This document shows positions 1 through 64,000 of a stretch of DNA of 64,000 nt, piece by piece; position 1 is the stretch's first letter, and every line of letters begins with the position of its first letter. The DNA is from Candidatus Zixiibacteriota bacterium (lineage in GTDB: Bacteria > Zixibacteria > MSB-5A5 > UBA10806 > 4484-95). Position numbers and translations under genes: made by a program. The notes under the pieces are model-generated. The model made no database searches. It was not told where the DNA came from and saw only the letters and a list, made by a program, of their open reading frames with translations. Location: positions 62,001 to 126,000 of the forward strand of contig JAAEQD010000106.1 of assembly GCA_024231855.1 (NCBI GenBank), written 5' to 3'.

Positions 1-1234
1 CCTGATACCAATCCGCTCGCGCCGATTGACCCAGGCCCCACGGGTCGCCGGCCTTTTCGAGGTTTTTTAAACACAACGTACCCTGCGAGGAGATATCGCC
101 CTCGTTTAAAACCAGCGCGCGACGGTAATCGATAAGCTTTGTGAACTGCTTGATAAACAGCGGACAGGCACGCTGACAGGCATAGCAGGTAGTGCACGAC
201 CAGATCACGTCATCGGTGATAACATCCTTGATCAGGTCCTCCTCGAACTCATCGCCTTTGCCGGCCATCAGATGGGCCGCTTTCTTTTCGGCGTGCTCGC
301 GAAGCTGCATCGTGATAGTTTTCGGCGACAGCGGCTTATCGGTGTTGAACGCCGGGCAAACATCCTGACATCGCCCGCACTCGGTGCAGGAGTAGCCATC
401 AAGAAGGTCTTTCCAGTTGTGCTCCTCAACCTTGATAATACCGAACGATTCCAGATCCTCATCCTCGAGATCGGGAGTCGATAATTTGGTGCCGGCCGAA
501 TCGTTGGTTAAAAATACGTTAATAAACGACGTTAAAACGTGCATATGTTTACCCATCGGGACATAACTGAGCATGGTCATAAAAAACACCAGATGTAGCC
601 ACCAGAATATTTTCGACCAGAGTACGGCCGTATCGGTCGGAACAGTCCAGAACATCGAGGCTAAATAATTACCGACGAAACTGCCGTTTTCGGTGACCTG
701 CTGAGCGGCCATGTTCAAACCATCGGAGAACAGGTCGAAAGCCATCAAGCCGAATATCAACATCAGTATGAAAAGCGCACCGGGGCTTTGCGACAGCCGT
801 TTGGGGCGAAGCACGTAACGCTTAAAAGCCGCCGCTACAACTCCGATTATCACCAGCAGGCTGAACAGATCCAGAAGAAATAGAAACGGTGTTTTGAAAA
901 CGTCGAAGAGGATTGGGATATGAAATCCCTGCGCGAATCCCTTGCCGAAAAAGTTAAGCGTGCCGAACGCGATTATCATGAAGCCCCAGAATATCAGGAA
1001 ATGAGCGACACCGGAAAACGGGTCATCCAGAAGACGTTTCTGGCCGAGTACGAATTTTATCACTCGGGCTATACCTTTGCCGATATCGACTTTGTAGTCT
1101 AACTTTTTAAATTGTTTTAATAGGTTGATATATTCGCTAATTACAAAGCCGAAAACGCCAATGCCAATTAAAAAAGCGATATAATAGATTATCGCCTCCA
1201 GACCGGTTGGGGTTATTTCATGAAGTTCCTGCAT
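1..1234 (-). CDS. Membrane-bound Fe-S oxidoreductase (HdrD/NarI-like fusion), 3' end cut by window
   Basis: This gene starts at the ATG at 1234 and runs off the left edge, so about 411 N-terminal residues are visible. The first 240 residues hold several hydrophobic segments (about 15-35, 78-95, 115-135, 152-170, 205-225), resembling the nitrate reductase gamma/HdrE type cytochrome b subunit. A soluble part follows with two four-cysteine ferredoxin motifs, CTECGRCQDVCP (Cys283, 286, 289, 293) and CTTCYACQRACP (Cys347, 350, 353, 357). The visible tail (DPWG) is typical of the linker before the cysteine-rich CCG domains of heterodisulfide-reductase-like proteins, which would lie outside the window. 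Likely role: electron transfer between the quinone pool and a cytoplasmic partner. The partner is not visible. The family call is firm; the substrate is unknown. Confidence 0.85.
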   Translation of the reverse strand, partial: MQELHEITPTGLEAIIYYIAFLIGIGVFGFVISEYINLLKQFKKLDYKVDIGKGIARVIKFVLGQKRLLDDPFSGVAHFLIFWGFMIIAFGTLNFFGKGFAQGFHIPILFDVFKTPFLFLLDLFSLLVIIGVVAAAFKRYVLRPKRLSQSPGALFILMLIFGLMAFDLFSDGLNMAAQQVTENGSFVGNYLASMFWTVPTDTAVLWSKIFWWLHLVFFMTMLSYVPMGKHMHVLTSFINVFLTNDSAGTKLSTPDLEDEDLESFGIIKVEEHNWKDLLDGYSCTECGRCQDVCPAFNTDKPLSPKTITMQLREHAEKKAAHLMAGKGDEFEEDLIKDVITDDVIWSCTTCYACQRACPLFIKQFTKLIDYRRALVLNEGDISSQGTLCLKNLEKAGDPWGLGQSARADWYQ

Positions 1235-1420
1235 ATTCTACACCTCGAAACTGTTAAGATCGCTTTCGAACCAGCGAAATTTCCCATAAACTATTCTATT
1301 ACATTAGGTATCATAATAGGAGCCTTGTCAACAATCAAGCAAAATTCAGCAGCCGTTTTAAGCGAAATTATGACCTGATTGTAAGAAATAAGCATTCGGT
1401 GAAAGCGCCGTATCTCATTG

Positions 1421-1449
1421 TTGACAACGGCGATGAATTTTCTTATTTT
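1421..1449 (+). promoter_or_regulatory. Sigma70-type promoter of the M29 aminopeptidase
   Basis: TTGACA at 1421-1426 matches the -35 consensus exactly. After a 17-base spacer comes TATTTT (1444-1449) as the -10 box. The start codon is at 1485, which gives a leader of about 30 bases with a GAGAGGA-like ribosome site. Confidence 0.65.
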
Positions 1450-1484
1450 AACGGCAATATGATTTATAAAAGAGAGGATAAAAT

Positions 1485-2591
1485 ATGACCGATCCCAGGA
1501 TCAAGAAGCTGGCCTATGTACTGCTTCACTACTCATGCAACGTGAAACGAAAACAACATGTCAAGCTTATCGGCGATGTTCAATCGATTCCGCTTATCAA
1601 GGAGCTTTATAAAGAGGCGCTGGCGATGGGCGCTTACCCATACACCAAGCTAATGGTCGATGATCTCACCGAGATATTCTTCAAAAACGCCAATAATGAT
1701 CAACTTACATATATCTCACCGATGGATAGATATGAGGTCGATAAAGTAGACGCCCTGGTGTTCACGCGCGCCTCATCAAATACACGCGCCCTTACCGGAA
1801 CCGATCCCAAGAAACAGGCGATAAGTCAGAAGGCACGCGGCAAACTTAACCAGAGATTTCACAAACGCGCGGCGGCCGGCGAGCTGTCATGGGTGCTCAC
1901 GCAGTTCCCGACTAACGCCTCGGCCCAGGATGCCAATATGTCATTGTCCGATTACGAGGATTTCATCTACGGCGCCTGCATGGTCGATAAGAAAGATCCG
2001 ATCGCGGCCTGGAAGAAGATGTCGGCGTACAACAAGAAGCTGATCAAATATCTCAGGCGCAGAAAAGAGATTCATATCGTGGCTCCGGATACCGACCTGA
2101 CATTCAACGTGGCCGGCCGCAAATGGATCAACTGCGACGGCGATAACAATTTCCCTGATGGCGAAGTGTTCACCGCGCCGGTCGAGAATTCGGCCAACGG
2201 CCATATCCATTTCTCGTTCCCGGCTGTTTACGGCGGCCGCGAGGTCACCGATGTGCGTATCGAGTTCAAAAACGGCAAGGCGGTTAAGGCGACCGCGGCC
2301 TCAGGCGGCGATTTCCTCAACGCCATGCTCAATATGGATAAAGGCGCGCGTTACCTGGGCGAGGTGGCGATCGGCACCAATTTCGGAATCCAGCAGTTCA
2401 CCCGCAATATTCTCTATGATGAGAAAATCGGCGGAACTCATCACATGGCCCTGGGCAATTCCTATCCCGAATCCGGCGGCAAGAACAAATCGGCCCTGCA
2501 CTGGGATATGATCTGCGATCTGCGCAGTAAAGACGCCTGCATGTACGCCGACGGGCAATTGTTTTTCAGGAATGGTAAGTTTTTGAAGTAG
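1485..2591 (+). CDS. Aminopeptidase, peptidase family M29
   Basis: The 368-residue length and motif order fit the M29 (AmpS/AmpT, thermophilic) metallo-aminopeptidases, which release N-terminal residues using two metal ions. Visible candidate ligands and catalytic residues are Glu227 (DGEVFTAPVE), Glu293 (LGEVAIG), Glu313, His319/320 (GGTHHMALG), Tyr327, and the HxD pair His339/Asp341 (ALHWDMICD). These match the family pattern E...E...H...Y...HxD. There is no signal peptide, so it is probably cytoplasmic. It stands alone between its own promoter (1421) and a strong terminator (2620). Confidence 0.93.
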   Translation: MTDPRIKKLAYVLLHYSCNVKRKQHVKLIGDVQSIPLIKELYKEALAMGAYPYTKLMVDDLTEIFFKNANNDQLTYISPMDRYEVDKVDALVFTRASSNTRALTGTDPKKQAISQKARGKLNQRFHKRAAAGELSWVLTQFPTNASAQDANMSLSDYEDFIYGACMVDKKDPIAAWKKMSAYNKKLIKYLRRRKEIHIVAPDTDLTFNVAGRKWINCDGDNNFPDGEVFTAPVENSANGHIHFSFPAVYGGREVTDVRIEFKNGKAVKATAASGGDFLNAMLNMDKGARYLGEVAIGTNFGIQQFTRNILYDEKIGGTHHMALGNSYPESGGKNKSALHWDMICDLRSKDACMYADGQLFFRNGKFLK

Positions 2592-2619
2592 GCGATAAAA
2601 TCATAACGAATAATCGTAT

Positions 2620-2645
2620 GGGCGTATTGATATACGCCCTTTTTT
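2620..2645 (+). terminator. Rho-independent terminator after the aminopeptidase
   Basis: Perfect 8-bp stem GGGCGTAT / ATACGCCC with loop TGAT, followed by a run of six T. It lies 29 bases after the stop codon and marks the edge between normal sequence and the AT-rich NACHT region. Confidence 0.85.
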
Positions 2646-2732
2646 CAAATTAAACAAACTAGAGCATGTGGATGTTTACTAGGCATGTTAATTATATACC
2701 AAATTAAAGTTATTTAAATGAGTAAATATTAC

Positions 2733-2759
2733 TTGACGAAAATGATGAAATTATATAAT
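2733..2759 (+). promoter_or_regulatory. Possible promoter of the NACHT gene
   Basis: TTGACG (2733-2738) and a perfect TATAAT (2754-2759) are separated by 15 bases, slightly short for sigma70. The leader to the ATG at 2907 would be about 140 bases and very AT-rich, so chance matches are possible. Confidence 0.35.
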
Positions 2760-2906
2760 TTATCTAAAGTATAAGTATAAATTAACGCAGTATCTGTATT
2801 AGGAACTAATTCCTTATACAAATTTAACCAAAACAAATAATTTACTAAATGGAATTTTAATAGGATTAAATTCATATGAATATTCCTTTACAGAAGCGGG
2901 GTTAAA

Positions 2907-5900
2907 ATGAATATGCCGCCAGAAGGAACATTATACTACATTTTAATTGCCACAATTGTTGCTGCTATTGTTGGTAAGTATAGCGACATACTCTTTAAAA
3001 AGATAATTTATTGGCCTATTGCAAAGGTTTGGAACTTATTTTACAAACTGATCGCTCCAAGTAATTTCCTATCTCTATCATTTTATAATTACAAACGTCA
3101 TATTTTGCGTTCAAAAATCGCACGGATTGAAACTGTCGTAGGTCCTGTATTAAAAATACCTCTTGAACAAGCTTATGCACCTATAAAATTTATTTCACGC
3201 GAGGTAGAACAAGGAATAGATTTATTCGAGCATACTTCTAAATGTAACCGATTTATTGTATTGGGCGGACCAGGCACCGGGAAAACTACACAAATGAAAT
3301 GCCTTATAATAAATATGTTAGAAAAAAAAACTAGAACTGAACTTGATAAAGTTATCCCAGTTTTTATAGTCCTACGTAAACTTGCTTCAAAAAAACATAC
3401 CGTTAAAGAAGCAATTATTGCTGCATTTGAAAAATACAATTTCCCCAAAGCGCATAAATATGTTGAAACTTGCCTGACGCGAGGGAAAATGCTTATTATT
3501 TTAGATGGGTTGGATGAAGTAGGAGTTAACAAAGCCTTTGTGAATAAGGAGATACGAGAGTTTTGCGAAAATGATGACTTACAGCAGGAAAAAAACCATG
3601 TTATAGTCACATGTAGAGAACATAGTTATCAAAACGATGAATTAAGAGATGTATTGCCCAATGTTGTCAAAGTTGAACCTTTTGCGAATCATCACATTAG
3701 AATATTTCTTAAGGGATGGCCATTACATCATAAAAGAAATGCTATTCAATTATATAGCAAAATCCAAGATGATCCCGTGATACGAGACATCTGTAGAAAT
3801 CCCCTTATGTTAACTATATTAACTGGGCTTTATATGGACGTTCAAAATTTCGAAATTCCAACTAATAGAACTAACTTCTACGAAAATGTCGTTGATGAGC
3901 TTATGATCAAAAGGCCTGAACGCAGAGAAATAAAGCAAATATACCACCCCAAAGATAAAATTAAAATTCTAGAACGTATTAGCCTAGAACGTCTTGAGAC
4001 TGTTCGGGAAAATGAAGACCCAGAAGAACTATCAACAAGCGCAATAAGGAAATATGCATATGAATTATGGGGAGATGAATACAATATTCGCAAACTTATT
4101 GAAGAGTTAGTCGATTTTAACGGGATAATTAAAATGTCTGGGAATGAAGCTTATACTTGTTCACACAGAACTATACAAGAATATCTTGCGGCCCGTGAAG
4201 CTCATCGAACAAAAAATACAAAACAATTCTTAGAACAATTTAGTGAGCACGATTATTTAATTGAGGTAGTCTATTTCTATTGTGGATTGATTAGAAATAT
4301 ACCTCAGATTAATGAAATTGTCAGTTCATTCACTGATCTCAAAAAATGGAAAGAAGCTGGGAGATGTATATTATTTACTTCCGAATCTCCCAATGAATCC
4401 GAGATAAGGTTAGTAAGCGAAAAACTACTAAATTATTTATCAAATCAACAAGATGTTGAAATTTGCCTGGAATTATTGTCATCTCTTACGCAAAAACGCG
4501 ATGCTGTATTTGAGTCAACACGAGAAATTTTTAATCATGCTATAGATCTATTAGCAAAAAGAAAAGGGGATAGCGATGCATCAGCCCTTGAAACTGTTCT
4601 ATCCGCTTCTCCAGAAATTGCAATGAAAGTTATACCGGGATTATTACAGCACGATTCAGGAAGATGGAAAAGAGCCGCTGTTAAACTTCTACATGATATC
4701 GGTACCGATGATGCGCTTGATAAATTAATTCAATTATTAGAATCCAGTGATAGCGACATCAAGTATGAAGCGAGTTTGTTATTAGCAGATTTAATTAAAA
4801 CCAGAAAGAAAGAGCTGTTAAAAAGAAAAGACCTTCTGCCCAATCGACAAGATTTAAATTTCTGGCCCCTTGAGGATCACTTTCCCAGTCAAATAGCTCT
4901 ACCTATGGCTGAAGCGTTAGTCGGTAGAGATCATTCCTCAAACTTCGCAATAAACTCGGCGGCTAAAGCTATAGAAATCAACACCATTAAGGATAAAAAT
5001 GATAAAAATTATCTACGCGCATGGTATAGAATACCTTTTTATTTGAAAGCTAAAAAATGCTTAAGTTATTTGGGAGATTTTATCTTAGCTATAGGTTTGT
5101 TTTCGGTAACAATTTTCAATTTTACTATTATTGCCATTACTATGCTTTCGTTTTTTAACCAAGATTTTATAATGGTGGATATTAATTCCTTCCAGATACA
5201 TTCTTTTAGCTATGAGAGTATTATTAATTTAAATCTTGAGGCTAAGAACCTGGCAACAATCGTAGAAGAACATTATCCATCTAATGCCTCCGGGATATCA
5301 CGTATACTTCCATGGAACTGGGAAGTAGAACCAATCCTTCCAGATAGTATAAATGAAGCATATAAAATTCTTTTAGATCTAAAAATGACATTTGGAAATC
5401 TGGTTAGAAATTACAAAATAACACAATTTCATCCTCTTTTAGAATTAATACCAAGTAACAGGCTTGATGAATTCTATGGGCTCTACGACAAAGCCTTAAA
5501 AGTTATACCAGACCCCGAGATATCAGCCATTGCTTTTCATTCTATCCCCAGTATTATTTTAATAGAGATTATATTTATACTTGTCATAATGCTTAATATT
5601 CCCGTTATTATTATGTATAAGAAGTATTTTAATATCAAGATTTCCCCACGGTTTCTATTATCAAACCAGGGTGTGCTTTTTCTTGCTCTAATAATTGCGC
5701 TTGGCGCATTCTGTGGTGTTAATCTTCAGACCTCATTTTTATTATCACTTTTATTAATTATTCCGTATTCTTTATATATGATTTTAACATTATTTCCCTT
5801 TTCAAACCATCTTGTCGTTCAACTAATTAGAGCATTCCATTCCGATAAGGATTATAGCAAACAGTTTTTGATAAAACAATTGTCCTATATTCAGATTTTC

Positions 5901-5975
5901 TTTTTGTTTCCTGTTTTCTACCAAAATTTAATATTAAAGCGCTATCTCACTATAAAAGATCGACGTTCAAAATGA
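2907..5975 (+). CDS. Membrane-anchored NACHT-family STAND NTPase with HEAT-like repeats
   Basis: A 1022-residue protein. A hydrophobic segment at 8-27 is followed by a NACHT NTPase: Walker A GGPGTGKT (120-127), Walker B LIILDGLDEVG (196-206), sensor-type HVIVTCRE (231-238), NPLMLTILTG (298-307), and the winged-helix end SHRTIQEYLAAREA (419-432). Residues about 530-690 contain HEAT-like helical pairs. The C-terminal third has about five hydrophobic segments (725-750 and several after 865), so the protein is probably held in the membrane at both ends. NACHT proteins of this kind act in bacterial anti-phage immunity and signal sensing; here the ligand and killing mechanism are inferred only as far as the membrane segments hint at membrane disruption. 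Base composition is much more AT-rich than the neighbours, consistent with transfer. It has no partner gene and is bounded by a terminator. Confidence 0.85.
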   Translation: MNMPPEGTLYYILIATIVAAIVGKYSDILFKKIIYWPIAKVWNLFYKLIAPSNFLSLSFYNYKRHILRSKIARIETVVGPVLKIPLEQAYAPIKFISREVEQGIDLFEHTSKCNRFIVLGGPGTGKTTQMKCLIINMLEKKTRTELDKVIPVFIVLRKLASKKHTVKEAIIAAFEKYNFPKAHKYVETCLTRGKMLIILDGLDEVGVNKAFVNKEIREFCENDDLQQEKNHVIVTCREHSYQNDELRDVLPNVVKVEPFANHHIRIFLKGWPLHHKRNAIQLYSKIQDDPVIRDICRNPLMLTILTGLYMDVQNFEIPTNRTNFYENVVDELMIKRPERREIKQIYHPKDKIKILERISLERLETVRENEDPEELSTSAIRKYAYELWGDEYNIRKLIEELVDFNGIIKMSGNEAYTCSHRTIQEYLAAREAHRTKNTKQFLEQFSEHDYLIEVVYFYCGLIRNIPQINEIVSSFTDLKKWKEAGRCILFTSESPNESEIRLVSEKLLNYLSNQQDVEICLELLSSLTQKRDAVFESTREIFNHAIDLLAKRKGDSDASALETVLSASPEIAMKVIPGLLQHDSGRWKRAAVKLLHDIGTDDALDKLIQLLESSDSDIKYEASLLLADLIKTRKKELLKRKDLLPNRQDLNFWPLEDHFPSQIALPMAEALVGRDHSSNFAINSAAKAIEINTIKDKNDKNYLRAWYRIPFYLKAKKCLSYLGDFILAIGLFSVTIFNFTIIAITMLSFFNQDFIMVDINSFQIHSFSYESIINLNLEAKNLATIVEEHYPSNASGISRILPWNWEVEPILPDSINEAYKILLDLKMTFGNLVRNYKITQFHPLLELIPSNRLDEFYGLYDKALKVIPDPEISAIAFHSIPSIILIEIIFILVIMLNIPVIIMYKKYFNIKISPRFLLSNQGVLFLALIIALGAFCGVNLQTSFLLSLLLIIPYSLYMILTLFPFSNHLVVQLIRAFHSDKDYSKQFLIKQLSYIQIFFLFPVFYQNLILKRYLTIKDRRSK

Positions 5976-6128
5976 AATATGTAATTGTACTTCCTATTGC
6001 TACTGGTAGATAAAAATTTAAAAACTCTGTCATATGCCCCCTTCACTTTTCCGCAACAAATCCGGAGCTGGAACGTAAACCTATAATGATAATAACCATC
6101 CGTTAACCTTTAGGACGAGGGTTTTTTG

Positions 6129-7871
6129 ATGAAAAACAGATACTATGTGATAACTTTAATGGTTCTTATTTTGAGCACGGTCGCCTACTCCGCCGGGATT
6201 GGCAGTGTCGATAAAGGCTCGATTTCTATCCTGGTCAAACATGATTCGGTGACAATCGCCTTGATGGACGACAATGGCGTATTCAAAGAGGCGACGTTCG
6301 GCAAGGACGGTTTCGGCGAGGCCAAACACTTCCTCCGGTACGACGAGAGCAATCCCGCCGATCTCCATGTGTATAACGAGCTTATACTAGACGGTGATAA
6401 AATCACTATCGACGGCGAGGTGTTTTCCTGCGACCAGATTGAGGGGATGTCGTTTGCCGGCGAATTCGACACCGGTTTTTCGTTTAAAGCCCGGTTCCCT
6501 CATGATGAGTACAAGTACAATCGCCAAAAGAAGATATATATCGAGAAAAAATCCATGAAAGATAAATTCGGATTCGGCGACCTGATAATCGAAGCCGGCG
6601 AGACTATCTATGGCGATGTGGTCGCGGTGACCGGCGATATCAAGGTTTACGGCGAGGTCATGGGGGATGTGGTCTCGGTGTTCGGCGATATCGAGATGCA
6701 TGACGGTAGTTCAGCCGGCGGCGATGTGGTGGCTCCATTCGGCCAGGTGATCAAGCGGGGCCGGATACAAATCGGCGGCGATTCGATGCCGCACAAAAGA
6801 TTCTCTAGTACATACAGAAATTCGGCCGATTTCAATTTCACCACCCGCTATAATCGGGTCGAAGGTTTGACTCTGCTCTCGGGCATAAATTACACCGATA
6901 AACATCGGGAACTGCCCGATTTCAGTTTCGATTTCGGCTACGCGTTTTCACTTAAGCGCTGGAATTTCGACGCCGGATTCCGTCAGCAGTTCGCCGATAA
7001 ATACGCGTTCTATTTCGGCGCCAACGTTTTCCGCGGCGCAGTCACACCCGATGAGTGGATGATCAGCTATGAGGAAAACACGGCCGCCACCCTGCTGTTT
7101 AAAGAGGATTTTCACGATTTCTACCATCACAAGGGATTCAAGGGCTACATGGGGCAAAATCTGGGACACCATGTTTATTTCCAGGCTGAATTCTTCGCCC
7201 AGGAAAATGAAGCCCTGACCAAGACAACCAATAAGGCTATTTTCGGCGGCAAGAAAAATTTCCGGGAGAACTACTCGACTGTCATGACCGATCCCGGGGT
7301 ACTGGAAAGTATCAACGGCAAAAGACGGATGCTGGCGGTGAGTTTCAACTGGGATAACCGCGATGACGAATGTTGGCCGCGTTCAGGGCAACTGGTTAAG
7401 CTAAGATATGAAACGGCCGGAGATGGTCAAGTAGGCAATCTCGGCGGCGATCAGTCGTTCGATATCGCTTACGCGACATTCGCTAATTACCTGCCGCTGA
7501 CCAGGAAACAGCATATCGGCTTGCGTCTGCAGGCGGGACATTCGGATCAGAATCTACCTCTCGATAAGTGGTTTTTCCTCGGCGGCATCGGTTCGCTTAG
7601 AGGTTATGACTATAAGGAATTCGCCGGCAATCGATATTTCCTGGCGAATCTAGATTACTATTTCGAGTTCTCATCAGGCTTCTCACTGGCGCTATTCGGC
7701 GATCTGGGCAAAGCTGGATTCTCCGAAACAGAATTTAAAGACAATGACCTTAATAGCGATGTCGGCGTTGGCGTAATTTTCGAGGACGCTTTCAGGCTGG
7801 ATATCGCGCAACGTATGGATGATACCGACAAAAACCCGATAGTCCGGGGTCGGTTCATGCTTCATTTCTAA
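6129..7871 (+). CDS. Outer-membrane barrel of the BamA/D15 type with a bactofilin-like beta-helical segment
   Basis: A 580-residue exported protein. The ATG at 6129 is chosen over the TTG just before it because GAGGG sits 7 bases upstream. Residues 1-22 form a signal peptide. Residues about 150-210 show short repeats (GDVVAVTGDIKVYGEVMGDV, SVFGDIEM, GGDVVAPFG) like polymer-forming bactofilin/beta-helix rungs. Residues 220-580 form a beta-barrel with the surface-antigen hallmark GGIGSLRGY near residue 480 and a C-terminal aromatic (F) signature. Such barrels assemble or transport proteins and lipids across the outer membrane. POTRA domains are not recognisable. The next gene starts inside its stop codon, so the two are co-translated. 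A TATAAT at 6082 could be its -10 box but has no good -35. Confidence 0.75.
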   Translation: MKNRYYVITLMVLILSTVAYSAGIGSVDKGSISILVKHDSVTIALMDDNGVFKEATFGKDGFGEAKHFLRYDESNPADLHVYNELILDGDKITIDGEVFSCDQIEGMSFAGEFDTGFSFKARFPHDEYKYNRQKKIYIEKKSMKDKFGFGDLIIEAGETIYGDVVAVTGDIKVYGEVMGDVVSVFGDIEMHDGSSAGGDVVAPFGQVIKRGRIQIGGDSMPHKRFSSTYRNSADFNFTTRYNRVEGLTLLSGINYTDKHRELPDFSFDFGYAFSLKRWNFDAGFRQQFADKYAFYFGANVFRGAVTPDEWMISYEENTAATLLFKEDFHDFYHHKGFKGYMGQNLGHHVYFQAEFFAQENEALTKTTNKAIFGGKKNFRENYSTVMTDPGVLESINGKRRMLAVSFNWDNRDDECWPRSGQLVKLRYETAGDGQVGNLGGDQSFDIAYATFANYLPLTRKQHIGLRLQAGHSDQNLPLDKWFFLGGIGSLRGYDYKEFAGNRYFLANLDYYFEFSSGFSLALFGDLGKAGFSETEFKDNDLNSDVGVGVIFEDAFRLDIAQRMDDTDKNPIVRGRFMLHF

Positions 7872-8659
7872 TGCGACTGATTATCTTAATATTCGCGGCG
7901 GTGATGTTTGTATCATCGCCGGCAACGGGGCAGGATAAACAACCGCGTGATTCCGATGATAAAAAAGAGGAGAAGCGCGAAAAATCCGGCGGCAAGCTGG
8001 ATAAAATTAAAGATAAAATATCGAAAAAAAGTAAACATGATGACGACGATGATGATTCGGATGATTCGATATTCGCTCATTTCGTTTTTCATTTCTGGTG
8101 GGATATCAACAAGCACTATCGTTATACCCCATACCCTTATTACAAGGCGGGACTGTTAGATAGAGATTCGAGCCTTATTCGGCCCCTTCACTTCGAAACA
8201 TCGCTTTCGGCATTTTCCGGTGGAAGCAATATCAGGGCGGTCAATTTTAACGGTAAACTAAAACTTTATACTATCTTTGGCCTCGAGTTCCAGTATAATG
8301 GTTTCACCGAGGATGATCTGATGAGCGGCTCGGAACTGAAGATGTTTCGGTTTGGCGGTGTGGTAAACCTACTCAGTCACCCTAACGGTTATCTGGAATT
8401 GAAATTCGGCGCTTGGGATATCGCCGATGCCGGAACGGGGCCGCTGATCGGTTTTGAGGCCGATATCGCCCCGGTTTATCCTGTAATGCTCAATTTTCGG
8501 GCCGACCTTTCCGAGATAAACGGCCACGATATAGCCGATTACGCTTTTACGTTCGGCTATGTCTACAAGCGTATCGAATTTTTCGGCGGCTACCGGGCTT
8601 TCGATCTGGCCGGCGAAACGATTGATGGGCCGATTGGCGGAGTAACTCTCAGGTTCTAA
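7871..8659 (+). CDS. Exported beta-barrel protein of unknown function
   Basis: 262 residues, starting at an ATG that overlaps the upstream stop (TAATG), so translation is coupled to the BamA-like gene. A signal peptide (1-20) is followed by a strongly charged linker (about 22-65: many Lys/Glu, then a run of Asp including DDDDDDSDDS). The rest has alternating hydrophobic strands and ends in Phe (GGVTLRF), typical of outer-membrane barrels. No family recognised. It probably works with the preceding barrel. Confidence 0.7.
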   Translation: MRLIILIFAAVMFVSSPATGQDKQPRDSDDKKEEKREKSGGKLDKIKDKISKKSKHDDDDDDSDDSIFAHFVFHFWWDINKHYRYTPYPYYKAGLLDRDSSLIRPLHFETSLSAFSGGSNIRAVNFNGKLKLYTIFGLEFQYNGFTEDDLMSGSELKMFRFGGVVNLLSHPNGYLELKFGAWDIADAGTGPLIGFEADIAPVYPVMLNFRADLSEINGHDIADYAFTFGYVYKRIEFFGGYRAFDLAGETIDGPIGGVTLRF

Positions 8660-8791
8660 GCGCTGAAACTTTCCTTCCTCGCGCGAGTTTAAAATCAAGT
8701 ATGATTAATAATTTATCTATAGTCTTAGCTTTATTATTAGCCAAAAACTGTTGCTTGTCATAATTATTTGGTTTATTGTATGGTTATGACC

Positions 8792-10285
8792 ATGTCCGCA
8801 AGATTTCGGTATTTATTAGCAATATTTTTGATATTGGCATCTTTGCTTATCTGCCGATCGGCTGAAGCTGTCAGATATGACCCGGGTGATTGGGTCAGTT
8901 TCACTATGTTCAAATATGTCACCTCCATTGCCGCCGATAATAATGTCGTATATTTCGGCACCACCGGCGGTATTATCCGTTACGACAGGTACGCGCGAAC
9001 CTGGCTCGATCCTTTAACTACCACCAGCGGCTTGCTCTCTAATTATATCCAGGAATTGGCTTTTGACTATCAATACAATGAACTCTGGGCGGTTACCGAT
9101 TATGGGATTGCCAAATACAATATCACGTTCGAGAGCTGGACCGCTGAAAGCGCGTTCCCGAGCCATCTGGTGGTTAACGACTGGAATCCGGCGCGATTCA
9201 CGAGCCTATTTACGCCGTTTGAATATAACTACAACGAAGGCTATATCTCCGATCCCAATATGAGGCGGTACCCAATAACTGTCGGCTTCGAGGATGAGTA
9301 TGATTTGATGTATGTCGGCACCTGGGGTATGGGACCGGGAATTATCGATACGCGGCATAAGGATTTTGAACCAATAATCTACGGCCCGTATAACTCCAAT
9401 ATATCACGAGTGATTGAAATCGATGAAATGCTCTGGATGGGAAATGATTATACCAGGAGCGAACGAGGTATAACCACCTACAACCGCAAAACACTGGAAT
9501 GGAATTACTTCGAATCGGAATTCATAATCGGCCTGGATAATGCCGAAATAACCTCCGGTATACATACCGATGACTATATCTGGCTGGGGACATTGAACGG
9601 CTTGATTCGGGTAAGTAACAACAACTCATTTAAAACGATCAGAACTTTCAAGGGCTTACCCTCGAATATGGTATTCTCTTTAGCGCAATATGGCGGTTAC
9701 CTGTATGTTGGTACCGATAATGGCATAGGGATTTTACATCTAAGCGGCGATGTGCCGGATTCGTCATTTAAGATGCCTCTCGCTGATGAATTTTTACTTC
9801 GCGGCTTCCAGGTTAACGATATGCTGGAGTTCAAAGGAACTTTATATATTGCCACTAATGACGGCGTATTCTCCTACAACTCGGATAATCTGAAATTTTT
9901 GAAACTTGATACGCCGGCGGCGGATCTGGCCTGGGGTGCCAATGATATTTTTGAGGATGGCAAAAACCTGTATTTCGGCGCCCGGTTCGGCGTGGTTACG
10001 GTTAATCCCAAAACAGATACCTCTCTGGTGGCAACCGATCATTCGCTCTCGAGCGGCTGGATCATCAACCAGGTCTATGGCGATAAAGATAATATCTGGG
10101 CGGCCACCAATATCGGTCTCTGGCGATACCGTATCAGTGACGGTTATATTTATCTATATACTGTCGCCGATGGGCTTCCCTCTGATGAGATAAACTCACT
10201 TATAATCGATGGCGACTATTTCTGGCTGGGCACCCGGGCCGGCCTGATCCGCTTCTTCTGGAACGACCCCGGCCGCGGCGATTGA
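8792..10285 (+). CDS. Secreted beta-propeller protein (two-component-regulator propeller type)
   Basis: About 497 residues from the ATG at 8792, chosen because it gives a clean signal peptide (MSARFRYLLAIFLILASLLI then RSAEA); ATGs at 8780 and 8786 are alternatives and none has a clear ribosome site. The body repeats blades with the pattern W-x-G-T-x-x-G-[IL]-x-x-[YF] (VVYFGTTGGIIRYD, YLYVGTDNGIGIL, IWAATNIGLWRYR, FWLGTRAGLIRFF). This is the Reg_prop blade seen in periplasmic sensor propellers, but no kinase domain follows. Its last 70 bases overlap the convergent muramidase gene. Confidence 0.8.
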   Translation: MSARFRYLLAIFLILASLLICRSAEAVRYDPGDWVSFTMFKYVTSIAADNNVVYFGTTGGIIRYDRYARTWLDPLTTTSGLLSNYIQELAFDYQYNELWAVTDYGIAKYNITFESWTAESAFPSHLVVNDWNPARFTSLFTPFEYNYNEGYISDPNMRRYPITVGFEDEYDLMYVGTWGMGPGIIDTRHKDFEPIIYGPYNSNISRVIEIDEMLWMGNDYTRSERGITTYNRKTLEWNYFESEFIIGLDNAEITSGIHTDDYIWLGTLNGLIRVSNNNSFKTIRTFKGLPSNMVFSLAQYGGYLYVGTDNGIGILHLSGDVPDSSFKMPLADEFLLRGFQVNDMLEFKGTLYIATNDGVFSYNSDNLKFLKLDTPAADLAWGANDIFEDGKNLYFGARFGVVTVNPKTDTSLVATDHSLSSGWIINQVYGDKDNIWAATNIGLWRYRISDGYIYLYTVADGLPSDEINSLIIDGDYFWLGTRAGLIRFFWNDPGRGD

Positions 10286-11142
10286 GTACTATCCTCAAAA
10301 CCCAACTCCTTCAATTCCTTCCTTATCAGTTGGGCTTCCATGAGACGGCGTTTTCTCACACCCGGTAATTTATGATTTTGTTGCATCGAACCTACCAAGT
10401 CGGCGACTTCAGCCCAATTGCTCTCGGCAAGCGGCAATTTCAAAATATCGATTGAGCTATTTTTAGGTCCCCGATTATACGCCAGCGACAACAGGACAGT
10501 CTGCACCGATGCCAGCGTGTCAGGTTCGCTTAAAACGGGGAAGCGTTCAACAATCGCCCTCCAATAAGGCCTGGCCGCGAATGGAAATATGATGGTGGCC
10601 TGGTCATAGTCAAATCTTATGCTTTGCAAAACGGGAGAATTTTTCAAAGCCTCGCCGGCGGGCTTACCCTTAATTCCGTATACTTTCCGAGCCGCGTTTA
10701 GTTGTTCGGTAGTTAACATCTTTTTATAGGCTTTGTCGATATTTTCCGGTTTGGCATAACCCAGGTCAACACCGGGATCGAAGGTTACGCCCGAATCGCC
10801 ACCCGGCCAGTATGGTTTGCCGACATGACCCTCCCGATCGTGAATCCAATGTAAGTCACCCCGGAAACTGGCTTCAAATAGCGATTCATTGGTAAGTGTC
10901 CGGGAATTTTTCGCCTGAGCGATCTCACGCCAGGTATTTGCTCCCACGATACCGTCAATAGTTAAGCCACGCGCCGTCTGAAAGGTTTTAATAGCCTTTT
11001 CCGTTTTCCGACCGAATAATCCATCCACCTCGATATCATAACCGGCATTTTGCAAAGCAAATTGCAGAATTTTTACAATAGGTCGCGACCCGGGAGAATG
11101 GTCAGCGAATCCATCTTTCAGTTTTAACAGCCTCTGCCGCAT
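10216..11142 (-). CDS. Peptidoglycan-binding muramidase with a pesticin/T4-lysozyme-like domain
   Basis: 308 residues. The N-terminal part (about 15-75) is a PG_binding_1 domain (VDGLFGRKTEKAIKTFQ, IDGIVGANTW). Residues about 90-280 match the pesticin-type lysozyme domain: DREGHVGKPYWPGG with the likely catalytic Glu, then SGVTFDPGVDLGY with the Thr/Asp pair of the active site. Such enzymes cut the glycan strands of peptidoglycan. There is no signal peptide, as in phage endolysins, so export would need another route or lysis. No phage genes adjoin it. The C-terminus is basic (KKRIRPARVPSQK). Its 3' end overlaps the propeller gene tail-to-tail by 70 bases. Confidence 0.8.
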   Translation of the reverse strand: MRQRLLKLKDGFADHSPGSRPIVKILQFALQNAGYDIEVDGLFGRKTEKAIKTFQTARGLTIDGIVGANTWREIAQAKNSRTLTNESLFEASFRGDLHWIHDREGHVGKPYWPGGDSGVTFDPGVDLGYAKPENIDKAYKKMLTTEQLNAARKVYGIKGKPAGEALKNSPVLQSIRFDYDQATIIFPFAARPYWRAIVERFPVLSEPDTLASVQTVLLSLAYNRGPKNSSIDILKLPLAESNWAEVADLVGSMQQNHKLPGVRKRRLMEAQLIRKELKELGFEDSTQSPRPGSFQKKRIRPARVPSQK

Positions 11143-11230
11143 ATAATTCTAAAAAACCGCCTCTCTATTTATGCGACCTGACTAATTACTAATGCGTTTT
11201 TAACATCGAGACCACACTCATTGAAAAAGC

Positions 11231-11259
11231 TTGACACGAATCCTAAGCTTTGATATTAA
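11231..11259 (+). promoter_or_regulatory. Promoter of the Zn-ribbon/YbbR/tsaD genes
   Basis: TTGACA (11231-11236), a 17-base spacer and TATTAA (11254-11259). The TTG of this -35 box could be misread as a start codon of the next gene; the promoter makes that unlikely and supports the GTG at 11291. Confidence 0.55.
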
Positions 11260-11290
11260 TATTGGGATAACTTTTTACCGGGAGGCGAAT

Positions 11291-11479
11291 GTGGACAAGT
11301 TTCCAGATTGTTTGAAATGTGGAAAAGGAGTTTTAATTCCTCTATCTGATTACGGCCGTGACGGATCTGAAATCCGTTATAAGGCATGGGTTTGTACCAA
11401 TCCTGAATGCGGCTTTTCTATCAGAATCGACAATGGTGAAGTGTCCTTCGGGCGGATTTTAAAATTCTCCGATAAATAA
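11291..11479 (+). CDS. Small zinc-ribbon protein
   Basis: 62 residues. The GTG start at 11291 has a strong GGAGG five bases upstream. Two cysteine pairs, CLKC and CTNPEC, form a probable zinc ribbon, with a short basic/aromatic stretch between them (RYKAWVC). No catalytic domain is visible. It heads a three-gene run with the YbbR-like protein and tsaD, 14 bases before the next start. Function unknown; a nucleic-acid or protein adaptor role is a guess from the fold. Confidence 0.6.
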   Translation: MDKFPDCLKCGKGVLIPLSDYGRDGSEIRYKAWVCTNPECGFSIRIDNGEVSFGRILKFSDK

Positions 11480-11493
11480 ATTATCATTAAAAC

Positions 11494-11886
11494 GTGAACA
11501 AAAAGATTTTTAAAAATCCAAGTTGGAAAATTGGCGGCTTGCTACTGGCTTTTGCCCTGTGGTTTCATCTGTCTACCGGCGGCCAATTTAGCCGGGAAAT
11601 TACGGTTGATATCGAATACACTAATATCCCCGCCGGCCTGATGCTATCTGAAGACAGCCAGAAATCGGTCCAGGTAGAAATCACCACCGACGGAAAACGC
11701 ATGTTCAAGATTCTATATTTCGAAGAGTTGGTTGTATTAATAGATCTGGCCGATCTCACCAGGGCGGGCTCATACTCTATCGAATTTATCGATGAGCAAA
11801 TGCAAATACCATCCGGCAAAAGCGGCATCGAAATTAAATACATTGCTCCCATAGCCTGTGATTTCGAAATAATCGATCAAAATTAA
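11494..11886 (+). CDS. YbbR-like (CdaR-type) single-pass membrane protein
   Basis: 130 residues from a GTG start. The N-terminus NPSWKIGGLLLAFALWFHLS matches the membrane anchor of YbbR/CdaR proteins, and the rest reads as one extracytoplasmic YbbR repeat (REITVDIEYTNIPAGLML ... VQVEITTDGK). In Firmicutes these proteins regulate the di-AMP cyclase CdaA; no cdaA is visible here and only one repeat is present, so that partnership is not shown. It ends 6 bases before tsaD. Confidence 0.7.
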   Translation: MNKKIFKNPSWKIGGLLLAFALWFHLSTGGQFSREITVDIEYTNIPAGLMLSEDSQKSVQVEITTDGKRMFKILYFEELVVLIDLADLTRAGSYSIEFIDEQMQIPSGKSGIEIKYIAPIACDFEIIDQN

Positions 11887-11892
11887 TTTATC

Positions 11893-12885
11893 ATGTTAGT
11901 ACTGGGCGTTGAAACATCCTGCGATGAGACTGCCGCGGCGGTTCTTGACAGCCCGCGTAATCTAATTTCCAATGTCATCCATTCACAGCTTATCCATGAG
12001 AAATACGGCGGTGTGGTACCGGAGCTGGCATCACGTGAACATGTCAAGCGTCTAATCGGCATTGTCGATGAGGCCCTGGACAAAGGCGGCCGCAAGTTGG
12101 AAAATATCGATGCTTTCGCGGTGACTTACGGCCCCGGCCTGGTGGGCGCGCTTCTGGTAGGGCTAACATTTATCAAATCAATCGCTCACGCTACCGGGAA
12201 ACCGTTTATCGGAGTTAATCATCTCGAGGGTCACATTTTCTCTAATTTCCTTCAAAGCGAAAACTGTTCGCCGCCGTTTATCGCGCTTATCGTTTCCGGC
12301 GGGCATGCCAACCTGGTGCATGTTAAAAACTGGGGCGATTATAAGCTTCTTGGCAAAACCCGTGATGACGCCCCCGGCGAAGCTTTCGATAAGGTGGCCA
12401 AGGTATTGGGGCTTGGTTATCCCGGCGGCCCGGCTATCCAGCAAGCCGCCGAAAGTGGAGACCGGAAGTTTTTCAAATTCCCCCGCGCCTACATGGGCAA
12501 AGATTCTTACGAGTTCTCGTTTTCCGGACTCAAGACCGCCGTGGCGGTTTACCTTCGGGATAAAAGCGATGATTATATCAAGGCCAACCTGAAAGATATC
12601 TGCGCCTCGTTTCAGGAGGCGGTCTGCGAGGTGTTGGCGGTTAAGGCTCTAACAGCCTGCGAAAAGCTGGGCGTCGATAAGCTATCGGTCGGCGGTGGTG
12701 TGGCCATGAATAAACGTCTGCGGGAGGTAGTTCAGTCACGGGCGAAAAATATCGAAATCTTCTTCCCCGGCCCCGGCCTGTGCACCGATAACGCCGCCAT
12801 GATAGCTGCCGCGGGCGCGTACTATCTCGAACGGGGTGTTACCTCGAAGCTTGGTTTGAATGCTGTGCCGTATTTAGGGATTTGA
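11893..12885 (+). CDS. tsaD: tRNA N6-adenosine threonylcarbamoyltransferase TsaD
   Basis: 330 residues, the normal length. It transfers the threonylcarbamoyl group from TC-AMP to A37 of ANN-decoding tRNAs, together with TsaB and TsaE (not in this window). Diagnostic motifs are GVETSCDETAAAV at the N-terminus, the iron-binding HLEGH near residue 110, SGGH (IVSGGHANLV), GEAFDKVAKVLGLGYPGGP, FSFSGLKTAV, and the C-terminal VGGGVAMNKRLR and CTDNAAMIA. It is the last gene of the Zn-ribbon/YbbR run and is followed by the hairpin repeat at 12891. Confidence 0.97.
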   Translation: MLVLGVETSCDETAAAVLDSPRNLISNVIHSQLIHEKYGGVVPELASREHVKRLIGIVDEALDKGGRKLENIDAFAVTYGPGLVGALLVGLTFIKSIAHATGKPFIGVNHLEGHIFSNFLQSENCSPPFIALIVSGGHANLVHVKNWGDYKLLGKTRDDAPGEAFDKVAKVLGLGYPGGPAIQQAAESGDRKFFKFPRAYMGKDSYEFSFSGLKTAVAVYLRDKSDDYIKANLKDICASFQEAVCEVLAVKALTACEKLGVDKLSVGGGVAMNKRLREVVQSRAKNIEIFFPGPGLCTDNAAMIAAAGAYYLERGVTSKLGLNAVPYLGI

Positions 12886-12890
12886 CATTC

Positions 12891-12922
12891 GGTCAGGAGC
12901 CACGGCTCGCTGACCTACTCGC
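12891..12922. repeat. Palindromic repeat, copy 1 (possible bidirectional terminator)
   Basis: GGTCAG-GAGCC-AC-GGCTC-G-CTGACC forms an 11-bp stem with one bulged G and a 2-base loop (12891-12915). The 29 bases at 12894-12922 recur identically at 13787-13815. It lies between the convergent tsaD and the 12928 gene and is followed by a short T run (12924-12929), so it may end transcription. Confidence 0.75.
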
Positions 12923-12927
12923 TGTTT

Positions 12928-13692
12928 TTATCTTAAATCAATGCCCAGGCCGAAAGCCGCGTAGGGACCTCTTAGATCGAGTTTGAATGGGATTCCACCC
13001 TGACCATATTTTGGTTCTGGATCATCGCTTTTAAAAAATCTATAACCGCCGCGAACGTTAATACATAGATATTTATAGAATTTATATGATAGCCCGCTGG
13101 AAACCATAAATCCTTTGCTTAAGGATTCATATCTGCCCTGAGAGGAACCTTCAGCATCCGAAGAATACACGAGGTCAATTTCACTTTTACCTCTCGCGAA
13201 ACTTATGGCATTACTCCAGATCATTTCTATTACATTTAAATTGTACTCGAGTCCGATGTAAGGCAAAGTTGTTTTCGTAACAAATTTAATTTCTCTGGTA
13301 TAGCTTAAAAAATTCAATGAACCGCTATCCTCATTTTTATCGAAAGCCACGCCAAGGTTTAAATACAATTGATTTAAAATGCCTAAACCCAGTTCGATGT
13401 TTTTAAGAGGTCTTCCAGCGCTTTCCATACTCCAAAAACTATTTCGTAATCTGTTTTCCGGTTCAAACATCGTGTCCACATTTATAGGATCATCAAGAGA
13501 CGCCTGGCGCCATACATCACTTGGAATTCCCATATCCTTAATCTTAAAGGCACTCCAGCCGGTGTTGAATGACAGCTTAACTTTAACCAGATCGGCTATT
13601 TTCGATTCAAAAGAATCGGCATAGGCCGTATTAACCGATGACACATTACATATTATTAGCAGGATGGTGAAAATTATAAAAACCAGGCGCAT
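12928..13692 (-). CDS. Exported outer-membrane-barrel-like protein, unknown function
   Basis: 254 residues with a signal peptide (about 1-25, ending TAYA) and amphipathic strands with aromatic turns (LSYKFYKYLCINVRGGYRFF); the C-terminus GPYAAFGLGIDLR resembles the last strand of a small barrel. GGGAGG precedes the ATG by a few bases. No family recognised. The gene is framed by two copies of the 29-bp repeat. Confidence 0.65.
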   Translation of the reverse strand: MRLVFIIFTILLIICNVSSVNTAYADSFESKIADLVKVKLSFNTGWSAFKIKDMGIPSDVWRQASLDDPINVDTMFEPENRLRNSFWSMESAGRPLKNIELGLGILNQLYLNLGVAFDKNEDSGSLNFLSYTREIKFVTKTTLPYIGLEYNLNVIEMIWSNAISFARGKSEIDLVYSSDAEGSSQGRYESLSKGFMVSSGLSYKFYKYLCINVRGGYRFFKSDDPEPKYGQGGIPFKLDLRGPYAAFGLGIDLR

Positions 13693-13786
13693 AAATCCTC
13701 CCTGAGGTTTAATCTAACATAGATAATATATATTTTATTCTAATAAAAGCAATTGAATTCAGAAATTCTATTAACCAAGTCGATCA

Positions 13787-13815
13787 CAGGAGCCACGGCT
13801 CGCTGACCTACTCGC
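13787..13815. repeat. Palindromic repeat, copy 2
   Basis: Identical over 29 bases to 12894-12922. The inner stem GAGCC/GGCTC is kept, but the left outer arm has changed (CGATCA instead of GGTCAG). The copy supplies the last codons and the stop of the TerB-like gene. Confidence 0.75.
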
Positions 13816-14275
13816 CCTTGTGCCTCTCCAGCACTTTCATCTTGGCTTCGATCATCTGGTTGTGCTGAAGGTTTAGCATCTTGTATAACTTATGCACCAG
13901 GTAGTCCTCATGCGCCGACAGTTCGCCATCGGCGTAGATAACCTCCCAGATCATCTCGATCACCTTGAGCTTCTGATCAGGTGAATAGTGCTGATTGATC
14001 AGGTTGGTCAAACCCCAGAGATCGACCCGGCTCGACAGCTCTTCTTTGGCCAGATTGAAAAGCTGGTCGAGTTCGTTATCGGTCAGGTCGAAATCATCCT
14101 TGAAATGCGAGGCGATCCGGTCCTTCTCGATGTCATCGAACTCGTCATCGATAGAGGCCATCTCGATTAGAAGCGCGCAGGTGGCCACCTTGATATGATG
14201 ATCGATATCGGTCGGTTGGTTATCCTCGGCTACTGAAATATTGTTGGAAAAGAAATCCGTTAATCGCTTAAGCAT
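13808..14275 (-). CDS. TerB-like domain protein
   Basis: 155 residues, mainly one TerB-type helical domain (about 25-145). Typical features are the paired acidic motifs MASIDDEFDDIEKDRI and VIYADGELSAHEDYLVHKL, which in TerB/DjlA-like domains bind metal. These domains occur in tellurite-resistance and stress or phage-related systems, but standalone copies like this one are common and no other ter genes are present. Cytoplasmic, no signal. Its stop codon lies inside the 29-bp repeat. Confidence 0.8.
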   Translation of the reverse strand: MLKRLTDFFSNNISVAEDNQPTDIDHHIKVATCALLIEMASIDDEFDDIEKDRIASHFKDDFDLTDNELDQLFNLAKEELSSRVDLWGLTNLINQHYSPDQKLKVIEMIWEVIYADGELSAHEDYLVHKLYKMLNLQHNQMIEAKMKVLERHKGE

Positions 14276-14417
14276 ATTTAAAATCCTTATCTTTGTATCG
14301 CTACCGCTTTATATCCGTTCCTTAAGTAACTTAATATTATACAGAATATCAAACGATTTGTTGAAATTATGTTTATGGCCATTACCTTAGGGTTTAATAA
14401 TATAACAAGGAAGCGGG

Positions 14418-14816
14418 TTACTTTTTGGTCAAGGCCATCAAGGCATCCAGCATTTCGCTGGCCTGATCGACTTTCTCCACGATATCAAGCGAATAAGCCC
14501 TGGCCCATTCGTAGATTTCCTCGAGGATATCAGAAATTGTCATAGTTTTATCGTCAACAAGCACTTCATCCCGGCCATTTTCCTCGGAGGTTATTTCGAA
14601 GACCTTGATTCCGCCGTCATCATACATCCTGAAAATATAATTGCTGGCTAAATTGTCAACGGACTTATAGATCCTCATCTTAAATTTATAATTGATCTCG
14701 GCGGTGAAAAATTCGGCATTTATCGCTTTGGACCACTTAATATTTTCGTTGTTGACATTTTTATACAGTTTGATTAGGAGTTCGTAATACTTCCTGGCTA
14801 TTGCATTGGCGCTCAT
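14418..14816 (-). CDS. Hypothetical protein, 132 residues
   Basis: No recognised family. The protein is rich in charged residues, has no signal peptide or membrane segment, and appears to be a mixed alpha/beta domain (ARKYYELLIKLYKN at the start, YKFKMRIYKSV and YIFRMYDDGGIKVFEI as strands) followed by an amphipathic helix near 95-130. Base composition is like its neighbours. It stands alone with gaps of about 140-180 bases on each side. Confidence 0.6.
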   Translation of the reverse strand: MSANAIARKYYELLIKLYKNVNNENIKWSKAINAEFFTAEINYKFKMRIYKSVDNLASNYIFRMYDDGGIKVFEITSEENGRDEVLVDDKTMTISDILEEIYEWARAYSLDIVEKVDQASEMLDALMALTKK

Positions 14817-14994
14817 TTTCCCTTACCCGCATTACTCGTATTTTTACATATAGCTTATAATATGAGTTTCGGTATCTTCCGTTAGTAGTTTAGCGAGATT
14901 GTGTTTAAGTATTAAAGAAGCTGGAGACTATATTCAGTTAATCTTTCCGGAAAAACCGCTATGGGACACGATAATCGCCTAAATTCAATCGAAA

Positions 14995-16077
14995 TCAGGG
15001 CGTCCGATAAACCACCGAGTTAATATTCATACCCGCACCAACCGAGGCGAATACGATGATCTGGCCGCTTTTAGATTGATAGCCGTTAAGCTTATTCTTA
15101 TAAAGCTTATCCAGAAGAGTCGGCAGGGTCGCCACCGAAGTATTACCCAATTCGGCAATAGTCATGGGCATAATATCGCCAGGTATATCTTTCTTGCCGT
15201 ACAATTTAAATATACGCCGCAGTATCACTTCATCCATCTTGGCGTTGGCCTGATGGATCAGGACCATACTTACATCATCAAGCGACAAACCGGCTTTCTC
15301 AAGGCTCTCTTTCACGACCAGGGGCACGGTAGTGATCGCGTATGTGTAAAGCTTATGTCCGTTCATTTTAAGGTATAACTCGGAATTGTTATTGGCTGAA
15401 TTATATGTTTTTCCCATCCAGAGCATATAAGCGTGATCTATAGTATCGGAACGCACGGCATGCGACAATATCCCCACCGGCTTATCACTGGGGACTGTTT
15501 CGATAATAGTGGCCCCGGCGCCGTCGGCGTAAATCATACTGTCGCGGTCATGGGGATCGGATATCCTGGACAGCGTTTCCGAACCGATTACCAGCGCTCT
15601 TTTGGCATCGCCGGATTTCAGGAAATAATTAACCTGGATTACAGCTTGCAGCCAGCCGGGACAACCAAACGGCAAATCATAGGCAATTGTCCGGGGATTT
15701 TTTATTCCCAGCTTATGCTTTACCCTGGCCGCCAAACTCGGCACGAAATCGGATCTTTTATTGTCAGCTCTAACATCACCGAAATTGTGAGCGACTACGA
15801 TATAGTCCAACGATTCGGGATCGATTTCGGATGAATCTATCGCATCCCGGGCGGCGTAGGCGGCTATATCAGAGGTAACAAGGTCGTCCGAGGCGTATCT
15901 TCTCTCCGTGATACCGGTTATCTCTTTGAGCTTATTTACGATTTCATCATTGGATTTTTCGAATTGTGATCCATCGCTATCATAAAATTCGTTTTTCAAG
16001 AAGTGCGAATTAAAAACTTTCTCGGTCGGTATATAACAGCCGGTACCGACTATAACAGAATAATTGTCATTTTTCAT
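14995..16077 (-). CDS. 3-oxoacyl-ACP synthase III family (FabH-like) condensing enzyme
   Basis: 360 residues with the thiolase-fold catalytic triad Cys139 (LPFGCPGWLQ), His275 (LIHQANAKM) and Asn312 (ELGNTSVATLP). Enzymes of this family make a carbon-carbon bond between an acyl-CoA and malonyl-ACP or a second acyl-CoA. It is about 30-40 residues longer than typical FabH, because of an extended N-terminal region (FYDSDGSQFEKSNDEI), and there are no fatty-acid synthesis genes nearby, so a role in a special lipid or secondary metabolite is as likely as chain initiation. A hairpin at 16152-16179 lies upstream. Confidence 0.85.
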   Translation of the reverse strand: MKNDNYSVIVGTGCYIPTEKVFNSHFLKNEFYDSDGSQFEKSNDEIVNKLKEITGITERRYASDDLVTSDIAAYAARDAIDSSEIDPESLDYIVVAHNFGDVRADNKRSDFVPSLAARVKHKLGIKNPRTIAYDLPFGCPGWLQAVIQVNYFLKSGDAKRALVIGSETLSRISDPHDRDSMIYADGAGATIIETVPSDKPVGILSHAVRSDTIDHAYMLWMGKTYNSANNNSELYLKMNGHKLYTYAITTVPLVVKESLEKAGLSLDDVSMVLIHQANAKMDEVILRRIFKLYGKKDIPGDIMPMTIAELGNTSVATLPTLLDKLYKNKLNGYQSKSGQIIVFASVGAGMNINSVVYRTP

Positions 16078-16151
16078 TTTGATCTATCTCTGCTGAAGGC
16101 TTTAAAAAAGCCTCGATTAAAATTCCCTACACCTTCCATTATTGGCATATC

Positions 16152-16179
16152 GTCAATTCCCATTTCAAAATGAATTGAC
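16152..16179. promoter_or_regulatory. Inverted repeat upstream of the FabH-like gene
   Basis: GTCAATT (16152-16158) and AATTGAC (16173-16179) are exact inverted arms; inner CATTT/AAATG arms extend the symmetry. It lies about 75 bases upstream of the start at 16077 and could be an operator. No regulator gene is adjacent. Confidence 0.3.
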
Positions 16180-16330
16180 AACTAAAAAGGATGTCACATT
16201 TTTCATTCAATAGCAACACTTTTATTCAAGACAAAGGTATTTAGGTCGTAGTTCCCAAAAACATTATAAAATAGTGATTCCACGCAAGATATTGAAACGG
16301 TCTCGATATCATAAAGGAGCTAATAATATC

Positions 16331-16681
16331 TTATTCCGCTTCGGCTAGCCTGGGACGGTAAGCGATAATATCGACTTTCTCAATGGTGATAAGTCCTTCA
16401 GTGGAGACCATTTGATCGAGAATAGGCAATATCTTCTCTATATGCTCGGTCTTATCGACTATTTCCACGACAACCGGCAGATTTTCTGCCAGCCGGAGGA
16501 TTTTAGTGGTGTGAATTCGACTATCGGCGCCAAATCCGGCAATTCCCCGAAGGGCTGTAGCTCCAGCCAACCCATGTTCTTTAACTTTATGAATAATGGC
16601 CTCATAGAGCGGTTTACCCTGCCAGGATTCGTTCTCCCCGACAAATATCCTGAGCAGGCGGCCTTCACCCTCTATTTTCAT
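16331..16681 (-). CDS. DUF190 family protein
   Basis: 116 residues matching DUF190: GEGRLLRIFVGENESWQGKPL at the start, the glycine-rich AGATALRGIAGFG and VVVEIVDKTEHIEKILPIL. The fold is ferredoxin-like and related to PII signal proteins. DUF190 genes are often found beside the fluoride channel gene, as here (10 bases downstream of fluC), suggesting a link to fluoride export or its control, though the biochemical role is not established. A clear GGAGG precedes the ATG. Confidence 0.88.
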   Translation of the reverse strand: MKIEGEGRLLRIFVGENESWQGKPLYEAIIHKVKEHGLAGATALRGIAGFGADSRIHTTKILRLAENLPVVVEIVDKTEHIEKILPILDQMVSTEGLITIEKVDIIAYRPRLAEAE

Positions 16682-16691
16682 ATTTACCTCC

Positions 16692-17072
16692 TTATATATT
16701 CAGGGCTTTAAGTATCGCCCGCCCCAGCCAAACCGCAATTACTCCCAGAAAAACGTTGGCGCCTAAATTCGCCAAAGTAAGTCCCAATTGGCCATCACGC
16801 ATAAGCTGAAATGTTTCATAGCCGAATGTAGAGAATGTCGTAAACGCGCCCAATATTCCAATAGTCAGGAACAATCGCAGATTGGGGCCAATAATGGCGC
16901 GGTCCTCAATAAAATAAATCAATCCCCCCAGCAATAAACATCCGAGCACGTTTACCACCAGCGTCCCGTAGGGGAATGACTCACCCATAATTCGATGCAC
17001 GGCTCCCGATAGTGTATAGCGGGATATCGCGCCGATAAATCCGCCCAGACCGATAATGAGTAGTTTTAGCAA
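16692..17072 (-). CDS. crcB: Fluoride ion channel FluC/CrcB
   Basis: 126 residues with four membrane helices, the normal size for one subunit of the dual-topology fluoride channel dimer. Motifs are GGFIGAISRYTLS, GTLVVNVLGC and the phenylalanine-box segment GAFTTFSTFGYE. The TTG at 17072 is chosen as start because AGGAG lies seven bases before it; a TTG 18 bases upstream would place this ribosome site inside the coding region. It is transcribed with the DUF190 gene from a near-perfect promoter at 17123-17151. No fluoride riboswitch is visible in the short leader. Confidence 0.93.
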   Translation of the reverse strand: MLKLLIIGLGGFIGAISRYTLSGAVHRIMGESFPYGTLVVNVLGCLLLGGLIYFIEDRAIIGPNLRLFLTIGILGAFTTFSTFGYETFQLMRDGQLGLTLANLGANVFLGVIAVWLGRAILKALNI

Positions 17073-17122
17073 GATTTGACTCCTGAGCAAATACTTTTAA
17101 AAAGCATATATCAACGGAGCTT

Positions 17123-17151
17123 ATTATATTTTATGGATTTTGAAATGTCAA
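17123..17151 (-). promoter_or_regulatory. Consensus sigma70 promoter of crcB-DUF190
   Basis: On the minus strand TTGACA (17151-17146), 17 bases, and TATAAT (17128-17123): both boxes match the consensus at all positions. The expected transcript start near 17116 gives a leader of about 45 bases. Confidence 0.8.
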
Positions 17152-17211
17152 GCCGCGGCTTGTATACTACCGGCGTGCAAATTATTGCAATTCGAATCCG
17201 ACCGCTATTTA

Positions 17212-17574
17212 TTAGCTTCGCGCGGCAAACAATTTTATCGTCTCATCCTTTAAAAGTGCCCATATAGTATAAATGCCCAGGGCCGTACCGAGCGGGATGA
17301 AAACCAAATTTAGAAAACCGATGACTAATAGGAGAATCCGAGCCCAATTCTGACGTTTCAGAAGACCAATGCCGCCAATAACTCCTGGCAGAGAAACTAC
17401 CAGAAAGAAAAAACCAAGCGCTGTTCCCACAATAGCCAATATAGCCATCGCGTCCTCTTCGCCGGTGGCGATTCCGATACCGGTCAGCATAGTAAATATG
17501 ACTATAGCCGCAAGTATGCCCAAACCGTCATAAACAATATTGAGCCAGGCTACCAGTGTAATATGCTTTTCCAT
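17212..17574 (-). CDS. Small membrane protein, tandem paralogue B
   Basis: 120 residues with about three to four membrane helices (10-35, 43-70, 82-108). It is closely similar along its whole length to the adjacent 17590-17949 product: shared MEKHIT start, GIGLLK-QNWARIL, and LGIYTIWALL-DE near the end. This points to tandem duplication. No family name recognised and the function is unknown; membrane proteins of this size and pattern often carry DUF names. It starts 15 bases after the stop of its paralogue. Confidence 0.7.
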   Translation of the reverse strand: MEKHITLVAWLNIVYDGLGILAAIVIFTMLTGIGIATGEEDAMAILAIVGTALGFFFLVVSLPGVIGGIGLLKRQNWARILLLVIGFLNLVFIPLGTALGIYTIWALLKDETIKLFAARS

Positions 17575-17589
17575 TATTTTACCTGTCCT

Positions 17590-17949
17590 TTATCTGGCGG
17601 TGAATACTTTTATGGATTCATCGTTTAGAAGCGCCCAGATCGTGTAGATACCCAGCGCCGTACCGATTGGAATATTTATCAGATTCAGAAAGGCGAGTAT
17701 CAAAACGAGTATCCTGGCCCAGTTTTGTTTCTTAAGAAGCCCAACACCGCCGATTATGGCTGGCAACGATACGACAAGTAAAAACGATCCAAAGACGGTA
17801 CCGATAATCGCCAGAACAGCCAACGCCTCGTCATCTCCCGAGGCCAGGCCAATGCCGGCTAATGCTGTGAACATAAATATCGCGCCAAAAATAAACAAAA
17901 TACCGAATATAATATAAAGCCAACCTAAAACCGTTATATGCTTCTCCAT
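17590..17949 (-). CDS. Small membrane protein, tandem paralogue A
   Basis: 119 residues, three to four membrane helices, the first gene of the pair. The central segment GGVGLLKKQNWARILVLIL and the end ALGIYTIWALLNDESIKVF are nearly the same as in its neighbour, while the loop after helix 1 (GLASGDDEALAVLAII) differs slightly. The role is unknown. Confidence 0.7.
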   Translation of the reverse strand: MEKHITVLGWLYIIFGILFIFGAIFMFTALAGIGLASGDDEALAVLAIIGTVFGSFLLVVSLPAIIGGVGLLKKQNWARILVLILAFLNLINIPIGTALGIYTIWALLNDESIKVFTAR

Positions 17950-18028
17950 TAATCCGCCTTTCCAGTTATGATAAGATCAAGATGCTTGTTTTATCTATTA
18001 CCACACATAATACAAAAAACCTCAGCGT

Positions 18029-19150
18029 TTATCCAGTCGTTATTTTCATCATCTTGTCGGTTGATTTCAAACCGTGGCCGGTGAATGCCGTGACAATCAA
18101 CTCATCCCCTGAAGAATCGAGCAGATATTTCTCGAGACCGGCGATAGTCGCGGCGGCGGTTGGCTCGATATAGAATCCTCGCTGGCAAACATTCATAAGT
18201 GATTTGCCGATCTCATCCTCGGTTACGATCAGGAAATCACCTTTACTTTTTACCACCGCTTCGATAATTTGTTCGCCCCGTATCGGCTCGGCGATCGCTA
18301 TCCCCTCGGCTACCGTATTATATACACTTATCGATGGTGTTTCATTCAAGCCATTCCTGAACATTTCATAAAGAGGAGCGCAAGCTTTCGCCTGGACCGC
18401 GATAAGTTTTGGGATTTTATCTATAGCGCCGACCGATTTTAACTCATCGAAACCGATAGAGGCTCCTAAAAGAAGTGTGCCGTTACCCACCGGCAATATC
18501 ACGATATCCGGCGATCGCCAGCCGAGTTGCTCGCACACTTCATAGGCAAATGTCTTTGTGCCCTGAAAAAAGTATGGATTCCAGCTATGACTGGCATAGT
18601 AGATTTTTTCGGCCGCTTCCAAAGCCGCTTCTGATGTTTCTTCACGACTACCGGAGATCAAATGAAGATGAGCGCCATATGACTTAATCTGAGCCAGTTT
18701 CCCGGGCGATGTTTTTTCAGGCACATAGACATGACATTTGATTCCCGCCAGCGCGCAATAGGCGGCAATTGCCGAGCCGGCGTTGCCTGAAGAATCCTCG
18801 ACTACTTCGGTTACGCCCAGCTCCCTGGCCTTGCTGACTAGAACAGCCGCGCCTCTATCTTTATATGAGCCGGTCTGAAAAATATGATCCTGCTTGACCA
18901 ATACGGGCTTGCCGTTGAATTCTAATTCCAGAAGGGGAGTGAAGCCTTCATCGAATGAAATAGCGGTCGAATCTTCCGCGATCGGCAAAGCCTCTCGATA
19001 ACGCCACATAGTCGGCTTTCGCGAGGCGATCTTCTTTTTCTCAATAACCGGCTTAAATTCAAGATCGAGCGAACCGCCGCAATCGCATCGCCAGATAGGC
19101 TGATCTGCTTGATAGGTCGCGTCGCATTTTCCACAAATTAGCTGTGCCAT
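18029..19150 (-). CDS. thrC: Threonine synthase (PLP-dependent)
   Basis: 373 residues from the ATG at 19150 (a GTG two codons upstream is possible). It converts O-phosphohomoserine to threonine. The N-terminus carries a zinc-ribbon-like CGKC ... CDCGG, common in this threonine synthase class. The PLP lysine lies in TGSYKDRGA; SSGNAGSAIAAY and the glycine loop LPVGNGTLLLG bind the cofactor phosphate. No other threonine pathway genes are adjacent. The related threonine synthase-like PLP lyases are the alternative. Confidence 0.88.
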   Translation of the reverse strand: MAQLICGKCDATYQADQPIWRCDCGGSLDLEFKPVIEKKKIASRKPTMWRYREALPIAEDSTAISFDEGFTPLLELEFNGKPVLVKQDHIFQTGSYKDRGAAVLVSKARELGVTEVVEDSSGNAGSAIAAYCALAGIKCHVYVPEKTSPGKLAQIKSYGAHLHLISGSREETSEAALEAAEKIYYASHSWNPYFFQGTKTFAYEVCEQLGWRSPDIVILPVGNGTLLLGASIGFDELKSVGAIDKIPKLIAVQAKACAPLYEMFRNGLNETPSISVYNTVAEGIAIAEPIRGEQIIEAVVKSKGDFLIVTEDEIGKSLMNVCQRGFYIEPTAAATIAGLEKYLLDSSGDELIVTAFTGHGLKSTDKMMKITTG

Positions 19151-19439
19151 AGACACTTTCTTATTTATTCGTCGCTTGATCAGTCATCGATTTTGATGGC
19201 AAAACCAACCCATAATTATCCAAAACACGAATTTATTTCGGCCAAATAAAATATTATTATATTTCAGGATTATCATAAACACAATTAAAATGATAGTGAA
19301 TGATCCCAATTCCCGTGAATAGAAAAAAGGGACCGGTCGCCAGCCATAAAACAGGTGCCGGCTATTGAATGTTAAAATCCTTGGCTCCCCGTGGATTTCA
19401 CAATAGAATCCGGGTAGGCGAGCAAATATCGAACTCGGA

Positions 19440-19736
19440 TCAAATCTCTCCGGCCAATTCAATGAAGCGCTTATAAGGAATTGTCGGCCAACTCTCGGAA
19501 GTGAAAGCGCCATTATCCAGGCTGATCATCGAAACCTTGGCGGCCGTGTCATCATCCGGGGCTTCGTAGATATCCATGAAATCGTAGGGCCCTAAAAGCG
19601 CGTAATGAGCGATGAATTTAACGTCAGGGCATTTCTCCTTGACCTGTTCCAGCCAGGCGCGACCCTTCTGGCCGCGGTTTTTCATATCCTTACAAGCCTC
19701 CGGAGCCAGCTTGGTCATTAGTACGAAGGTTTTCAT
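19440..19736 (-). CDS. GYD domain protein
   Basis: 98 residues. The ATG at 19736 is chosen because AAGGAGG lies at the proper distance; an upstream in-frame start has none. The sequence MKTFVLMTKLAPEA, followed by AHYALLGPYDFMDIYEAPDDDTA, is the GYD domain, a ferredoxin-like fold named for the G-x-YD motif. The biochemical function of the family is not known. It has its own leader region and no obvious operon partner. Confidence 0.85.
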   Translation of the reverse strand: MKTFVLMTKLAPEACKDMKNRGQKGRAWLEQVKEKCPDVKFIAHYALLGPYDFMDIYEAPDDDTAAKVSMISLDNGAFTSESWPTIPYKRFIELAGEI

Positions 19737-19937
19737 CGGCAGCCTCCTTATTATAGATTGATTCAATTGTTTAGTATAATTAAATTAACCTGAGGGAGAA
19801 TGTCAATATGAATATGGGCTGAATATGGGAATATATTTAATTAATATTTTAGCGGCCGGCCACGTTATTTTGATAGTTGTTTTTATTGTATATCTTTTTA
19901 GCGCTCACAATAGATAGCAAAGATGCGTTGCTATTAG

Positions 19938-20546
19938 TTATTCAGGCGATGTAACCTTCCCCTTATCCTTGGCTGGCTCTTTCTGGATATCTTCTTTCGG
20001 AGGGTTTGTCTGGATATCTTCCTTCGGAGGATTTGACTGGGTCTCTTCTTCGGGTAACTTATCTTGTTTCATGTCCTCGGGATGATTGCTTTGGCTTTGC
20101 TTGTCTAACTTCAAGTAACCCTCGATATTTTCGATTTTCTGCTTAATTTGTTTGATCACAAATGGCGAGACGCTTTTCTTATGAGCCGCATTCGACAAAA
20201 AGATCATATCCCGTCCTATTTTATTAACACGCTCCCGTTCTATAACAATTCCCAGGCTGGCCCATGAATCGTAAAGCGGGATAAAGTTTTTGACTCCCAT
20301 TATATCGGTCGCCAGGGCTTTTGCCCGGGTGGATATTAAGCTCAGCTTGGATCTGCTGTCTATGTCCCCATCGATAAATGCCCGATTTAAACAGGCTAAT
20401 AATTCAGGGATTTCATTGATTTTTTTATTCTGTGAGTAAATAGGCCAGACAAGGCTCTCATAAATATAGCGTCCGCCGTGAAATAACATAGCCAGGCAAA
20501 ATACTATGACTACCAAGCTGAAGATATTGTTAATAATATAGTCCAT
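19938..20546 (-). CDS. Hypothetical single-pass membrane protein with a Pro-rich repeat tail
   Basis: 202 residues. One N-terminal membrane helix (about 5-25, IFSLVVIVFCLAMLFHGG) precedes a helical cytoplasmic domain (40-145). The tail has tandem repeats of about nine residues (QSNPPKEDIQ, TNPPKEDIQ), also visible as near-identical 27-base DNA repeats near 19975-20045, so its copy number may vary. No family recognised. Confidence 0.6.
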   Translation of the reverse strand: MDYIINNIFSLVVIVFCLAMLFHGGRYIYESLVWPIYSQNKKINEIPELLACLNRAFIDGDIDSRSKLSLISTRAKALATDIMGVKNFIPLYDSWASLGIVIERERVNKIGRDMIFLSNAAHKKSVSPFVIKQIKQKIENIEGYLKLDKQSQSNHPEDMKQDKLPEEETQSNPPKEDIQTNPPKEDIQKEPAKDKGKVTSPE

Positions 20547-20757
20547 TCAAAAACCTTTATGGTGCAAAATTACTTAATCGCTCTTTCTCTTAACATTCCA
20601 TCCCTATCTAATATTATTTCGGATCAATTAAAGGGGGTCTTAAAATGATATTTTAAATTGAGACTATAGGTGTTTAGATTTTGTACTGGATTTCGGGATA
20701 TCCAAGGAGATAATAATGTCGCGGCAAATATTTATGAATCTGAGTATAGTCATTGGT

Positions 20758-21201
20758 TTATTTATATTCGTTCGGGGTATTCTTTTTTTGGTGCCTTTTC
20801 ATGTATTCCTTCAAGTGGTCAATAAATTCCTTATCCATTTCCTTAAAATGCTTATTCATCCATTCAGATATCAATGTTAGTGATTCCACGGCCAGAATAT
20901 GGTTGGCCCCTCGCTTATCGATTTTCGCTTTTATGCGAAGGAAATCTTCCCGCATCTCGGTATGCTGTTGTTTATGAACCTCGTAATTGGGATAATCGCT
21001 CTCTCTCTGTAATTCTTCCTCATCATTAAAATGTTCAACTATGAAACAATCAAAAAATTGGGCGGCTTCCTCGAGCACTTCCATACTTCTACCGGCTTTC
21101 AGCGATGATTTAAGCTTGGTAATCATTATAATCAAAAGCCTGTGCTGAAAATCGATAACCGGGTGACCTGATCTGTATTTTTTATCGACAACTGATTCCA
21201 C
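20758..21201 (-). CDS. Bacteriohemerythrin
   Basis: 147 residues matching the four-helix hemerythrin domain, which binds O2 at a di-iron site. Likely iron ligands are His in IDFQHRLL, His and Glu in EHFNDEEEL, the pair in HKQQHTEM, and His/Asp in KHFKEMDKEF. The N-terminal His of the canonical set aligns with RSGHPVID. No methyl-accepting or cyclase domain is attached, so it is probably a free O2 carrier or sensor in the cytoplasm. Confidence 0.85.
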   Translation of the reverse strand: MESVVDKKYRSGHPVIDFQHRLLIIMITKLKSSLKAGRSMEVLEEAAQFFDCFIVEHFNDEEELQRESDYPNYEVHKQQHTEMREDFLRIKAKIDKRGANHILAVESLTLISEWMNKHFKEMDKEFIDHLKEYMKRHQKKNTPNEYK

Positions 21202-21337
21202 TATATATTTCCCAATCTATTAATGCTAGTTTATTCATTCGGGTTATATAACCTTATCTTAACAAAACGGTAGAAAATCGGTTTATACTATTAATAAACA
21301 ACGTTACATTCTGGGTATATTGCAAGCGTTTGTTTAT

Positions 21338-21370
21338 ATAAAAAACCGAGGCGAAGAAACCTCGGTTTTA
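21338..21370 (-). terminator. Terminator of gyrB
   Basis: On the minus strand AAAACCGAGG, an 8-base loop and CCTCGGTTTT, followed by more T. It sits about 30 bases beyond the gyrB stop codon. Confidence 0.85.
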
Positions 21371-21400
21371 ATCGATTATGCCTAGTGATTATATATACGC

Positions 21401-23694
<2,294 letters not shown>

Positions 23695-24123
23695 CCAAGC
23701 CTAGAAATATATCGAAAATCGGCGAAAATTGCAAGTTTTATTTTAATTATTTTACTTTATAATCGGTTATTTTTCAATGTGTTACGATTATGGGGCGGGC
23801 GGCCCAATATAAATATCTCCGCAGTACCTCTAAATTGCAGGTGTGTGCTCATTTGGGCAGTGGTTTTTAGGGTATCAGATGAACCTAAAAAACTTGACTG
23901 CACATGGTATAAAGAGTATTTTAACGTAGATGCCAATTTGTATAAAGGCATCTTACGCGCTGCAGCAAGAGATTTGTAACATACTCGAGACGCGGGATAA
24001 AAAGGTTAGATTTTAAATGAAGCTCAATAGTAGATGAAATTTAGCAAAGTTATTGTAATGGTTTATTCTTAAATATGAAATAATTAAAAATAATATGCGA
24101 TCAGTGATAATAGGAGCATCCAT
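23695..24123. other. AT-rich intergenic stretch between dciA and the TIR-like gene
   Basis: 429 bases with no complete gene. Around 23866-23979 the plus strand reads an open, protein-like piece (DEPKKLDCTWYKEYFNV and more) that ends in a stop and lacks a start or ribosome site, so it may be a gene remnant. The rest shows no repeat or clear promoter. Confidence 0.5.
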
Positions 24124-25689
24124 TTGAATAATAGAAGCGTCGAGATATTTATAGGTTCATCGTCAGAGGCTGGTAAAATTGATAAAGAGATACGTTCTCT
24201 AATTTCGCGGCTAGGTGCAAGTGTAGTTAATTGGAGAAATATATCTAATTCGGGTGATTTTCTGCTAGATAATCTACTCGATTTAACATCACAAGTTGAC
24301 GGTGCGATTTTAATTGCATCTGCTGATGATACACTTAAAAAAAGAGGCGAAACTTCATCCATCCCCAGAGATAACATCATCTTGGAAATAGGTTTATTTC
24401 TATCACAATTAGGCCGTCGTCGTACGTGTATAATCCTAGTGCCAAATAAGGACAAAGTTTATCCATCACTCCCTTCAGATTTGGATGGATTAACTTGCTT
24501 AAAATACAGGCCAGATTCTTTTAGTGAACTTGAACATAATCTTGAGAAACTGATAAAAGATATTCAACTGCATCAATCTAAATATTCATTAATTAGGGGA
24601 TTTATAAAAAGAGTTCGCCCAGTTATAATGAATATACCAAAGCATTGGCTCAATGAAATACAGAATTACGTTATAAATCCAATCTTTGAAGCTGTAGATT
24701 CGGTCGAGGAAGGTGAATTATTGCTTACAACAAGTGAGTATTATAATTGCTTATATCGGGAAATGGAGCAATCAAATGAAGATTATGAAATATTAGCAGT
24801 TTCAACTATGGTTTCAGAGATTTGGACTGATGATATTGAGCAAAAAATATATCTACGTAAAAATATTGAAGCTTCAAAAAGAAATGTGGCGATTAAAAGG
24901 TTATATATAAAAAATAAAGAAGAATGGCCTTCGCTAAATTTAATACTATCCTACCAAATTAAGGCGGGTATTGATGTAAAAATTACAACACGTGAACACT
25001 TATCAAATGTTATAAATTTAGAGGATATGGCAATTTTTATAGACAAAAATAGTGATTATGTGCGGGTTTATGTAATTCAATATGACTTATTTAATCCTAA
25101 AAGAATTAAAAAGGCGCTATTGATTACGGACCCAAAAAAGCAAAATAAACTAATTGAATCATTTCATATTGCGTGGCCAAGGATTTTAGATTACTCCCCT
25201 AAATTGCTTGCCATCAATCTTTCAAAGGCAAATCTATTAGATCAAAAAGCCCCCGGAAATATGATGCAAACATACCTGCTTGATCACCTCGTTGTTTCAT
25301 GTGAAGAAGCTGCACAAAGTAAAGGAATTCCGATCAAAAACGAGCTTAAAAGTATAATCCTGCAAACTTCTAACGGTTTCATTTGCGTGCATATCACAGG
25401 AGATAAATCAATATCATTGAAAAAGGCTAAGCAATTATTGGGGGTTGAGGAAGCTTTCATCGCGCCTCCAGGACTATTGAAAACGATTAATCTATCTCCC
25501 GGCACTATTAGTGCCGTTTTGGAACCTACATGGAGTATGAAACAGATAATATTAAAGGATATATTAAAATTGAGGTTTATATCTACAAACAATGGCACAT
25601 TAACTGGATATTATAAATTTGACCCAAGAATATTACAATCTGCGCCCGAGTTTAATTTGGTCTCAACCGATGAAATTTGTGAAGAATAA
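24124..25689 (+). CDS. TIR-like NADase-type protein fused to a YbaK-like tRNA-editing domain
   Basis: 521 residues from a TTG start with GGAG seven bases upstream. Residues 4-130 match the TIR-like family PF10137 (as in CBASS/Cap12 effectors): VEIFIGSSSEAG, the loop VDGAILIASADD, and RDNIILEIGLFLSQLGRRRT with the candidate catalytic Glu88. These domains cut NAD+. Residues about 170-375 are an uncharacterised middle domain (ILAVSTMVSEIW, RNVAIKRLYIKN) that resembles ligand-binding folds of PLD/TrmB type, but only faintly. Residues about 383-518 read as a YbaK/ProX aminoacyl-tRNA deacylase domain: VVSCEEAAQSKGIPIKNELKSIIL with the conserved Lys409, HITGDKSISLKKAKQLLG, and SPGTISAVLEP in place of the usual GxxxP loop. 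The gene is AT-rich and alone, which suggests transfer. A tRNA-triggered NAD-depleting defence role is inference. Confidence 0.8.
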   Translation: MNNRSVEIFIGSSSEAGKIDKEIRSLISRLGASVVNWRNISNSGDFLLDNLLDLTSQVDGAILIASADDTLKKRGETSSIPRDNIILEIGLFLSQLGRRRTCIILVPNKDKVYPSLPSDLDGLTCLKYRPDSFSELEHNLEKLIKDIQLHQSKYSLIRGFIKRVRPVIMNIPKHWLNEIQNYVINPIFEAVDSVEEGELLLTTSEYYNCLYREMEQSNEDYEILAVSTMVSEIWTDDIEQKIYLRKNIEASKRNVAIKRLYIKNKEEWPSLNLILSYQIKAGIDVKITTREHLSNVINLEDMAIFIDKNSDYVRVYVIQYDLFNPKRIKKALLITDPKKQNKLIESFHIAWPRILDYSPKLLAINLSKANLLDQKAPGNMMQTYLLDHLVVSCEEAAQSKGIPIKNELKSIILQTSNGFICVHITGDKSISLKKAKQLLGVEEAFIAPPGLLKTINLSPGTISAVLEPTWSMKQIILKDILKLRFISTNNGTLTGYYKFDPRILQSAPEFNLVSTDEICEE

Positions 25690-25871
25690 TCTCAACGTAC
25701 TTACCCCAGAAACTCTGTTTCGTTCGGTCAGGAAAAGAATAATTAGCAAAGATGACAAAACGTGGTTTTTGACCTAAAAGTCACCGCAAAACACCCCAAT
25801 TCCAGCCATTTCCCCCTCATTCCCCCAAAATAACTGTTTACTATTTGGCTTTATGTAGTATCTTGAATATT

Positions 25872-27029
25872 ATGACTAAACGATTTTATGTAATAGCCGC
25901 AATCGCGGCCCTGATTGTGATCCAGGCCGCCACAGCGTTTGCCATCGTCGAGCCGCGAGGCACCGAGGAGACATTCGATATCGCCACCTGGAATGTCGAG
26001 CAGTTCCCCAAACGGGGCCAGCGGACAATCGATACGCTGGCGATATTAATCAATGACCTGGAACTCGATTTAATCGCCATGCAGGAGATCACCGATACCC
26101 TGGCGTTCCGGGACCTGGTTTCGCAACTGGATGGCTGGGAAGGCCTTTATTCGCCGGATTACAGCGGATTGAAAACCGGTGTCTTATACAGGACCGATCA
26201 GGTCACCGTGGTTTCGTGGGAGCCGATTTTCTGGAACGAGGGCTGGGAATTTCCCCGGCCGCCAATCAGGCTGACTATCGAGGTCGAATTGCCATCCGGG
26301 CGCTTCGATTTCTTCCTGATCGTCATGCATCTCAAAGCCATGAGCGATGAGACAAGCCAGGAAAGACGCCGTCTGGCAATACTGATGCTGAAAGACTATC
26401 TCGATGAACTGGTGCCGTATCTGCCCGAACAGGACTGGCTGATTGTCGGCGACTGGAATGATCAACTGGATGATCCAGAGGCCGATAACGTGTTCTGGCC
26501 GCTTCTGCAGGACGACCTGTACCATTTCCTGACCCTGCCTATGGCGGGCAATCCCTACTGGTCTTCATATCCATACCTAAATTCGCTGATCGATCATATC
26601 ATGGTCACCACCGACGCGCTCGATGAGTACGGCCTTGACGGCTTAACCGAGACACTCCGTCTGGATGATGATTACAGCAACTACGATTATGTAATTTCCG
26701 ATCACCGGCCGGTAATGTCCCAATTCACGGACCTGCCGACCACTATAGATGATGAAACGCCGCTGCCGACAGATTTCGGTCTGACCAGTTATCCCAATCC
26801 GTTTAACGCCTCGGCCAATATCGCGTTCAGCCTGGAGAATAGCTCATCAGCCAGAATCGATATCTACGATTGCCTGGGGCGTCATCAGCAGACATTGATC
26901 GACAAGCATCTGCAGGCCGGTCATTATTCGGCTAAGTTCAATGCCGATGATTTACCATCGGGCATGTATTTCGCCAAACTGACTACGGGTGATAGAACGG
27001 CTGTAATCAAGCTGAATCTTATCAAGTAA
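25872..27029 (+). CDS. Secreted endonuclease/exonuclease/phosphatase-family protein with a sorting domain
   Basis: About 385 residues from the ATG at 25872, chosen for its signal peptide (1-22). The EEP fold is shown by FDIATWNVEQFP, LDLIAMQEI with the metal-binding Glu, FFLIVMHLKA, the Asp/Asn motif VGDWNDQLDD and SDHRPV near the end. The substrate (DNA, phosphoinositide or other) cannot be told. The last 75 residues (FGLTSYPNPFNASANI ... GMYFAKLTTGDRTAVIKL) are a FlgD-like sorting domain used by type IX-like secretion in FCB bacteria, so the protein should reach the cell surface or medium. A strong terminator follows at 27056. Confidence 0.88.
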   Translation: MTKRFYVIAAIAALIVIQAATAFAIVEPRGTEETFDIATWNVEQFPKRGQRTIDTLAILINDLELDLIAMQEITDTLAFRDLVSQLDGWEGLYSPDYSGLKTGVLYRTDQVTVVSWEPIFWNEGWEFPRPPIRLTIEVELPSGRFDFFLIVMHLKAMSDETSQERRRLAILMLKDYLDELVPYLPEQDWLIVGDWNDQLDDPEADNVFWPLLQDDLYHFLTLPMAGNPYWSSYPYLNSLIDHIMVTTDALDEYGLDGLTETLRLDDDYSNYDYVISDHRPVMSQFTDLPTTIDDETPLPTDFGLTSYPNPFNASANIAFSLENSSSARIDIYDCLGRHQQTLIDKHLQAGHYSAKFNADDLPSGMYFAKLTTGDRTAVIKLNLIK

Positions 27030-27055
27030 TGATATAAATTGAAGGTACGTTTACT

Positions 27056-27090
27056 AACCGCCGGGTAGCTCCTACCAGGCGGTTTTTTTT
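27056..27090 (+). terminator. Terminator of the EEP nuclease gene
   Basis: AACCGCC / GGCGGTT outer stem, inner GGTAG/CTACC stem, loop CTC, followed by eight T (including the stem end). It begins 27 bases after the stop. Confidence 0.9.
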
Positions 27091-27187
27091 ATTTGCGCCT
27101 GAGCAATATGTAGATGTAGGTGGTCAGTCGGCGGGATCCAAATGGACTTGCTGGCCTCGGGGTGGAAGGGGGCTAGACTGCGGACAA

Positions 27188-27394
27188 TTTGGAGCAAGCT
27201 CCAAACCTACGACTGGCGTGGGGTGGAATGGGCAATTTTTGCCCCCGCCATCCCCTTCCCTGGGCGGACGCATGGTGCCGCCCCTACAGTTTGAGGCATT
27301 GTGGGGGCTATTTGTAGTGATAGCGCCGCGCTGTCTGGGGCGGGGTGATCAATCAGGCTAATAGATTGCCGTGCCGCTCCTCGCAATGACGAGG
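27188..27394. repeat. Cluster of short dispersed palindromes
   Basis: The 27091-27410 gap has no gene but holds four palindromes: TTTGGAGC-AA-GCTCCAAA (27188-27205, then CCTAC), GGGCAA-TTT-TTGCCC (27230-27244), GGGCGG...CCGCCC (27262-27283, then CTAC) and CCTCG-CAATGA-CGAGG (27379-27394). Two end in a CCTAC/CCCTAC box, as does the palindrome at 59884. Confidence 0.6.
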
Positions 27395-27410
27395 TAATTC
27401 ATATTAAGTA

Positions 27411-27435
27411 AAAAAAGGGCTCAAGCGAGCCCTTT
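27411..27435 (-). terminator. Terminator of the minus-strand surface-protein cluster
   Basis: On the minus strand AAGGGCTC-GCTT-GAGCCCTT followed by a T run. It lies about 22 bases beyond the stop of the propeller lipoprotein, the last gene of the cluster. Confidence 0.88.
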
Positions 27436-27456
27436 CACATAGATATCTTTATAAAT

Positions 27457-28647
27457 CTAATTTTCTATATCGGTGGAAAGCTTGAAACGCAGGATACGGT
27501 TATTGCCGGAATCCGATATATAAACCGTGCGCCTGTCGCCGAAATAGTCATAGGCTACCCCGCGCGGGAAATTCATTTTTCCGGCAGTATCGGAGGTGTA
27601 GTTTTCATCGAGAGTGTCGGTAGTCGCGTAAGGACCCCAGGCTTCTTTAAGACGTCCAATCGGATCGAATTTGTAAACGCTGCAGGCCAGGCTATCGGCC
27701 GCGGTATCCGGTTTGCAGACCACGTAAATATTACCTGACTCATCGACGGTCGCCGCCGATGGTATAAGGTTGAGCGTGTCGGAATATAGATCGGTTCCTC
27801 CGCCGGGCAGCAGGGCCGGTTGGAAGAATTGCACATGATAATACGAGTTGGTATACCACCTGAGAAGCTGGGTCTTGAAGCTGGAAGAATCCTGGGTTGT
27901 CAGTAGAAAGAGACTGCCGCTTCTGGCGAAAGCTGTTAAACCGTTGGGATGGTCGGCGAAACCCACACCGGTGCCGTATTCGACTACCGGGTTATGCGAT
28001 GTGTCAGGCGCCTCGGGATCTTCGCCACCCACCGGGAATTCCGGCGGTAATAAGGTATCCGCATTATTCACCATACTGGTATCGGGATCGTTTAAAAACA
28101 GGAGAACCTTGCCGGTCTGGTCCAGAAGCGTATCGTAAACCGAAACGAAATATGCTTTATCGATATAGCCCGGAATTTCTGAAACGTCGGTAAAAACATC
28201 GTTATCGCCTAACATATCGTAATGTTCGGAATCAACCGAATAAGAAATTGTCTGGTTGCCGTTTCTGCCCGGATAAGTATCTATCTTATATATATCGCGA
28301 GTACCGTTAACCACGATGAGCCGCAGAAGTTCATCCTGTGTAATACCGATCGGATGGTCTACTTCATAGGTGGAATGAATAGTCCCGGCCGCGTCCATTT
28401 GAAGTATTCTATGGTTATCGGTATCGCAGACATACAGGTAAGTATCCCAGCCGACAATTATTTTGCCGGGATTGTTAAAACTGTAACCGTGGTCTTCATC
28501 CCAGGGGGGATTAAGCTGAAGGTATGTCGTATCGCTTAAATTGCCCTCAAATGGTATCTCCTCGGGCCGCGAAATTTTCTCACCGCAGGAGAGCAGCATA
28601 AAAACTATGGCCAAAACAATCAATAGTATCAGTAAATTATTTTTCAT
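27457..28647 (-). CDS. NHL-type beta-propeller lipoprotein
   Basis: 396 residues. The signal sequence ends in a lipobox (VFMLLSCGEK), so the protein is probably lipid-anchored in the outer membrane or periplasm. The body holds propeller blades such as NPGKIIVGWDTYLYVCDTDN-HRILQMD, IYVVCKPD and FPRGVAYDYFGDRRTVYISDSGN-NRILRF, typical of NHL repeats. No catalytic residues stand out. It is the last gene of the cluster and starts 4 bases after the PorV-like gene, so the two are coupled; it may be an accessory of that transport system. Confidence 0.8.
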   Translation of the reverse strand: MKNNLLILLIVLAIVFMLLSCGEKISRPEEIPFEGNLSDTTYLQLNPPWDEDHGYSFNNPGKIIVGWDTYLYVCDTDNHRILQMDAAGTIHSTYEVDHPIGITQDELLRLIVVNGTRDIYKIDTYPGRNGNQTISYSVDSEHYDMLGDNDVFTDVSEIPGYIDKAYFVSVYDTLLDQTGKVLLFLNDPDTSMVNNADTLLPPEFPVGGEDPEAPDTSHNPVVEYGTGVGFADHPNGLTAFARSGSLFLLTTQDSSSFKTQLLRWYTNSYYHVQFFQPALLPGGGTDLYSDTLNLIPSAATVDESGNIYVVCKPDTAADSLACSVYKFDPIGRLKEAWGPYATTDTLDENYTSDTAGKMNFPRGVAYDYFGDRRTVYISDSGNNRILRFKLSTDIEN

Positions 28648-28651
28648 ATCC

Positions 28652-29653
28652 TTAGTACCCTATCACTATCGAAAAGATATTAGTACCGCCCAAATCCTTC
28701 ATGTTAGTATAGGCGAAATCAAACGCTCCCTCGAACCGGTCGATATTGAATTTGATACCGGCGCCGGCCGAGAAATTTTCCACTGTCGAATTAATCAGGT
28801 AACCGCCACGAAGGAAAAACATTTCCTGATAAGAGTATTCCGCTCCCAGGGCGATATTTTCGGCGTTATCGGTGGGATGGTTTAGCTGTGTTACCCAGGT
28901 TACTTTGTTGTTCTCCGTAGCGATCGGATCGAAGGCCGCCGAGATTTTAAACACGGTTGGCGAGGAGAATGATTGATAGTCCTTCGTGAGCCATTCGCCG
29001 GAGACGGTTTTGTATTGATAGTCGCCATCGGGTTTGATCCGTCCGCCGAAATTCGAGACATCTATAGCGAACCGGGTGCCGAAATAATCTGTCTGATATA
29101 ACGTGCCCAGATCAAGCATGCCCGCCCGCATCTTTATATCGCCGAGGTTTTCCTGGGCGTATTTGAAATTTATCCCGAATGAAAAATAATCTGTCAGTCT
29201 AATAGCGTAAGTCAGGCCGGCGGCGAAATCGGAATAGTCGAACATCTCGCCTGTGCCCAAAGGATGATACTCATCTGTGATCTCGAATGAATCGGTACCC
29301 AGGGTAATTAAAAACGCCCCCAGAACATTGGCGTCATCGATATGTTTGGTAACGCCGAAGAAGCTGTGCTTGAAATCAACTACCCATTGACGGTAGGAGA
29401 AACCGAAACTGTCCTTATCATTAAAAGCGATACCGGCAGGATTATGATAAAGCGCGAAAACATCGGTGGCGGTGGCGGTGTAAGCCCCGGCCATTGCGGC
29501 CGCCCTGGCGCCGGGCACGATTTTTAAAAATGTCATAACCGAAGTGCCCGATCTTTCCTCGCCCAGACTGGGGAAAATCTCCCAGGCGAAAGCCGCCGAG
29601 CATGAAAGCGTCATGGCGACCAGAACCACTAACATAATTGCCCTGTTTACCAT
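28652..29653 (-). CDS. PorV/PorQ-family outer-membrane protein
   Basis: 333 residues with a signal peptide and the family signature near the mature N-terminus: FLKIVPGARAAAMAGAYTA, ALYHNPAGIAF. The rest is a FadL-like 14-strand barrel ending in IVIGY. In type IX secretion PorV shuttles cargo with C-terminal sorting domains from the translocon to the surface; two likely cargo proteins are encoded in the same cluster. Its start overlaps the TonB receptor stop by 7 bases. Confidence 0.85.
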   Translation of the reverse strand: MVNRAIMLVVLVAMTLSCSAAFAWEIFPSLGEERSGTSVMTFLKIVPGARAAAMAGAYTATATDVFALYHNPAGIAFNDKDSFGFSYRQWVVDFKHSFFGVTKHIDDANVLGAFLITLGTDSFEITDEYHPLGTGEMFDYSDFAAGLTYAIRLTDYFSFGINFKYAQENLGDIKMRAGMLDLGTLYQTDYFGTRFAIDVSNFGGRIKPDGDYQYKTVSGEWLTKDYQSFSSPTVFKISAAFDPIATENNKVTWVTQLNHPTDNAENIALGAEYSYQEMFFLRGGYLINSTVENFSAGAGIKFNIDRFEGAFDFAYTNMKDLGGTNIFSIVIGY

Positions 29654-32427
29654 GTTATCAGCACCCCCAATTTAATATTTCTAGGCGAAAGATACCTGGC
29701 CGGATCGAACGGGAAAGGATAGGTCGGGTTGAGATCCGGATAGAGGGGGTCATTCCAACTGGGCAGAACCTCATCGCCCTCTTCATAGGCTCTCCCGGTC
29801 AGCGGGTTGATAATCTTGGAGTTACCGTAATCTGTCAGGTTGGTGACCTCTACAAACAACGAATAGCGCAAACCGGAAAATTCGAAATGCTTCTTCACGC
29901 TGAAATCGATCCAACGCCAGTCTATGCCTGTTTCACTATAAGGCTCCTGGTTATTCTTGATATATTCAGGCTCTTCGCCTTCCTTCTCGATTCTCGTATA
30001 AGTGGTATAGCGTTTGCCTGATTGCCAGAAGAAACGCAGGTACATATTCCAGTTATCCGGAAGAGGCAGGCCAAACAGTTTATAATGCTCGTCTTTACGA
30101 GCGAATAAAGAAACATCGGCGGATAACCGCAGCGGCCTATCCCAGGACAAGAAGTTCTCCTTAATCGATTTCTCCTCGAGTTCGCCTTTGGCCACCAGAA
30201 GTTCATCTTTCGGTGATGAGCTTTTGCCCGTTGAAACCGAGTATGAACCCTGAAGAATTATATTAAGAAGCTGACTGGCTCGCTTCTTATATTCGATTTC
30301 GATACCCCGGGCCCGAGCATAATCCAGATTGAAATACATCTGGAAATTCTGGTTGGCAAACCGCCCTCCCTGGGTGATACTGAAAGACGCTATGTAATCG
30401 AAAATATCTTTATAATAAGCGGTAACCGACAACACGTCATTAGTGGTGACCTCGTAGCGAATACCCAACTCATATGACACCGTGGTTTCGGGATTGAGGT
30501 TCGGATTGCCAAACAGCGGATAGGATGAACTGGTACCTACCGATGATAACTTGGCGTACACTCTCTGCGGTTGTGGTAGTTTAGAAAAATGGCCATATGA
30601 ATAAAACAGCATCACATTATCGAGTACGGGATGGGAAATGCCGATGCGCGGCGATATGTGGCCTTTGCCTCGATGGCCCAGTAAACCAAAAGTGTCTCTG
30701 AGATACGCTTCACGTAAATTGTCCGAAACGATTTCCGATTGTCGATCCACAACCAACCTGTCGATATATTTACCGGGAACCCACCAGTCATACCGCAGTC
30801 CGAGATTGACTATAAGGCCAAACGATGAAACTTTATCCTGAATGTATATCGCCCCGGTATTGGGATGGACCTTATAGATATCATGATCGAGTCCCAGGCC
30901 GGTCTGACCGACGCCGGGCTTGTTGATATCCACCATCTGAATTTCCTGCAGATTGGTTTCAAATCCCGCTTTAGCGACATGTTTCTGGCCTATGCTCAGG
31001 TTGCCGTCCAGTTTCAGTGTATATTGTTCGTAGTAATAATCCCGCCAGTTCTCCCCCTCGCCGTAATCATAGAAGCCGTCACCGGTGGTAGTTACGTAAT
31101 GAGAATTATCTACACCGTCATTAGGGTCTAAATCTGGTATAAAAATATAATTAATCGGCAGAATATCGATCGGTTCGGCGTGGTCATCACCCCACATCTT
31201 TTCGCCAACGGCTGACCTTTGCTGAGTGAAAAAACGTGATAACCTCAATTCATAGAAAAAGCGCGGGCTCATGGAATGACTCAACATTAGCGATTGTTGG
31301 TTCGAGACCCTGGTGCGAGTGTTGTAGTTTTCGAGGATGTTCTGAAATTGATAAGGATAGGAAGTGTATTCGGGATTGGGATTTTCGAAATCGTTCGAAT
31401 TATAACCCTGGTTAATCTCAGCCGAGCCCTTGGCCGTACCGATCAATTTGAGAGTGGGATTGAATCGATGAGTTATTTTAGCCAGGGTGGAATATTGGTT
31501 CGATTCCCTCGGCGTAAACTGGGTCTTGCCAAACAACGATGAGTAGAGATCGTGAGTATGGGGAAGGTAAGTATCGGACAGGTTGGAATAACCAGTCATG
31601 AAAAACGATGTTTTTCTCGAAAATAGTACCGGCCCGGAAAGCTGAAGTTCGCCTACATCGGAGTTAAAGTTGGATGATTTAAACAGGCCGAAATCATCGG
31701 TTTTATAAGAGAACCGTCCACTATATTTTTCGACCGAACCCTCTTTGGTTTTAACCTGTACCACACCGGACATAGCCTGACCATATTCAGCATTGAAGCC
31801 GCCGGTTAGAACTTGAAATTCCTCGATCGCGCCGGCTGTCACGGATAACCCGGCGGTACCGCCTGTGTACGGGTCCTGAATCGATAAGCCATCGACGAGA
31901 TAAGAGTTCTCATACGATCTGCCGCCGCGAATGTGAATATCATCGCCGATCGACACAACGCCGGCCTGTTGTTTGATCAGATCAGTGACATCCTCGACCA
32001 CCAGTTGTTCGATCTGATCCGCGCCAAGCGTGGTTTTGCTCTCGGTTTGCTCGATATCCATAAGCGGCGCCTCGCCCAGAACAACGATATCCGGCACGGC
32101 TAAAGCCGATTCGGTCATCTCGAAATCCAGGTTTAGTGTTTCGTTTTCCTCGATTTTCACGCCGGTTTTAAGTATAGGCTTATAGCCGATCAGGCGCACT
32201 TCGATATTGTAAGTACCGCCTTTTATTTTGGCTACCTTGTACCGTCCGGCAAAGTCGCTGGCATCGCCGTAATAAGTACCCTTGGCCATGATTGTCACAC
32301 CCGGCAAAGTCTCGCCGGATTTGATATCGGTAATCGTCCCTTCGATTATAGCCGAAAAAACTCCGCTGAATGACAGGGTTACGACCACGGTTATCAGAAC
32401 GATATTTGACAATAGTTTTTTATTCAT
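29647..32427 (-). CDS. TonB-dependent receptor with carboxypeptidase-regulatory-like N-domain
   Basis: About 926 residues from the ATG at 32427 (a TTG two codons earlier is possible). A signal peptide precedes a CarboxypepD_reg-like domain (IEGTITDIKSGETLPGVTI ... YKVAKIKGGTYNIEVRLIGY), then the plug (about 125-230, with VVLGEAPL, IHIRGGRSYENSYLVDG) and a long barrel ending GVLITW. Substrate unknown; the barrel sits with PorV-like and sorting-domain genes rather than with a SusD gene, so glycan uptake is not supported. It overlaps the upstream lipoprotein gene by 8 bases. Confidence 0.92.
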   Translation of the reverse strand: MNKKLLSNIVLITVVVTLSFSGVFSAIIEGTITDIKSGETLPGVTIMAKGTYYGDASDFAGRYKVAKIKGGTYNIEVRLIGYKPILKTGVKIEENETLNLDFEMTESALAVPDIVVLGEAPLMDIEQTESKTTLGADQIEQLVVEDVTDLIKQQAGVVSIGDDIHIRGGRSYENSYLVDGLSIQDPYTGGTAGLSVTAGAIEEFQVLTGGFNAEYGQAMSGVVQVKTKEGSVEKYSGRFSYKTDDFGLFKSSNFNSDVGELQLSGPVLFSRKTSFFMTGYSNLSDTYLPHTHDLYSSLFGKTQFTPRESNQYSTLAKITHRFNPTLKLIGTAKGSAEINQGYNSNDFENPNPEYTSYPYQFQNILENYNTRTRVSNQQSLMLSHSMSPRFFYELRLSRFFTQQRSAVGEKMWGDDHAEPIDILPINYIFIPDLDPNDGVDNSHYVTTTGDGFYDYGEGENWRDYYYEQYTLKLDGNLSIGQKHVAKAGFETNLQEIQMVDINKPGVGQTGLGLDHDIYKVHPNTGAIYIQDKVSSFGLIVNLGLRYDWWVPGKYIDRLVVDRQSEIVSDNLREAYLRDTFGLLGHRGKGHISPRIGISHPVLDNVMLFYSYGHFSKLPQPQRVYAKLSSVGTSSSYPLFGNPNLNPETTVSYELGIRYEVTTNDVLSVTAYYKDIFDYIASFSITQGGRFANQNFQMYFNLDYARARGIEIEYKKRASQLLNIILQGSYSVSTGKSSSPKDELLVAKGELEEKSIKENFLSWDRPLRLSADVSLFARKDEHYKLFGLPLPDNWNMYLRFFWQSGKRYTTYTRIEKEGEEPEYIKNNQEPYSETGIDWRWIDFSVKKHFEFSGLRYSLFVEVTNLTDYGNSKIINPLTGRAYEEGDEVLPSWNDPLYPDLNPTYPFPFDPARYLSPRNIKLGVLITW

Positions 32428-33871
32428 CGGCAAACTCGTTTAGCAAGATATTGGACATCATACCTAAAAAGCCATCATTTACATTACAATCAAAAACAGG
32501 CAGTGAGAAAAAGATAACTTGAGCCGGCGGTTGCTCCGCGGCCTCGGGGTCATATGGATATCTAACGGCAACTGTGTCGCCGACGCTTTCCGGATCATTA
32601 AGAGTCGCGTTTATTGTGTAGAGCACTTTATACTGGCCGATGCCAAACGCTTCAGGGGCGGCCGGGGCAAAACCGAAAGTATGCGAAAGAAGTTGGCTTG
32701 TTTCAAGCGTATCGGGATAACCCGCTAAAGCGTCAGGATCTGGATTAACAAATCTAATTGGCCGAGTTACGGCTTCGTCATAAATTGTATCGATCGGCAT
32801 AAAGGGATATATTGTCGTATCGGAGCTAACGAAGGTGGCGCTTACGAAAAGCCGGCCGCCATCCGTGATAAAATTACCGATTGCAGATGACGTTTCCGTA
32901 AAATGTCTTTGTGATCCGGCGTTCCAGACCAAAATATCGAAATGATCCAAGGATAATTCCAGGTCCTGAGTATAATAAAATGGCCTGTCGGTGAAATCCA
33001 GCGATGTATAATCCAGAGCCAAAGAAATGAACACACTATCATACATTGAATCACCGCTGGTGAAATAGGCGTTGTCATCAACATAGAGGATATTTCCAAG
33101 CGGTTCGATAACTTCCCAAACTCCCGCATCATCCGGGTAATACACCACATCGCTGTATGATCCGGCTATATCATAGCTGCGCAGAAACATGCGATAGAAG
33201 CCGGGTTCGATATTGGAAAATGTATATGAGAAAGTTAGAGAATCCAGGTAAATCCATTCAACCTCTACCGGCAGGTTATCGGGATCGAGGGTTGTGTCGA
33301 CATGCATCGACGAGTCGCCCAGAAATATCTGGTAGCCGGAAATAGACTCATCACCGTCTGGATCATCGCCGGTCCAGGTGAATGTATGGTAGCCCAGGGT
33401 GATATTGTATTCCAATGAATAGTCATTCATTAAAGCCACCGGAAGCTGAACTGTCGGCGGCGAATTGATTATTGGAAATGTCATTAACGCCGGCGTCGGG
33501 TCGGCCAGCGAATCGCTGTCTATAGCCCTGATATAGAATGTGAAATCTCTGGCAGCCTCGCGGATTTTAACATAGAAGGTGTCGGATACCAACTCCGTAA
33601 AAGTCCAGGCGGTATCCGATGACGTATCATCCCAGGCCCACTCATAGCCTATAACCTCGCCATCCGGGTCGTCACCGTACCAGTGAAGTACCAACATACT
33701 GGCGGAGGTATCTGGTCTGCCGGTGGTATCAATCACACCCAGGCTGTCGCCTATTACCAGAAACAGATTTGTTTCCGGCGGCCTGTTATCGATAGGATCG
33801 GATGGTTTCTTATCGACACAGGCCAGCAGACATAGAGCAATTACAAGAATTGCCGCTACAATTTTATTCAA
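32420..33871 (-). CDS. Lipoprotein with Fn3-like domains
   Basis: 483 residues from a TTG start, with a lipobox (ALCLLACVDK). The N-terminal half has two fibronectin-type-III-like modules marked by LHWYGDDPDGEVIGYEWAWDD and FTWTGDDPDGDESISGYQIFL. From about residue 265 a different alpha/beta domain follows (ILYVDDNAYFTSGD, FDILVWNAGS, IGNFITDGGRLFVSATF), like glutamine-amidotransferase-related folds found in surface proteins, but with no visible catalytic Cys. It probably assists the neighbouring receptor. Confidence 0.72.
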   Translation of the reverse strand: MNKIVAAILVIALCLLACVDKKPSDPIDNRPPETNLFLVIGDSLGVIDTTGRPDTSASMLVLHWYGDDPDGEVIGYEWAWDDTSSDTAWTFTELVSDTFYVKIREAARDFTFYIRAIDSDSLADPTPALMTFPIINSPPTVQLPVALMNDYSLEYNITLGYHTFTWTGDDPDGDESISGYQIFLGDSSMHVDTTLDPDNLPVEVEWIYLDSLTFSYTFSNIEPGFYRMFLRSYDIAGSYSDVVYYPDDAGVWEVIEPLGNILYVDDNAYFTSGDSMYDSVFISLALDYTSLDFTDRPFYYTQDLELSLDHFDILVWNAGSQRHFTETSSAIGNFITDGGRLFVSATFVSSDTTIYPFMPIDTIYDEAVTRPIRFVNPDPDALAGYPDTLETSQLLSHTFGFAPAAPEAFGIGQYKVLYTINATLNDPESVGDTVAVRYPYDPEAAEQPPAQVIFFSLPVFDCNVNDGFLGMMSNILLNEFADE

Positions 33872-33893
33872 TTTTTTTATTGCCTTTGCAATT

Positions 33894-35891
33894 TTATTTC
33901 AGCAACAGCATTTGCCTGGTGTCGCTGAAATCTCCCACCTTGAGGCGGTAGAAATACAGACCGGTCGCCACCGGTTTACCGCCGCTATCTATGCCCTCCC
34001 AGGTAATCGAATGCGAGCCAACTTGGACATCGCTATAATTTGCTTCAAATACTTCCCGACCCAACAGGTCATATATTACGAAATCAACATCTCCCGGCTC
34101 GGCCAGGTAGTAAGAGACCGATGTCGAAGGATTGAACGGATTGGGGTAGTTCTGGCTTAAGCTGGTCGCTCTCGGTAGATTTTCTTCTTCATCGATAGTG
34201 AGATAAGGTTCAAAATCGAGAAACCTTCTTGGCGTAAGCTGGTAACCGCCATCCGGAGGATCGTCATAATCGTACTGACCGACACAGCCGACGATATTTT
34301 GGGGTTCCGTCGGCATATACTGGCCAGGTATATTAGTACTACGATCGATTCTAAGCAGGGTCTGCCCTGTAACATCTTGAATAGTCAAGGTTGCTGATAC
34401 TCCCAATTCGGGCCATGAATCAGGTTCCTCAATAATCGTTACATTCAAAATCCTGGCCAGCCTGCATTCATATTGCTCGCCTTCTATCTCGGCCAGATCC
34501 TCGCAAGTAAGTTCCAGTGTATCGAGGGAACCGGAAGCGGCGCCATGATTGGTAATCCGTTCCGGATCGTAAACCATTAATTGTACCTTACCGTAATACT
34601 CAGCAATAACACCCGTTGCCGTAATAGAATCACCGATATTGACATTGAGCATCTCATCAAACATTAATACGCTAATTCCGGCAACGCCATCTTCCATGAA
34701 GAAGTCGGTTCGATCGGTAGAGAAGTTGTAGCTGGTCGCGATACCGGTCAGGGTTGCCGCTGAATCCTCTAAATCGGGCAGGAAATCGCCATCACCATCC
34801 GCTCTGGCTTCGGCGATAGTCATTTCCACAGGAGTCAGGATTCTATAGGTATAGAAATTCCACGGGGCTTCGGATGGTTCGGTACGCACGGCGCCCTCAT
34901 CGTCCTCCGCCTCGATATAATAGTCGACTCTCGACCCGGCGGGTAACGCGGGCAGTGTGAACCAGTATTCATCGTTATCGCCTTCGTTCATATATACGCT
35001 AATCCAACTGCCGAGGTTCTGCCTGAAATACAGTTCTACGTTATCCACCTCGACATCATCGAAAACATTGGCCGATATCGTAACCGGATCGTCATCAAAC
35101 GGGAATTCCGGGAAATGACCGACATTTCCGATAATCGGCGCGCCTGATGGGAATTGGATATCCCGCATGTAGCGAGGCTGGATATTGTAATTGTTAAAAC
35201 GATGGTAAACCACGCCGTTGACATAAGAGAATTGAGTGCCGACGGTTGGCAGATACGCGATCGAATCAGACGCGTCACGGACCATAAATTGATGGCCGGT
35301 TGTGTCGTGGCAAATCCAGGTCGCGGTATTGGTGTATGGAATCACGGAATCGACTGTTACCTCGTATATCCTGACATAGACGCCCTCGAATTGCTCGCCC
35401 AGGGAATCGACAACGCCATAACCGCCCGTGGTATCGATAAGATCGGCGGTGACCACCATGGGTTCGGGTTCGGGATTACCGAATGAATGGAACGTGAAAC
35501 TACCGGGCACGATGAATAACTCGGTCATGTTAGATCCATATGGCGGATCGTATGGCCAGGCATATTCGCTGACCAGCGCGTCAACCGAGATAGAGTCGCC
35601 CGGGATTAAATCCGGAAAGCCTTCGGAGGTGGGATTGTAGGCCATCACACCCGAAAATGGTCCGCCATCGGCCATTTCCATATAAAAGGTCACGCCGCTG
35701 CCGGCATAGTAAAGGCCAGTACCCGCGACTACGATGCCGCCCACATGTACCGTATCGCCCTCATAAATCGAGCTATCGGCGCCAACCGGCACTTCCTGGA
35801 TTTCCCTGATCGTATACTCCGGATACTGAGCGAAAGCCACAGCCGCCATGAGTACCATTATAAATAGGGAAAAAACTATAGTCTTTTTCAT
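33894..35891 (-). CDS. Secreted OB-fold/adhesin-type protein with sorting domain
   Basis: 665 residues with a signal peptide (1-21). Residues 25-240 and 350-570 hold repeated OB-like modules (DTVHVGGIVVAGTG ... PGDSISVDALVSEY; NIGDSITATGVIAEYYGKVQLMVYD) of the kind found in extracellular nucleases such as ExeM, but no nuclease domain is visible. A middle Ig-like part has DPVTISANVFDDVEVDNVELYF. The end SLSQNYPNPFNPSTSVSYYL to RQMLLLK is a textbook type IX-like sorting domain. It shares its OB and Ig-like modules with the 1425-residue protein downstream in coordinates, so both may be cargo for the same PorV-like carrier. AAGGAC precedes the ATG. Confidence 0.8.
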   Translation of the reverse strand: MKKTIVFSLFIMVLMAAVAFAQYPEYTIREIQEVPVGADSSIYEGDTVHVGGIVVAGTGLYYAGSGVTFYMEMADGGPFSGVMAYNPTSEGFPDLIPGDSISVDALVSEYAWPYDPPYGSNMTELFIVPGSFTFHSFGNPEPEPMVVTADLIDTTGGYGVVDSLGEQFEGVYVRIYEVTVDSVIPYTNTATWICHDTTGHQFMVRDASDSIAYLPTVGTQFSYVNGVVYHRFNNYNIQPRYMRDIQFPSGAPIIGNVGHFPEFPFDDDPVTISANVFDDVEVDNVELYFRQNLGSWISVYMNEGDNDEYWFTLPALPAGSRVDYYIEAEDDEGAVRTEPSEAPWNFYTYRILTPVEMTIAEARADGDGDFLPDLEDSAATLTGIATSYNFSTDRTDFFMEDGVAGISVLMFDEMLNVNIGDSITATGVIAEYYGKVQLMVYDPERITNHGAASGSLDTLELTCEDLAEIEGEQYECRLARILNVTIIEEPDSWPELGVSATLTIQDVTGQTLLRIDRSTNIPGQYMPTEPQNIVGCVGQYDYDDPPDGGYQLTPRRFLDFEPYLTIDEEENLPRATSLSQNYPNPFNPSTSVSYYLAEPGDVDFVIYDLLGREVFEANYSDVQVGSHSITWEGIDSGGKPVATGLYFYRLKVGDFSDTRQMLLLK

Positions 35892-35904
35892 GTTTCTCGT
35901 CCTT

Positions 35905-38028
35905 TCATTTGATTACTACAAATTTGCCCTTCTGGATATCCCCAGATACTTCGTTTCTTACCGTATATAAATACATTCCGGTGGCCAACGCCTGGTCGGC
36001 CTCGGATACTACGTCCCAACTATGCATACCGCCGGAAAAAACGCTACCATCCCCGGCGAAACTGCCGTACCAGGCTATATCACCACCGCTATAGGTAGCG
36101 GCATCATGATAGATATGGTCAACGATCTCACCTGCCAGGGTATATATAATAATGGTGCATTTATCCGGTAAATTATAAAAATGGATCATTCGTTCGCGCT
36201 CTTTCGGGCCGTCATTGCCCCGACCATCCCAGCCGGAGAAAGCCCGATAAGGATTCGGGAATACCCCAACATCAGCGACCGGATCTGGCGGCGGTCCGGG
36301 AAAAACTCTTATATAGTTAAGCAATGGGCTTGATTCCAGGCTCTCAAGATTATTATTTGGATCGCCCGTATCGAAAGCGGTTACGGCGTAAATATACTGC
36401 CAACCGTTCAATAAATCGGAATTGGTCAATTTATAATGCATCAAATGGCCGTCGATCTCAACCGGCTCAGGCAGGCGTACAAATTCCAGCCCGGTATTGA
36501 AACCGATCGAGTCAACCCGGTCAAACTGGCCTATTAATTGAAACAGGTCGCGAAGTCCCTGGCCCTGGTTATCCTGGGTCATTCGCGCCCGATATATTTT
36601 ATAGCCTTCGAAATCTTCAACCCCTATAACTGGGTCGACATAGCTTTCCGGCGAATTATTCCAGTAAATATCTACGGCTTTGTCTGAGGCCACCAGTCTC
36701 ATCATAGGCGGCGGCGGCGCGGATGGCAGGATATACCGGTCGATTACGCCATTAGGCGGCTCGCCGTTAGGACCTTCAAGATCCTCGTCGGGGTCTAGTA
36801 TACCATTCGAATTTTTATCCTCGCCGTCATAAGCGATCTTGGCCCAACTGGCGTTATTAATCAGATTGGTTTTAGCCAGAGGGGTGTCTTCGCTCATTGG
36901 GTCGGGGCCGTATTTCTCGGCGCAGACAATGGCAAATACGATTTGCATCGTGGAATCAGGTAATAAGGTCGGGTAAGGTCCGGTCGACACCATCTGGGTC
37001 CAGTTACTTGATACAAACGCTTCTTCCGGCCAAATCGGAACATCATTCAAGCCCGTGGAGAGTCTTATATACCGTTGTCCATCGCTGGCCGGAGTTGAAA
37101 AAAGCGGATCCTGTTGGTTACGCCATTTCCATATATTGTACTTGAAAGCATCCGGGCCGGCATATAAAATCCGGCCATCAGTAGTATCATAAAAAGCCGG
37201 CGTACTGCCCAAAACGCGACAGCCGATATAACTTTCGGCGAAACCGTCGTCGCCGTCTCTGTCGAACGAGTAGCCCATGGCCATCGTATCGATCATGTTG
37301 CAGGGATCGTCATAGAAACTCCAGCTTCGGTCGGGGCCGCTATACGGGGTTAGATCGGTATTGCCGATAGTCGGTTCGTACCAGTAGCCGATCCAGATAT
37401 TCTCAATTGGGAATTCGCTTTTATTGGTTATATCGAAACTGAATATCACAAACGCGTCGGCGAACGGTAAACTCCAGGAGTAAGTTTCCTGATGGATATC
37501 TATACCGAATGGATCGTGTTCCGGGATCTGAATCTGCTCGCCGCTTTCGTCGATCACATAAATGGATGAATCCGAAAAATCGCAGATAAAATCCTGATGG
37601 CTGATAGCTTCAGGATGGAAAAACTGGGAACTGGTAAGGCTCGACCTCTCCTCTATCTGATAGATAACACTGCCGGTATCCCTGGTGGTGAATTCAAAGC
37701 CCTCGGACGCGGCGGCATCGGGATAAGCATCGATAGCGCCGGTACTGACTTTGCGCTGACCGTTTTGTTCGCCGCCAAACCACAATCCACCCATCCACAG
37801 ATGCTCTATATGCGAACCGATTGGATATTCACAGGAGGCCTGATCTTCGATACGAAAGGCTGTCCCGTAAACGCCATAATTGGTTATGGTCATACTAATG
37901 TTACCGATATCGGTGACATGCGTCGCGTCATCTATGGCAGTTCTCGAATAAAGAAAAACAGTTGATATAAGAATTATCAAGAGTATGAAAGATATTGAAC
38001 GTGATAATTTTGAGGATAATAACTTCAT
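35905..38028 (-). CDS. Secreted surface protein with FlgD-like sorting domain
   Basis: About 707 residues from the ATG at 38028, chosen because it gives a signal peptide (SISFILLIILISTVFLYS). The N-terminal region (NISMTITNYGVYGT, YPIGSHIEHLWMGGLWFGG) recurs in FCB surface proteins without a named function. A calcium-like acidic stretch EDKNSNGILDPDEDLEGPNG lies near residue 430, followed by an Fn3-like domain. The end FPNPYRAFSGWDGRGND ... GMYLYTVRNEVSGDIQKGKF is a FlgD/sorting domain. It is the first gene of the minus-strand cluster that runs down to 27457. Confidence 0.78.
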   Translation of the reverse strand: MKLLSSKLSRSISFILLIILISTVFLYSRTAIDDATHVTDIGNISMTITNYGVYGTAFRIEDQASCEYPIGSHIEHLWMGGLWFGGEQNGQRKVSTGAIDAYPDAAASEGFEFTTRDTGSVIYQIEERSSLTSSQFFHPEAISHQDFICDFSDSSIYVIDESGEQIQIPEHDPFGIDIHQETYSWSLPFADAFVIFSFDITNKSEFPIENIWIGYWYEPTIGNTDLTPYSGPDRSWSFYDDPCNMIDTMAMGYSFDRDGDDGFAESYIGCRVLGSTPAFYDTTDGRILYAGPDAFKYNIWKWRNQQDPLFSTPASDGQRYIRLSTGLNDVPIWPEEAFVSSNWTQMVSTGPYPTLLPDSTMQIVFAIVCAEKYGPDPMSEDTPLAKTNLINNASWAKIAYDGEDKNSNGILDPDEDLEGPNGEPPNGVIDRYILPSAPPPPMMRLVASDKAVDIYWNNSPESYVDPVIGVEDFEGYKIYRARMTQDNQGQGLRDLFQLIGQFDRVDSIGFNTGLEFVRLPEPVEIDGHLMHYKLTNSDLLNGWQYIYAVTAFDTGDPNNNLESLESSPLLNYIRVFPGPPPDPVADVGVFPNPYRAFSGWDGRGNDGPKERERMIHFYNLPDKCTIIIYTLAGEIVDHIYHDAATYSGGDIAWYGSFAGDGSVFSGGMHSWDVVSEADQALATGMYLYTVRNEVSGDIQKGKFVVIK

Positions 38029-38347
38029 AATGCAATTAGTATTCTTTGCTTCCCAACCGCACATACATCCACCCTAACTTCTTTTCAAAATGCCAATGGC
38101 TCCTATTACCTGCATTATTCTATGAACTTCCACTTAAATATAACACTTTTTCCAATATATGAAAGAATATTTTTACATTAAATTGGATTTTTCACAAAAT
38201 AAAATATTCTGGTTGAAGCCTAATTTCACACTAATTCAGGCAAATTTTGGGATTCGCTCAACATTAAATCACTAACCTTGTATCACTAATTGAATCCGCA
38301 TATCGATATTTGAGCGATTGTCATCATTATTATTGAATCCCGACCAT
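38029..38347. other. AT-rich leader region of the surface cluster
   Basis: No gene is visible. The stretch separates the cluster from the terminator of the 1425-residue gene, so the cluster's promoter should be here, but no clean -35/-10 pair was found on the minus strand. Confidence 0.5.
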
Positions 38348-38382
38348 AAAAAAACGGTCGTCCGGAAAACCCGGACGACCGT
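38348..38382 (-). terminator. Terminator of the dockerin-bearing giant protein gene
   Basis: On the minus strand ACGGTCGTCCGG, a 5-base loop, CCGGACGACCGT, then a run of T. The 12-bp perfect stem is the strongest terminator in the window. Confidence 0.93.
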
Positions 38383-38398
38383 AATAGACTGGACTGAA

Positions 38399-41300
38399 TT
38401 ACTTAGTCTGGCCTGATGGAGATGATCCGATCGATGCCGGAGCACCTTCACAGTTCGGCCATCCAGGCGGGGCCGATGGAGGTAGATCCTCAGGAGTGGG
38501 CCAGAGCGGTGGGTAATCAGCGCAATTGTTGATTGATGTTAATCCTCTAAAGTAGGTCACCAGTTTGGTTACGTCACTACCGATTACCATGCAATCGCCA
38601 TTGGCGTCACCAGAAGCGTAGAATCCGTCAAGCAGACAAGATACGCTTATACCTCTAAAGTAATTAACTAAATATGTTACATCGGCGCCAATAACAGATG
38701 GCGGCCAAATACCATTGGGCATGTTGGCATCGCCGGGCAGGTATTCGTAGCCTTCCGGTGCTTCGCAATCAACTCCGGTGTTGAATCCATCATCGGCACG
38801 CGGCACTAATCTCCAGATACCGTAGCGCCAGCGATGAATACCGGTCAGGCCGGTTAAAGTTGTTCCTGTAGCGGGAATGGTATATGTTCTGTGGCTACCA
38901 AGACCCTCCAGACTGAGAGTATCGCCTGTAGTAAGGGATACGAGGAAGTGATCGTAAGGATCGGCGGTATCATTAGGATCGGCGGCCACTAAAAGCGAGT
39001 CGCAGAGCTTACAGAAAACGCCTTCAAGTTCTTCAGACAACGGCAATTGATTATTGTAGACATGCTCGGCTGTCGTGTAGCCCATATACATTGGCTCAGG
39101 ATCGCTTCCCTGATCGCTGACTAATACCATGTTGTCAAACTGGAAGTCATAGCCTGTATGAAGTTCAGTTTCGCCGTAGTATTCATCCACAAAACCTGAT
39201 ACGATAATCGTATCGCCAAGTTCAGGCAGCCAGGTATGGGCCACACTGACGTTCAGATACATCAGAACACCGTTGAATTCGGTATTGTTGTCGCTGATCC
39301 ACCAGTTGTTGTGGTTGAATGAGGAACTATCGGCTGTTATGAAGCCTTTCACGGTTACCATTTCTCCCATCATATCACTCGGCCAGGTCGTATCCGGACC
39401 AGGACCGCTGGAGAATTGGAGTTGGGAAATCGGCGTGAAGCCCTGCCTGAAGGCAACCCTTTGATAGACAAGAGTTTCACCGCCCTGATCCTGAACGTTT
39501 TCAACGGTAACAGAATCAAGTAAGCCATCTGTCTGGCCGGCGGTAGAAAGGATCACTTTCCTTACATTGCTCGGATCCTGCACGGCAGCCGTTATCGACA
39601 GGCCGCTAAAGATCGAATAATTCCCGACATTTTCAACCGAGGCTTGGTCCATATCATGGTCGAACAGGACACAGAGCGAGCTCTGATCGCCGGGGTAAGC
39701 GGCTAAAACGATTGGCGGCGGAATTACGAGAACTTCGAAGTCATCGCCAAAACGCGGCTCAATGCTCCATACGCCGCCCACGTCATCAAGTATTTCCCAA
39801 CGCAATATACCGATTACGGAAGCGTACTGTACGTCTGTAGCCGGCGGAACCGCCGGGGCTAAAGCGGGATCACTATAGTAAAGATAATTGGAAATCAGGA
39901 TCGAGTCGCTGGAGACATCATCGGTGATCCAGAAATCTTCGTAATCGCCAAACTCGGAAAGACAAGTGACATTCTCAATTTTAACCAACAAACCTTCATA
40001 AGGCTCGGTGGTCCAACTGCAGTCATCATCGAAATCAGAGACTAAAACGCTAGTGGTTTCGGGAAGATCAACATTGGTGTCGAGAATCGTGATGCCTGTA
40101 ACAGCTACCAACTCGGTTAAACCTTCATATTCCGAAACAGTCGCGAATACTTCAACCAGATCGCCTACGGCTATTTCCGGGCATTCGAAGAGGTTGTCAT
40201 AGATATAGATCGCTTCCCAGGTCGTGCCATCGGGGTTCTGTATGAAGAATTTGGTTTGCTGATCGCCTGTGCCAGCCGCTTTAAGGCCGGTTATCACGCC
40301 ACAAACATCAACAGTAGTACCCGAATCGGGCGAGAAGAAACAATCCGGCGAGTCACCCTGGACTACCGTGAATTGAATATCGTAGATATTGTCAGGGCAA
40401 CCCGACGGGTCCTGAACCACGTAAGAATCAGTAGCCGATTCACTACGATTAGCTTCGTTATCAGTAGCCACAACATAATAGTTAACAGTTGTGCCGGAAG
40501 CATTCGTTCCAATCGTATACCAGTAAGTATCACCAACGATACTATCATGCGTAACCGGGAAGAATTCAGCAGCCACGGTTTCGACATAGAGACTGTCTGA
40601 ATCGATTGTGCCGTCATCGGTGATATCAGCGCTGACTGAAACGTTGTCGGTCGGATAGATCGGATCATCTGGATGATGCGCGACATTCGCTATAATTGGC
40701 GGGCCGCCGGCCAGTAAAGTAACATCCGAGGCAAAACGCGGATATAACATATACTCATCGTAAACACCAACCTGGCCAATGATATCATAGCGGTTGCCCG
40801 CCATAAGATCTTGCGCTTGATCGCCGCCATATTGGTACATATAATCATCAATAGCGCAAGAATCTGTCGCGCCATCAGATTTCACCCAGGCCTTACCGTC
40901 GGTTGTGCTAATCACGCACAAGACATCACTGAGTTTAACCAACACGGCTTCATATGCTTCAGTGGTAAGATTACAAGCCGGGGAAAGGTCGTCTGAAGTA
41001 ACCGTAGTGGTGCAAATGGCATTACCGGATGAATTAATATCCGTTGAAGATATGCCGCTAAGCTGGGTGCCACCATGATATTCAGCGACTGAACCAACCA
41101 CTGTGACTTCATCACCTATGGCTATGGTTTCATTATCATCGTAAACAAACAGGCCATTCCAGTCGGAAGTGGAGCAGTCCTGCATGTAGTAGTTTTGGTA
41201 AGTACCCTGGAAGATACCGGCAACCGTGCCGGTAACCGAGATATTTTGACCAATATATGGGGAATCGTAGCAGTCACCATCGGCAACTGTGGTGTATTGG

Positions 41301-42676
41301 ACGTCATAAATATCTACTTCGTCCGGTCCACCTACTACCAGGTTCACCGAGCAATCATCCACATAAACGGTGCAATCGCCATCCCAGTCGCCTGAAATAT
41401 CATAGCCGCGAATACCGACCTGAACGGCTGTGGCTCCAACGGGGGCAACCGATGTGAAAGTAATCAACTGCCAACTGGCAGCGTCTGTAGTATAAGTACC
41501 AGAGTAAGCATTGCCGGTATCCCAGGCGTAATAAAGCGTGAGACGTCCCGCAATGTCGTTATCGTAATACCACAAGCTGCAGACATAAGACTCTTCGGCC
41601 GTTATCGTAAACGCATCGGACATAAAGTCGCAATTAGCCTGAGTCGGGGAGGTCCAGGTCAAATTGGCACTGTAGAGACCGCCATGGACTTCGGTGCCTT
41701 CCTGTACGGCCGTGATATCGGTATCGATTGACCAATCATCGGGCGGGCCTCCGGCTCCGTTATCGGTCCACAACTCATAGCCGCCGTTTTGCAGGCTGGA
41801 AGTGGGAAAATCAGAAACTGTATAGCTGGTGGTGTATGATTCAGTTCTCTCGGCATCATCATCCACAGCTATAACATAGTATTCCACCAGAGTACCGGCA
41901 GCCTGGGCGGGAATTACGTAGTAATATTCATCGCCCACGATGCTATCATGATAAACCGGCGTGTAAACCAGAAGAGCCGATGTTGTTTGATAGTACAAAC
42001 TGTCATCGTCAATTGTACCATCGATATCGGTAATCTCTGTGCGGACAACTACATCGTCATCCGGGAATACGGTGGGATAAGGATCCCGATAAAGCGTGCC
42101 AATATCGGGTGGCACATTGGCGCCACCGGTGCCTTCAAACAAGGTGACGTCATCGACATAAACCGTCGCGTTGCCATCCCAGTCGCCGGAAACATCATAC
42201 TGGCGAATGAGGATTTTGCAATAAACGGCGCTTGCGTTGGCGTTAATGGCATAGGTGTACTCTACCCATTCGGCGGCATCCGAGGAATAAGTGCTCGAAT
42301 AACTGGCCGCCAGATATACCGAGTCGGCATCATACCATTCAAAGCATAAACGAAGCCGTCCGGCAATATCGTTATCATATTCCCAGGCCGTGATCGTGTA
42401 AAGCTCTTCAGCAGTTACGGCAATCAGGTCGGATACGAAGTCCTGATTGGATTGTGAGGTCCAGGTTAGATTAACGCTGTAGGTTCCGCCATGGACGGTA
42501 GAAGCCTCCTGAGCGCTGGTAAAATCGTTATTGTCATTGGTCCAATTATCGGGGGGACCTCCCGAGCCACCGGTCCAGTTTTCGAAATCACCGTTCGTCA
42601 CGGTAAGATAATCAGCCATTACCGGCAAGCAAAGCAAGCTCATCATAAAGATGGCTAAGAATAGTTTTGTTTTCAC
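38399..42676 (-). CDS. Giant secreted modular protein with dockerin-like C-terminus
   Basis: 1425 residues. The GTG at 42676 has AAAGGA upstream and gives a good signal peptide (KTKLFLAIFMMSLLCLPVMA). Modules repeat: two carbohydrate-binding-like jelly rolls (NGDFENWTGGSGGPPDNWT and NGGYELWTDNGAGGPPDDWS), two Ig-like units with HDSIVGD, and about four OB-like units (VDIYDVQYT, DNIYDIQFT). The end has two dockerin type I-like repeats (GDANMPNGIWPPSVIGADVTYLV and GDANGDCMVIGSDVTKLV) with Asp/Asn at calcium positions. No catalytic domain is seen. It may be displayed on a scaffold or act in adhesion to polymers. Confidence 0.8.
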   Translation of the reverse strand: MKTKLFLAIFMMSLLCLPVMADYLTVTNGDFENWTGGSGGPPDNWTNDNNDFTSAQEASTVHGGTYSVNLTWTSQSNQDFVSDLIAVTAEELYTITAWEYDNDIAGRLRLCFEWYDADSVYLAASYSSTYSSDAAEWVEYTYAINANASAVYCKILIRQYDVSGDWDGNATVYVDDVTLFEGTGGANVPPDIGTLYRDPYPTVFPDDDVVVRTEITDIDGTIDDDSLYYQTTSALLVYTPVYHDSIVGDEYYYVIPAQAAGTLVEYYVIAVDDDAERTESYTTSYTVSDFPTSSLQNGGYELWTDNGAGGPPDDWSIDTDITAVQEGTEVHGGLYSANLTWTSPTQANCDFMSDAFTITAEESYVCSLWYYDNDIAGRLTLYYAWDTGNAYSGTYTTDAASWQLITFTSVAPVGATAVQVGIRGYDISGDWDGDCTVYVDDCSVNLVVGGPDEVDIYDVQYTTVADGDCYDSPYIGQNISVTGTVAGIFQGTYQNYYMQDCSTSDWNGLFVYDDNETIAIGDEVTVVGSVAEYHGGTQLSGISSTDINSSGNAICTTTVTSDDLSPACNLTTEAYEAVLVKLSDVLCVISTTDGKAWVKSDGATDSCAIDDYMYQYGGDQAQDLMAGNRYDIIGQVGVYDEYMLYPRFASDVTLLAGGPPIIANVAHHPDDPIYPTDNVSVSADITDDGTIDSDSLYVETVAAEFFPVTHDSIVGDTYWYTIGTNASGTTVNYYVVATDNEANRSESATDSYVVQDPSGCPDNIYDIQFTVVQGDSPDCFFSPDSGTTVDVCGVITGLKAAGTGDQQTKFFIQNPDGTTWEAIYIYDNLFECPEIAVGDLVEVFATVSEYEGLTELVAVTGITILDTNVDLPETTSVLVSDFDDDCSWTTEPYEGLLVKIENVTCLSEFGDYEDFWITDDVSSDSILISNYLYYSDPALAPAVPPATDVQYASVIGILRWEILDDVGGVWSIEPRFGDDFEVLVIPPPIVLAAYPGDQSSLCVLFDHDMDQASVENVGNYSIFSGLSITAAVQDPSNVRKVILSTAGQTDGLLDSVTVENVQDQGGETLVYQRVAFRQGFTPISQLQFSSGPGPDTTWPSDMMGEMVTVKGFITADSSSFNHNNWWISDNNTEFNGVLMYLNVSVAHTWLPELGDTIIVSGFVDEYYGETELHTGYDFQFDNMVLVSDQGSDPEPMYMGYTTAEHVYNNQLPLSEELEGVFCKLCDSLLVAADPNDTADPYDHFLVSLTTGDTLSLEGLGSHRTYTIPATGTTLTGLTGIHRWRYGIWRLVPRADDGFNTGVDCEAPEGYEYLPGDANMPNGIWPPSVIGADVTYLVNYFRGISVSCLLDGFYASGDANGDCMVIGSDVTKLVTYFRGLTSINNCADYPPLWPTPEDLPPSAPPGWPNCEGAPASIGSSPSGQTK

Positions 42677-43633
42677 ATCATTCCTTTCGTTGAAAAGGTT
42701 CAATTGAACTCAGCTTCAGCCTCATTCAATCTGTGATTTGAAGCATCCGTAAATGCTTCCGGCAGAAACTAGTCCGCCGTTAATTTTCCCGATTTCCGAT
42801 TCCTAAAATTAACATTAACACTAAGTTACAATAATTATTTCCTAATATTTCGAGAGTCTTTAGGCTAGATTCAGATCAGGACGAAACTCGAACAACCACA
42901 ATCAGTTTCAACATCATGTAGGGGGCCAGAACTCGTATCAGGAGTTGTTTTAGGTATTATGGTTATCAACTCCGCTTTTTTAGATAATCATTGCCTACTT
43001 TGATTATCGAACCTCGTCTATGATCACTTTAGCCAGTAAAAATACGCTGACATTATCCGAAAAAGAATCGACGGCTTATCGGAATTCATATTGGCCCATC
43101 GATTTCAGGGTTCGCGCTTAATAGAAGTTAAAGCCGGAAGGTTATTGACGGCCGGCCGGTTGATTCGGCAAACCAGGCAGAGGGTATTACAGTATTACCC
43201 CAATGACCACCAATAATATCGATTTCGATCAAGCTATTAACTTCGTCAATGCGGCAGCCCCTGCTGTCAGCCCTATCACCACCTTCTAAGACAATTACAT
43301 TTACGCATTCTTAAGCTTATTATTCCTCTTAATTTACTCACAAACTTCCGATAATTGCCTGTCAAGCCTCAAGCCTGAATTAGATCGTAGCGATACTCTG
43401 AAATCATTTATCGATGGTAATCCAGTCGTTTTGTTTTCATTAAATCAGTCACAGTCATGAAGCAGCCGCAAGATGCTCGAGCCAATTATTTTTTAAACAT
43501 AATCAAGAACTCAGAAGCCCTAATAAAAAACCACCAATAAATTTAACAAATAACTGCCAATATTACAATAGTTTTTTTCGTTTTAACAATAAATTTTAAG
43601 TAAATATATCTATAGGAGGACTATGTAGTCTGC
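42677..43633. other. Long intergenic region with two hairpins
   Basis: 957 bases without a supportable gene on either strand. It holds GAAGCAT-CCGTAA-ATGCTTC (42740-42759) and GGAGTTG ... CAACTCC followed by GCTTTTTT (42941-42981), the latter terminator-like on the plus strand although no gene precedes it. A small RNA or a decayed gene is possible but not shown. Confidence 0.5.
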
Positions 43634-44197
43634 TTACTCTTTAGAGTCAATCAGCTTGGCTGCAATCATTCTGGCGGCTTCATCGGCATCGCATTTGGTG
43701 GTATCGATCTTCAAAAGCGGCTCTTTCTCCAACGCGTAATCATAGCCCATACCGGGAAGCTTAAGTTCGCCCTGAAGAGCTCGCTGATATAAATCGACGA
43801 TTTCGGCCTTGTCGGTGCGATGTTTTTCGCGTTTGATACAGACATCTATAGGGCAATCTATCCAGACGACCTTGAAATTATCCAGCGCTTCTTTGCCCAG
43901 TTGACGCCCTTCCCCGCGGCCGTCCACCGAGTCGATAATCGCGTTAATCCCTTGTTTATTAAGAACTTGCGATAAAAATATCGAGGTTCTGTACATCAGT
44001 TCCTTTTCAAGTTTTGAAAAAGTTGGATTAGGCGTTAAAAACTGCCGGATATCATCCTGACGAAGATATTGATATTTCAAGGTATGATTTTGTAGGATCT
44101 TGACGAGCCTTTTAGAGATAGTAGTTTTGCCCGCGCCGGAGAGGCCGGTTATCCAGATAGTCCATGGTTGTTCAAGTATCGCCACAGCCGTTGCCAT
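43634..44197 (-). CDS. APS-kinase-like P-loop kinase
   Basis: About 187 residues. Walker A is GLSGAGKTT near the N-terminus, as in adenylylsulfate kinase (CysC). A DxxR-like YLRQDDIRQFL and the DSVDGRGEGRQLG segment stand in for the CysC LDGDN and SPYR motifs, and VWIDCPIDVCIKREKH fits the family lid. Differences from true CysC mean the substrate may not be APS. The start is uncertain: ATG 44197 directly follows GGAGG, while an ATG at 44230 lies inside the promoter. It is divergent from the HAD gene. Confidence 0.75.
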   Translation of the reverse strand: MATAVAILEQPWTIWITGLSGAGKTTISKRLVKILQNHTLKYQYLRQDDIRQFLTPNPTFSKLEKELMYRTSIFLSQVLNKQGINAIIDSVDGRGEGRQLGKEALDNFKVVWIDCPIDVCIKREKHRTDKAEIVDLYQRALQGELKLPGMGYDYALEKEPLLKIDTTKCDADEAARMIAAKLIDSKE

Positions 44198-44217
44198 CCT
44201 CCAAAACTTAATTACAT

Positions 44218-44246
44218 AGAATATGTTCATAAAAGTTTAAAGTCAA
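44218..44246 (-). promoter_or_regulatory. Promoter of the APS-kinase-like gene
   Basis: Minus-strand TTGACT (44246-44241), 17 bases, TATTCT (44223-44218). The transcript would start near 44211, which rules out the upstream ATG at 44230. Confidence 0.5.
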
Positions 44247-44324
44247 CCGATTAAAAAAATAATAAAAAGTAATACCGCTTTTTTTTTATTTTTTGTATAT
44301 TGTGATTTACAACGAGGTGAAAAA

Positions 44325-45083
44325 ATGGAAAAAAATGCTAGAACAAGAATAAATACTGGGAATTTTTGGAGCACAATCGCCCAGGGCATGAAGCGAGCGG
44401 CGCAGTCAAATCAGCGGCCGGTTATGGTAATTGATATCGATGGGACCATCGCCGAGCATTTTCTGAGAACCCAGCAAATATTTATCGAGGCCATAAAAGA
44501 GCTTGAATTGCCCGAAAGTTTCAAGAAAAACCTCAACGATTTCGATCCTTTCGCATATGACTATAATCCCAAGCCAAATTTGATCGAGATGGGGCTTGAG
44601 GGCGAAACGCTGGCAAAAATGATCAAATATTGGAATAAGTACTTCTTCTCCAACAAGTTTCTGCATCTGGATAATCAGATTGAAGGCGGTAGCGAATTCG
44701 TTCATAAGATACTAGGTTTGGATATTGACGTAATTTATCTTACCGGCCGGGATGAGCAGAATATGGGCGAAGGTACCCGAGTCTGGCTGACCAAGAATAA
44801 TTTTATGAACGAACATTACCGGACATCTATCCTGATGAAAACCAATCTCGATATAGAAAATGTCGATTCCAAGGCCTTAAGCGCCCAAAGTATTCAAAAA
44901 GTCGGCGAGCCGGTTTTAATAATCGATAATGAGCCGTGCGAACTCGAGGCGATGTGGGATCAGTTCCCGAGGGCGGCCACCATCCTGATGGACACCCCCA
45001 ACTCCGGCCGGCCGGCCACGCTGCCGGATTATACATACAAGATGAAGGACTACCTGGAGTTGAATTCGCTGTTTGAGGGATGA
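44325..45083 (+). CDS. HAD-superfamily phosphatase-like protein
   Basis: 252 residues. Motif I VIDIDGTIAEH (Asp37 and Asp39), motif II YLTGRDE near residue 136, and the acidic motif LIIDNEPCE near 198 are in the right order for a HAD hydrolase. A helical cap lies between motifs I and II. The substrate is unknown; the cap and the TGRDE motif resemble acid-phosphatase/polynucleotide-phosphatase types. GAGGTG precedes the ATG. The gene is divergent from the APS-kinase-like gene. Confidence 0.8.
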   Translation: MEKNARTRINTGNFWSTIAQGMKRAAQSNQRPVMVIDIDGTIAEHFLRTQQIFIEAIKELELPESFKKNLNDFDPFAYDYNPKPNLIEMGLEGETLAKMIKYWNKYFFSNKFLHLDNQIEGGSEFVHKILGLDIDVIYLTGRDEQNMGEGTRVWLTKNNFMNEHYRTSILMKTNLDIENVDSKALSAQSIQKVGEPVLIIDNEPCELEAMWDQFPRAATILMDTPNSGRPATLPDYTYKMKDYLELNSLFEG

Positions 45084-45155
45084 GTTTGGTTAGCTAATGC
45101 AATTTCTATAGAATTTTACTTATTGTACATATCACATTGAGGTGGTAAAACAATT

Positions 45156-45539
45156 ATGGAGATTCGACCTAGAGAACCGGTTATTTTTGCTGAGAACTTT
45201 CAATTTTTAATGAAATGGTATCAGAAAGTCTTGAGATTCAATGTTGTACATCTATTCGAAGAGGAATATCATTATTGCAATCTTGAAAACGAACAGGGAA
45301 TAAAAATAGGTATTGCGGATGCCAAAGAGATGGGAATCACACCGGGCAATCGCAAAAATAACACAGTTGTCCTGCAGTTTCAGGTACCGGATGTCAAGCA
45401 GTTCTTCGAGTATTTGGAGAAACATAACGGTGTGATCACATTCGGACCGTCTTTCGACGAGAAAGGTCAGTTCTGGTACGGTGGTTTTCATGATCTGGAA
45501 GGTAATCCATTCTGGGTGGTTGATGAGGATTGCCCGTAA
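45156..45539 (+). CDS. VOC (glyoxalase/dioxygenase) superfamily protein
   Basis: 127 residues, one VOC unit of two beta-alpha-beta-beta-beta modules. The ends EPVIFAENFQFLMKWYQKVL and FHDLEGNPFWVVDED are typical, with a Glu in DLEGNPFW at a metal-ligand position. The first-module His ligand is not obvious, so the metal site may be incomplete. Reaction unknown. GAGGTGG precedes the start. It lies 72 bases after the HAD gene and may share its transcript. Confidence 0.82.
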   Translation: MEIRPREPVIFAENFQFLMKWYQKVLRFNVVHLFEEEYHYCNLENEQGIKIGIADAKEMGITPGNRKNNTVVLQFQVPDVKQFFEYLEKHNGVITFGPSFDEKGQFWYGGFHDLEGNPFWVVDEDCP

Positions 45540-45574
45540 GATATTCTCCCCTTCGTCAATAGGCAATTTATTGG

Positions 45575-45643
45575 CCTAACAACCACCCCCCATTTTCCTC
45601 ACATACAGTGTAATCCTATAAAGCGCTAATACCGGCACGCGGT
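45575..45643 (-). pseudogene. Remnant of the 3' end of a beta-lactamase-like gene
   Basis: About 69 bases align with 47200-47268, the end of the intact serine-hydrolase gene, at roughly three quarters identity by eye. The matching reading frame (PPEIAFYGIALYVLK in the intact copy) is broken by a stop in the remnant. Only the last 20 or so codons are left, cut off by the promoter region of the S41 gene. Confidence 0.6.
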
Positions 45644-45670
45644 CAGATTCGTGTTATACCCATTATGCTG

Positions 45671-45699
45671 TTGACAATAATGGTCCAGTAGCCTAAACT
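45671..45699 (+). promoter_or_regulatory. Promoter of the S41 peptidase gene
   Basis: TTGACA (45671-45676), 17 bases, TAAACT (45694-45699). The ATG follows at 45778. Confidence 0.55.
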
Positions 45700-45777
45700 T
45701 CTATCAACAGGTGCAGTAAAATACAATGTTACATCTATCATGTAAAAAAGTCAGTATTCGATGAAAGAGGAAACGTA

Positions 45778-47139
45778 ATGCACAAAATATCAAACATACT
45801 GCTTTTGATCATAATGCTTGGGATCCTTGTTAATCCAACCTTCACCGATGAGGGAGTTACAGATGACACAGCTGGAAACTATCCAAAACCCAAAATATAC
45901 GAAGTAGAGGAGCTGCAAGAAGATTTCAATCAAATGAGGCAGACCCTCGAAGAAAATCATTGCTGTTTGTATGAATATACAAGCAAAGACACTTTTGACG
46001 GCCTGTTCGCCCGTCAGTACAATCTGATAAGTAAACCCATGAAACTTTATGAATATTATAAAATCCTCACGCCTCTTACCGCAAAAGTAGGATGTGGGCA
46101 CACCGCCGTTTGGATGCCGGGCAGTTACTGGAATTTGGGATATGACAATCTGTTTCCGCTTCGGATTAGAATTATCGAGGATAATGTAGTCGTAGCGGGA
46201 AGCTATAACGATTCGGTTCAGGTTCCTTTCGGGAGTGTCATTTTAAAAATTAACGATCGGCCAATCAATGATATAATCGGGGAGATGCAAGTAAATTACT
46301 CGGCGGACGCTTTCAACATAAATTTTATTCAAGCACAAATTGAAAGACGATTCTCGATGATCTACGCCAGAAGGTTTGGATTTCCCGAAAAATATGAGGT
46401 TACTTACGCTTTGCCAGGGCGAAAAACCCGAGAAACGGCTGAGTTAGTACCCGCTAACCTCCAATCCGTCAGGGCGGTTATTTTCACGAATTTCAATCAT
46501 CCGGAATTGACTCTTGAGCTAATAGAAGAGAAGAGCACGGCTATAATGACAATAAAAACATTTATTTATTATGACCGTGTGCCGTATTTCAAAAGTTATA
46601 TCGATAGTTGCTTTAATGTAATCCACGATAAGAAGTTAAAAAATCTAATCCTCGATCTTCGCGGAAACGATGGAGGAGATCCATTCTGCGCCGTTCCCCT
46701 GTTCTCCTATCTGGAGCCGGAGCCATTGCCCTATTACGCGGAACCTTACGGTAAGTATTCGGAGTTTGCCGATCCTATCCCCCTGGCCGAGAAACATTTT
46801 ACGGGCAATCTGTTTACGCTGATTGACGGGCGATGTTTTTCCACCAATGGGCATTTTTGCTCCTTATTGAAATATCATAACATTGGGAAATTCGTTGGTA
46901 TGGAAAGCGGATCGTCATATAAATGTAACGCGGGTAAAAATACGGAATCCAATCTCAATAATACGAGGATAATGCTGTATATTGGACGCAGTACGTTCGC
47001 GGCCGCTGTAGAAGGTATGGACAAAACCAAGCCGATCATGCCGGATTATCCGGTGAATGAAACCTATCGGGATTTTCTTGATAAAAAAGATGTTTTTAGG
47101 GAAATCGCCCTTAAGTTAATTGACGGTAAGCAACATTGA
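45778..47139 (+). CDS. Exported S41-family peptidase
   Basis: 453 residues with a signal peptide (about 1-23). The C-terminal half has the S41 (tail-specific/Tricorn) pattern: NLILDLRGNDGGDPFCAV, FTLIDGRCFSTNGHFCSLL with the candidate nucleophile Ser, and the following GxxxG-type MESGSSYKCNAG. Residues 95-200 read like a PDZ-like or N-terminal helper region (SVILKINDRPINDII). It should act in the periplasm or outside. AGAGGAAACGT precedes the ATG. Confidence 0.87.
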   Translation: MHKISNILLLIIMLGILVNPTFTDEGVTDDTAGNYPKPKIYEVEELQEDFNQMRQTLEENHCCLYEYTSKDTFDGLFARQYNLISKPMKLYEYYKILTPLTAKVGCGHTAVWMPGSYWNLGYDNLFPLRIRIIEDNVVVAGSYNDSVQVPFGSVILKINDRPINDIIGEMQVNYSADAFNINFIQAQIERRFSMIYARRFGFPEKYEVTYALPGRKTRETAELVPANLQSVRAVIFTNFNHPELTLELIEEKSTAIMTIKTFIYYDRVPYFKSYIDSCFNVIHDKKLKNLILDLRGNDGGDPFCAVPLFSYLEPEPLPYYAEPYGKYSEFADPIPLAEKHFTGNLFTLIDGRCFSTNGHFCSLLKYHNIGKFVGMESGSSYKCNAGKNTESNLNNTRIMLYIGRSTFAAAVEGMDKTKPIMPDYPVNETYRDFLDKKDVFREIALKLIDGKQH

Positions 47140-47182
47140 TACAAGCATGAATTATAATCTGTTGTTGTAGTCAGTTATTCAT

Positions 47183-47208
47183 GTTGTCAGCCCCCCCGAC
47201 CCGACAAC
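47183..47208. repeat. GTTGTC...GACAAC inverted repeat, copy 1
   Basis: GTTGTC (47183-47188) and GACAAC (47203-47208) flank a C-rich core. It lies between convergent genes and may end transcription from both sides. Related copies are at 49025 and 49071. Confidence 0.5.
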
Positions 47209-47214
47209 TACCCC

Positions 47215-48882
47215 CTATTTCAACACATACAACGCGATCCCATAAAACGCTATTTCCGGCGGCAGGGTGTTCCATTGTAAAAACGCGTGAGAGCCATCGG
47301 CTTTGTAATTCAGTTTATATTTACCCGGTTTCAAGATGGTCCTGGTATCGGCAACGCGATTTTTATTATCGCCTCCGGCCGGTTCGGTATGCTTGGCTTC
47401 CATTTTCCAGATTATCTCATCTGAGGAGGCATCTGTAATCCAGCCGTAGTCCCACATCTCACCGTTGGCGCCTTCGCCGATAGCGTAAATCTGAACTTCG
47501 GTTAATTCGTGAATCTCAAATTCCGTTTGGAGTACCTGATCGTTTTGTACCGAGTCGATTTGAGCAATCAATTTCATTTTATCGAATTTACTCGGCAATT
47601 GCTTGGCAAACACGTCGTTGTATACCTTATAGAGCTTTTCCCATTTCGCCCGATCTCCCATTTTCATGCTGAGTAAAGCTCTCACGAATAACTCCTTCGG
47701 ATATAGATCATCATAATTGGATCGTTGGCGATTTTTCAGTCTTTGCTTCAAATCCATGAATGATCTGTCGTAATCGATATCAATAATCTTCTCATCGGTT
47801 AAAGCAAAAGATTTGATAAACTCCACCCCGAACAACGAGCCGAAAATATCGCCATTACCCAAACCAAATCCGTTATTCAACTCATTGGAATTCGCCAGGA
47901 TTATAAATGTCAGGGATTTTTCAGGGACCTTGATAATCAGCGATGAGTTAGTGTTCCAGAGCCCGTAATGCCAGACGATTTTCATATCGTTAAGGTATTG
48001 AACGAACCAGCCCGTACCGTATGGAAGCGATTCCCCGCGTTGGGAGACGGTTTGGGTAAATATTTTATCCCATATTCTAAAGCTCAGGAAACGGCGGTCA
48101 TCGATCGCATTGGAATATTTCGCCATATCGGCTACCGATGACATCAGCCCGGCGGCGGCGCCAAAATAGCCCTCCAGCTCGGACTGTTCGATATTGCCCA
48201 GGCTATCCAGCGCGTAGGGTTTAGCCATATTGGCGTAAAATGAACCATAATCATAACCGGTAAAGGCAAAGCTTAAAGTGTCTTTGATATTAGGGGCCGT
48301 ATTTTTCATATCTAATGGCAGTATAATTCGTTCAACTACTAATTCGCCGAATGTTTTGCCGGAAGCGCTTTCGATTACCTGATCGAGTAAACCGAACAGG
48401 TAGCCGCTATAGAGATAGTTCGTGCCCGGCTCGCCCTGGGCGGTATGGGTCAGTAGATTTATTACCGTGATTTCATCCTCACTGCCGACATCCAGGCCTT
48501 GCTCGCGGGCTTCATCCAGGCTGATCCCGTATTTCGAAATCGAATCATGCGGATTGATAAGTTTTTCCTCGACCAGTTGCATAACAATTATCGAGGCGAA
48601 TGTTTTGGTCAGTGAGGCCAGATGGTAAGTAGTGCTTTCAGTGGCGGCAATATTGTTTTCGATATCGGCCAGGCCGAATCCTTTAGCCCAGATCAGGTCC
48701 TTATCCTTAACGATCCCCGCCGAGAACGCGGGGATTTTCAGATCGGTGCGCCATTTCTCCAGCCTCTGCTCGAATGATGATATTCTATCTGATAATTCCG
48801 CGGGCTTATCATTATTACAGGCGAATAATATTGAAATAGCTGCGACTAATACAAACAAGCATATATATATCCTGGGATTCAT
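47215..48882 (-). CDS. Class C beta-lactamase-like serine hydrolase lipoprotein
   Basis: 555 residues. The ATG at 48882 is chosen for its AAGGAA ribosome site and lipobox (ISILFACNN, Cys22). The serine-hydrolase fold has Ser90-Leu-Thr-Lys93 (HLASLTKTF), YSGYLFGLL at the YxN position (Tyr158, Gly instead of Asn) and WHYGLWN at the KTG/HxG position. These enzymes include peptidases, esterases and antibiotic hydrolases; resistance cannot be claimed. A C-terminal domain of about 150 residues is extra. A diverged remnant of the same 3' end lies at 45575. Confidence 0.87.
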   Translation of the reverse strand: MNPRIYICLFVLVAAISILFACNNDKPAELSDRISSFEQRLEKWRTDLKIPAFSAGIVKDKDLIWAKGFGLADIENNIAATESTTYHLASLTKTFASIIVMQLVEEKLINPHDSISKYGISLDEAREQGLDVGSEDEITVINLLTHTAQGEPGTNYLYSGYLFGLLDQVIESASGKTFGELVVERIILPLDMKNTAPNIKDTLSFAFTGYDYGSFYANMAKPYALDSLGNIEQSELEGYFGAAAGLMSSVADMAKYSNAIDDRRFLSFRIWDKIFTQTVSQRGESLPYGTGWFVQYLNDMKIVWHYGLWNTNSSLIIKVPEKSLTFIILANSNELNNGFGLGNGDIFGSLFGVEFIKSFALTDEKIIDIDYDRSFMDLKQRLKNRQRSNYDDLYPKELFVRALLSMKMGDRAKWEKLYKVYNDVFAKQLPSKFDKMKLIAQIDSVQNDQVLQTEFEIHELTEVQIYAIGEGANGEMWDYGWITDASSDEIIWKMEAKHTEPAGGDNKNRVADTRTILKPGKYKLNYKADGSHAFLQWNTLPPEIAFYGIALYVLK

Positions 48883-49024
48883 TATATTCCTTCCGGTTTG
48901 ACCTGCAGCGACAACCCGCCTGGCTTTTATCATAACATTATCCTTATCTAACCTACGGGAGAGTGGCTTTACAGGTTTCAGATTATATTTGATGTGGTTT
49001 TGGGATAGATGGCGATATCAACGT

Positions 49025-49050
49025 GTTGTCGGGTTCCCTGAACCGACGAC
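49025..49050. repeat. GTTGTCGGG inverted repeat, copy 2
   Basis: GTTGTCGGGTT-CCCTG-AACCGACGAC: imperfect 10-bp stem with one bulge and one G-U pair. Confidence 0.55.
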
Positions 49051-49070
49051 TATTTCTCATGAGTAAAAAA

Positions 49071-49096
49071 GCTGTCAGGTGGGAACACCCGACAGC
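49071..49096. repeat. GCTGTCAGG inverted repeat, copy 3
   Basis: GCTGTCAGGTG-GGAA-CACCCGACAGC: 11-bp stem with one mismatch. Six A before it make it terminator-like for minus-strand transcripts, although no minus-strand gene lies just upstream. Confidence 0.6.
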
Positions 49097-49128
49097 ACGT
49101 TTAGAATAATTAATTAGCAATAGTGTCC

Positions 49129-49193
49129 ATTATTGCTTTGACTTTATTTTTCCAGTTTATTAGTTTACTTGACTAAGAAAGGGGTAAGTCGGT
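49129..49193. repeat. Diverged direct repeat, left copy
   Basis: About 65 bases starting ATTATTGCTTTGACTT and ending in AAAGGGGTAAG resemble 50280-50343 (ATTATTGTTTTAACTT ... AAAGGGGTAG), with roughly three quarters of bases shared by eye. The two copies frame the AT-rich membrane gene. Confidence 0.5.
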
Positions 49194-49296
49194 GAGAGGT
49201 TATTTTATAGCTAACGATAGTTATTCAGTAAACTATATTGCTATATGTATTTGCTTAAAAATTTATGCTAGTATCCGATTTGATATGGAGGATTAG

Positions 49297-50268
49297 ATGG
49301 AGCAATCAACCGAAGGTATGGCAAACCAAATCGAATTTAAAAACAGAAAAGGATTCCTCATTTTCTTTGGAGTAGTGGAGATATTTTTAGGATTTATTTT
49401 CCTATTATTCGCTATCATGGCGGCTATCGGGACTTCATATATGAACACCAATACGGAAATGAATGGCACACCTTTTTATACAACTCAAATTGATATTTCG
49501 CTTTTGGTGTATTTCTTCATAGCAATATTGATCGTAACTTTGGGAATCGGGAATATAAAAGTAAGAAGGTGGGCAAAAGATTTTACATTAATAGTTTCAT
49601 GGTATGGAATGATATTGGGTACGATATCTTATATCTTTATGTTTGTTGTATTATCATATACTTTATCTGATCTCCCATCTGAAAGTAAATCAATAGCTCA
49701 AGTTATAATGTTTATATTTGGATGCTTCTTTGTTGTCGTTCCATTAGTATTTATATTATTTTTTCAAAGTAAAAACGTCAAATATACGGTAGATTCGATT
49801 GACACTAAAATAGGTTGGACTGATAAAGCTCCACTCACTGTTATTGCATTATATTTATTAACTTTACTTGGTGGCCTCGCTCCACTTATGAGTGCCAGCT
49901 ATGGATGGGCGATTATATTTTTTGGTACAGTCCTACATGGGATTCCTGGCGCTATGTTCATATTGCTGAATTCCGGTTTATTTATTCTCTTTGGTTACTA
50001 TTTATATAAATTGGATATTAGAGGATGGTGGGGTTTGGTTTTATTGAATATAACATGGCTTATCAATAGCATAATTACAGTTAGCAATGTATCAATATTA
50101 GAATTGTATGAAAAAATGAATTTGCCGCCAGAAAGTTTACATCAAATCGAAAACATGCCTTTTTTAAACTCGAAAATCTTTCTGATATACAGTTTTGTGT
50201 TGTTCTCTTTTCTGATGGGATATATGTTTCTTATAAAAAAACATTTCAGCCCTAAAACTGTTTCCTAG
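49297..50268 (+). CDS. AT-rich polytopic membrane protein, unknown function
   Basis: 323 residues with about eight membrane helices (roughly 20-45, 70-88, 98-128, 138-165, 182-205, 208-232, 235-262, 290-315). No family or catalytic motif is recognised. GGAGG five bases upstream fixes the ATG. The gene is more AT-rich than its neighbours and lies between two diverged direct repeats, which suggests arrival as a unit or a duplication event. Confidence 0.7.
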   Translation: MEQSTEGMANQIEFKNRKGFLIFFGVVEIFLGFIFLLFAIMAAIGTSYMNTNTEMNGTPFYTTQIDISLLVYFFIAILIVTLGIGNIKVRRWAKDFTLIVSWYGMILGTISYIFMFVVLSYTLSDLPSESKSIAQVIMFIFGCFFVVVPLVFILFFQSKNVKYTVDSIDTKIGWTDKAPLTVIALYLLTLLGGLAPLMSASYGWAIIFFGTVLHGIPGAMFILLNSGLFILFGYYLYKLDIRGWWGLVLLNITWLINSIITVSNVSILELYEKMNLPPESLHQIENMPFLNSKIFLIYSFVLFSFLMGYMFLIKKHFSPKTVS

Positions 50269-50279
50269 CGGCACTATAC

Positions 50280-50343
50280 ATTATTGTTTTAACTTCATAA
50301 TTCCAGTATATTAGCCTGACTATTAAAAAAGGGGTAGTTCAGT
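50280..50343. repeat. Diverged direct repeat, right copy
   Basis: Right partner of 49129-49193, beginning 11 bases after the stop of the membrane gene. The 50344-50466 stretch that follows has no gene. Confidence 0.5.
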
Positions 50344-50466
50344 TATATTAATGATATTGGCGAAGTGATTTTGACCTACTCAACCGTGCCAACACCGTAC
50401 AGATGAATAAAGTACTTCGGCCAGCCGCGTCATCCAGCTTGGGCGGGATTCCTCGCAATGACTGCG

Positions 50467-52620
50467 CTATTTTTGTATTTCCAGAAAACCAATCTCCACC
50501 CCCAGATCCCTCGACTCGCCGGGCGCGAGTTTTATATCGAAGCAGGGGCAGGTTAGGGATGATTGATAGACTCGCTCGAAACCGTATTCGGAGAGGCTGA
50601 CAGTCTCTATCGGGTAACGCCATAAGCGGCAGGTCTCGGAGGTTTTTATATTGATATCGAGATTGTGATACTCATCTTTTAGGCCGAAACTATCCACGCC
50701 GGTGGTTTCGCCGATACTGTTGAGACGGCTGTTCTCCAGCTTCTTGCCGTCTATATAGTAGTAGCGGTCGGGGGCGTCGCCGGCCAGCATGGCCCAGTTG
50801 AATTCGATACCTAAAACGAACGACAATTCTTTATCGGAAATGTTTTCCAGCTTATACGATGCCGTAATCGATTGTTTCTGCGTGGGGATAACGATACTTT
50901 TGGTCAGGCGCAGGTCGTAAATTCCCCGGGGAAGATAAATATGACCGTCACGGGTGAATGTCAGCGATAGTTTCGAGGAGCTCTTCTTCGCTTTAACCTG
51001 GAATGGTTCGAGGATGAAATCGCCCAGTTCGTTATAATCGTTTTTGATAAAGTTGACGAGTGTCGACTGATGCGGAATTATATGATCGACAAACGATAGG
51101 CGGCGATGCCAGTCGTATATCAGGTATTTCTCCAGGCCCTCTTCCTTGACCTCGATCCGGTCATGAATAGATTGGCCCTCGCTGTCATTATCCAGCTTGT
51201 TCAATTCAAGCAGCTTCTTGTGATAACCCTCCTCGCGGCGAGTCATCGTATCCAGCAGGTTAAATCCCCGGCCCTTGAGATCGAGTTCGAACATCGCGCC
51301 GCCATAGCGAGGCGAGAAATAGGCGTTCAGGGCTTTGGTTTCGGCCAACACCTCGTTTTGGCCGTCATCATCGAAATCGGTGATATCGATTTTACCGGAT
51401 TTCGGCAGGGCGCCGAGCTTGTCGGCTATTGCCTCGGCCCGGATAAGCCGGTTGTATGTAGCATACCGCAGATGATTGAGATATAGCCCGCCGAATACGC
51501 CATGCCAGTACGGGCAATTACATTCGCCCTGATACATCAGATCGGTAGCCTCTTTTATCAGTTTTTTCTGGCCGGCCGATTGGCCTGCCTTTTGCGCCTT
51601 TATCCCATCGATTTTATTTGCCACCCGATACATTTTCTTGTGCATATTATTAGATTCGGGATATTTCGACAGGAAATTCCGCCAGAACCCGCCGCGCATC
51701 AGGTAGCCATGACTATCCCAGAGTTCGTTCACTTCGAGATGATTCTCCAGGTCCTCGTAATGCATGAATCCCGCCGACGGCAGCGACCATTGACCCATCT
51801 CGGCATACGAGGCGGTGGGAAGGTAAATCCGGCCCCTGGGTTCGGAATCATCGAGAGCTTCGGAGAAAAATTTCATCTTCAGCCAATCGGAGTTTTTCGA
51901 AACGGCTTCGAAGAAATTTGCCAGCCATTTTTTCTCATAGCAAAGCTTATAGGTATCGGGCCAGCTGCCGAATTTCTCGCCGTCATCGGCGTAGATCGCC
52001 AGCTTGCCGGGATGGTCATCCGCCATCTCCTGCAATGCCTCGATTACCTTGTCGACCGTTTTAAACGGTATATAGTATCGCAGCAGCTTGGAGATCGGGA
52101 ACAACGCCAGTTTTTTGTGCTGATCCTCGGTGATAAAGTAACTATCGAGCTGATCCTCGGTGAGCCCGGCCCAGCGGAAATGAGTATCATCAAGAATCGT
52201 GTAATCGATTCCGCAATCGGCGAACGTACTGGCCAGTTGCGGCTCCCAGACCCGTTCGGCCAGCCACATGCCACGCGGCGTGACCTTAAATTTATCCCGG
52301 ATAAAATCCGAGAGCATATTTACCTGGCCTTTTTTGTGCGAATCGAAAATCACCGGCAGTATCGGCTCATAGAAACCGCCGCCCAGAATCTCCAGTTGGC
52401 CGGCCTTGAGAAGTCTTTCGACATAGTCAAAGTACTCGGGATGTCTTTGCTCGATCCAGTCCCAGAGTATGCCGGTGTTGTGAAGCGTAACTTTGATATC
52501 AGGGTACTGGCTGAGAAGTTTGACGAACGGCCAATAGCATTTCTGGTAGGCATCCTCGATTACGAAATCGAAATTGCCCACCGGTTGATGGTTGTGTATG
52601 CCGAAACAAAAATTGATCAA
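50467..52620 (-). CDS. GH57 family 4-alpha-glucanotransferase/alpha-amylase
   Basis: 717 residues from a TTG start that overlaps the MlaD stop. The GH57 barrel begins with the HNHQPVGNF motif; the nucleophile is Glu122 in GMWLAERVWEP and the acid/base Asp213 in AIYADDGEKFGSWP, almost the same positions as in the Thermococcus glucanotransferase. DUF1925- and DUF1926-like domains follow (residues about 310-400 and 440-710). It acts on alpha-1,4-glucans such as glycogen and is cytoplasmic, since no signal peptide is present. Its coupling to an MCE gene is unexpected. Confidence 0.93.
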   Translation of the reverse strand: MINFCFGIHNHQPVGNFDFVIEDAYQKCYWPFVKLLSQYPDIKVTLHNTGILWDWIEQRHPEYFDYVERLLKAGQLEILGGGFYEPILPVIFDSHKKGQVNMLSDFIRDKFKVTPRGMWLAERVWEPQLASTFADCGIDYTILDDTHFRWAGLTEDQLDSYFITEDQHKKLALFPISKLLRYYIPFKTVDKVIEALQEMADDHPGKLAIYADDGEKFGSWPDTYKLCYEKKWLANFFEAVSKNSDWLKMKFFSEALDDSEPRGRIYLPTASYAEMGQWSLPSAGFMHYEDLENHLEVNELWDSHGYLMRGGFWRNFLSKYPESNNMHKKMYRVANKIDGIKAQKAGQSAGQKKLIKEATDLMYQGECNCPYWHGVFGGLYLNHLRYATYNRLIRAEAIADKLGALPKSGKIDITDFDDDGQNEVLAETKALNAYFSPRYGGAMFELDLKGRGFNLLDTMTRREEGYHKKLLELNKLDNDSEGQSIHDRIEVKEEGLEKYLIYDWHRRLSFVDHIIPHQSTLVNFIKNDYNELGDFILEPFQVKAKKSSSKLSLTFTRDGHIYLPRGIYDLRLTKSIVIPTQKQSITASYKLENISDKELSFVLGIEFNWAMLAGDAPDRYYYIDGKKLENSRLNSIGETTGVDSFGLKDEYHNLDINIKTSETCRLWRYPIETVSLSEYGFERVYQSSLTCPCFDIKLAPGESRDLGVEIGFLEIQK

Positions 52621-53492
52621 AATATGCTCAGATTAATGAATTTCTTCGGGTCTTCCTTAAATTCGGTGATCAGCGAATCGAGATTCGTTACAGCCGATCT
52701 CAGATCATAATAAAGCGAATCATCGGCTAATGTCTTGCCTAGCGTACCTTCGCCATCTTCAAGCTGTTGACTTAATCTATCGATCCGCCCGGATAGCTCT
52801 TTGATTGTCTCGGAGGCATCGGCGAAATTATTCACCGATTTCTCCATGGCCACGCTGTTGGAATCGAGGAAGGCGCGCATCCGGCCCGCCGCCGAACTCA
52901 GGTCGCCGACCGCGTCGGCCATGGCATCCTGGTTGGCGTTGACAAAATTGCTGGTGTTTGCGGTAATCTCGGCCAAGGCATCGATAATCTGGCGGATCTG
53001 TTCGGCTTTGCCTTTCTCGCCGACTGTGCCCTCGAGTTGAGCTACCAACGAACGTATCTCATCGATAGCATCGCCCATCATGCCCATCACCTCGGGGATA
53101 CCGGTATCGTATTTGCCCATAATCGGCACATTCAGGTCCAGAGGTGTTTCCGATTCACCGGGCCAGACCGTGATAAAACGTTCGCCCATCAGGCCGACAT
53201 TCATCACCACCATCTTGGCGTCCTCTTTCAAGGTCACATCCGATGATAACGACATTTTAACCCGGACAGTATTCCCGGTCAGTTTGATTTCCTGCACCTC
53301 GCCTTTATCCACGCCCAGAACGGCCACTGGATCGCCTACATCAAGGGTGCCGACCTGCGGAAAGTGGGCTGTGTAGAAATAATGTTCGACATCGAATTGG
53401 TATTCCTTGACCCAGATAACGCTATATATCAAAATAGCGATTGCCAGCACAACCACAGTTCCCACTTTGACTTCTATCGATAGATCGCGCAT
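52617..53492 (-). CDS. MlaD/MCE-family lipid transport protein
   Basis: 291 residues from the ATG at 53492, which has GAGGAG upstream. An N-terminal membrane anchor (VGTVVVLAIAILIYSVIWVKEY) leads to an MCE domain (about 40-120: FPQVGTLDVGDPVAVLGVDKGEV, MNVGLMGERFITVWPG), then a helical tail with coiled-coil character (about 140-270). MCE proteins carry phospholipids between membranes with an MlaE permease and MlaF ATPase; neither gene is here, so partners must be elsewhere. Confidence 0.9.
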   Translation of the reverse strand: MRDLSIEVKVGTVVVLAIAILIYSVIWVKEYQFDVEHYFYTAHFPQVGTLDVGDPVAVLGVDKGEVQEIKLTGNTVRVKMSLSSDVTLKEDAKMVVMNVGLMGERFITVWPGESETPLDLNVPIMGKYDTGIPEVMGMMGDAIDEIRSLVAQLEGTVGEKGKAEQIRQIIDALAEITANTSNFVNANQDAMADAVGDLSSAAGRMRAFLDSNSVAMEKSVNNFADASETIKELSGRIDRLSQQLEDGEGTLGKTLADDSLYYDLRSAVTNLDSLITEFKEDPKKFINLSIF

Positions 53493-53569
53493 AATCTCCT
53501 CAGCCTTAGTTATCAGGACATCAATATCATAATTCGGCACAAATCGCTAAAAGTTGCCCTTTGAGGATT

Positions 53570-53598
53570 GTAATATATTAAACGGGCTGATTATGCAA
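53570..53598 (-). promoter_or_regulatory. Possible promoter of the mlaD-GH57 pair
   Basis: Minus-strand TTGCAT (53598-53593), 17 bases, TATTAC (53575-53570), about 75 bases before the ATG. The 53599-53868 stretch on its far side shows no gene or clear signal. Confidence 0.35.
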
Positions 53599-53868
53599 AT
53601 GATTTATGGGGAAGAATTCAAATGTCCTTATAAATAGATGGTTTGTGCGGCAAAAGCCATTGGCCCGTCTTGTACCAACGCCCATTTCCAAGATCGCCAG
53701 CCGACCCATTACGGCCTTCCCTAAAAACCATATTGACAAATCTCATCTCATCTCCCAATAAATATCGGTGATAATACGCCGTTAAATCGCGTTATCTAAT
53801 TAGAACAAGAATTATCACGCTTTTTTAAAAAGTGATTTACATACTATTGACCAAAAGGAGGTATAATC

Positions 53869-55674
53869 ATGCCGGCAATCGATAACCGAAAACTGGCCCA
53901 ACGCTGGGCGCCTATCCATTATCAGGAAATCTCCACCGACAATCCCAAAGCTGACTTCATCCTGAAAATGGATTTTGGCGGCACCTGGAAAACCCGCGGC
54001 GCCTGGGCCCGGCTCGACAGGGTTGAAAATCTTACCGGCGCGGCTTATTACTCGGTCACCGAGACCATGACTCATTGGTATATCGTCTATGCCTTCTACC
54101 ATCCCCGCGACTGGGATAATATCGATCAGCATGAAAACGACATGGAGGGGTTCATATCGATCGTTCAGAAACCGCTCACCAAAGCGCTGAAGAAGAATTT
54201 CCCGTATGGAATTCATGTTGGGATGATTACTATCGCCCACAATAATTTCTATTCATATTCGAATGTCCTAACCTCGAACCGGGAATCAGTGGATGACGGA
54301 GTCAAGTTCGAGAAAGGTCCGGATGGTTTATCGCATCCGTGCACATATCAGGAGCCGATGGGACACGGTTGCACCGGTTTCCGCGGGATGCGCAAAGCTT
54401 ATGTTCGCTACGCCCCGGCCGGTCCCGGTCAGTCTCTTTCGCGACCTGAAAATATCACACCCCGGGATGGTGAAATCACCCGGCAGGCGTTCTATGAGCT
54501 TATCGATATAATGGAACCGGGCGGATTCTGGGAAAGGCGATGGGGCGGCCCAATCGGCGAACCCTTCGTAGTTAGCGGGCAGATCGAAGGCGGTAAATTC
54601 GCCAAGAACGCGGCAAATCCCCCCTGGCGATGGGAAGACAACAACGATGGCCCCGATCTGAAGGCCGGCGGGATGGCATTCGATCCGGCTTACCTGGCCT
54701 GGCAGTATTTTTCGGGACACATCGTCAAGAATTATCAGGGATTTTTCAGCTACAAGAATACGCCGTATATTCCAATGGTTAAGAAAATTTATGGCCAGAA
54801 CGTCAATAACACCGTTTTAAAACACTACCTGAATTCAAGCAACGAATACGAACGGTTTAGCGCCGCCTCGATGATAGCTGCGCGTAATTCTGTTGATCCC
54901 AAAGTTATAAGTACGATTATATCGGCTATGAACAATAGCCTTTTGACCAGCGAAGCGATGGCTATTGCCATTTCAGCGTCCGATCGCAATGAGAGTTTCA
55001 GGCAGGCGTTCGCTCCTCATCTACAAAAAGCCCTGAACGGACCGGTTATGATAAACAAACCCGAGAAGATTATACCTTTCATAAGAATCGCCGGGCGGGT
55101 GAGAAACAATTCGATAAGAAATGTATTGATTAAGATATACAAAGATAGCGAAAATAAATATGTCAGAATGTCGGCCGCCGGCGCGTTAATTTCGTTTACA
55201 CGTGCCAACGATCCAGAACTTGGTCGGAAGGTGCTTAAAGATATGAGCCATTCGACACCTGATTTTATTCGGCAGGTCGCATCACGACTGTACCTGAAAT
55301 GGTATGTCATGGATGATATCAAGCCGTTGATGAGGCTTACCGCGGCTCGTCATTCGAGTGTCAGAAAAGTCGCGGTTGAATGCTGTAAAAATTTAGCATT
55401 CAGCGACGCTAAAACTATTCTCGATAAACGTATTTGTGATAGTTCATGGGACATAAAAATCGAAGCCGCCAGAATGCTTTTCTACTATTTCGGAGCAAAT
55501 GGCAAAAGCATCATCAACCGTCACCTTAAGGATGAATACAAATACGCCCAAAAAGTAACACGTACACAGAACATTAATTTAAAGAATGATTTCACCGATT
55601 GTCCAAAGAAGGCAAAAGATTACGGCCGGTTATTCCTGATAGCTTCACTGGCCGAAGGTTTCGAGAGACAATGA
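53869..55674 (+). CDS. HEAT-repeat protein with an unassigned metal-motif N-domain
   Basis: 601 residues, with AAAGGAGGT before the ATG. Residues 1-290 form a domain with strands and the motif YAFYHPRDWDNIDQHENDMEG (split here as YHPRDWDN and QHENDMEGF). The spacing of aromatic, Asp, His and Glu recalls the GHRHDWE site of NPP1-type proteins and similar Vps62-like domains, but the match is weak. Residues about 310-560 are HEAT-like repeats (ERFSAASMIAARN, VRMSAAGALISF, VRKVAVECCKNLA). No signal peptide. Function unknown. Confidence 0.68.
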   Translation: MPAIDNRKLAQRWAPIHYQEISTDNPKADFILKMDFGGTWKTRGAWARLDRVENLTGAAYYSVTETMTHWYIVYAFYHPRDWDNIDQHENDMEGFISIVQKPLTKALKKNFPYGIHVGMITIAHNNFYSYSNVLTSNRESVDDGVKFEKGPDGLSHPCTYQEPMGHGCTGFRGMRKAYVRYAPAGPGQSLSRPENITPRDGEITRQAFYELIDIMEPGGFWERRWGGPIGEPFVVSGQIEGGKFAKNAANPPWRWEDNNDGPDLKAGGMAFDPAYLAWQYFSGHIVKNYQGFFSYKNTPYIPMVKKIYGQNVNNTVLKHYLNSSNEYERFSAASMIAARNSVDPKVISTIISAMNNSLLTSEAMAIAISASDRNESFRQAFAPHLQKALNGPVMINKPEKIIPFIRIAGRVRNNSIRNVLIKIYKDSENKYVRMSAAGALISFTRANDPELGRKVLKDMSHSTPDFIRQVASRLYLKWYVMDDIKPLMRLTAARHSSVRKVAVECCKNLAFSDAKTILDKRICDSSWDIKIEAARMLFYYFGANGKSIINRHLKDEYKYAQKVTRTQNINLKNDFTDCPKKAKDYGRLFLIASLAEGFERQ

Positions 55675-55823
55675 AGTTGTTAGGCAATTTCGATAATATT
55701 TTATGGAACCTTTAAAGGTTGAACTAAGCTATAATATATAGTACATCAGAAACGCCGAGGAATATTACCGGCATCTGGAAAATAGATTTATCCCTGGACC
55801 AGAAAGAGGTTGGAGGTGTTATT

Positions 55824-56330
55824 GTGTCTAAATTCAATGAACTTTGTAAATTTTATTCGACCGCCCGAACCAATTATTTTACCTACTGGCATGAATGCTC
55901 CGAATTCGTGACTGAATTGTTGGACGGGCTGATGAAATATTTCGATATGCCGGACGATAAATTGAAATTCGTGCCATTGCGCGATAAGCCCGAATTCGGT
56001 AAATCGTATTCCGCCAAAGATTCGATGCATCTGGAGAAAGATACGTTCTGGTATCTGGGCTTGTTACTGACTCTCTGCGGCCAAATTAAGAATCAGCCGG
56101 AGGAAACTCTGGTGTTACCGCTTCTGATTAAGAAAATCGATGATAATTACGTGGTGAAATTAGGGCCCGAGGGCGAGGCATTTGAAATTCACCAGGATAA
56201 CGCGGCCAGTTGTCCGGCATTCTATGATAATATGTACGATCAGGTCAAAAATACCTATAAGGATCGGTTGCACAAATTCCTGGATGGCGCCCAATCGGAG
56301 CGGCGTATCGGCTTTGCCACTCCTGAGTAG
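55824..56330 (+). CDS. Hypothetical cytoplasmic protein, 168 residues
   Basis: The GTG start at 55824 has GGAGG at the proper distance. The protein is mixed alpha/beta with no signal peptide or membrane segment and with several aromatic and charged residues (ARTNYFTYWHECSEFVTELL, KDTFWYLGLLLTLCGQI). No family recognised. It is preceded by a 150-base gap and could be transcribed with the HEAT gene. Confidence 0.6.
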   Translation: MSKFNELCKFYSTARTNYFTYWHECSEFVTELLDGLMKYFDMPDDKLKFVPLRDKPEFGKSYSAKDSMHLEKDTFWYLGLLLTLCGQIKNQPEETLVLPLLIKKIDDNYVVKLGPEGEAFEIHQDNAASCPAFYDNMYDQVKNTYKDRLHKFLDGAQSERRIGFATPE

Positions 56331-56439
56331 CCGGCCAGTTCTCAGGTTCTAAGATACGATTGCACATTAAGGTTGGTTTATATCCATTGCGTGTAGTTTC
56401 CCTCTAAGCGGTGAGGCGAGACGAAAGAGGCATTTTAAT

Positions 56440-56610
56440 ATGGGCAACATAAATAAAAAAATAGGAACGGGTTTTCTTACGCTGGGTTTAATTTTTCTGG
56501 CAATAGGATTCGTCCAACAGGAGTTTTCATTCAGTTTCGAGAACGGTTTATTCAATCTGGGATTGATTTTTACGCTCTCAGGTATTGTATCGTCCGCCCT
56601 GAAACGATGA
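56440..56610 (+). CDS. Small two-helix membrane protein (56 residues)
   Basis: MGNINKKIGTGFLTLGLIFL starts a 56-residue product with two hydrophobic helices (10-24 and 36-52). AGAGG lies nine bases before the ATG. Its stop overlaps the start of the GNAT gene (ATGA), so the two are probably translated together. It is a bit too short for standard gene finders. Confidence 0.6.
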   Translation: MGNINKKIGTGFLTLGLIFLAIGFVQQEFSFSFENGLFNLGLIFTLSGIVSSALKR

Positions 56611-57104
56611 ACATAAGGTTACTAATTGAGTCAATTCATATGATAAAGATCATATTGGTAAAAACGAATAAGCAAATCGCATTGGCCCGCCCGCTTCTCG
56701 AGGAGTACGCCAGGTCGCTGGGCTTCCATCTCGATTTTCAGGATTTCCAAACCGAGCTGAACAACCTTCCCGGCGACTACGCCTTGCCCGATGGCCGCAT
56801 GCTTCTGGCCTATAGCGATGACACGCTCGCCGGCTGTGTCGGGATGAGGAAATTCGATCAGGGCGTATGCGAGTTAAAGCGGATGTATGTTAAACCTGAG
56901 TTTCGTAAGCAAGGCATAGGCCGCCAACTGGCCGAGGCGGTAATCGCCCGCGCTCGTGATACCGGCTACAAGTTGATGCGTCTGGACACCTTGGCCAACA
57001 TGACCGAGGCAGTCAACTTGTATCGATCGCTTGGTTTCAAGGAATCGGAGAGATATCGTTACAATCCAATAGAAGGCGCCAAGTTTTTCGGACTGGAGTT
57101 GTAG
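56607..57104 (+). CDS. GNAT-family N-acetyltransferase
   Basis: 165 residues from the ATG that overlaps the upstream stop; an ATG at 56640 is possible. Acetyl-CoA site: KRMYVKPEFRKQGIGRQLAEAV (RxxGxG/A loop), with the beta-strand GCVGMRKFD before it and the end LYRSLGFKESERY. Substrate unknown; such enzymes acetylate amines on proteins, antibiotics or metabolites. Confidence 0.88.
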   Translation: MNIRLLIESIHMIKIILVKTNKQIALARPLLEEYARSLGFHLDFQDFQTELNNLPGDYALPDGRMLLAYSDDTLAGCVGMRKFDQGVCELKRMYVKPEFRKQGIGRQLAEAVIARARDTGYKLMRLDTLANMTEAVNLYRSLGFKESERYRYNPIEGAKFFGLEL

Positions 57105-57227
57105 AGATATTATCCATTTCGGGCGCTGCAGAGGCTTTCCACCACAACAATTTTCGTTTGACCTTATCGTGTTTAGTCATTACTATTCATCAACATAATC
57201 TATAAAAACCTCAAATCCGGAGGATAG

Positions 57228-58472
57228 ATGCGAAAAGTAATTTTAATACTTGTAATGGCAGCCTGTTGCTGGAACATGGCATCCGCGCAACCATCGGTAC
57301 ATACAGACAGCCTGTATTCGGAAAACCTGGGCCGAACAATGCCGTTTTCGGTTCTTCTGCCGTCGGACTATGATCCGGCGACGACATACCCCGTTCTTTA
57401 TCTTCTTCACGGAGTCGGCAGTAATTATCAGTCCTGGCTTAATCTGAGCGATATCGAAAATCATGTCGACATATTTCCAATGATCGTTATCATGCCGGAG
57501 GGCGAATTATCTTTCTATGTCAACGCTTACGCCGAACCCAAAGACCGATTCGAGGATTACCTGATAATAGATTTACCAAAATATATAGAGGAAAAATACT
57601 CAATAGATCCAACCAACCGGATAATTGCCGGTTATTCCATGGGCGGTTATGGCGCTATAACTCTGGCGTTGAAACATCCCGGGCTTTTTCAGTATATGAT
57701 AAGCATATGCGGCGTGATTGATGGCGCCCGTGATCTTGAGGAAAATAAAACTCATCCTAATAGCGCGGCGCTTATTCCGGTATTTGACAGGGTGTTCGGC
57801 GAAAAGCCAAATGATTTCCGGGTCGCTCATGATCCGTTTGATCTGTACAGGAAAACGTCACCGGAAAATATTCCTTACGCGTTCATTATCAACGGAATAT
57901 ACGATCCTAATCTGGATCTGATGGCCGGCCAGAAGGAATTCGCCGATTCGCTTTTCAGCTATGGTGCTTATTATGAATATCATGAACTGCCCGGCGGTCA
58001 CAATTACGATCGCACAGGTGATGCCGCCTTAAAACTCGTGTTCGAGCGCATGGTTTACTTCAAGGATAAGAGGCCCCGTTCATTCGCGAATCTACTAGAG
58101 AGAAAGATTGCCGATGACGGTATTGACGAGGCGTTAAGCTGGTATAATCTGGATGTAAAGACAAATGAGAACAGCCCCTATTATATCGATGTGAATGAAT
58201 TAAACCGAATGGGCTACACGCTTAGCGGGCAGGGCAAAGGCGATGAGGCGGTAGCGGTGTACAAGTTGGCAATAGGGGTTAATCCGAAATCGGCTAATCT
58301 GTATGATAGCATGTCGGATACTTACATAGCCAAGGGCGATACGACGGGCGCAATCAAAGCGGTTAAAACCTGTTTGAAGCTTATCCCGGATGACCCTGAT
58401 CTGCCGGCTAACTTCGCTGGGCAGCTAAAGCAGATCGCCGAGGATAAGCTGAAGGCGCTAGGGAATGAGTAG
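57228..58472 (+). CDS. Exported esterase (EsterD/Fes-like) with TPR tail
   Basis: 414 residues with a signal peptide (1-20) and CGGAGGA before the ATG. The alpha/beta-hydrolase core (PF00756) has PVLYLLHGVGSNYQSW, the nucleophile elbow IAGYSMGGYGAI and LPGGHNYD with the catalytic His. Residues about 325-405 hold two TPR-like helical pairs (GKGDEAVAVYKLAIGVNPKSA, GDTTGAIKAVKTCLKL). Probably periplasmic or surface; the ester substrate is unknown. Confidence 0.88.
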   Translation: MRKVILILVMAACCWNMASAQPSVHTDSLYSENLGRTMPFSVLLPSDYDPATTYPVLYLLHGVGSNYQSWLNLSDIENHVDIFPMIVIMPEGELSFYVNAYAEPKDRFEDYLIIDLPKYIEEKYSIDPTNRIIAGYSMGGYGAITLALKHPGLFQYMISICGVIDGARDLEENKTHPNSAALIPVFDRVFGEKPNDFRVAHDPFDLYRKTSPENIPYAFIINGIYDPNLDLMAGQKEFADSLFSYGAYYEYHELPGGHNYDRTGDAALKLVFERMVYFKDKRPRSFANLLERKIADDGIDEALSWYNLDVKTNENSPYYIDVNELNRMGYTLSGQGKGDEAVAVYKLAIGVNPKSANLYDSMSDTYIAKGDTTGAIKAVKTCLKLIPDDPDLPANFAGQLKQIAEDKLKALGNE

Positions 58473-58502
58473 GGCTTTAATCAACTTGTCAGGAGCGAAA
58501 GT

Positions 58503-59078
58503 TTGAAAGCAATGATATTAAATGGTTCAAGCAAAGATGATAAGGCTTTAGCCGACATTCACGCGGTTGTTGTCGAGGAGCTCTCATCGATTGGCTGGGA
58601 GACCGAATCGTTTGTTCTTAATGAAATGAAAATCACTTATTGCGTGGGATGTTTCGAATGCTGGGTGAAAACTCCCGGCGAGTGCCGTTTCAAAGATGAT
58701 GGCCGTGAAATAGCCAGGCAATTTATTCAAAACGACCTGGCTATATATCTCACCCCGGTAACTTTCGGCGGTTATTCGGCCCAGCTTAAGAAAGCGCTGG
58801 ACCGGGCAATCTGTGTGGTTTCGCCATTCTTCATGAAAGTCAACGGCGAAGTGCATCACAAAAAACGATACGATAAATATCCTCGTATGTTAGGATTGGG
58901 AGTGATGCCGAAAGAGGATAAGCAAAGCGAGCGGATATTCACTACGTTGGTCAAGCGCAATTCGATAAACATGCATTCCCCGGCGCAAAAAGCAGCGGTA
59001 ATCATGCGTGACCAGGACACTGATACGATCAGGCAGGAGATACGAACCTGTTTTAGCCAACTGGGGGTGTCACGATGA
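58503..59078 (+). CDS. Flavodoxin-fold NAD(P)H-dependent FMN reductase, gene 1
   Basis: 191 residues from a TTG start with AGGAG seven bases upstream. The flavodoxin-like fold is shown by MILNGSSKDD and the flavin loop YLTPVTFGGYSAQLKKALDR. A cluster of cysteines (YCVGCFECWVKTPGEC) resembles the iron-sulfur/flavoprotein type of these reductases. It overlaps the next flavodoxin gene by 4 bases (ATGA), so they are coupled. Confidence 0.85.
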   Translation: MKAMILNGSSKDDKALADIHAVVVEELSSIGWETESFVLNEMKITYCVGCFECWVKTPGECRFKDDGREIARQFIQNDLAIYLTPVTFGGYSAQLKKALDRAICVVSPFFMKVNGEVHHKKRYDKYPRMLGLGVMPKEDKQSERIFTTLVKRNSINMHSPAQKAAVIMRDQDTDTIRQEIRTCFSQLGVSR

Positions 59079-59755
59079 ATCAAGCTAAACGTATCCTGCT
59101 TCTAGTCGGCAGCGCCAAGCTCGAACGCAGCACATCTGAAGTGCTTAGCACCTACATAACCGATAAGCTTGGTGAAAAGGGATTCGAATCGGAAACAATG
59201 TTCGCTCACAAGATTTTGAAATCCGATACTGCCAAAGATGAGCTAATGTCATCGGTAGGCAAGGCCGATCTTATCATTCTCGCCTTTCCGCTGTTTGTGG
59301 ATTGCCTGCCTTACGCGGTTATCAGCATGCTGGAACATATCGCCAATAATCGCCCGACGAGCGATGATCAGAAAAAGCAGTCGCTTATGTGCGTAGTCAA
59401 TTGCGGCTTTCCCGAAGCACATCAGAACGATACTGCCATCGCGATCTGCCGTCAATTTGCCCACGAGACCGATTTCGACTGGGCCGGCGGTCTGGCCATG
59501 GGCGCCGGTGAAGGAATCCACGGACGGGAGCTGTCTGAAGTCAAGGGGATGGCCCGAAACGTGATCAAGTCGCTTGACCTGGCCGTAGAAGACCTGGCCC
59601 AAAGCAAACCGGTATCTCAGATGGCCATTGATCTGATGGCCAAACCACTCGTACCCAGATGGATGTATTTCATAGGCGGATCCGCCCGCTGGAAACGCGA
59701 AGCGAAAGAGCACGGCGTACGGGATAAGATGTGGACCCGGCCGTATGAGAAATGA
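59075..59755 (+). CDS. Flavodoxin-fold NAD(P)H dehydrogenase-like protein, gene 2
   Basis: 226 residues. The start motif ILLLVGSAKLERSTSEVLS and the segment DLIILAFPLFVDCLPYAVISML fit a flavodoxin-like quinone/NAD(P)H reductase. It lacks the cysteine cluster of gene 1, so the two may form a heteromer or pass electrons between them. It begins inside the stop of gene 1 and is the last gene before the MITE-like element. Confidence 0.83.
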   Translation: MNQAKRILLLVGSAKLERSTSEVLSTYITDKLGEKGFESETMFAHKILKSDTAKDELMSSVGKADLIILAFPLFVDCLPYAVISMLEHIANNRPTSDDQKKQSLMCVVNCGFPEAHQNDTAIAICRQFAHETDFDWAGGLAMGAGEGIHGRELSEVKGMARNVIKSLDLAVEDLAQSKPVSQMAIDLMAKPLVPRWMYFIGGSARWKREAKEHGVRDKMWTRPYEK

Positions 59756-59833
59756 GTTGCGCTAATTAATCTACGGCTGAAAATCTTAGTAGGTTGACAT
59801 ATATCATAAGTTTTAAGGAAACCCACCGCAAGC

Positions 59834-59984
59834 GGGCTTGTTGAAAAACTTATTTTCCAGACTTTAAAGTGGTCTTCATGAATACCCGTAGGGGCACAGC
59901 ATGCTGTGCCCCTACGGGTTACTCGGCCATAAATTTTAAATATTTAAACATTCTGCTGGATGAACGGGCTTTTTCAACAAGCCC
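59834..59984. mobile_element. MITE-like element with terminal inverted repeats
   Basis: GGGCTTGTTGAAAAA (59834-59848) and its exact reverse complement TTTTTCAACAAGCCC (59970-59984) bound about 150 bases with no coding potential. Both ends touch a CAAGCGG direct repeat (59829-59835 and 59984-59990), a likely target-site duplication, though it overlaps the ends by one or two bases. No transposase is in the window. Confidence 0.7.
59884..59919. repeat. Perfect 36-bp palindrome inside the MITE-like element
   Basis: The 18-base arm ACCCGTAGGGGCACAGCA (59884-59901) is followed directly by its exact complement (59902-59919). It would form a hairpin or cruciform. Confidence 0.9.
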
Positions 59985-60044
59985 AAGCGGATGGGGCACC
60001 TCTGGAGAAGAACGTTGTACTCTTGCCATTGGGTAGGCAAATTC

Positions 60045-60326
60045 CTAATCCTTCCCATCCTTCTCCCACCAATGCAGCCTCGCGTGCTCACCGCGTGACA
60101 TCACCCGCAAATTCTCACGGCGGTTATTGCGCTTGTTGCCGTCTTTGTGATGGACCACGAAGCCATCCCAGATTTTGCCGCCCAGCTTCTTCTCGGCCGC
60201 GCGCCGGTGAGAATACCGCCATCGGCCGTTTTTGTCTTTATACTGAGCGTAACCCTTATGATAGCGCGTTTCTAATTCGCGCCGGTGCGGTTTTGGCCGT
60301 CCGAATATGAAATTTAATAAACCCAT
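60045..60326 (-). CDS. Small HNH endonuclease
   Basis: 93 residues. The HNH motif is clear: VVHHKDGNKRNN ... ENLRVMSRGEHARLH, with His-His, Asn and His at metal and catalytic positions. The basic N-terminal part (GRPKPHRRELETRYHKG) probably binds DNA. Free-standing HNH genes of this size occur as homing or phage-related enzymes. It sits beside the MITE-like element, with which no link is shown. No visible partner gene. Confidence 0.82.
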   Translation of the reverse strand: MGLLNFIFGRPKPHRRELETRYHKGYAQYKDKNGRWRYSHRRAAEKKLGGKIWDGFVVHHKDGNKRNNRRENLRVMSRGEHARLHWWEKDGKD

Positions 60327-60656
60327 TACATCCCCTGTGCTGATAATTTATAAATGCTGTCTGTTCAATTCCGTTTCAACCGAATCTACTCGTATAAAAT
60401 ACTCGTTATACCATGCCGGGTCAAGGGATTTGTGTGGTGGCATCACTCCGCCCCTCCCCTGGATTAACAAGGGACTTCGTCCGCCCGCCCTCGCGGGAAT
60501 GACAATACTCGATTGGGAATTTGTAAGGATAGTACACTGTGCTGTCCGGGGGGAGCCCAGCCTGGAATCTTGTTGACATAAATTGTTAGATGAGCTACGC
60601 TACAATGAATAAGCGTTGTTTGCTATTATGTAAGCCAGAAATCAAACGAGGGAAAT
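60327..60656. other. Intergenic region before the metallophosphoesterase
   Basis: 330 bases without a gene. It holds a GC-rich stretch (CCCGCCCTCGCGGGAATGAC, about 60481-60500) of the kind that recurs between genes. TTGACA at about 60573 and TACAAT further on are 22 bases apart, too far for a normal promoter. Confidence 0.5.
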
Positions 60657-61472
60657 ATGCTGAGAATGAAAACGAATCGTCTCAACAATTTTATGATTCT
60701 ACTGGTAGTTATCATATGTATCACCGGTTTCAACTGTTGCCCGGATGAGCAGCCTGAGGAACATTTTTACTTCGTTCAGATGACCGACACCCATTTTGAA
60801 ACCGGAGATAACCTGGAAAGAACTCAGAAGGCGGTTGAGCTGATCAATGATTTGCCAATGGATATCAAATGCGTAGTGCACACAGGCGATATAACTACCG
60901 ATAATCTCGAGGACGAGGAACTTCTTGACTCCGGTTTGACCATACTGGGAAAGCTTATCGTTCCGATTCATCATGTTTCCGGTAATCATGATATCCTTCC
61001 CGAAAAACTTGAATTAACGTCCAAAATTTTTAAAGAGAAGTTTGGCGGTTTGATTTCACAAGCGGAATATAGTAATGTATTATTTATATTTATCTACACC
61101 GAACCGCTGAGAAAGTCATTCACTGTAGAAGGCTACCAACCCCTGATACAGCTTGAGGAATATCTCCAGAAGTCAAACGGAAAGCCCGTGATACTGTTTC
61201 ATCACGCTTCTTCAGTTGATGATTTTTACAGCAATGAGTTTCACACAAGATGGCCAAGGGAAATAAAGGAGCAATGGGAAAGACTAATCAATGGCTACAA
61301 CGTGAAAGCGGTAATTGCCGGGCATTTCCACAGGGATGAACATCACTGGTTAGGAGATGTCCCTTTATATGTGTCGGCTCCAATTTCAGGCTGGTGGGGA
61401 AGGCAAGCAACGTTCAGGATTTATGAATACCTTAACGGTAAGATCGGCTATAGAACGCAGTATATAGACTAG
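60657..61472 (+). CDS. Metallophosphoesterase lipoprotein (CpdA-like)
   Basis: 271 residues. The signal sequence ends in a lipobox-like ITGFNCC. Calcineurin-type motifs are in order: MTDTHFE (metal Asp/His), VHTGDITTDN, HHVSGNHDI, LFHHAS and VIAGHFHRDEH. Such enzymes split phosphodiesters, and the nearest well-known ones are cAMP phosphodiesterases. The signal points to an exported, probably periplasmic, enzyme, which argues against intracellular cAMP control. Confidence 0.88.
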   Translation: MLRMKTNRLNNFMILLVVIICITGFNCCPDEQPEEHFYFVQMTDTHFETGDNLERTQKAVELINDLPMDIKCVVHTGDITTDNLEDEELLDSGLTILGKLIVPIHHVSGNHDILPEKLELTSKIFKEKFGGLISQAEYSNVLFIFIYTEPLRKSFTVEGYQPLIQLEEYLQKSNGKPVILFHHASSVDDFYSNEFHTRWPREIKEQWERLINGYNVKAVIAGHFHRDEHHWLGDVPLYVSAPISGWWGRQATFRIYEYLNGKIGYRTQYID

Positions 61473-61794
61473 GGACGAGCAAATGATTTCATTTAGCTAG
61501 TATTTCACTGATTTGCATCACGGTTTGCTCTGGATCGATTGGCCAAGAAGCGTCTGACTGTCGTAACCTTCCATTCCATCGCAACCGACGCATGACTGTA
61601 TCTGCCCACCTTATTAGTAGGTTGCCGGTGCAATTAAGCTTGCATTAGGGATTAATTCTCATTATTATGGTTTCGTGAGAGGTTTACTCAGATTAGCTGT
61701 GCAAACGCGCGTACTCATATAAATTAAGTGTCATTATACCTGAACAGCGCGCAGCCAAAAGATTATAGACTATTTCAAGGAAGGGAGTGGCTCA
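61473..61794. other. Intergenic region before the PfkB-AAA fusion
   Basis: 322 bases with no gene, clear repeat or promoter. Confidence 0.5.
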
Positions 61795-64000
61795 ATGGCC
61801 AAGAAGAAGATAGTGGTTATTGGTGACTGGTTCATCGATGAGAACTGGCTGGTTGCCCCGCAAAAACTATACCATAGTTCGCATACCGGCGACATTCACT
61901 ACGCGGCCCGCCTCGAGGATGCCTCAAAAAGCGTTTTCAGAAGATGTGGTGCCGCTGAGATTGTTGAGATACTAAAAAAATGCCTGACCGACGATAAAGA
62001 CAAAGATGAAAACAAAGGAAAATATGAGTTTATTGGCGTGGGCATCTGGCATCCCAAAGATCATGATTTCATGAAATGCGCTTTTTGTGATAAGCAGAAA
62101 CCTGGCAAATTACTGAATCCTTTTACTCTCACAACCCTTAGAGGGACAGAAAAAAAAAGAAATTGCCAATTCTCTGAAAAGACATCACAGATACGATGTA
62201 AGTCTCATCTTCGACTAGTAAATTTAATCAAAAATGATGAGAAGCATGGAAAAACTCCACCCGACCTATGGAACAAAGTATCCACAAATAGGATTATCAG
62301 ATGTTATGAAGGATTTTGCGAAGGACAGCCGCAGCTTAAATACCGTTATGACTGGATACTCAGCCCTCATGAGGATGTTTGCGATTATACAAAAATAGGA
62401 AATGTATTTAAAGATAATACTGTTGCCGTTGTAATAGAAGATCATGATATGGGAGTTATGAACGAGGAATCAGCCGGAGCTCTGGCAACAGCCATAAAAA
62501 AAATAAACGAAAAACCCAAGAATAAAAAATCCAAAATTAAAGTTTTCTTAAGAACGAAAGTCGATAAACCTGCATGGCTGGAAAATTTCAGGAGTGAACT
62601 TGATAATACCACGCAAATTTCTCTTGTCGTATCAGATTTTCAATTGGCAAGGCATAAAATGCGAGAACGACGCTGGTTCTATGAAACAGAACTTGGGCGC
62701 GCTTCCCTCAAAATTCTAGAAGAATTGAAAAGCCATCCGACCAACGAAAACGGAACAGGTACCAAAAAAACTAATTCTCGAAGAAGCACACCACCTAAAA
62801 AGAAAGTCCAAAAACCGTTAGCTTTGCGAGCTGCAGTACTTTTAGATGAAAACAGGGTAATAGCGGCCGATGATAAAAAATACTTTGGTATCCCTGAAAA
62901 ACCAGGAGAAAAGCTGCAGCTTAATATTGGCAGAACCACAACTTTTTATTCTGCTTTAATCGCTCAGCATATTTATTGGCGCAATAAGAATCCCAATAAG
63001 AATAAAAATGAAGAATTATTTCAAAAAGAATGCAAAATTGCACTTGATGCCGCCTATGCCTGGACCAAGCAAGTGGCAAAGGCATGGGATGTTGATAAGG
63101 GTGAGTATAAACCGGTTAGACATAATAAAGTATTAGAAAAACTTATTGAAAAGCTGGACGTGAATCCGAAATCAATAATGTTCAATTCTTCAACCCATGA
63201 GGAATTAACGGAAAATTGGAAAAAATCATCAGAGAAATGTGGCATAATAAAACTACCCCAAAAAGATAATCCGGATATCAAGGAAAAGGTGCTTCAGTTA
63301 TGGCGAGGCGAAGGCATCCTTCCTGGCTATATCTGTACTGATAGACAAAAGCGCAGTAACATCCAAGGATTGGTAGCTTCAGTGGCTGATTTCTCAAGAG
63401 ACAATAATCCGGCCCATCCTTTAAGCTGCTTGTTAACAGGGGCGCCTGGAGGCGGTAAGAGTCATCTGGCGAGTTGTCTGGCGAAGAAATTTGACATGCA
63501 TTTCATGGAATACTCAATCGCCCAGATGGCGACCGCAAAAGACTTCATTGATTGCTTGGCTACGATATCTTCCGTTCAGAATCGTTCAGATGAGAAGCTA
63601 CTGATTTTTATTGATGAGGTAAATGCTCATATTGAAGGTAATCCAATAATGGGTCTACTATTGGGACCTCTTTGGGGCGGGTCTTTTGTATTTGAAGGCA
63701 AAAGTTATCGTTTACGTCCCGCTACCTGGATATTTGCATCGACGGGAAGTATAAGTGATATAGTAGGTGTAGCCAATAGCGATAATCTAGATGATAAGTA
63801 CCAGAAAAAAAATAAAAAAGAGGCAGAGAAAACTTCAGATGATAAAAAAAGAATAGATTATAATAAAGGGTCAGATTTCGCTTCGAGGCTAAGCGGTCAG
63901 ATAATCGATTTAGATGCGGCTGGAACCGATCTCAAGATACACAGAAGAAAAATAAATCTTAAAGAGATTATCAATAGCGTCAGAACTGAGCTAATTAACA
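61795..64000 (+). CDS. Degenerate PfkB/RfaE-like domain fused to an AAA+ ATPase, 3' end cut by window
   Basis: The ATG at 61795 follows GGGAG by seven bases, and 735 codons are visible before the window ends. Residues 4-390 read as a ribokinase-like (PfkB/HldE) fold: VVIGDWFIDENWLV, FRRCGAAEIVE in place of the family PGGAA, VAVVIEDHDMGVMNEE like the SDYGKG strand, and FLRTKVDKPAWLENF. The expected catalytic GAGDTF is LNIGRTTTFYSALIA, so the base Asp is lost. A cysteine-bearing insertion (MKCAFCDKQ, about 93-101) is extra. Residues 510-735 are an AAA+ module: Walker A GAPGGGKS (549-556), Walker B LLIFIDEVN (602-610), sensor FASTGS (647-652), SDFASRLSGQ with a candidate arginine finger. The gene is Lys-rich and AT-rich. 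Likely role: a ligand-sensing ATPase, possibly of a conflict system. Confidence 0.78.
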   Translation, partial: MAKKKIVVIGDWFIDENWLVAPQKLYHSSHTGDIHYAARLEDASKSVFRRCGAAEIVEILKKCLTDDKDKDENKGKYEFIGVGIWHPKDHDFMKCAFCDKQKPGKLLNPFTLTTLRGTEKKRNCQFSEKTSQIRCKSHLRLVNLIKNDEKHGKTPPDLWNKVSTNRIIRCYEGFCEGQPQLKYRYDWILSPHEDVCDYTKIGNVFKDNTVAVVIEDHDMGVMNEESAGALATAIKKINEKPKNKKSKIKVFLRTKVDKPAWLENFRSELDNTTQISLVVSDFQLARHKMRERRWFYETELGRASLKILEELKSHPTNENGTGTKKTNSRRSTPPKKKVQKPLALRAAVLLDENRVIAADDKKYFGIPEKPGEKLQLNIGRTTTFYSALIAQHIYWRNKNPNKNKNEELFQKECKIALDAAYAWTKQVAKAWDVDKGEYKPVRHNKVLEKLIEKLDVNPKSIMFNSSTHEELTENWKKSSEKCGIIKLPQKDNPDIKEKVLQLWRGEGILPGYICTDRQKRSNIQGLVASVADFSRDNNPAHPLSCLLTGAPGGGKSHLASCLAKKFDMHFMEYSIAQMATAKDFIDCLATISSVQNRSDEKLLIFIDEVNAHIEGNPIMGLLLGPLWGGSFVFEGKSYRLRPATWIFASTGSISDIVGVANSDNLDDKYQKKNKKEAEKTSDDKKRIDYNKGSDFASRLSGQIIDLDAAGTDLKIHRRKINLKEIINSVRTELIN

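Follow-up and report, generated by a model that had tools for sequence, protein, structure and literature searches.

A predicted TIR NADase joined to a YbaK/INS-like domain in a single gene of a Candidatus Zixiibacteriota genome

The gene and its surroundings

The window (the whole stretch of 64,000 nucleotides that was analysed) carries a gene for a protein of 521 residues, in which an N-terminal TIR domain is followed by a middle region and a C-terminal domain of the YbaK/INS family (Table 1). The reading frame runs for 521 open codons from a TTG start, with in-frame stops just upstream, and is a real, intact gene.

Table 1. Features of the TIR-YbaK gene, in positions of the window
Feature	Position	Strand	Basis
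Gene for TIR, middle region and YbaK/INS-like domain, 521 aa	24124..25689	+	ORF and profile searches
AGGAG ribosome-binding-like site, 7 nt ahead of TTG start	24112..24116	+	sequence
TIR domain, residues 8-128, CAP12/Pycsar type, PF10137	24145..24507	+	Pfam, PADLOC, PDB, alignments, AF2 model
Predicted long helices, residues 134-194, joining TIR to remainder	24523..24705	+	AF2 model
Middle region, residues ~195-385	24706..25278	+	no family or fold match
YbaK/INS (tRNA_edit, PF04073), residues 391-505	25294..25638	+	profile to 476, remainder by alignment

The gene is flanked by dciA and gyrB on the opposite strand and by a gene for a secreted endonuclease/phosphatase, which starts 155 bp downstream. 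None of these neighbours is a CD-NTase or nucleotide cyclase, and neither a partner gene nor a defence gene directly adjoins the TIR-YbaK gene. Rfam families, tRNA genes and repeats were also sought nearby, with nothing convincing found. Three same-family genomes also have gyrB and dciA as neighbours, at 81-82% and 68-76% identity respectively, but a different gene comes next, and the TIR-YbaK gene is absent beside gyrB-dciA in all three; its presence is lineage-specific.

The composition of the gene is foreign to its surroundings. Its GC3 is 0.27, as against 0.54-0.63 in the neighbours (gyrB, dciA, downstream gene 0.61-0.63), and the value is 0.24 in the TIR segment, 0.25 in the middle and 0.32 in the YbaK segment. 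Since all three segments share the low GC3, the parts seem to have travelled together, from elsewhere. Composition thus points to an acquired accessory gene, not to an assembly join. The source assembly is a draft of one genome with an estimated contamination of 8.5%, and the host that the gene serves therefore cannot be proven; yet the flanking gyrB is the one that closely resembles those of same-family genomes.

About 18 kb from the TIR-YbaK gene lies a NACHT gene (window 2907-5975, + strand, 1022 aa) with HEAT repeats and a hydrophobic C-terminus. It is the nearest defence candidate, has the same GC3 of 0.27, and is probably a second AT-rich immune-type gene that was acquired. Another AT-rich outlier is a gene for a multi-pass membrane protein (window 49297-50268, + strand), with a GC content of 0.32 compared to 45% for the window.

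TIR domain, middle region and YbaK/INS-like tail

An earlier note on this DNA had assigned residues 4-130 to PF10137 with Glu88 in place. Pfam bears this out, with a match to residues 8-128 at E=4.2e-24 and about 85.3 bits (curated cut-off 24.7 bits), and E88 falls in its pocket position. The same part matched the PADLOC TIR effector profile at 1.2e-33 and, in the PDB, PycTIR (8jsj, 1.2e-17) and SfSTING (7un8, 2.1e-17), and an AF2 model of the domain matched TIR-STING 9lmq at 5.6e-9. When aligned to 7un8, residues S13, R82, N84, E88 and D119 correspond to S10, R78, N80, E84 and D110 of SfSTING, the NAD-pocket residues described for that protein (PMC9402430). R82, N84, E88 and D119 are invariant in TIR alignments of 10 and 27 rows. 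As judged from these residues, the domain is an apparently intact, predicted NAD+ hydrolase.

The NCBIfam Cap12 models cover only residues 7-151, at 62-72 bits against a cut-off of 450, and they revealed no STING domain at the C-terminus. A cyclic-nucleotide-binding domain N-terminal to the TIR is also absent, as the TIR begins at residue 7-8 in both profile and PDB matches, and DUF4062 gave no Pfam match at E<=1.

TIR domains of the PF10137 type are joined to varied partner regions in prophages and plasmids, including TPR-like, winged-helix-like and PycTIR-type regions. Proteins of about 480-520 aa with this TIR and TPR-like repeats are widespread, with examples from prophages and from a plasmid of Leptospira (L022:2956-4428, L054, L063, L068-L070, L074, L075). 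Eight IMG/VR proteins (L051, L053, L055, L057, L058, L062, L066, L067) combine a prophage-type PF10137 TIR with a winged-helix-like C-terminal region, and end in an acidic tail resembling the tip of SSB (SDDIPF, DDDIPF, SDKPPF). Such a tail could let the protein bind the partners of SSB, or imitate SSB itself.

Residues 155-385 had no match of note in Pfam, PHROGs, PADLOC or the PDB. The PLD/TrmB-like fold suggested earlier for the middle region thus found no support in these four collections, which does not disprove it. AF2 modelling of the whole protein, run without homologues, gave a good TIR, linking helices with a pLDDT of about 70-88 up to residue 190, and a low-scoring remainder; the middle modelled alone in the same way reached a pLDDT of 35 and was uninformative. 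Genome searches with the middle region yielded no relatives even at E<=0.5, beyond weak chance-like matches. The ten best of these look like proteins with no relation to it, among them an ABC ATPase and a glutamyl-tRNA synthetase, and were rejected.

At the C-terminus, PF04073 matched residues 391-466 of the whole protein with E=7.3e-9 and 36 bits. With the C-terminus alone as query the match extended to residue 476 with E=1.2e-9, the score being 36-39 bits over both runs (Pfam cut-off 25.5 bits). Profile support stops at about residue 476, and residues from there to about 505 are assigned to YbaK by multiple alignment only. The YbaK and ProRS proteins of the same genome score 89 and 95 bits. 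The earlier note was right about the family of the C-terminal domain; its statement that residues 383-518 follow the YbaK pattern closely goes too far.

The INS lysine, K409, is present and is invariant in the YbaK alignment, and the loop glycine is also kept. The GXXXP loop reads GTISA at residues 460-464, so that its proline is lost; lysine and loop are both as the earlier note had read them. Lysine and GXXXP are features common to characterised INS editors (PMC11286415), and the lysine positions the terminal adenosine (PMC12021450). Loss of the proline disfavours ordinary deacylation and retention of the lysine favours a pocket of the A76/CCA type, although neither residue decides the matter. 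To go by these positions, the module most likely binds rather than edits, either through a pocket for the aminoacyl/CCA end or through a surface that contacts a protein. This agrees with the earlier suggestion that GTISA suits binding rather than catalysis.

Relatives of the tail and of the whole layout

The top PF04073 matches that were listed for 252 genomes lie mainly in frames of about 155-262 aa (freestanding) or about 500-675 aa (ProRS-sized), with some intermediate frames of 330-435 aa. The closest relative of the tail that we found is a YbaK-like protein from an Aliarcobacter cryaerophilus plasmid (L016:5965-6390; 28-30% identity, E=4e-7), with an alignment score of 141 compared to a mean of 29.3 and standard deviation of 4.7 for shuffled sequences. 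The two share TNNG and ELK motifs, but the plasmid protein is freestanding, has no TIR and keeps GXXXP, whereas the tail is fused to a TIR and carries GTISA. The related plasmid YbaK P0003 has a complete GXXXP (GRINP). In a phylogenetic tree the tail and the Aliarcobacter protein group with freestanding YbaK-type proteins, apart from the INS domains of ProRS (98/99); their pairing with each other (94/89) links two long branches and is uncertain. On the Aliarcobacter plasmid (NZ_CP032824.1, L016:5965-7373) the YbaK-like gene overlaps by 4 nt a gene for an ATP-grasp protein resembling D-Ala-D-Ala ligase. This ATP-grasp partner was not found in viral contigs, which also yielded no YbaK relatives for a wider alignment.

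The three-part layout itself was not found in sets of 58, 133 and 387 genomes (overlapping sets of relatives and of the phylum), in plasmids and phages searched by tblastn, or in viral contigs, and genome contigs searched with the gene's own 8-mers gave no further copy. A TIR-motif scan of 84,980 GTDB species, each represented by a single genome, recovered 591 stretches, none with the middle region or YbaK; it used one motif and a query in which the middle and YbaK carried only short stubs of TIR, and relatives with another motif would escape it. Nor was a combination of TIR and YbaK found in the open-access literature that was searched, where the layout is apparently undescribed. The earlier note had called the layout undescribed as far as its author knew, and had proposed a search for homologues sharing it. 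Its statement has held across more than 380 genomes, plasmids, phages, viral contigs, the 591 TIR-motif loci and the literature.

Interpretation and comparison with known systems

The reading we prefer, with a probability of roughly 55%, is a one-gene immune protein of the abortive-infection type, in which a TIR NADase is governed by an infection sensor in the C-terminal half. The N-terminal TIR would be an NAD+ hydrolase that is kept silent while monomeric or in a low oligomeric state, and the C-terminal half, consisting of the middle and the YbaK/INS-like module, would recognise a feature that arises or is altered in the course of infection. Binding would then lead to TIR-TIR packing and complete the active site, the pocket of one TIR receiving D119 from the other, and NAD+ would collapse. 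D110 plays this part in SfSTING, where it is donated to the NAD pocket by the dimer mate, and that protein is switched on by packing that the ligand drives (PMC9402430).

NADase activity, autoinhibition, oligomerisation, a role in phage defence and C-terminal sensing are all inferred; the reading draws on the many partners of this TIR type, on its solved relatives being immune NADases and on the activation of SfSTING by a ligand. The complete NAD pocket, the signs of an accessory gene, in GC3 and in absence beside gyrB-dciA in same-family genomes, the lost GXXXP proline and the example of Swarozyc, a TIR-like NADase of one gene that direct binding switches on (PMC13174449), argue for the same reading. 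An effector with an exchangeable sensor is the usual plan for PF10137-type TIRs, given the variety of regions to which they are joined. Against an immune protein stand the lack of a homologue with this layout, and hence of any conservation showing that the fusion works, the lack of an adjoining defence gene, the NACHT candidate being 18 kb off, and the lack of a family for the middle region. Some TIRs, moreover, signal or serve metabolism rather than kill.

Two more specific proposals are special cases of this immune reading, so that the confidences given to them overlap with it and do not sum to one. It is possible, though we hold it doubtful, that the middle and the YbaK-like fold bind a phage structural protein or another protein, the YbaK fold serving as a scaffold. 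The gene stands as a one-gene unit, the binding of phage portal by Swarozyc is a precedent (PMC13174449), and a middle region with no recognisable relatives would suit a recognition surface in an arms race; a plain scaffold, however, would not need the INS lysine and glycine that are kept. The other proposal, which we consider unlikely, is that the YbaK-like domain takes hold of tRNA at its 3' aminoacyl-CCA end, and that the TIR is released or triggered when charged tRNA is lost or changed, whether by phage or host tRNA nucleases or because charging stalls. It draws on membership of PF04073, on K409 with its role at the terminal adenosine, and on the change from proline to alanine, which suits a binding-only pocket. 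tRNA is also a known battleground of phage infection. What speaks for it remains domain identity, with no partner gene, homologue or modelled pocket, and the stretch past residue 476, which would form the remainder of the pocket, matches poorly. Since neither a homologue nor a genetic partner was found and residues 155-521 have no structure, the evidence gives tRNA no preference over a different ligand, for instance a phage protein, and a Swarozyc-like protein trigger would fit as well. Of the interpretation in the earlier note, the domain calls stood, and the reading that fits best is still an effector that depletes NAD and senses through its C-terminus; the step to reading tRNA rests on the family of the domain.

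More improbable still is an effector with two enzymes, in which the YbaK domain continues to hydrolyse aminoacyl-tRNA, so that NAD would be drained and tRNA uncharged by one protein. For it speak the retention of K409 and of the glycine in the loop, and the full motif of P0003, but the loop proline, which belongs to the motif common to characterised INS editors, is lost in the protein itself. An assembly artefact or a dead fusion of unrelated genes is very improbable. The layout is known from a single copy in the genomes searched, and that genome is a draft; yet the frame is open over its full length, GC3 is uniformly low in all three segments against 0.5-0.6 in the flanks, the catalytic columns are intact and the start has a good ribosome-binding site.

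TIR NADases are among the best-known suicide effectors of bacteria, and the systems that use them differ in what they sense. The main interest of the TIR-YbaK gene is its possible tie to tRNA. Fusion of a TIR to a fold that edits aminoacyl-tRNA would extend the known sensors by a further class. Should that fold now monitor the charging of tRNA or the integrity of its 3' end and so activate the NADase, which we consider unlikely, there would be a simple and direct link from phage or host attack on tRNA to NAD depletion.

The gene would be a variation on the plan of a TIR effector with a sensor, and that plan is already known. PycTIR of Pycsar and Cap12/TIR-STING of CBASS have TIRs of the same PF10137 subfamily with the same NAD-pocket residues, and are the closest solved relatives (about 1e-17); they are immune NADases whose TIR is fused to a sensor of cyclic nucleotides, of the cNMP-binding or STING kind, with a cyclase encoded alongside. 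In the 521-residue protein, by contrast, the sensor half would be the middle with the YbaK-like module, and no cyclase is adjacent. Swarozyc, a one-gene DUF4062 TIR-like NADase triggered by direct binding of the phage portal (PMC13174449), is alike in being a TIR-like NADase of one gene, presumably with its own sensor, but its TIR belongs to DUF4062, which our protein does not match. With the YbaK, ProXp and INS aminoacyl-tRNA deacylases the tail has PF04073, the lysine and the glycine in common, and it differs from a true YbaK in its much weaker match to the profile, its loss of the GXXXP proline and its fusion to a TIR.
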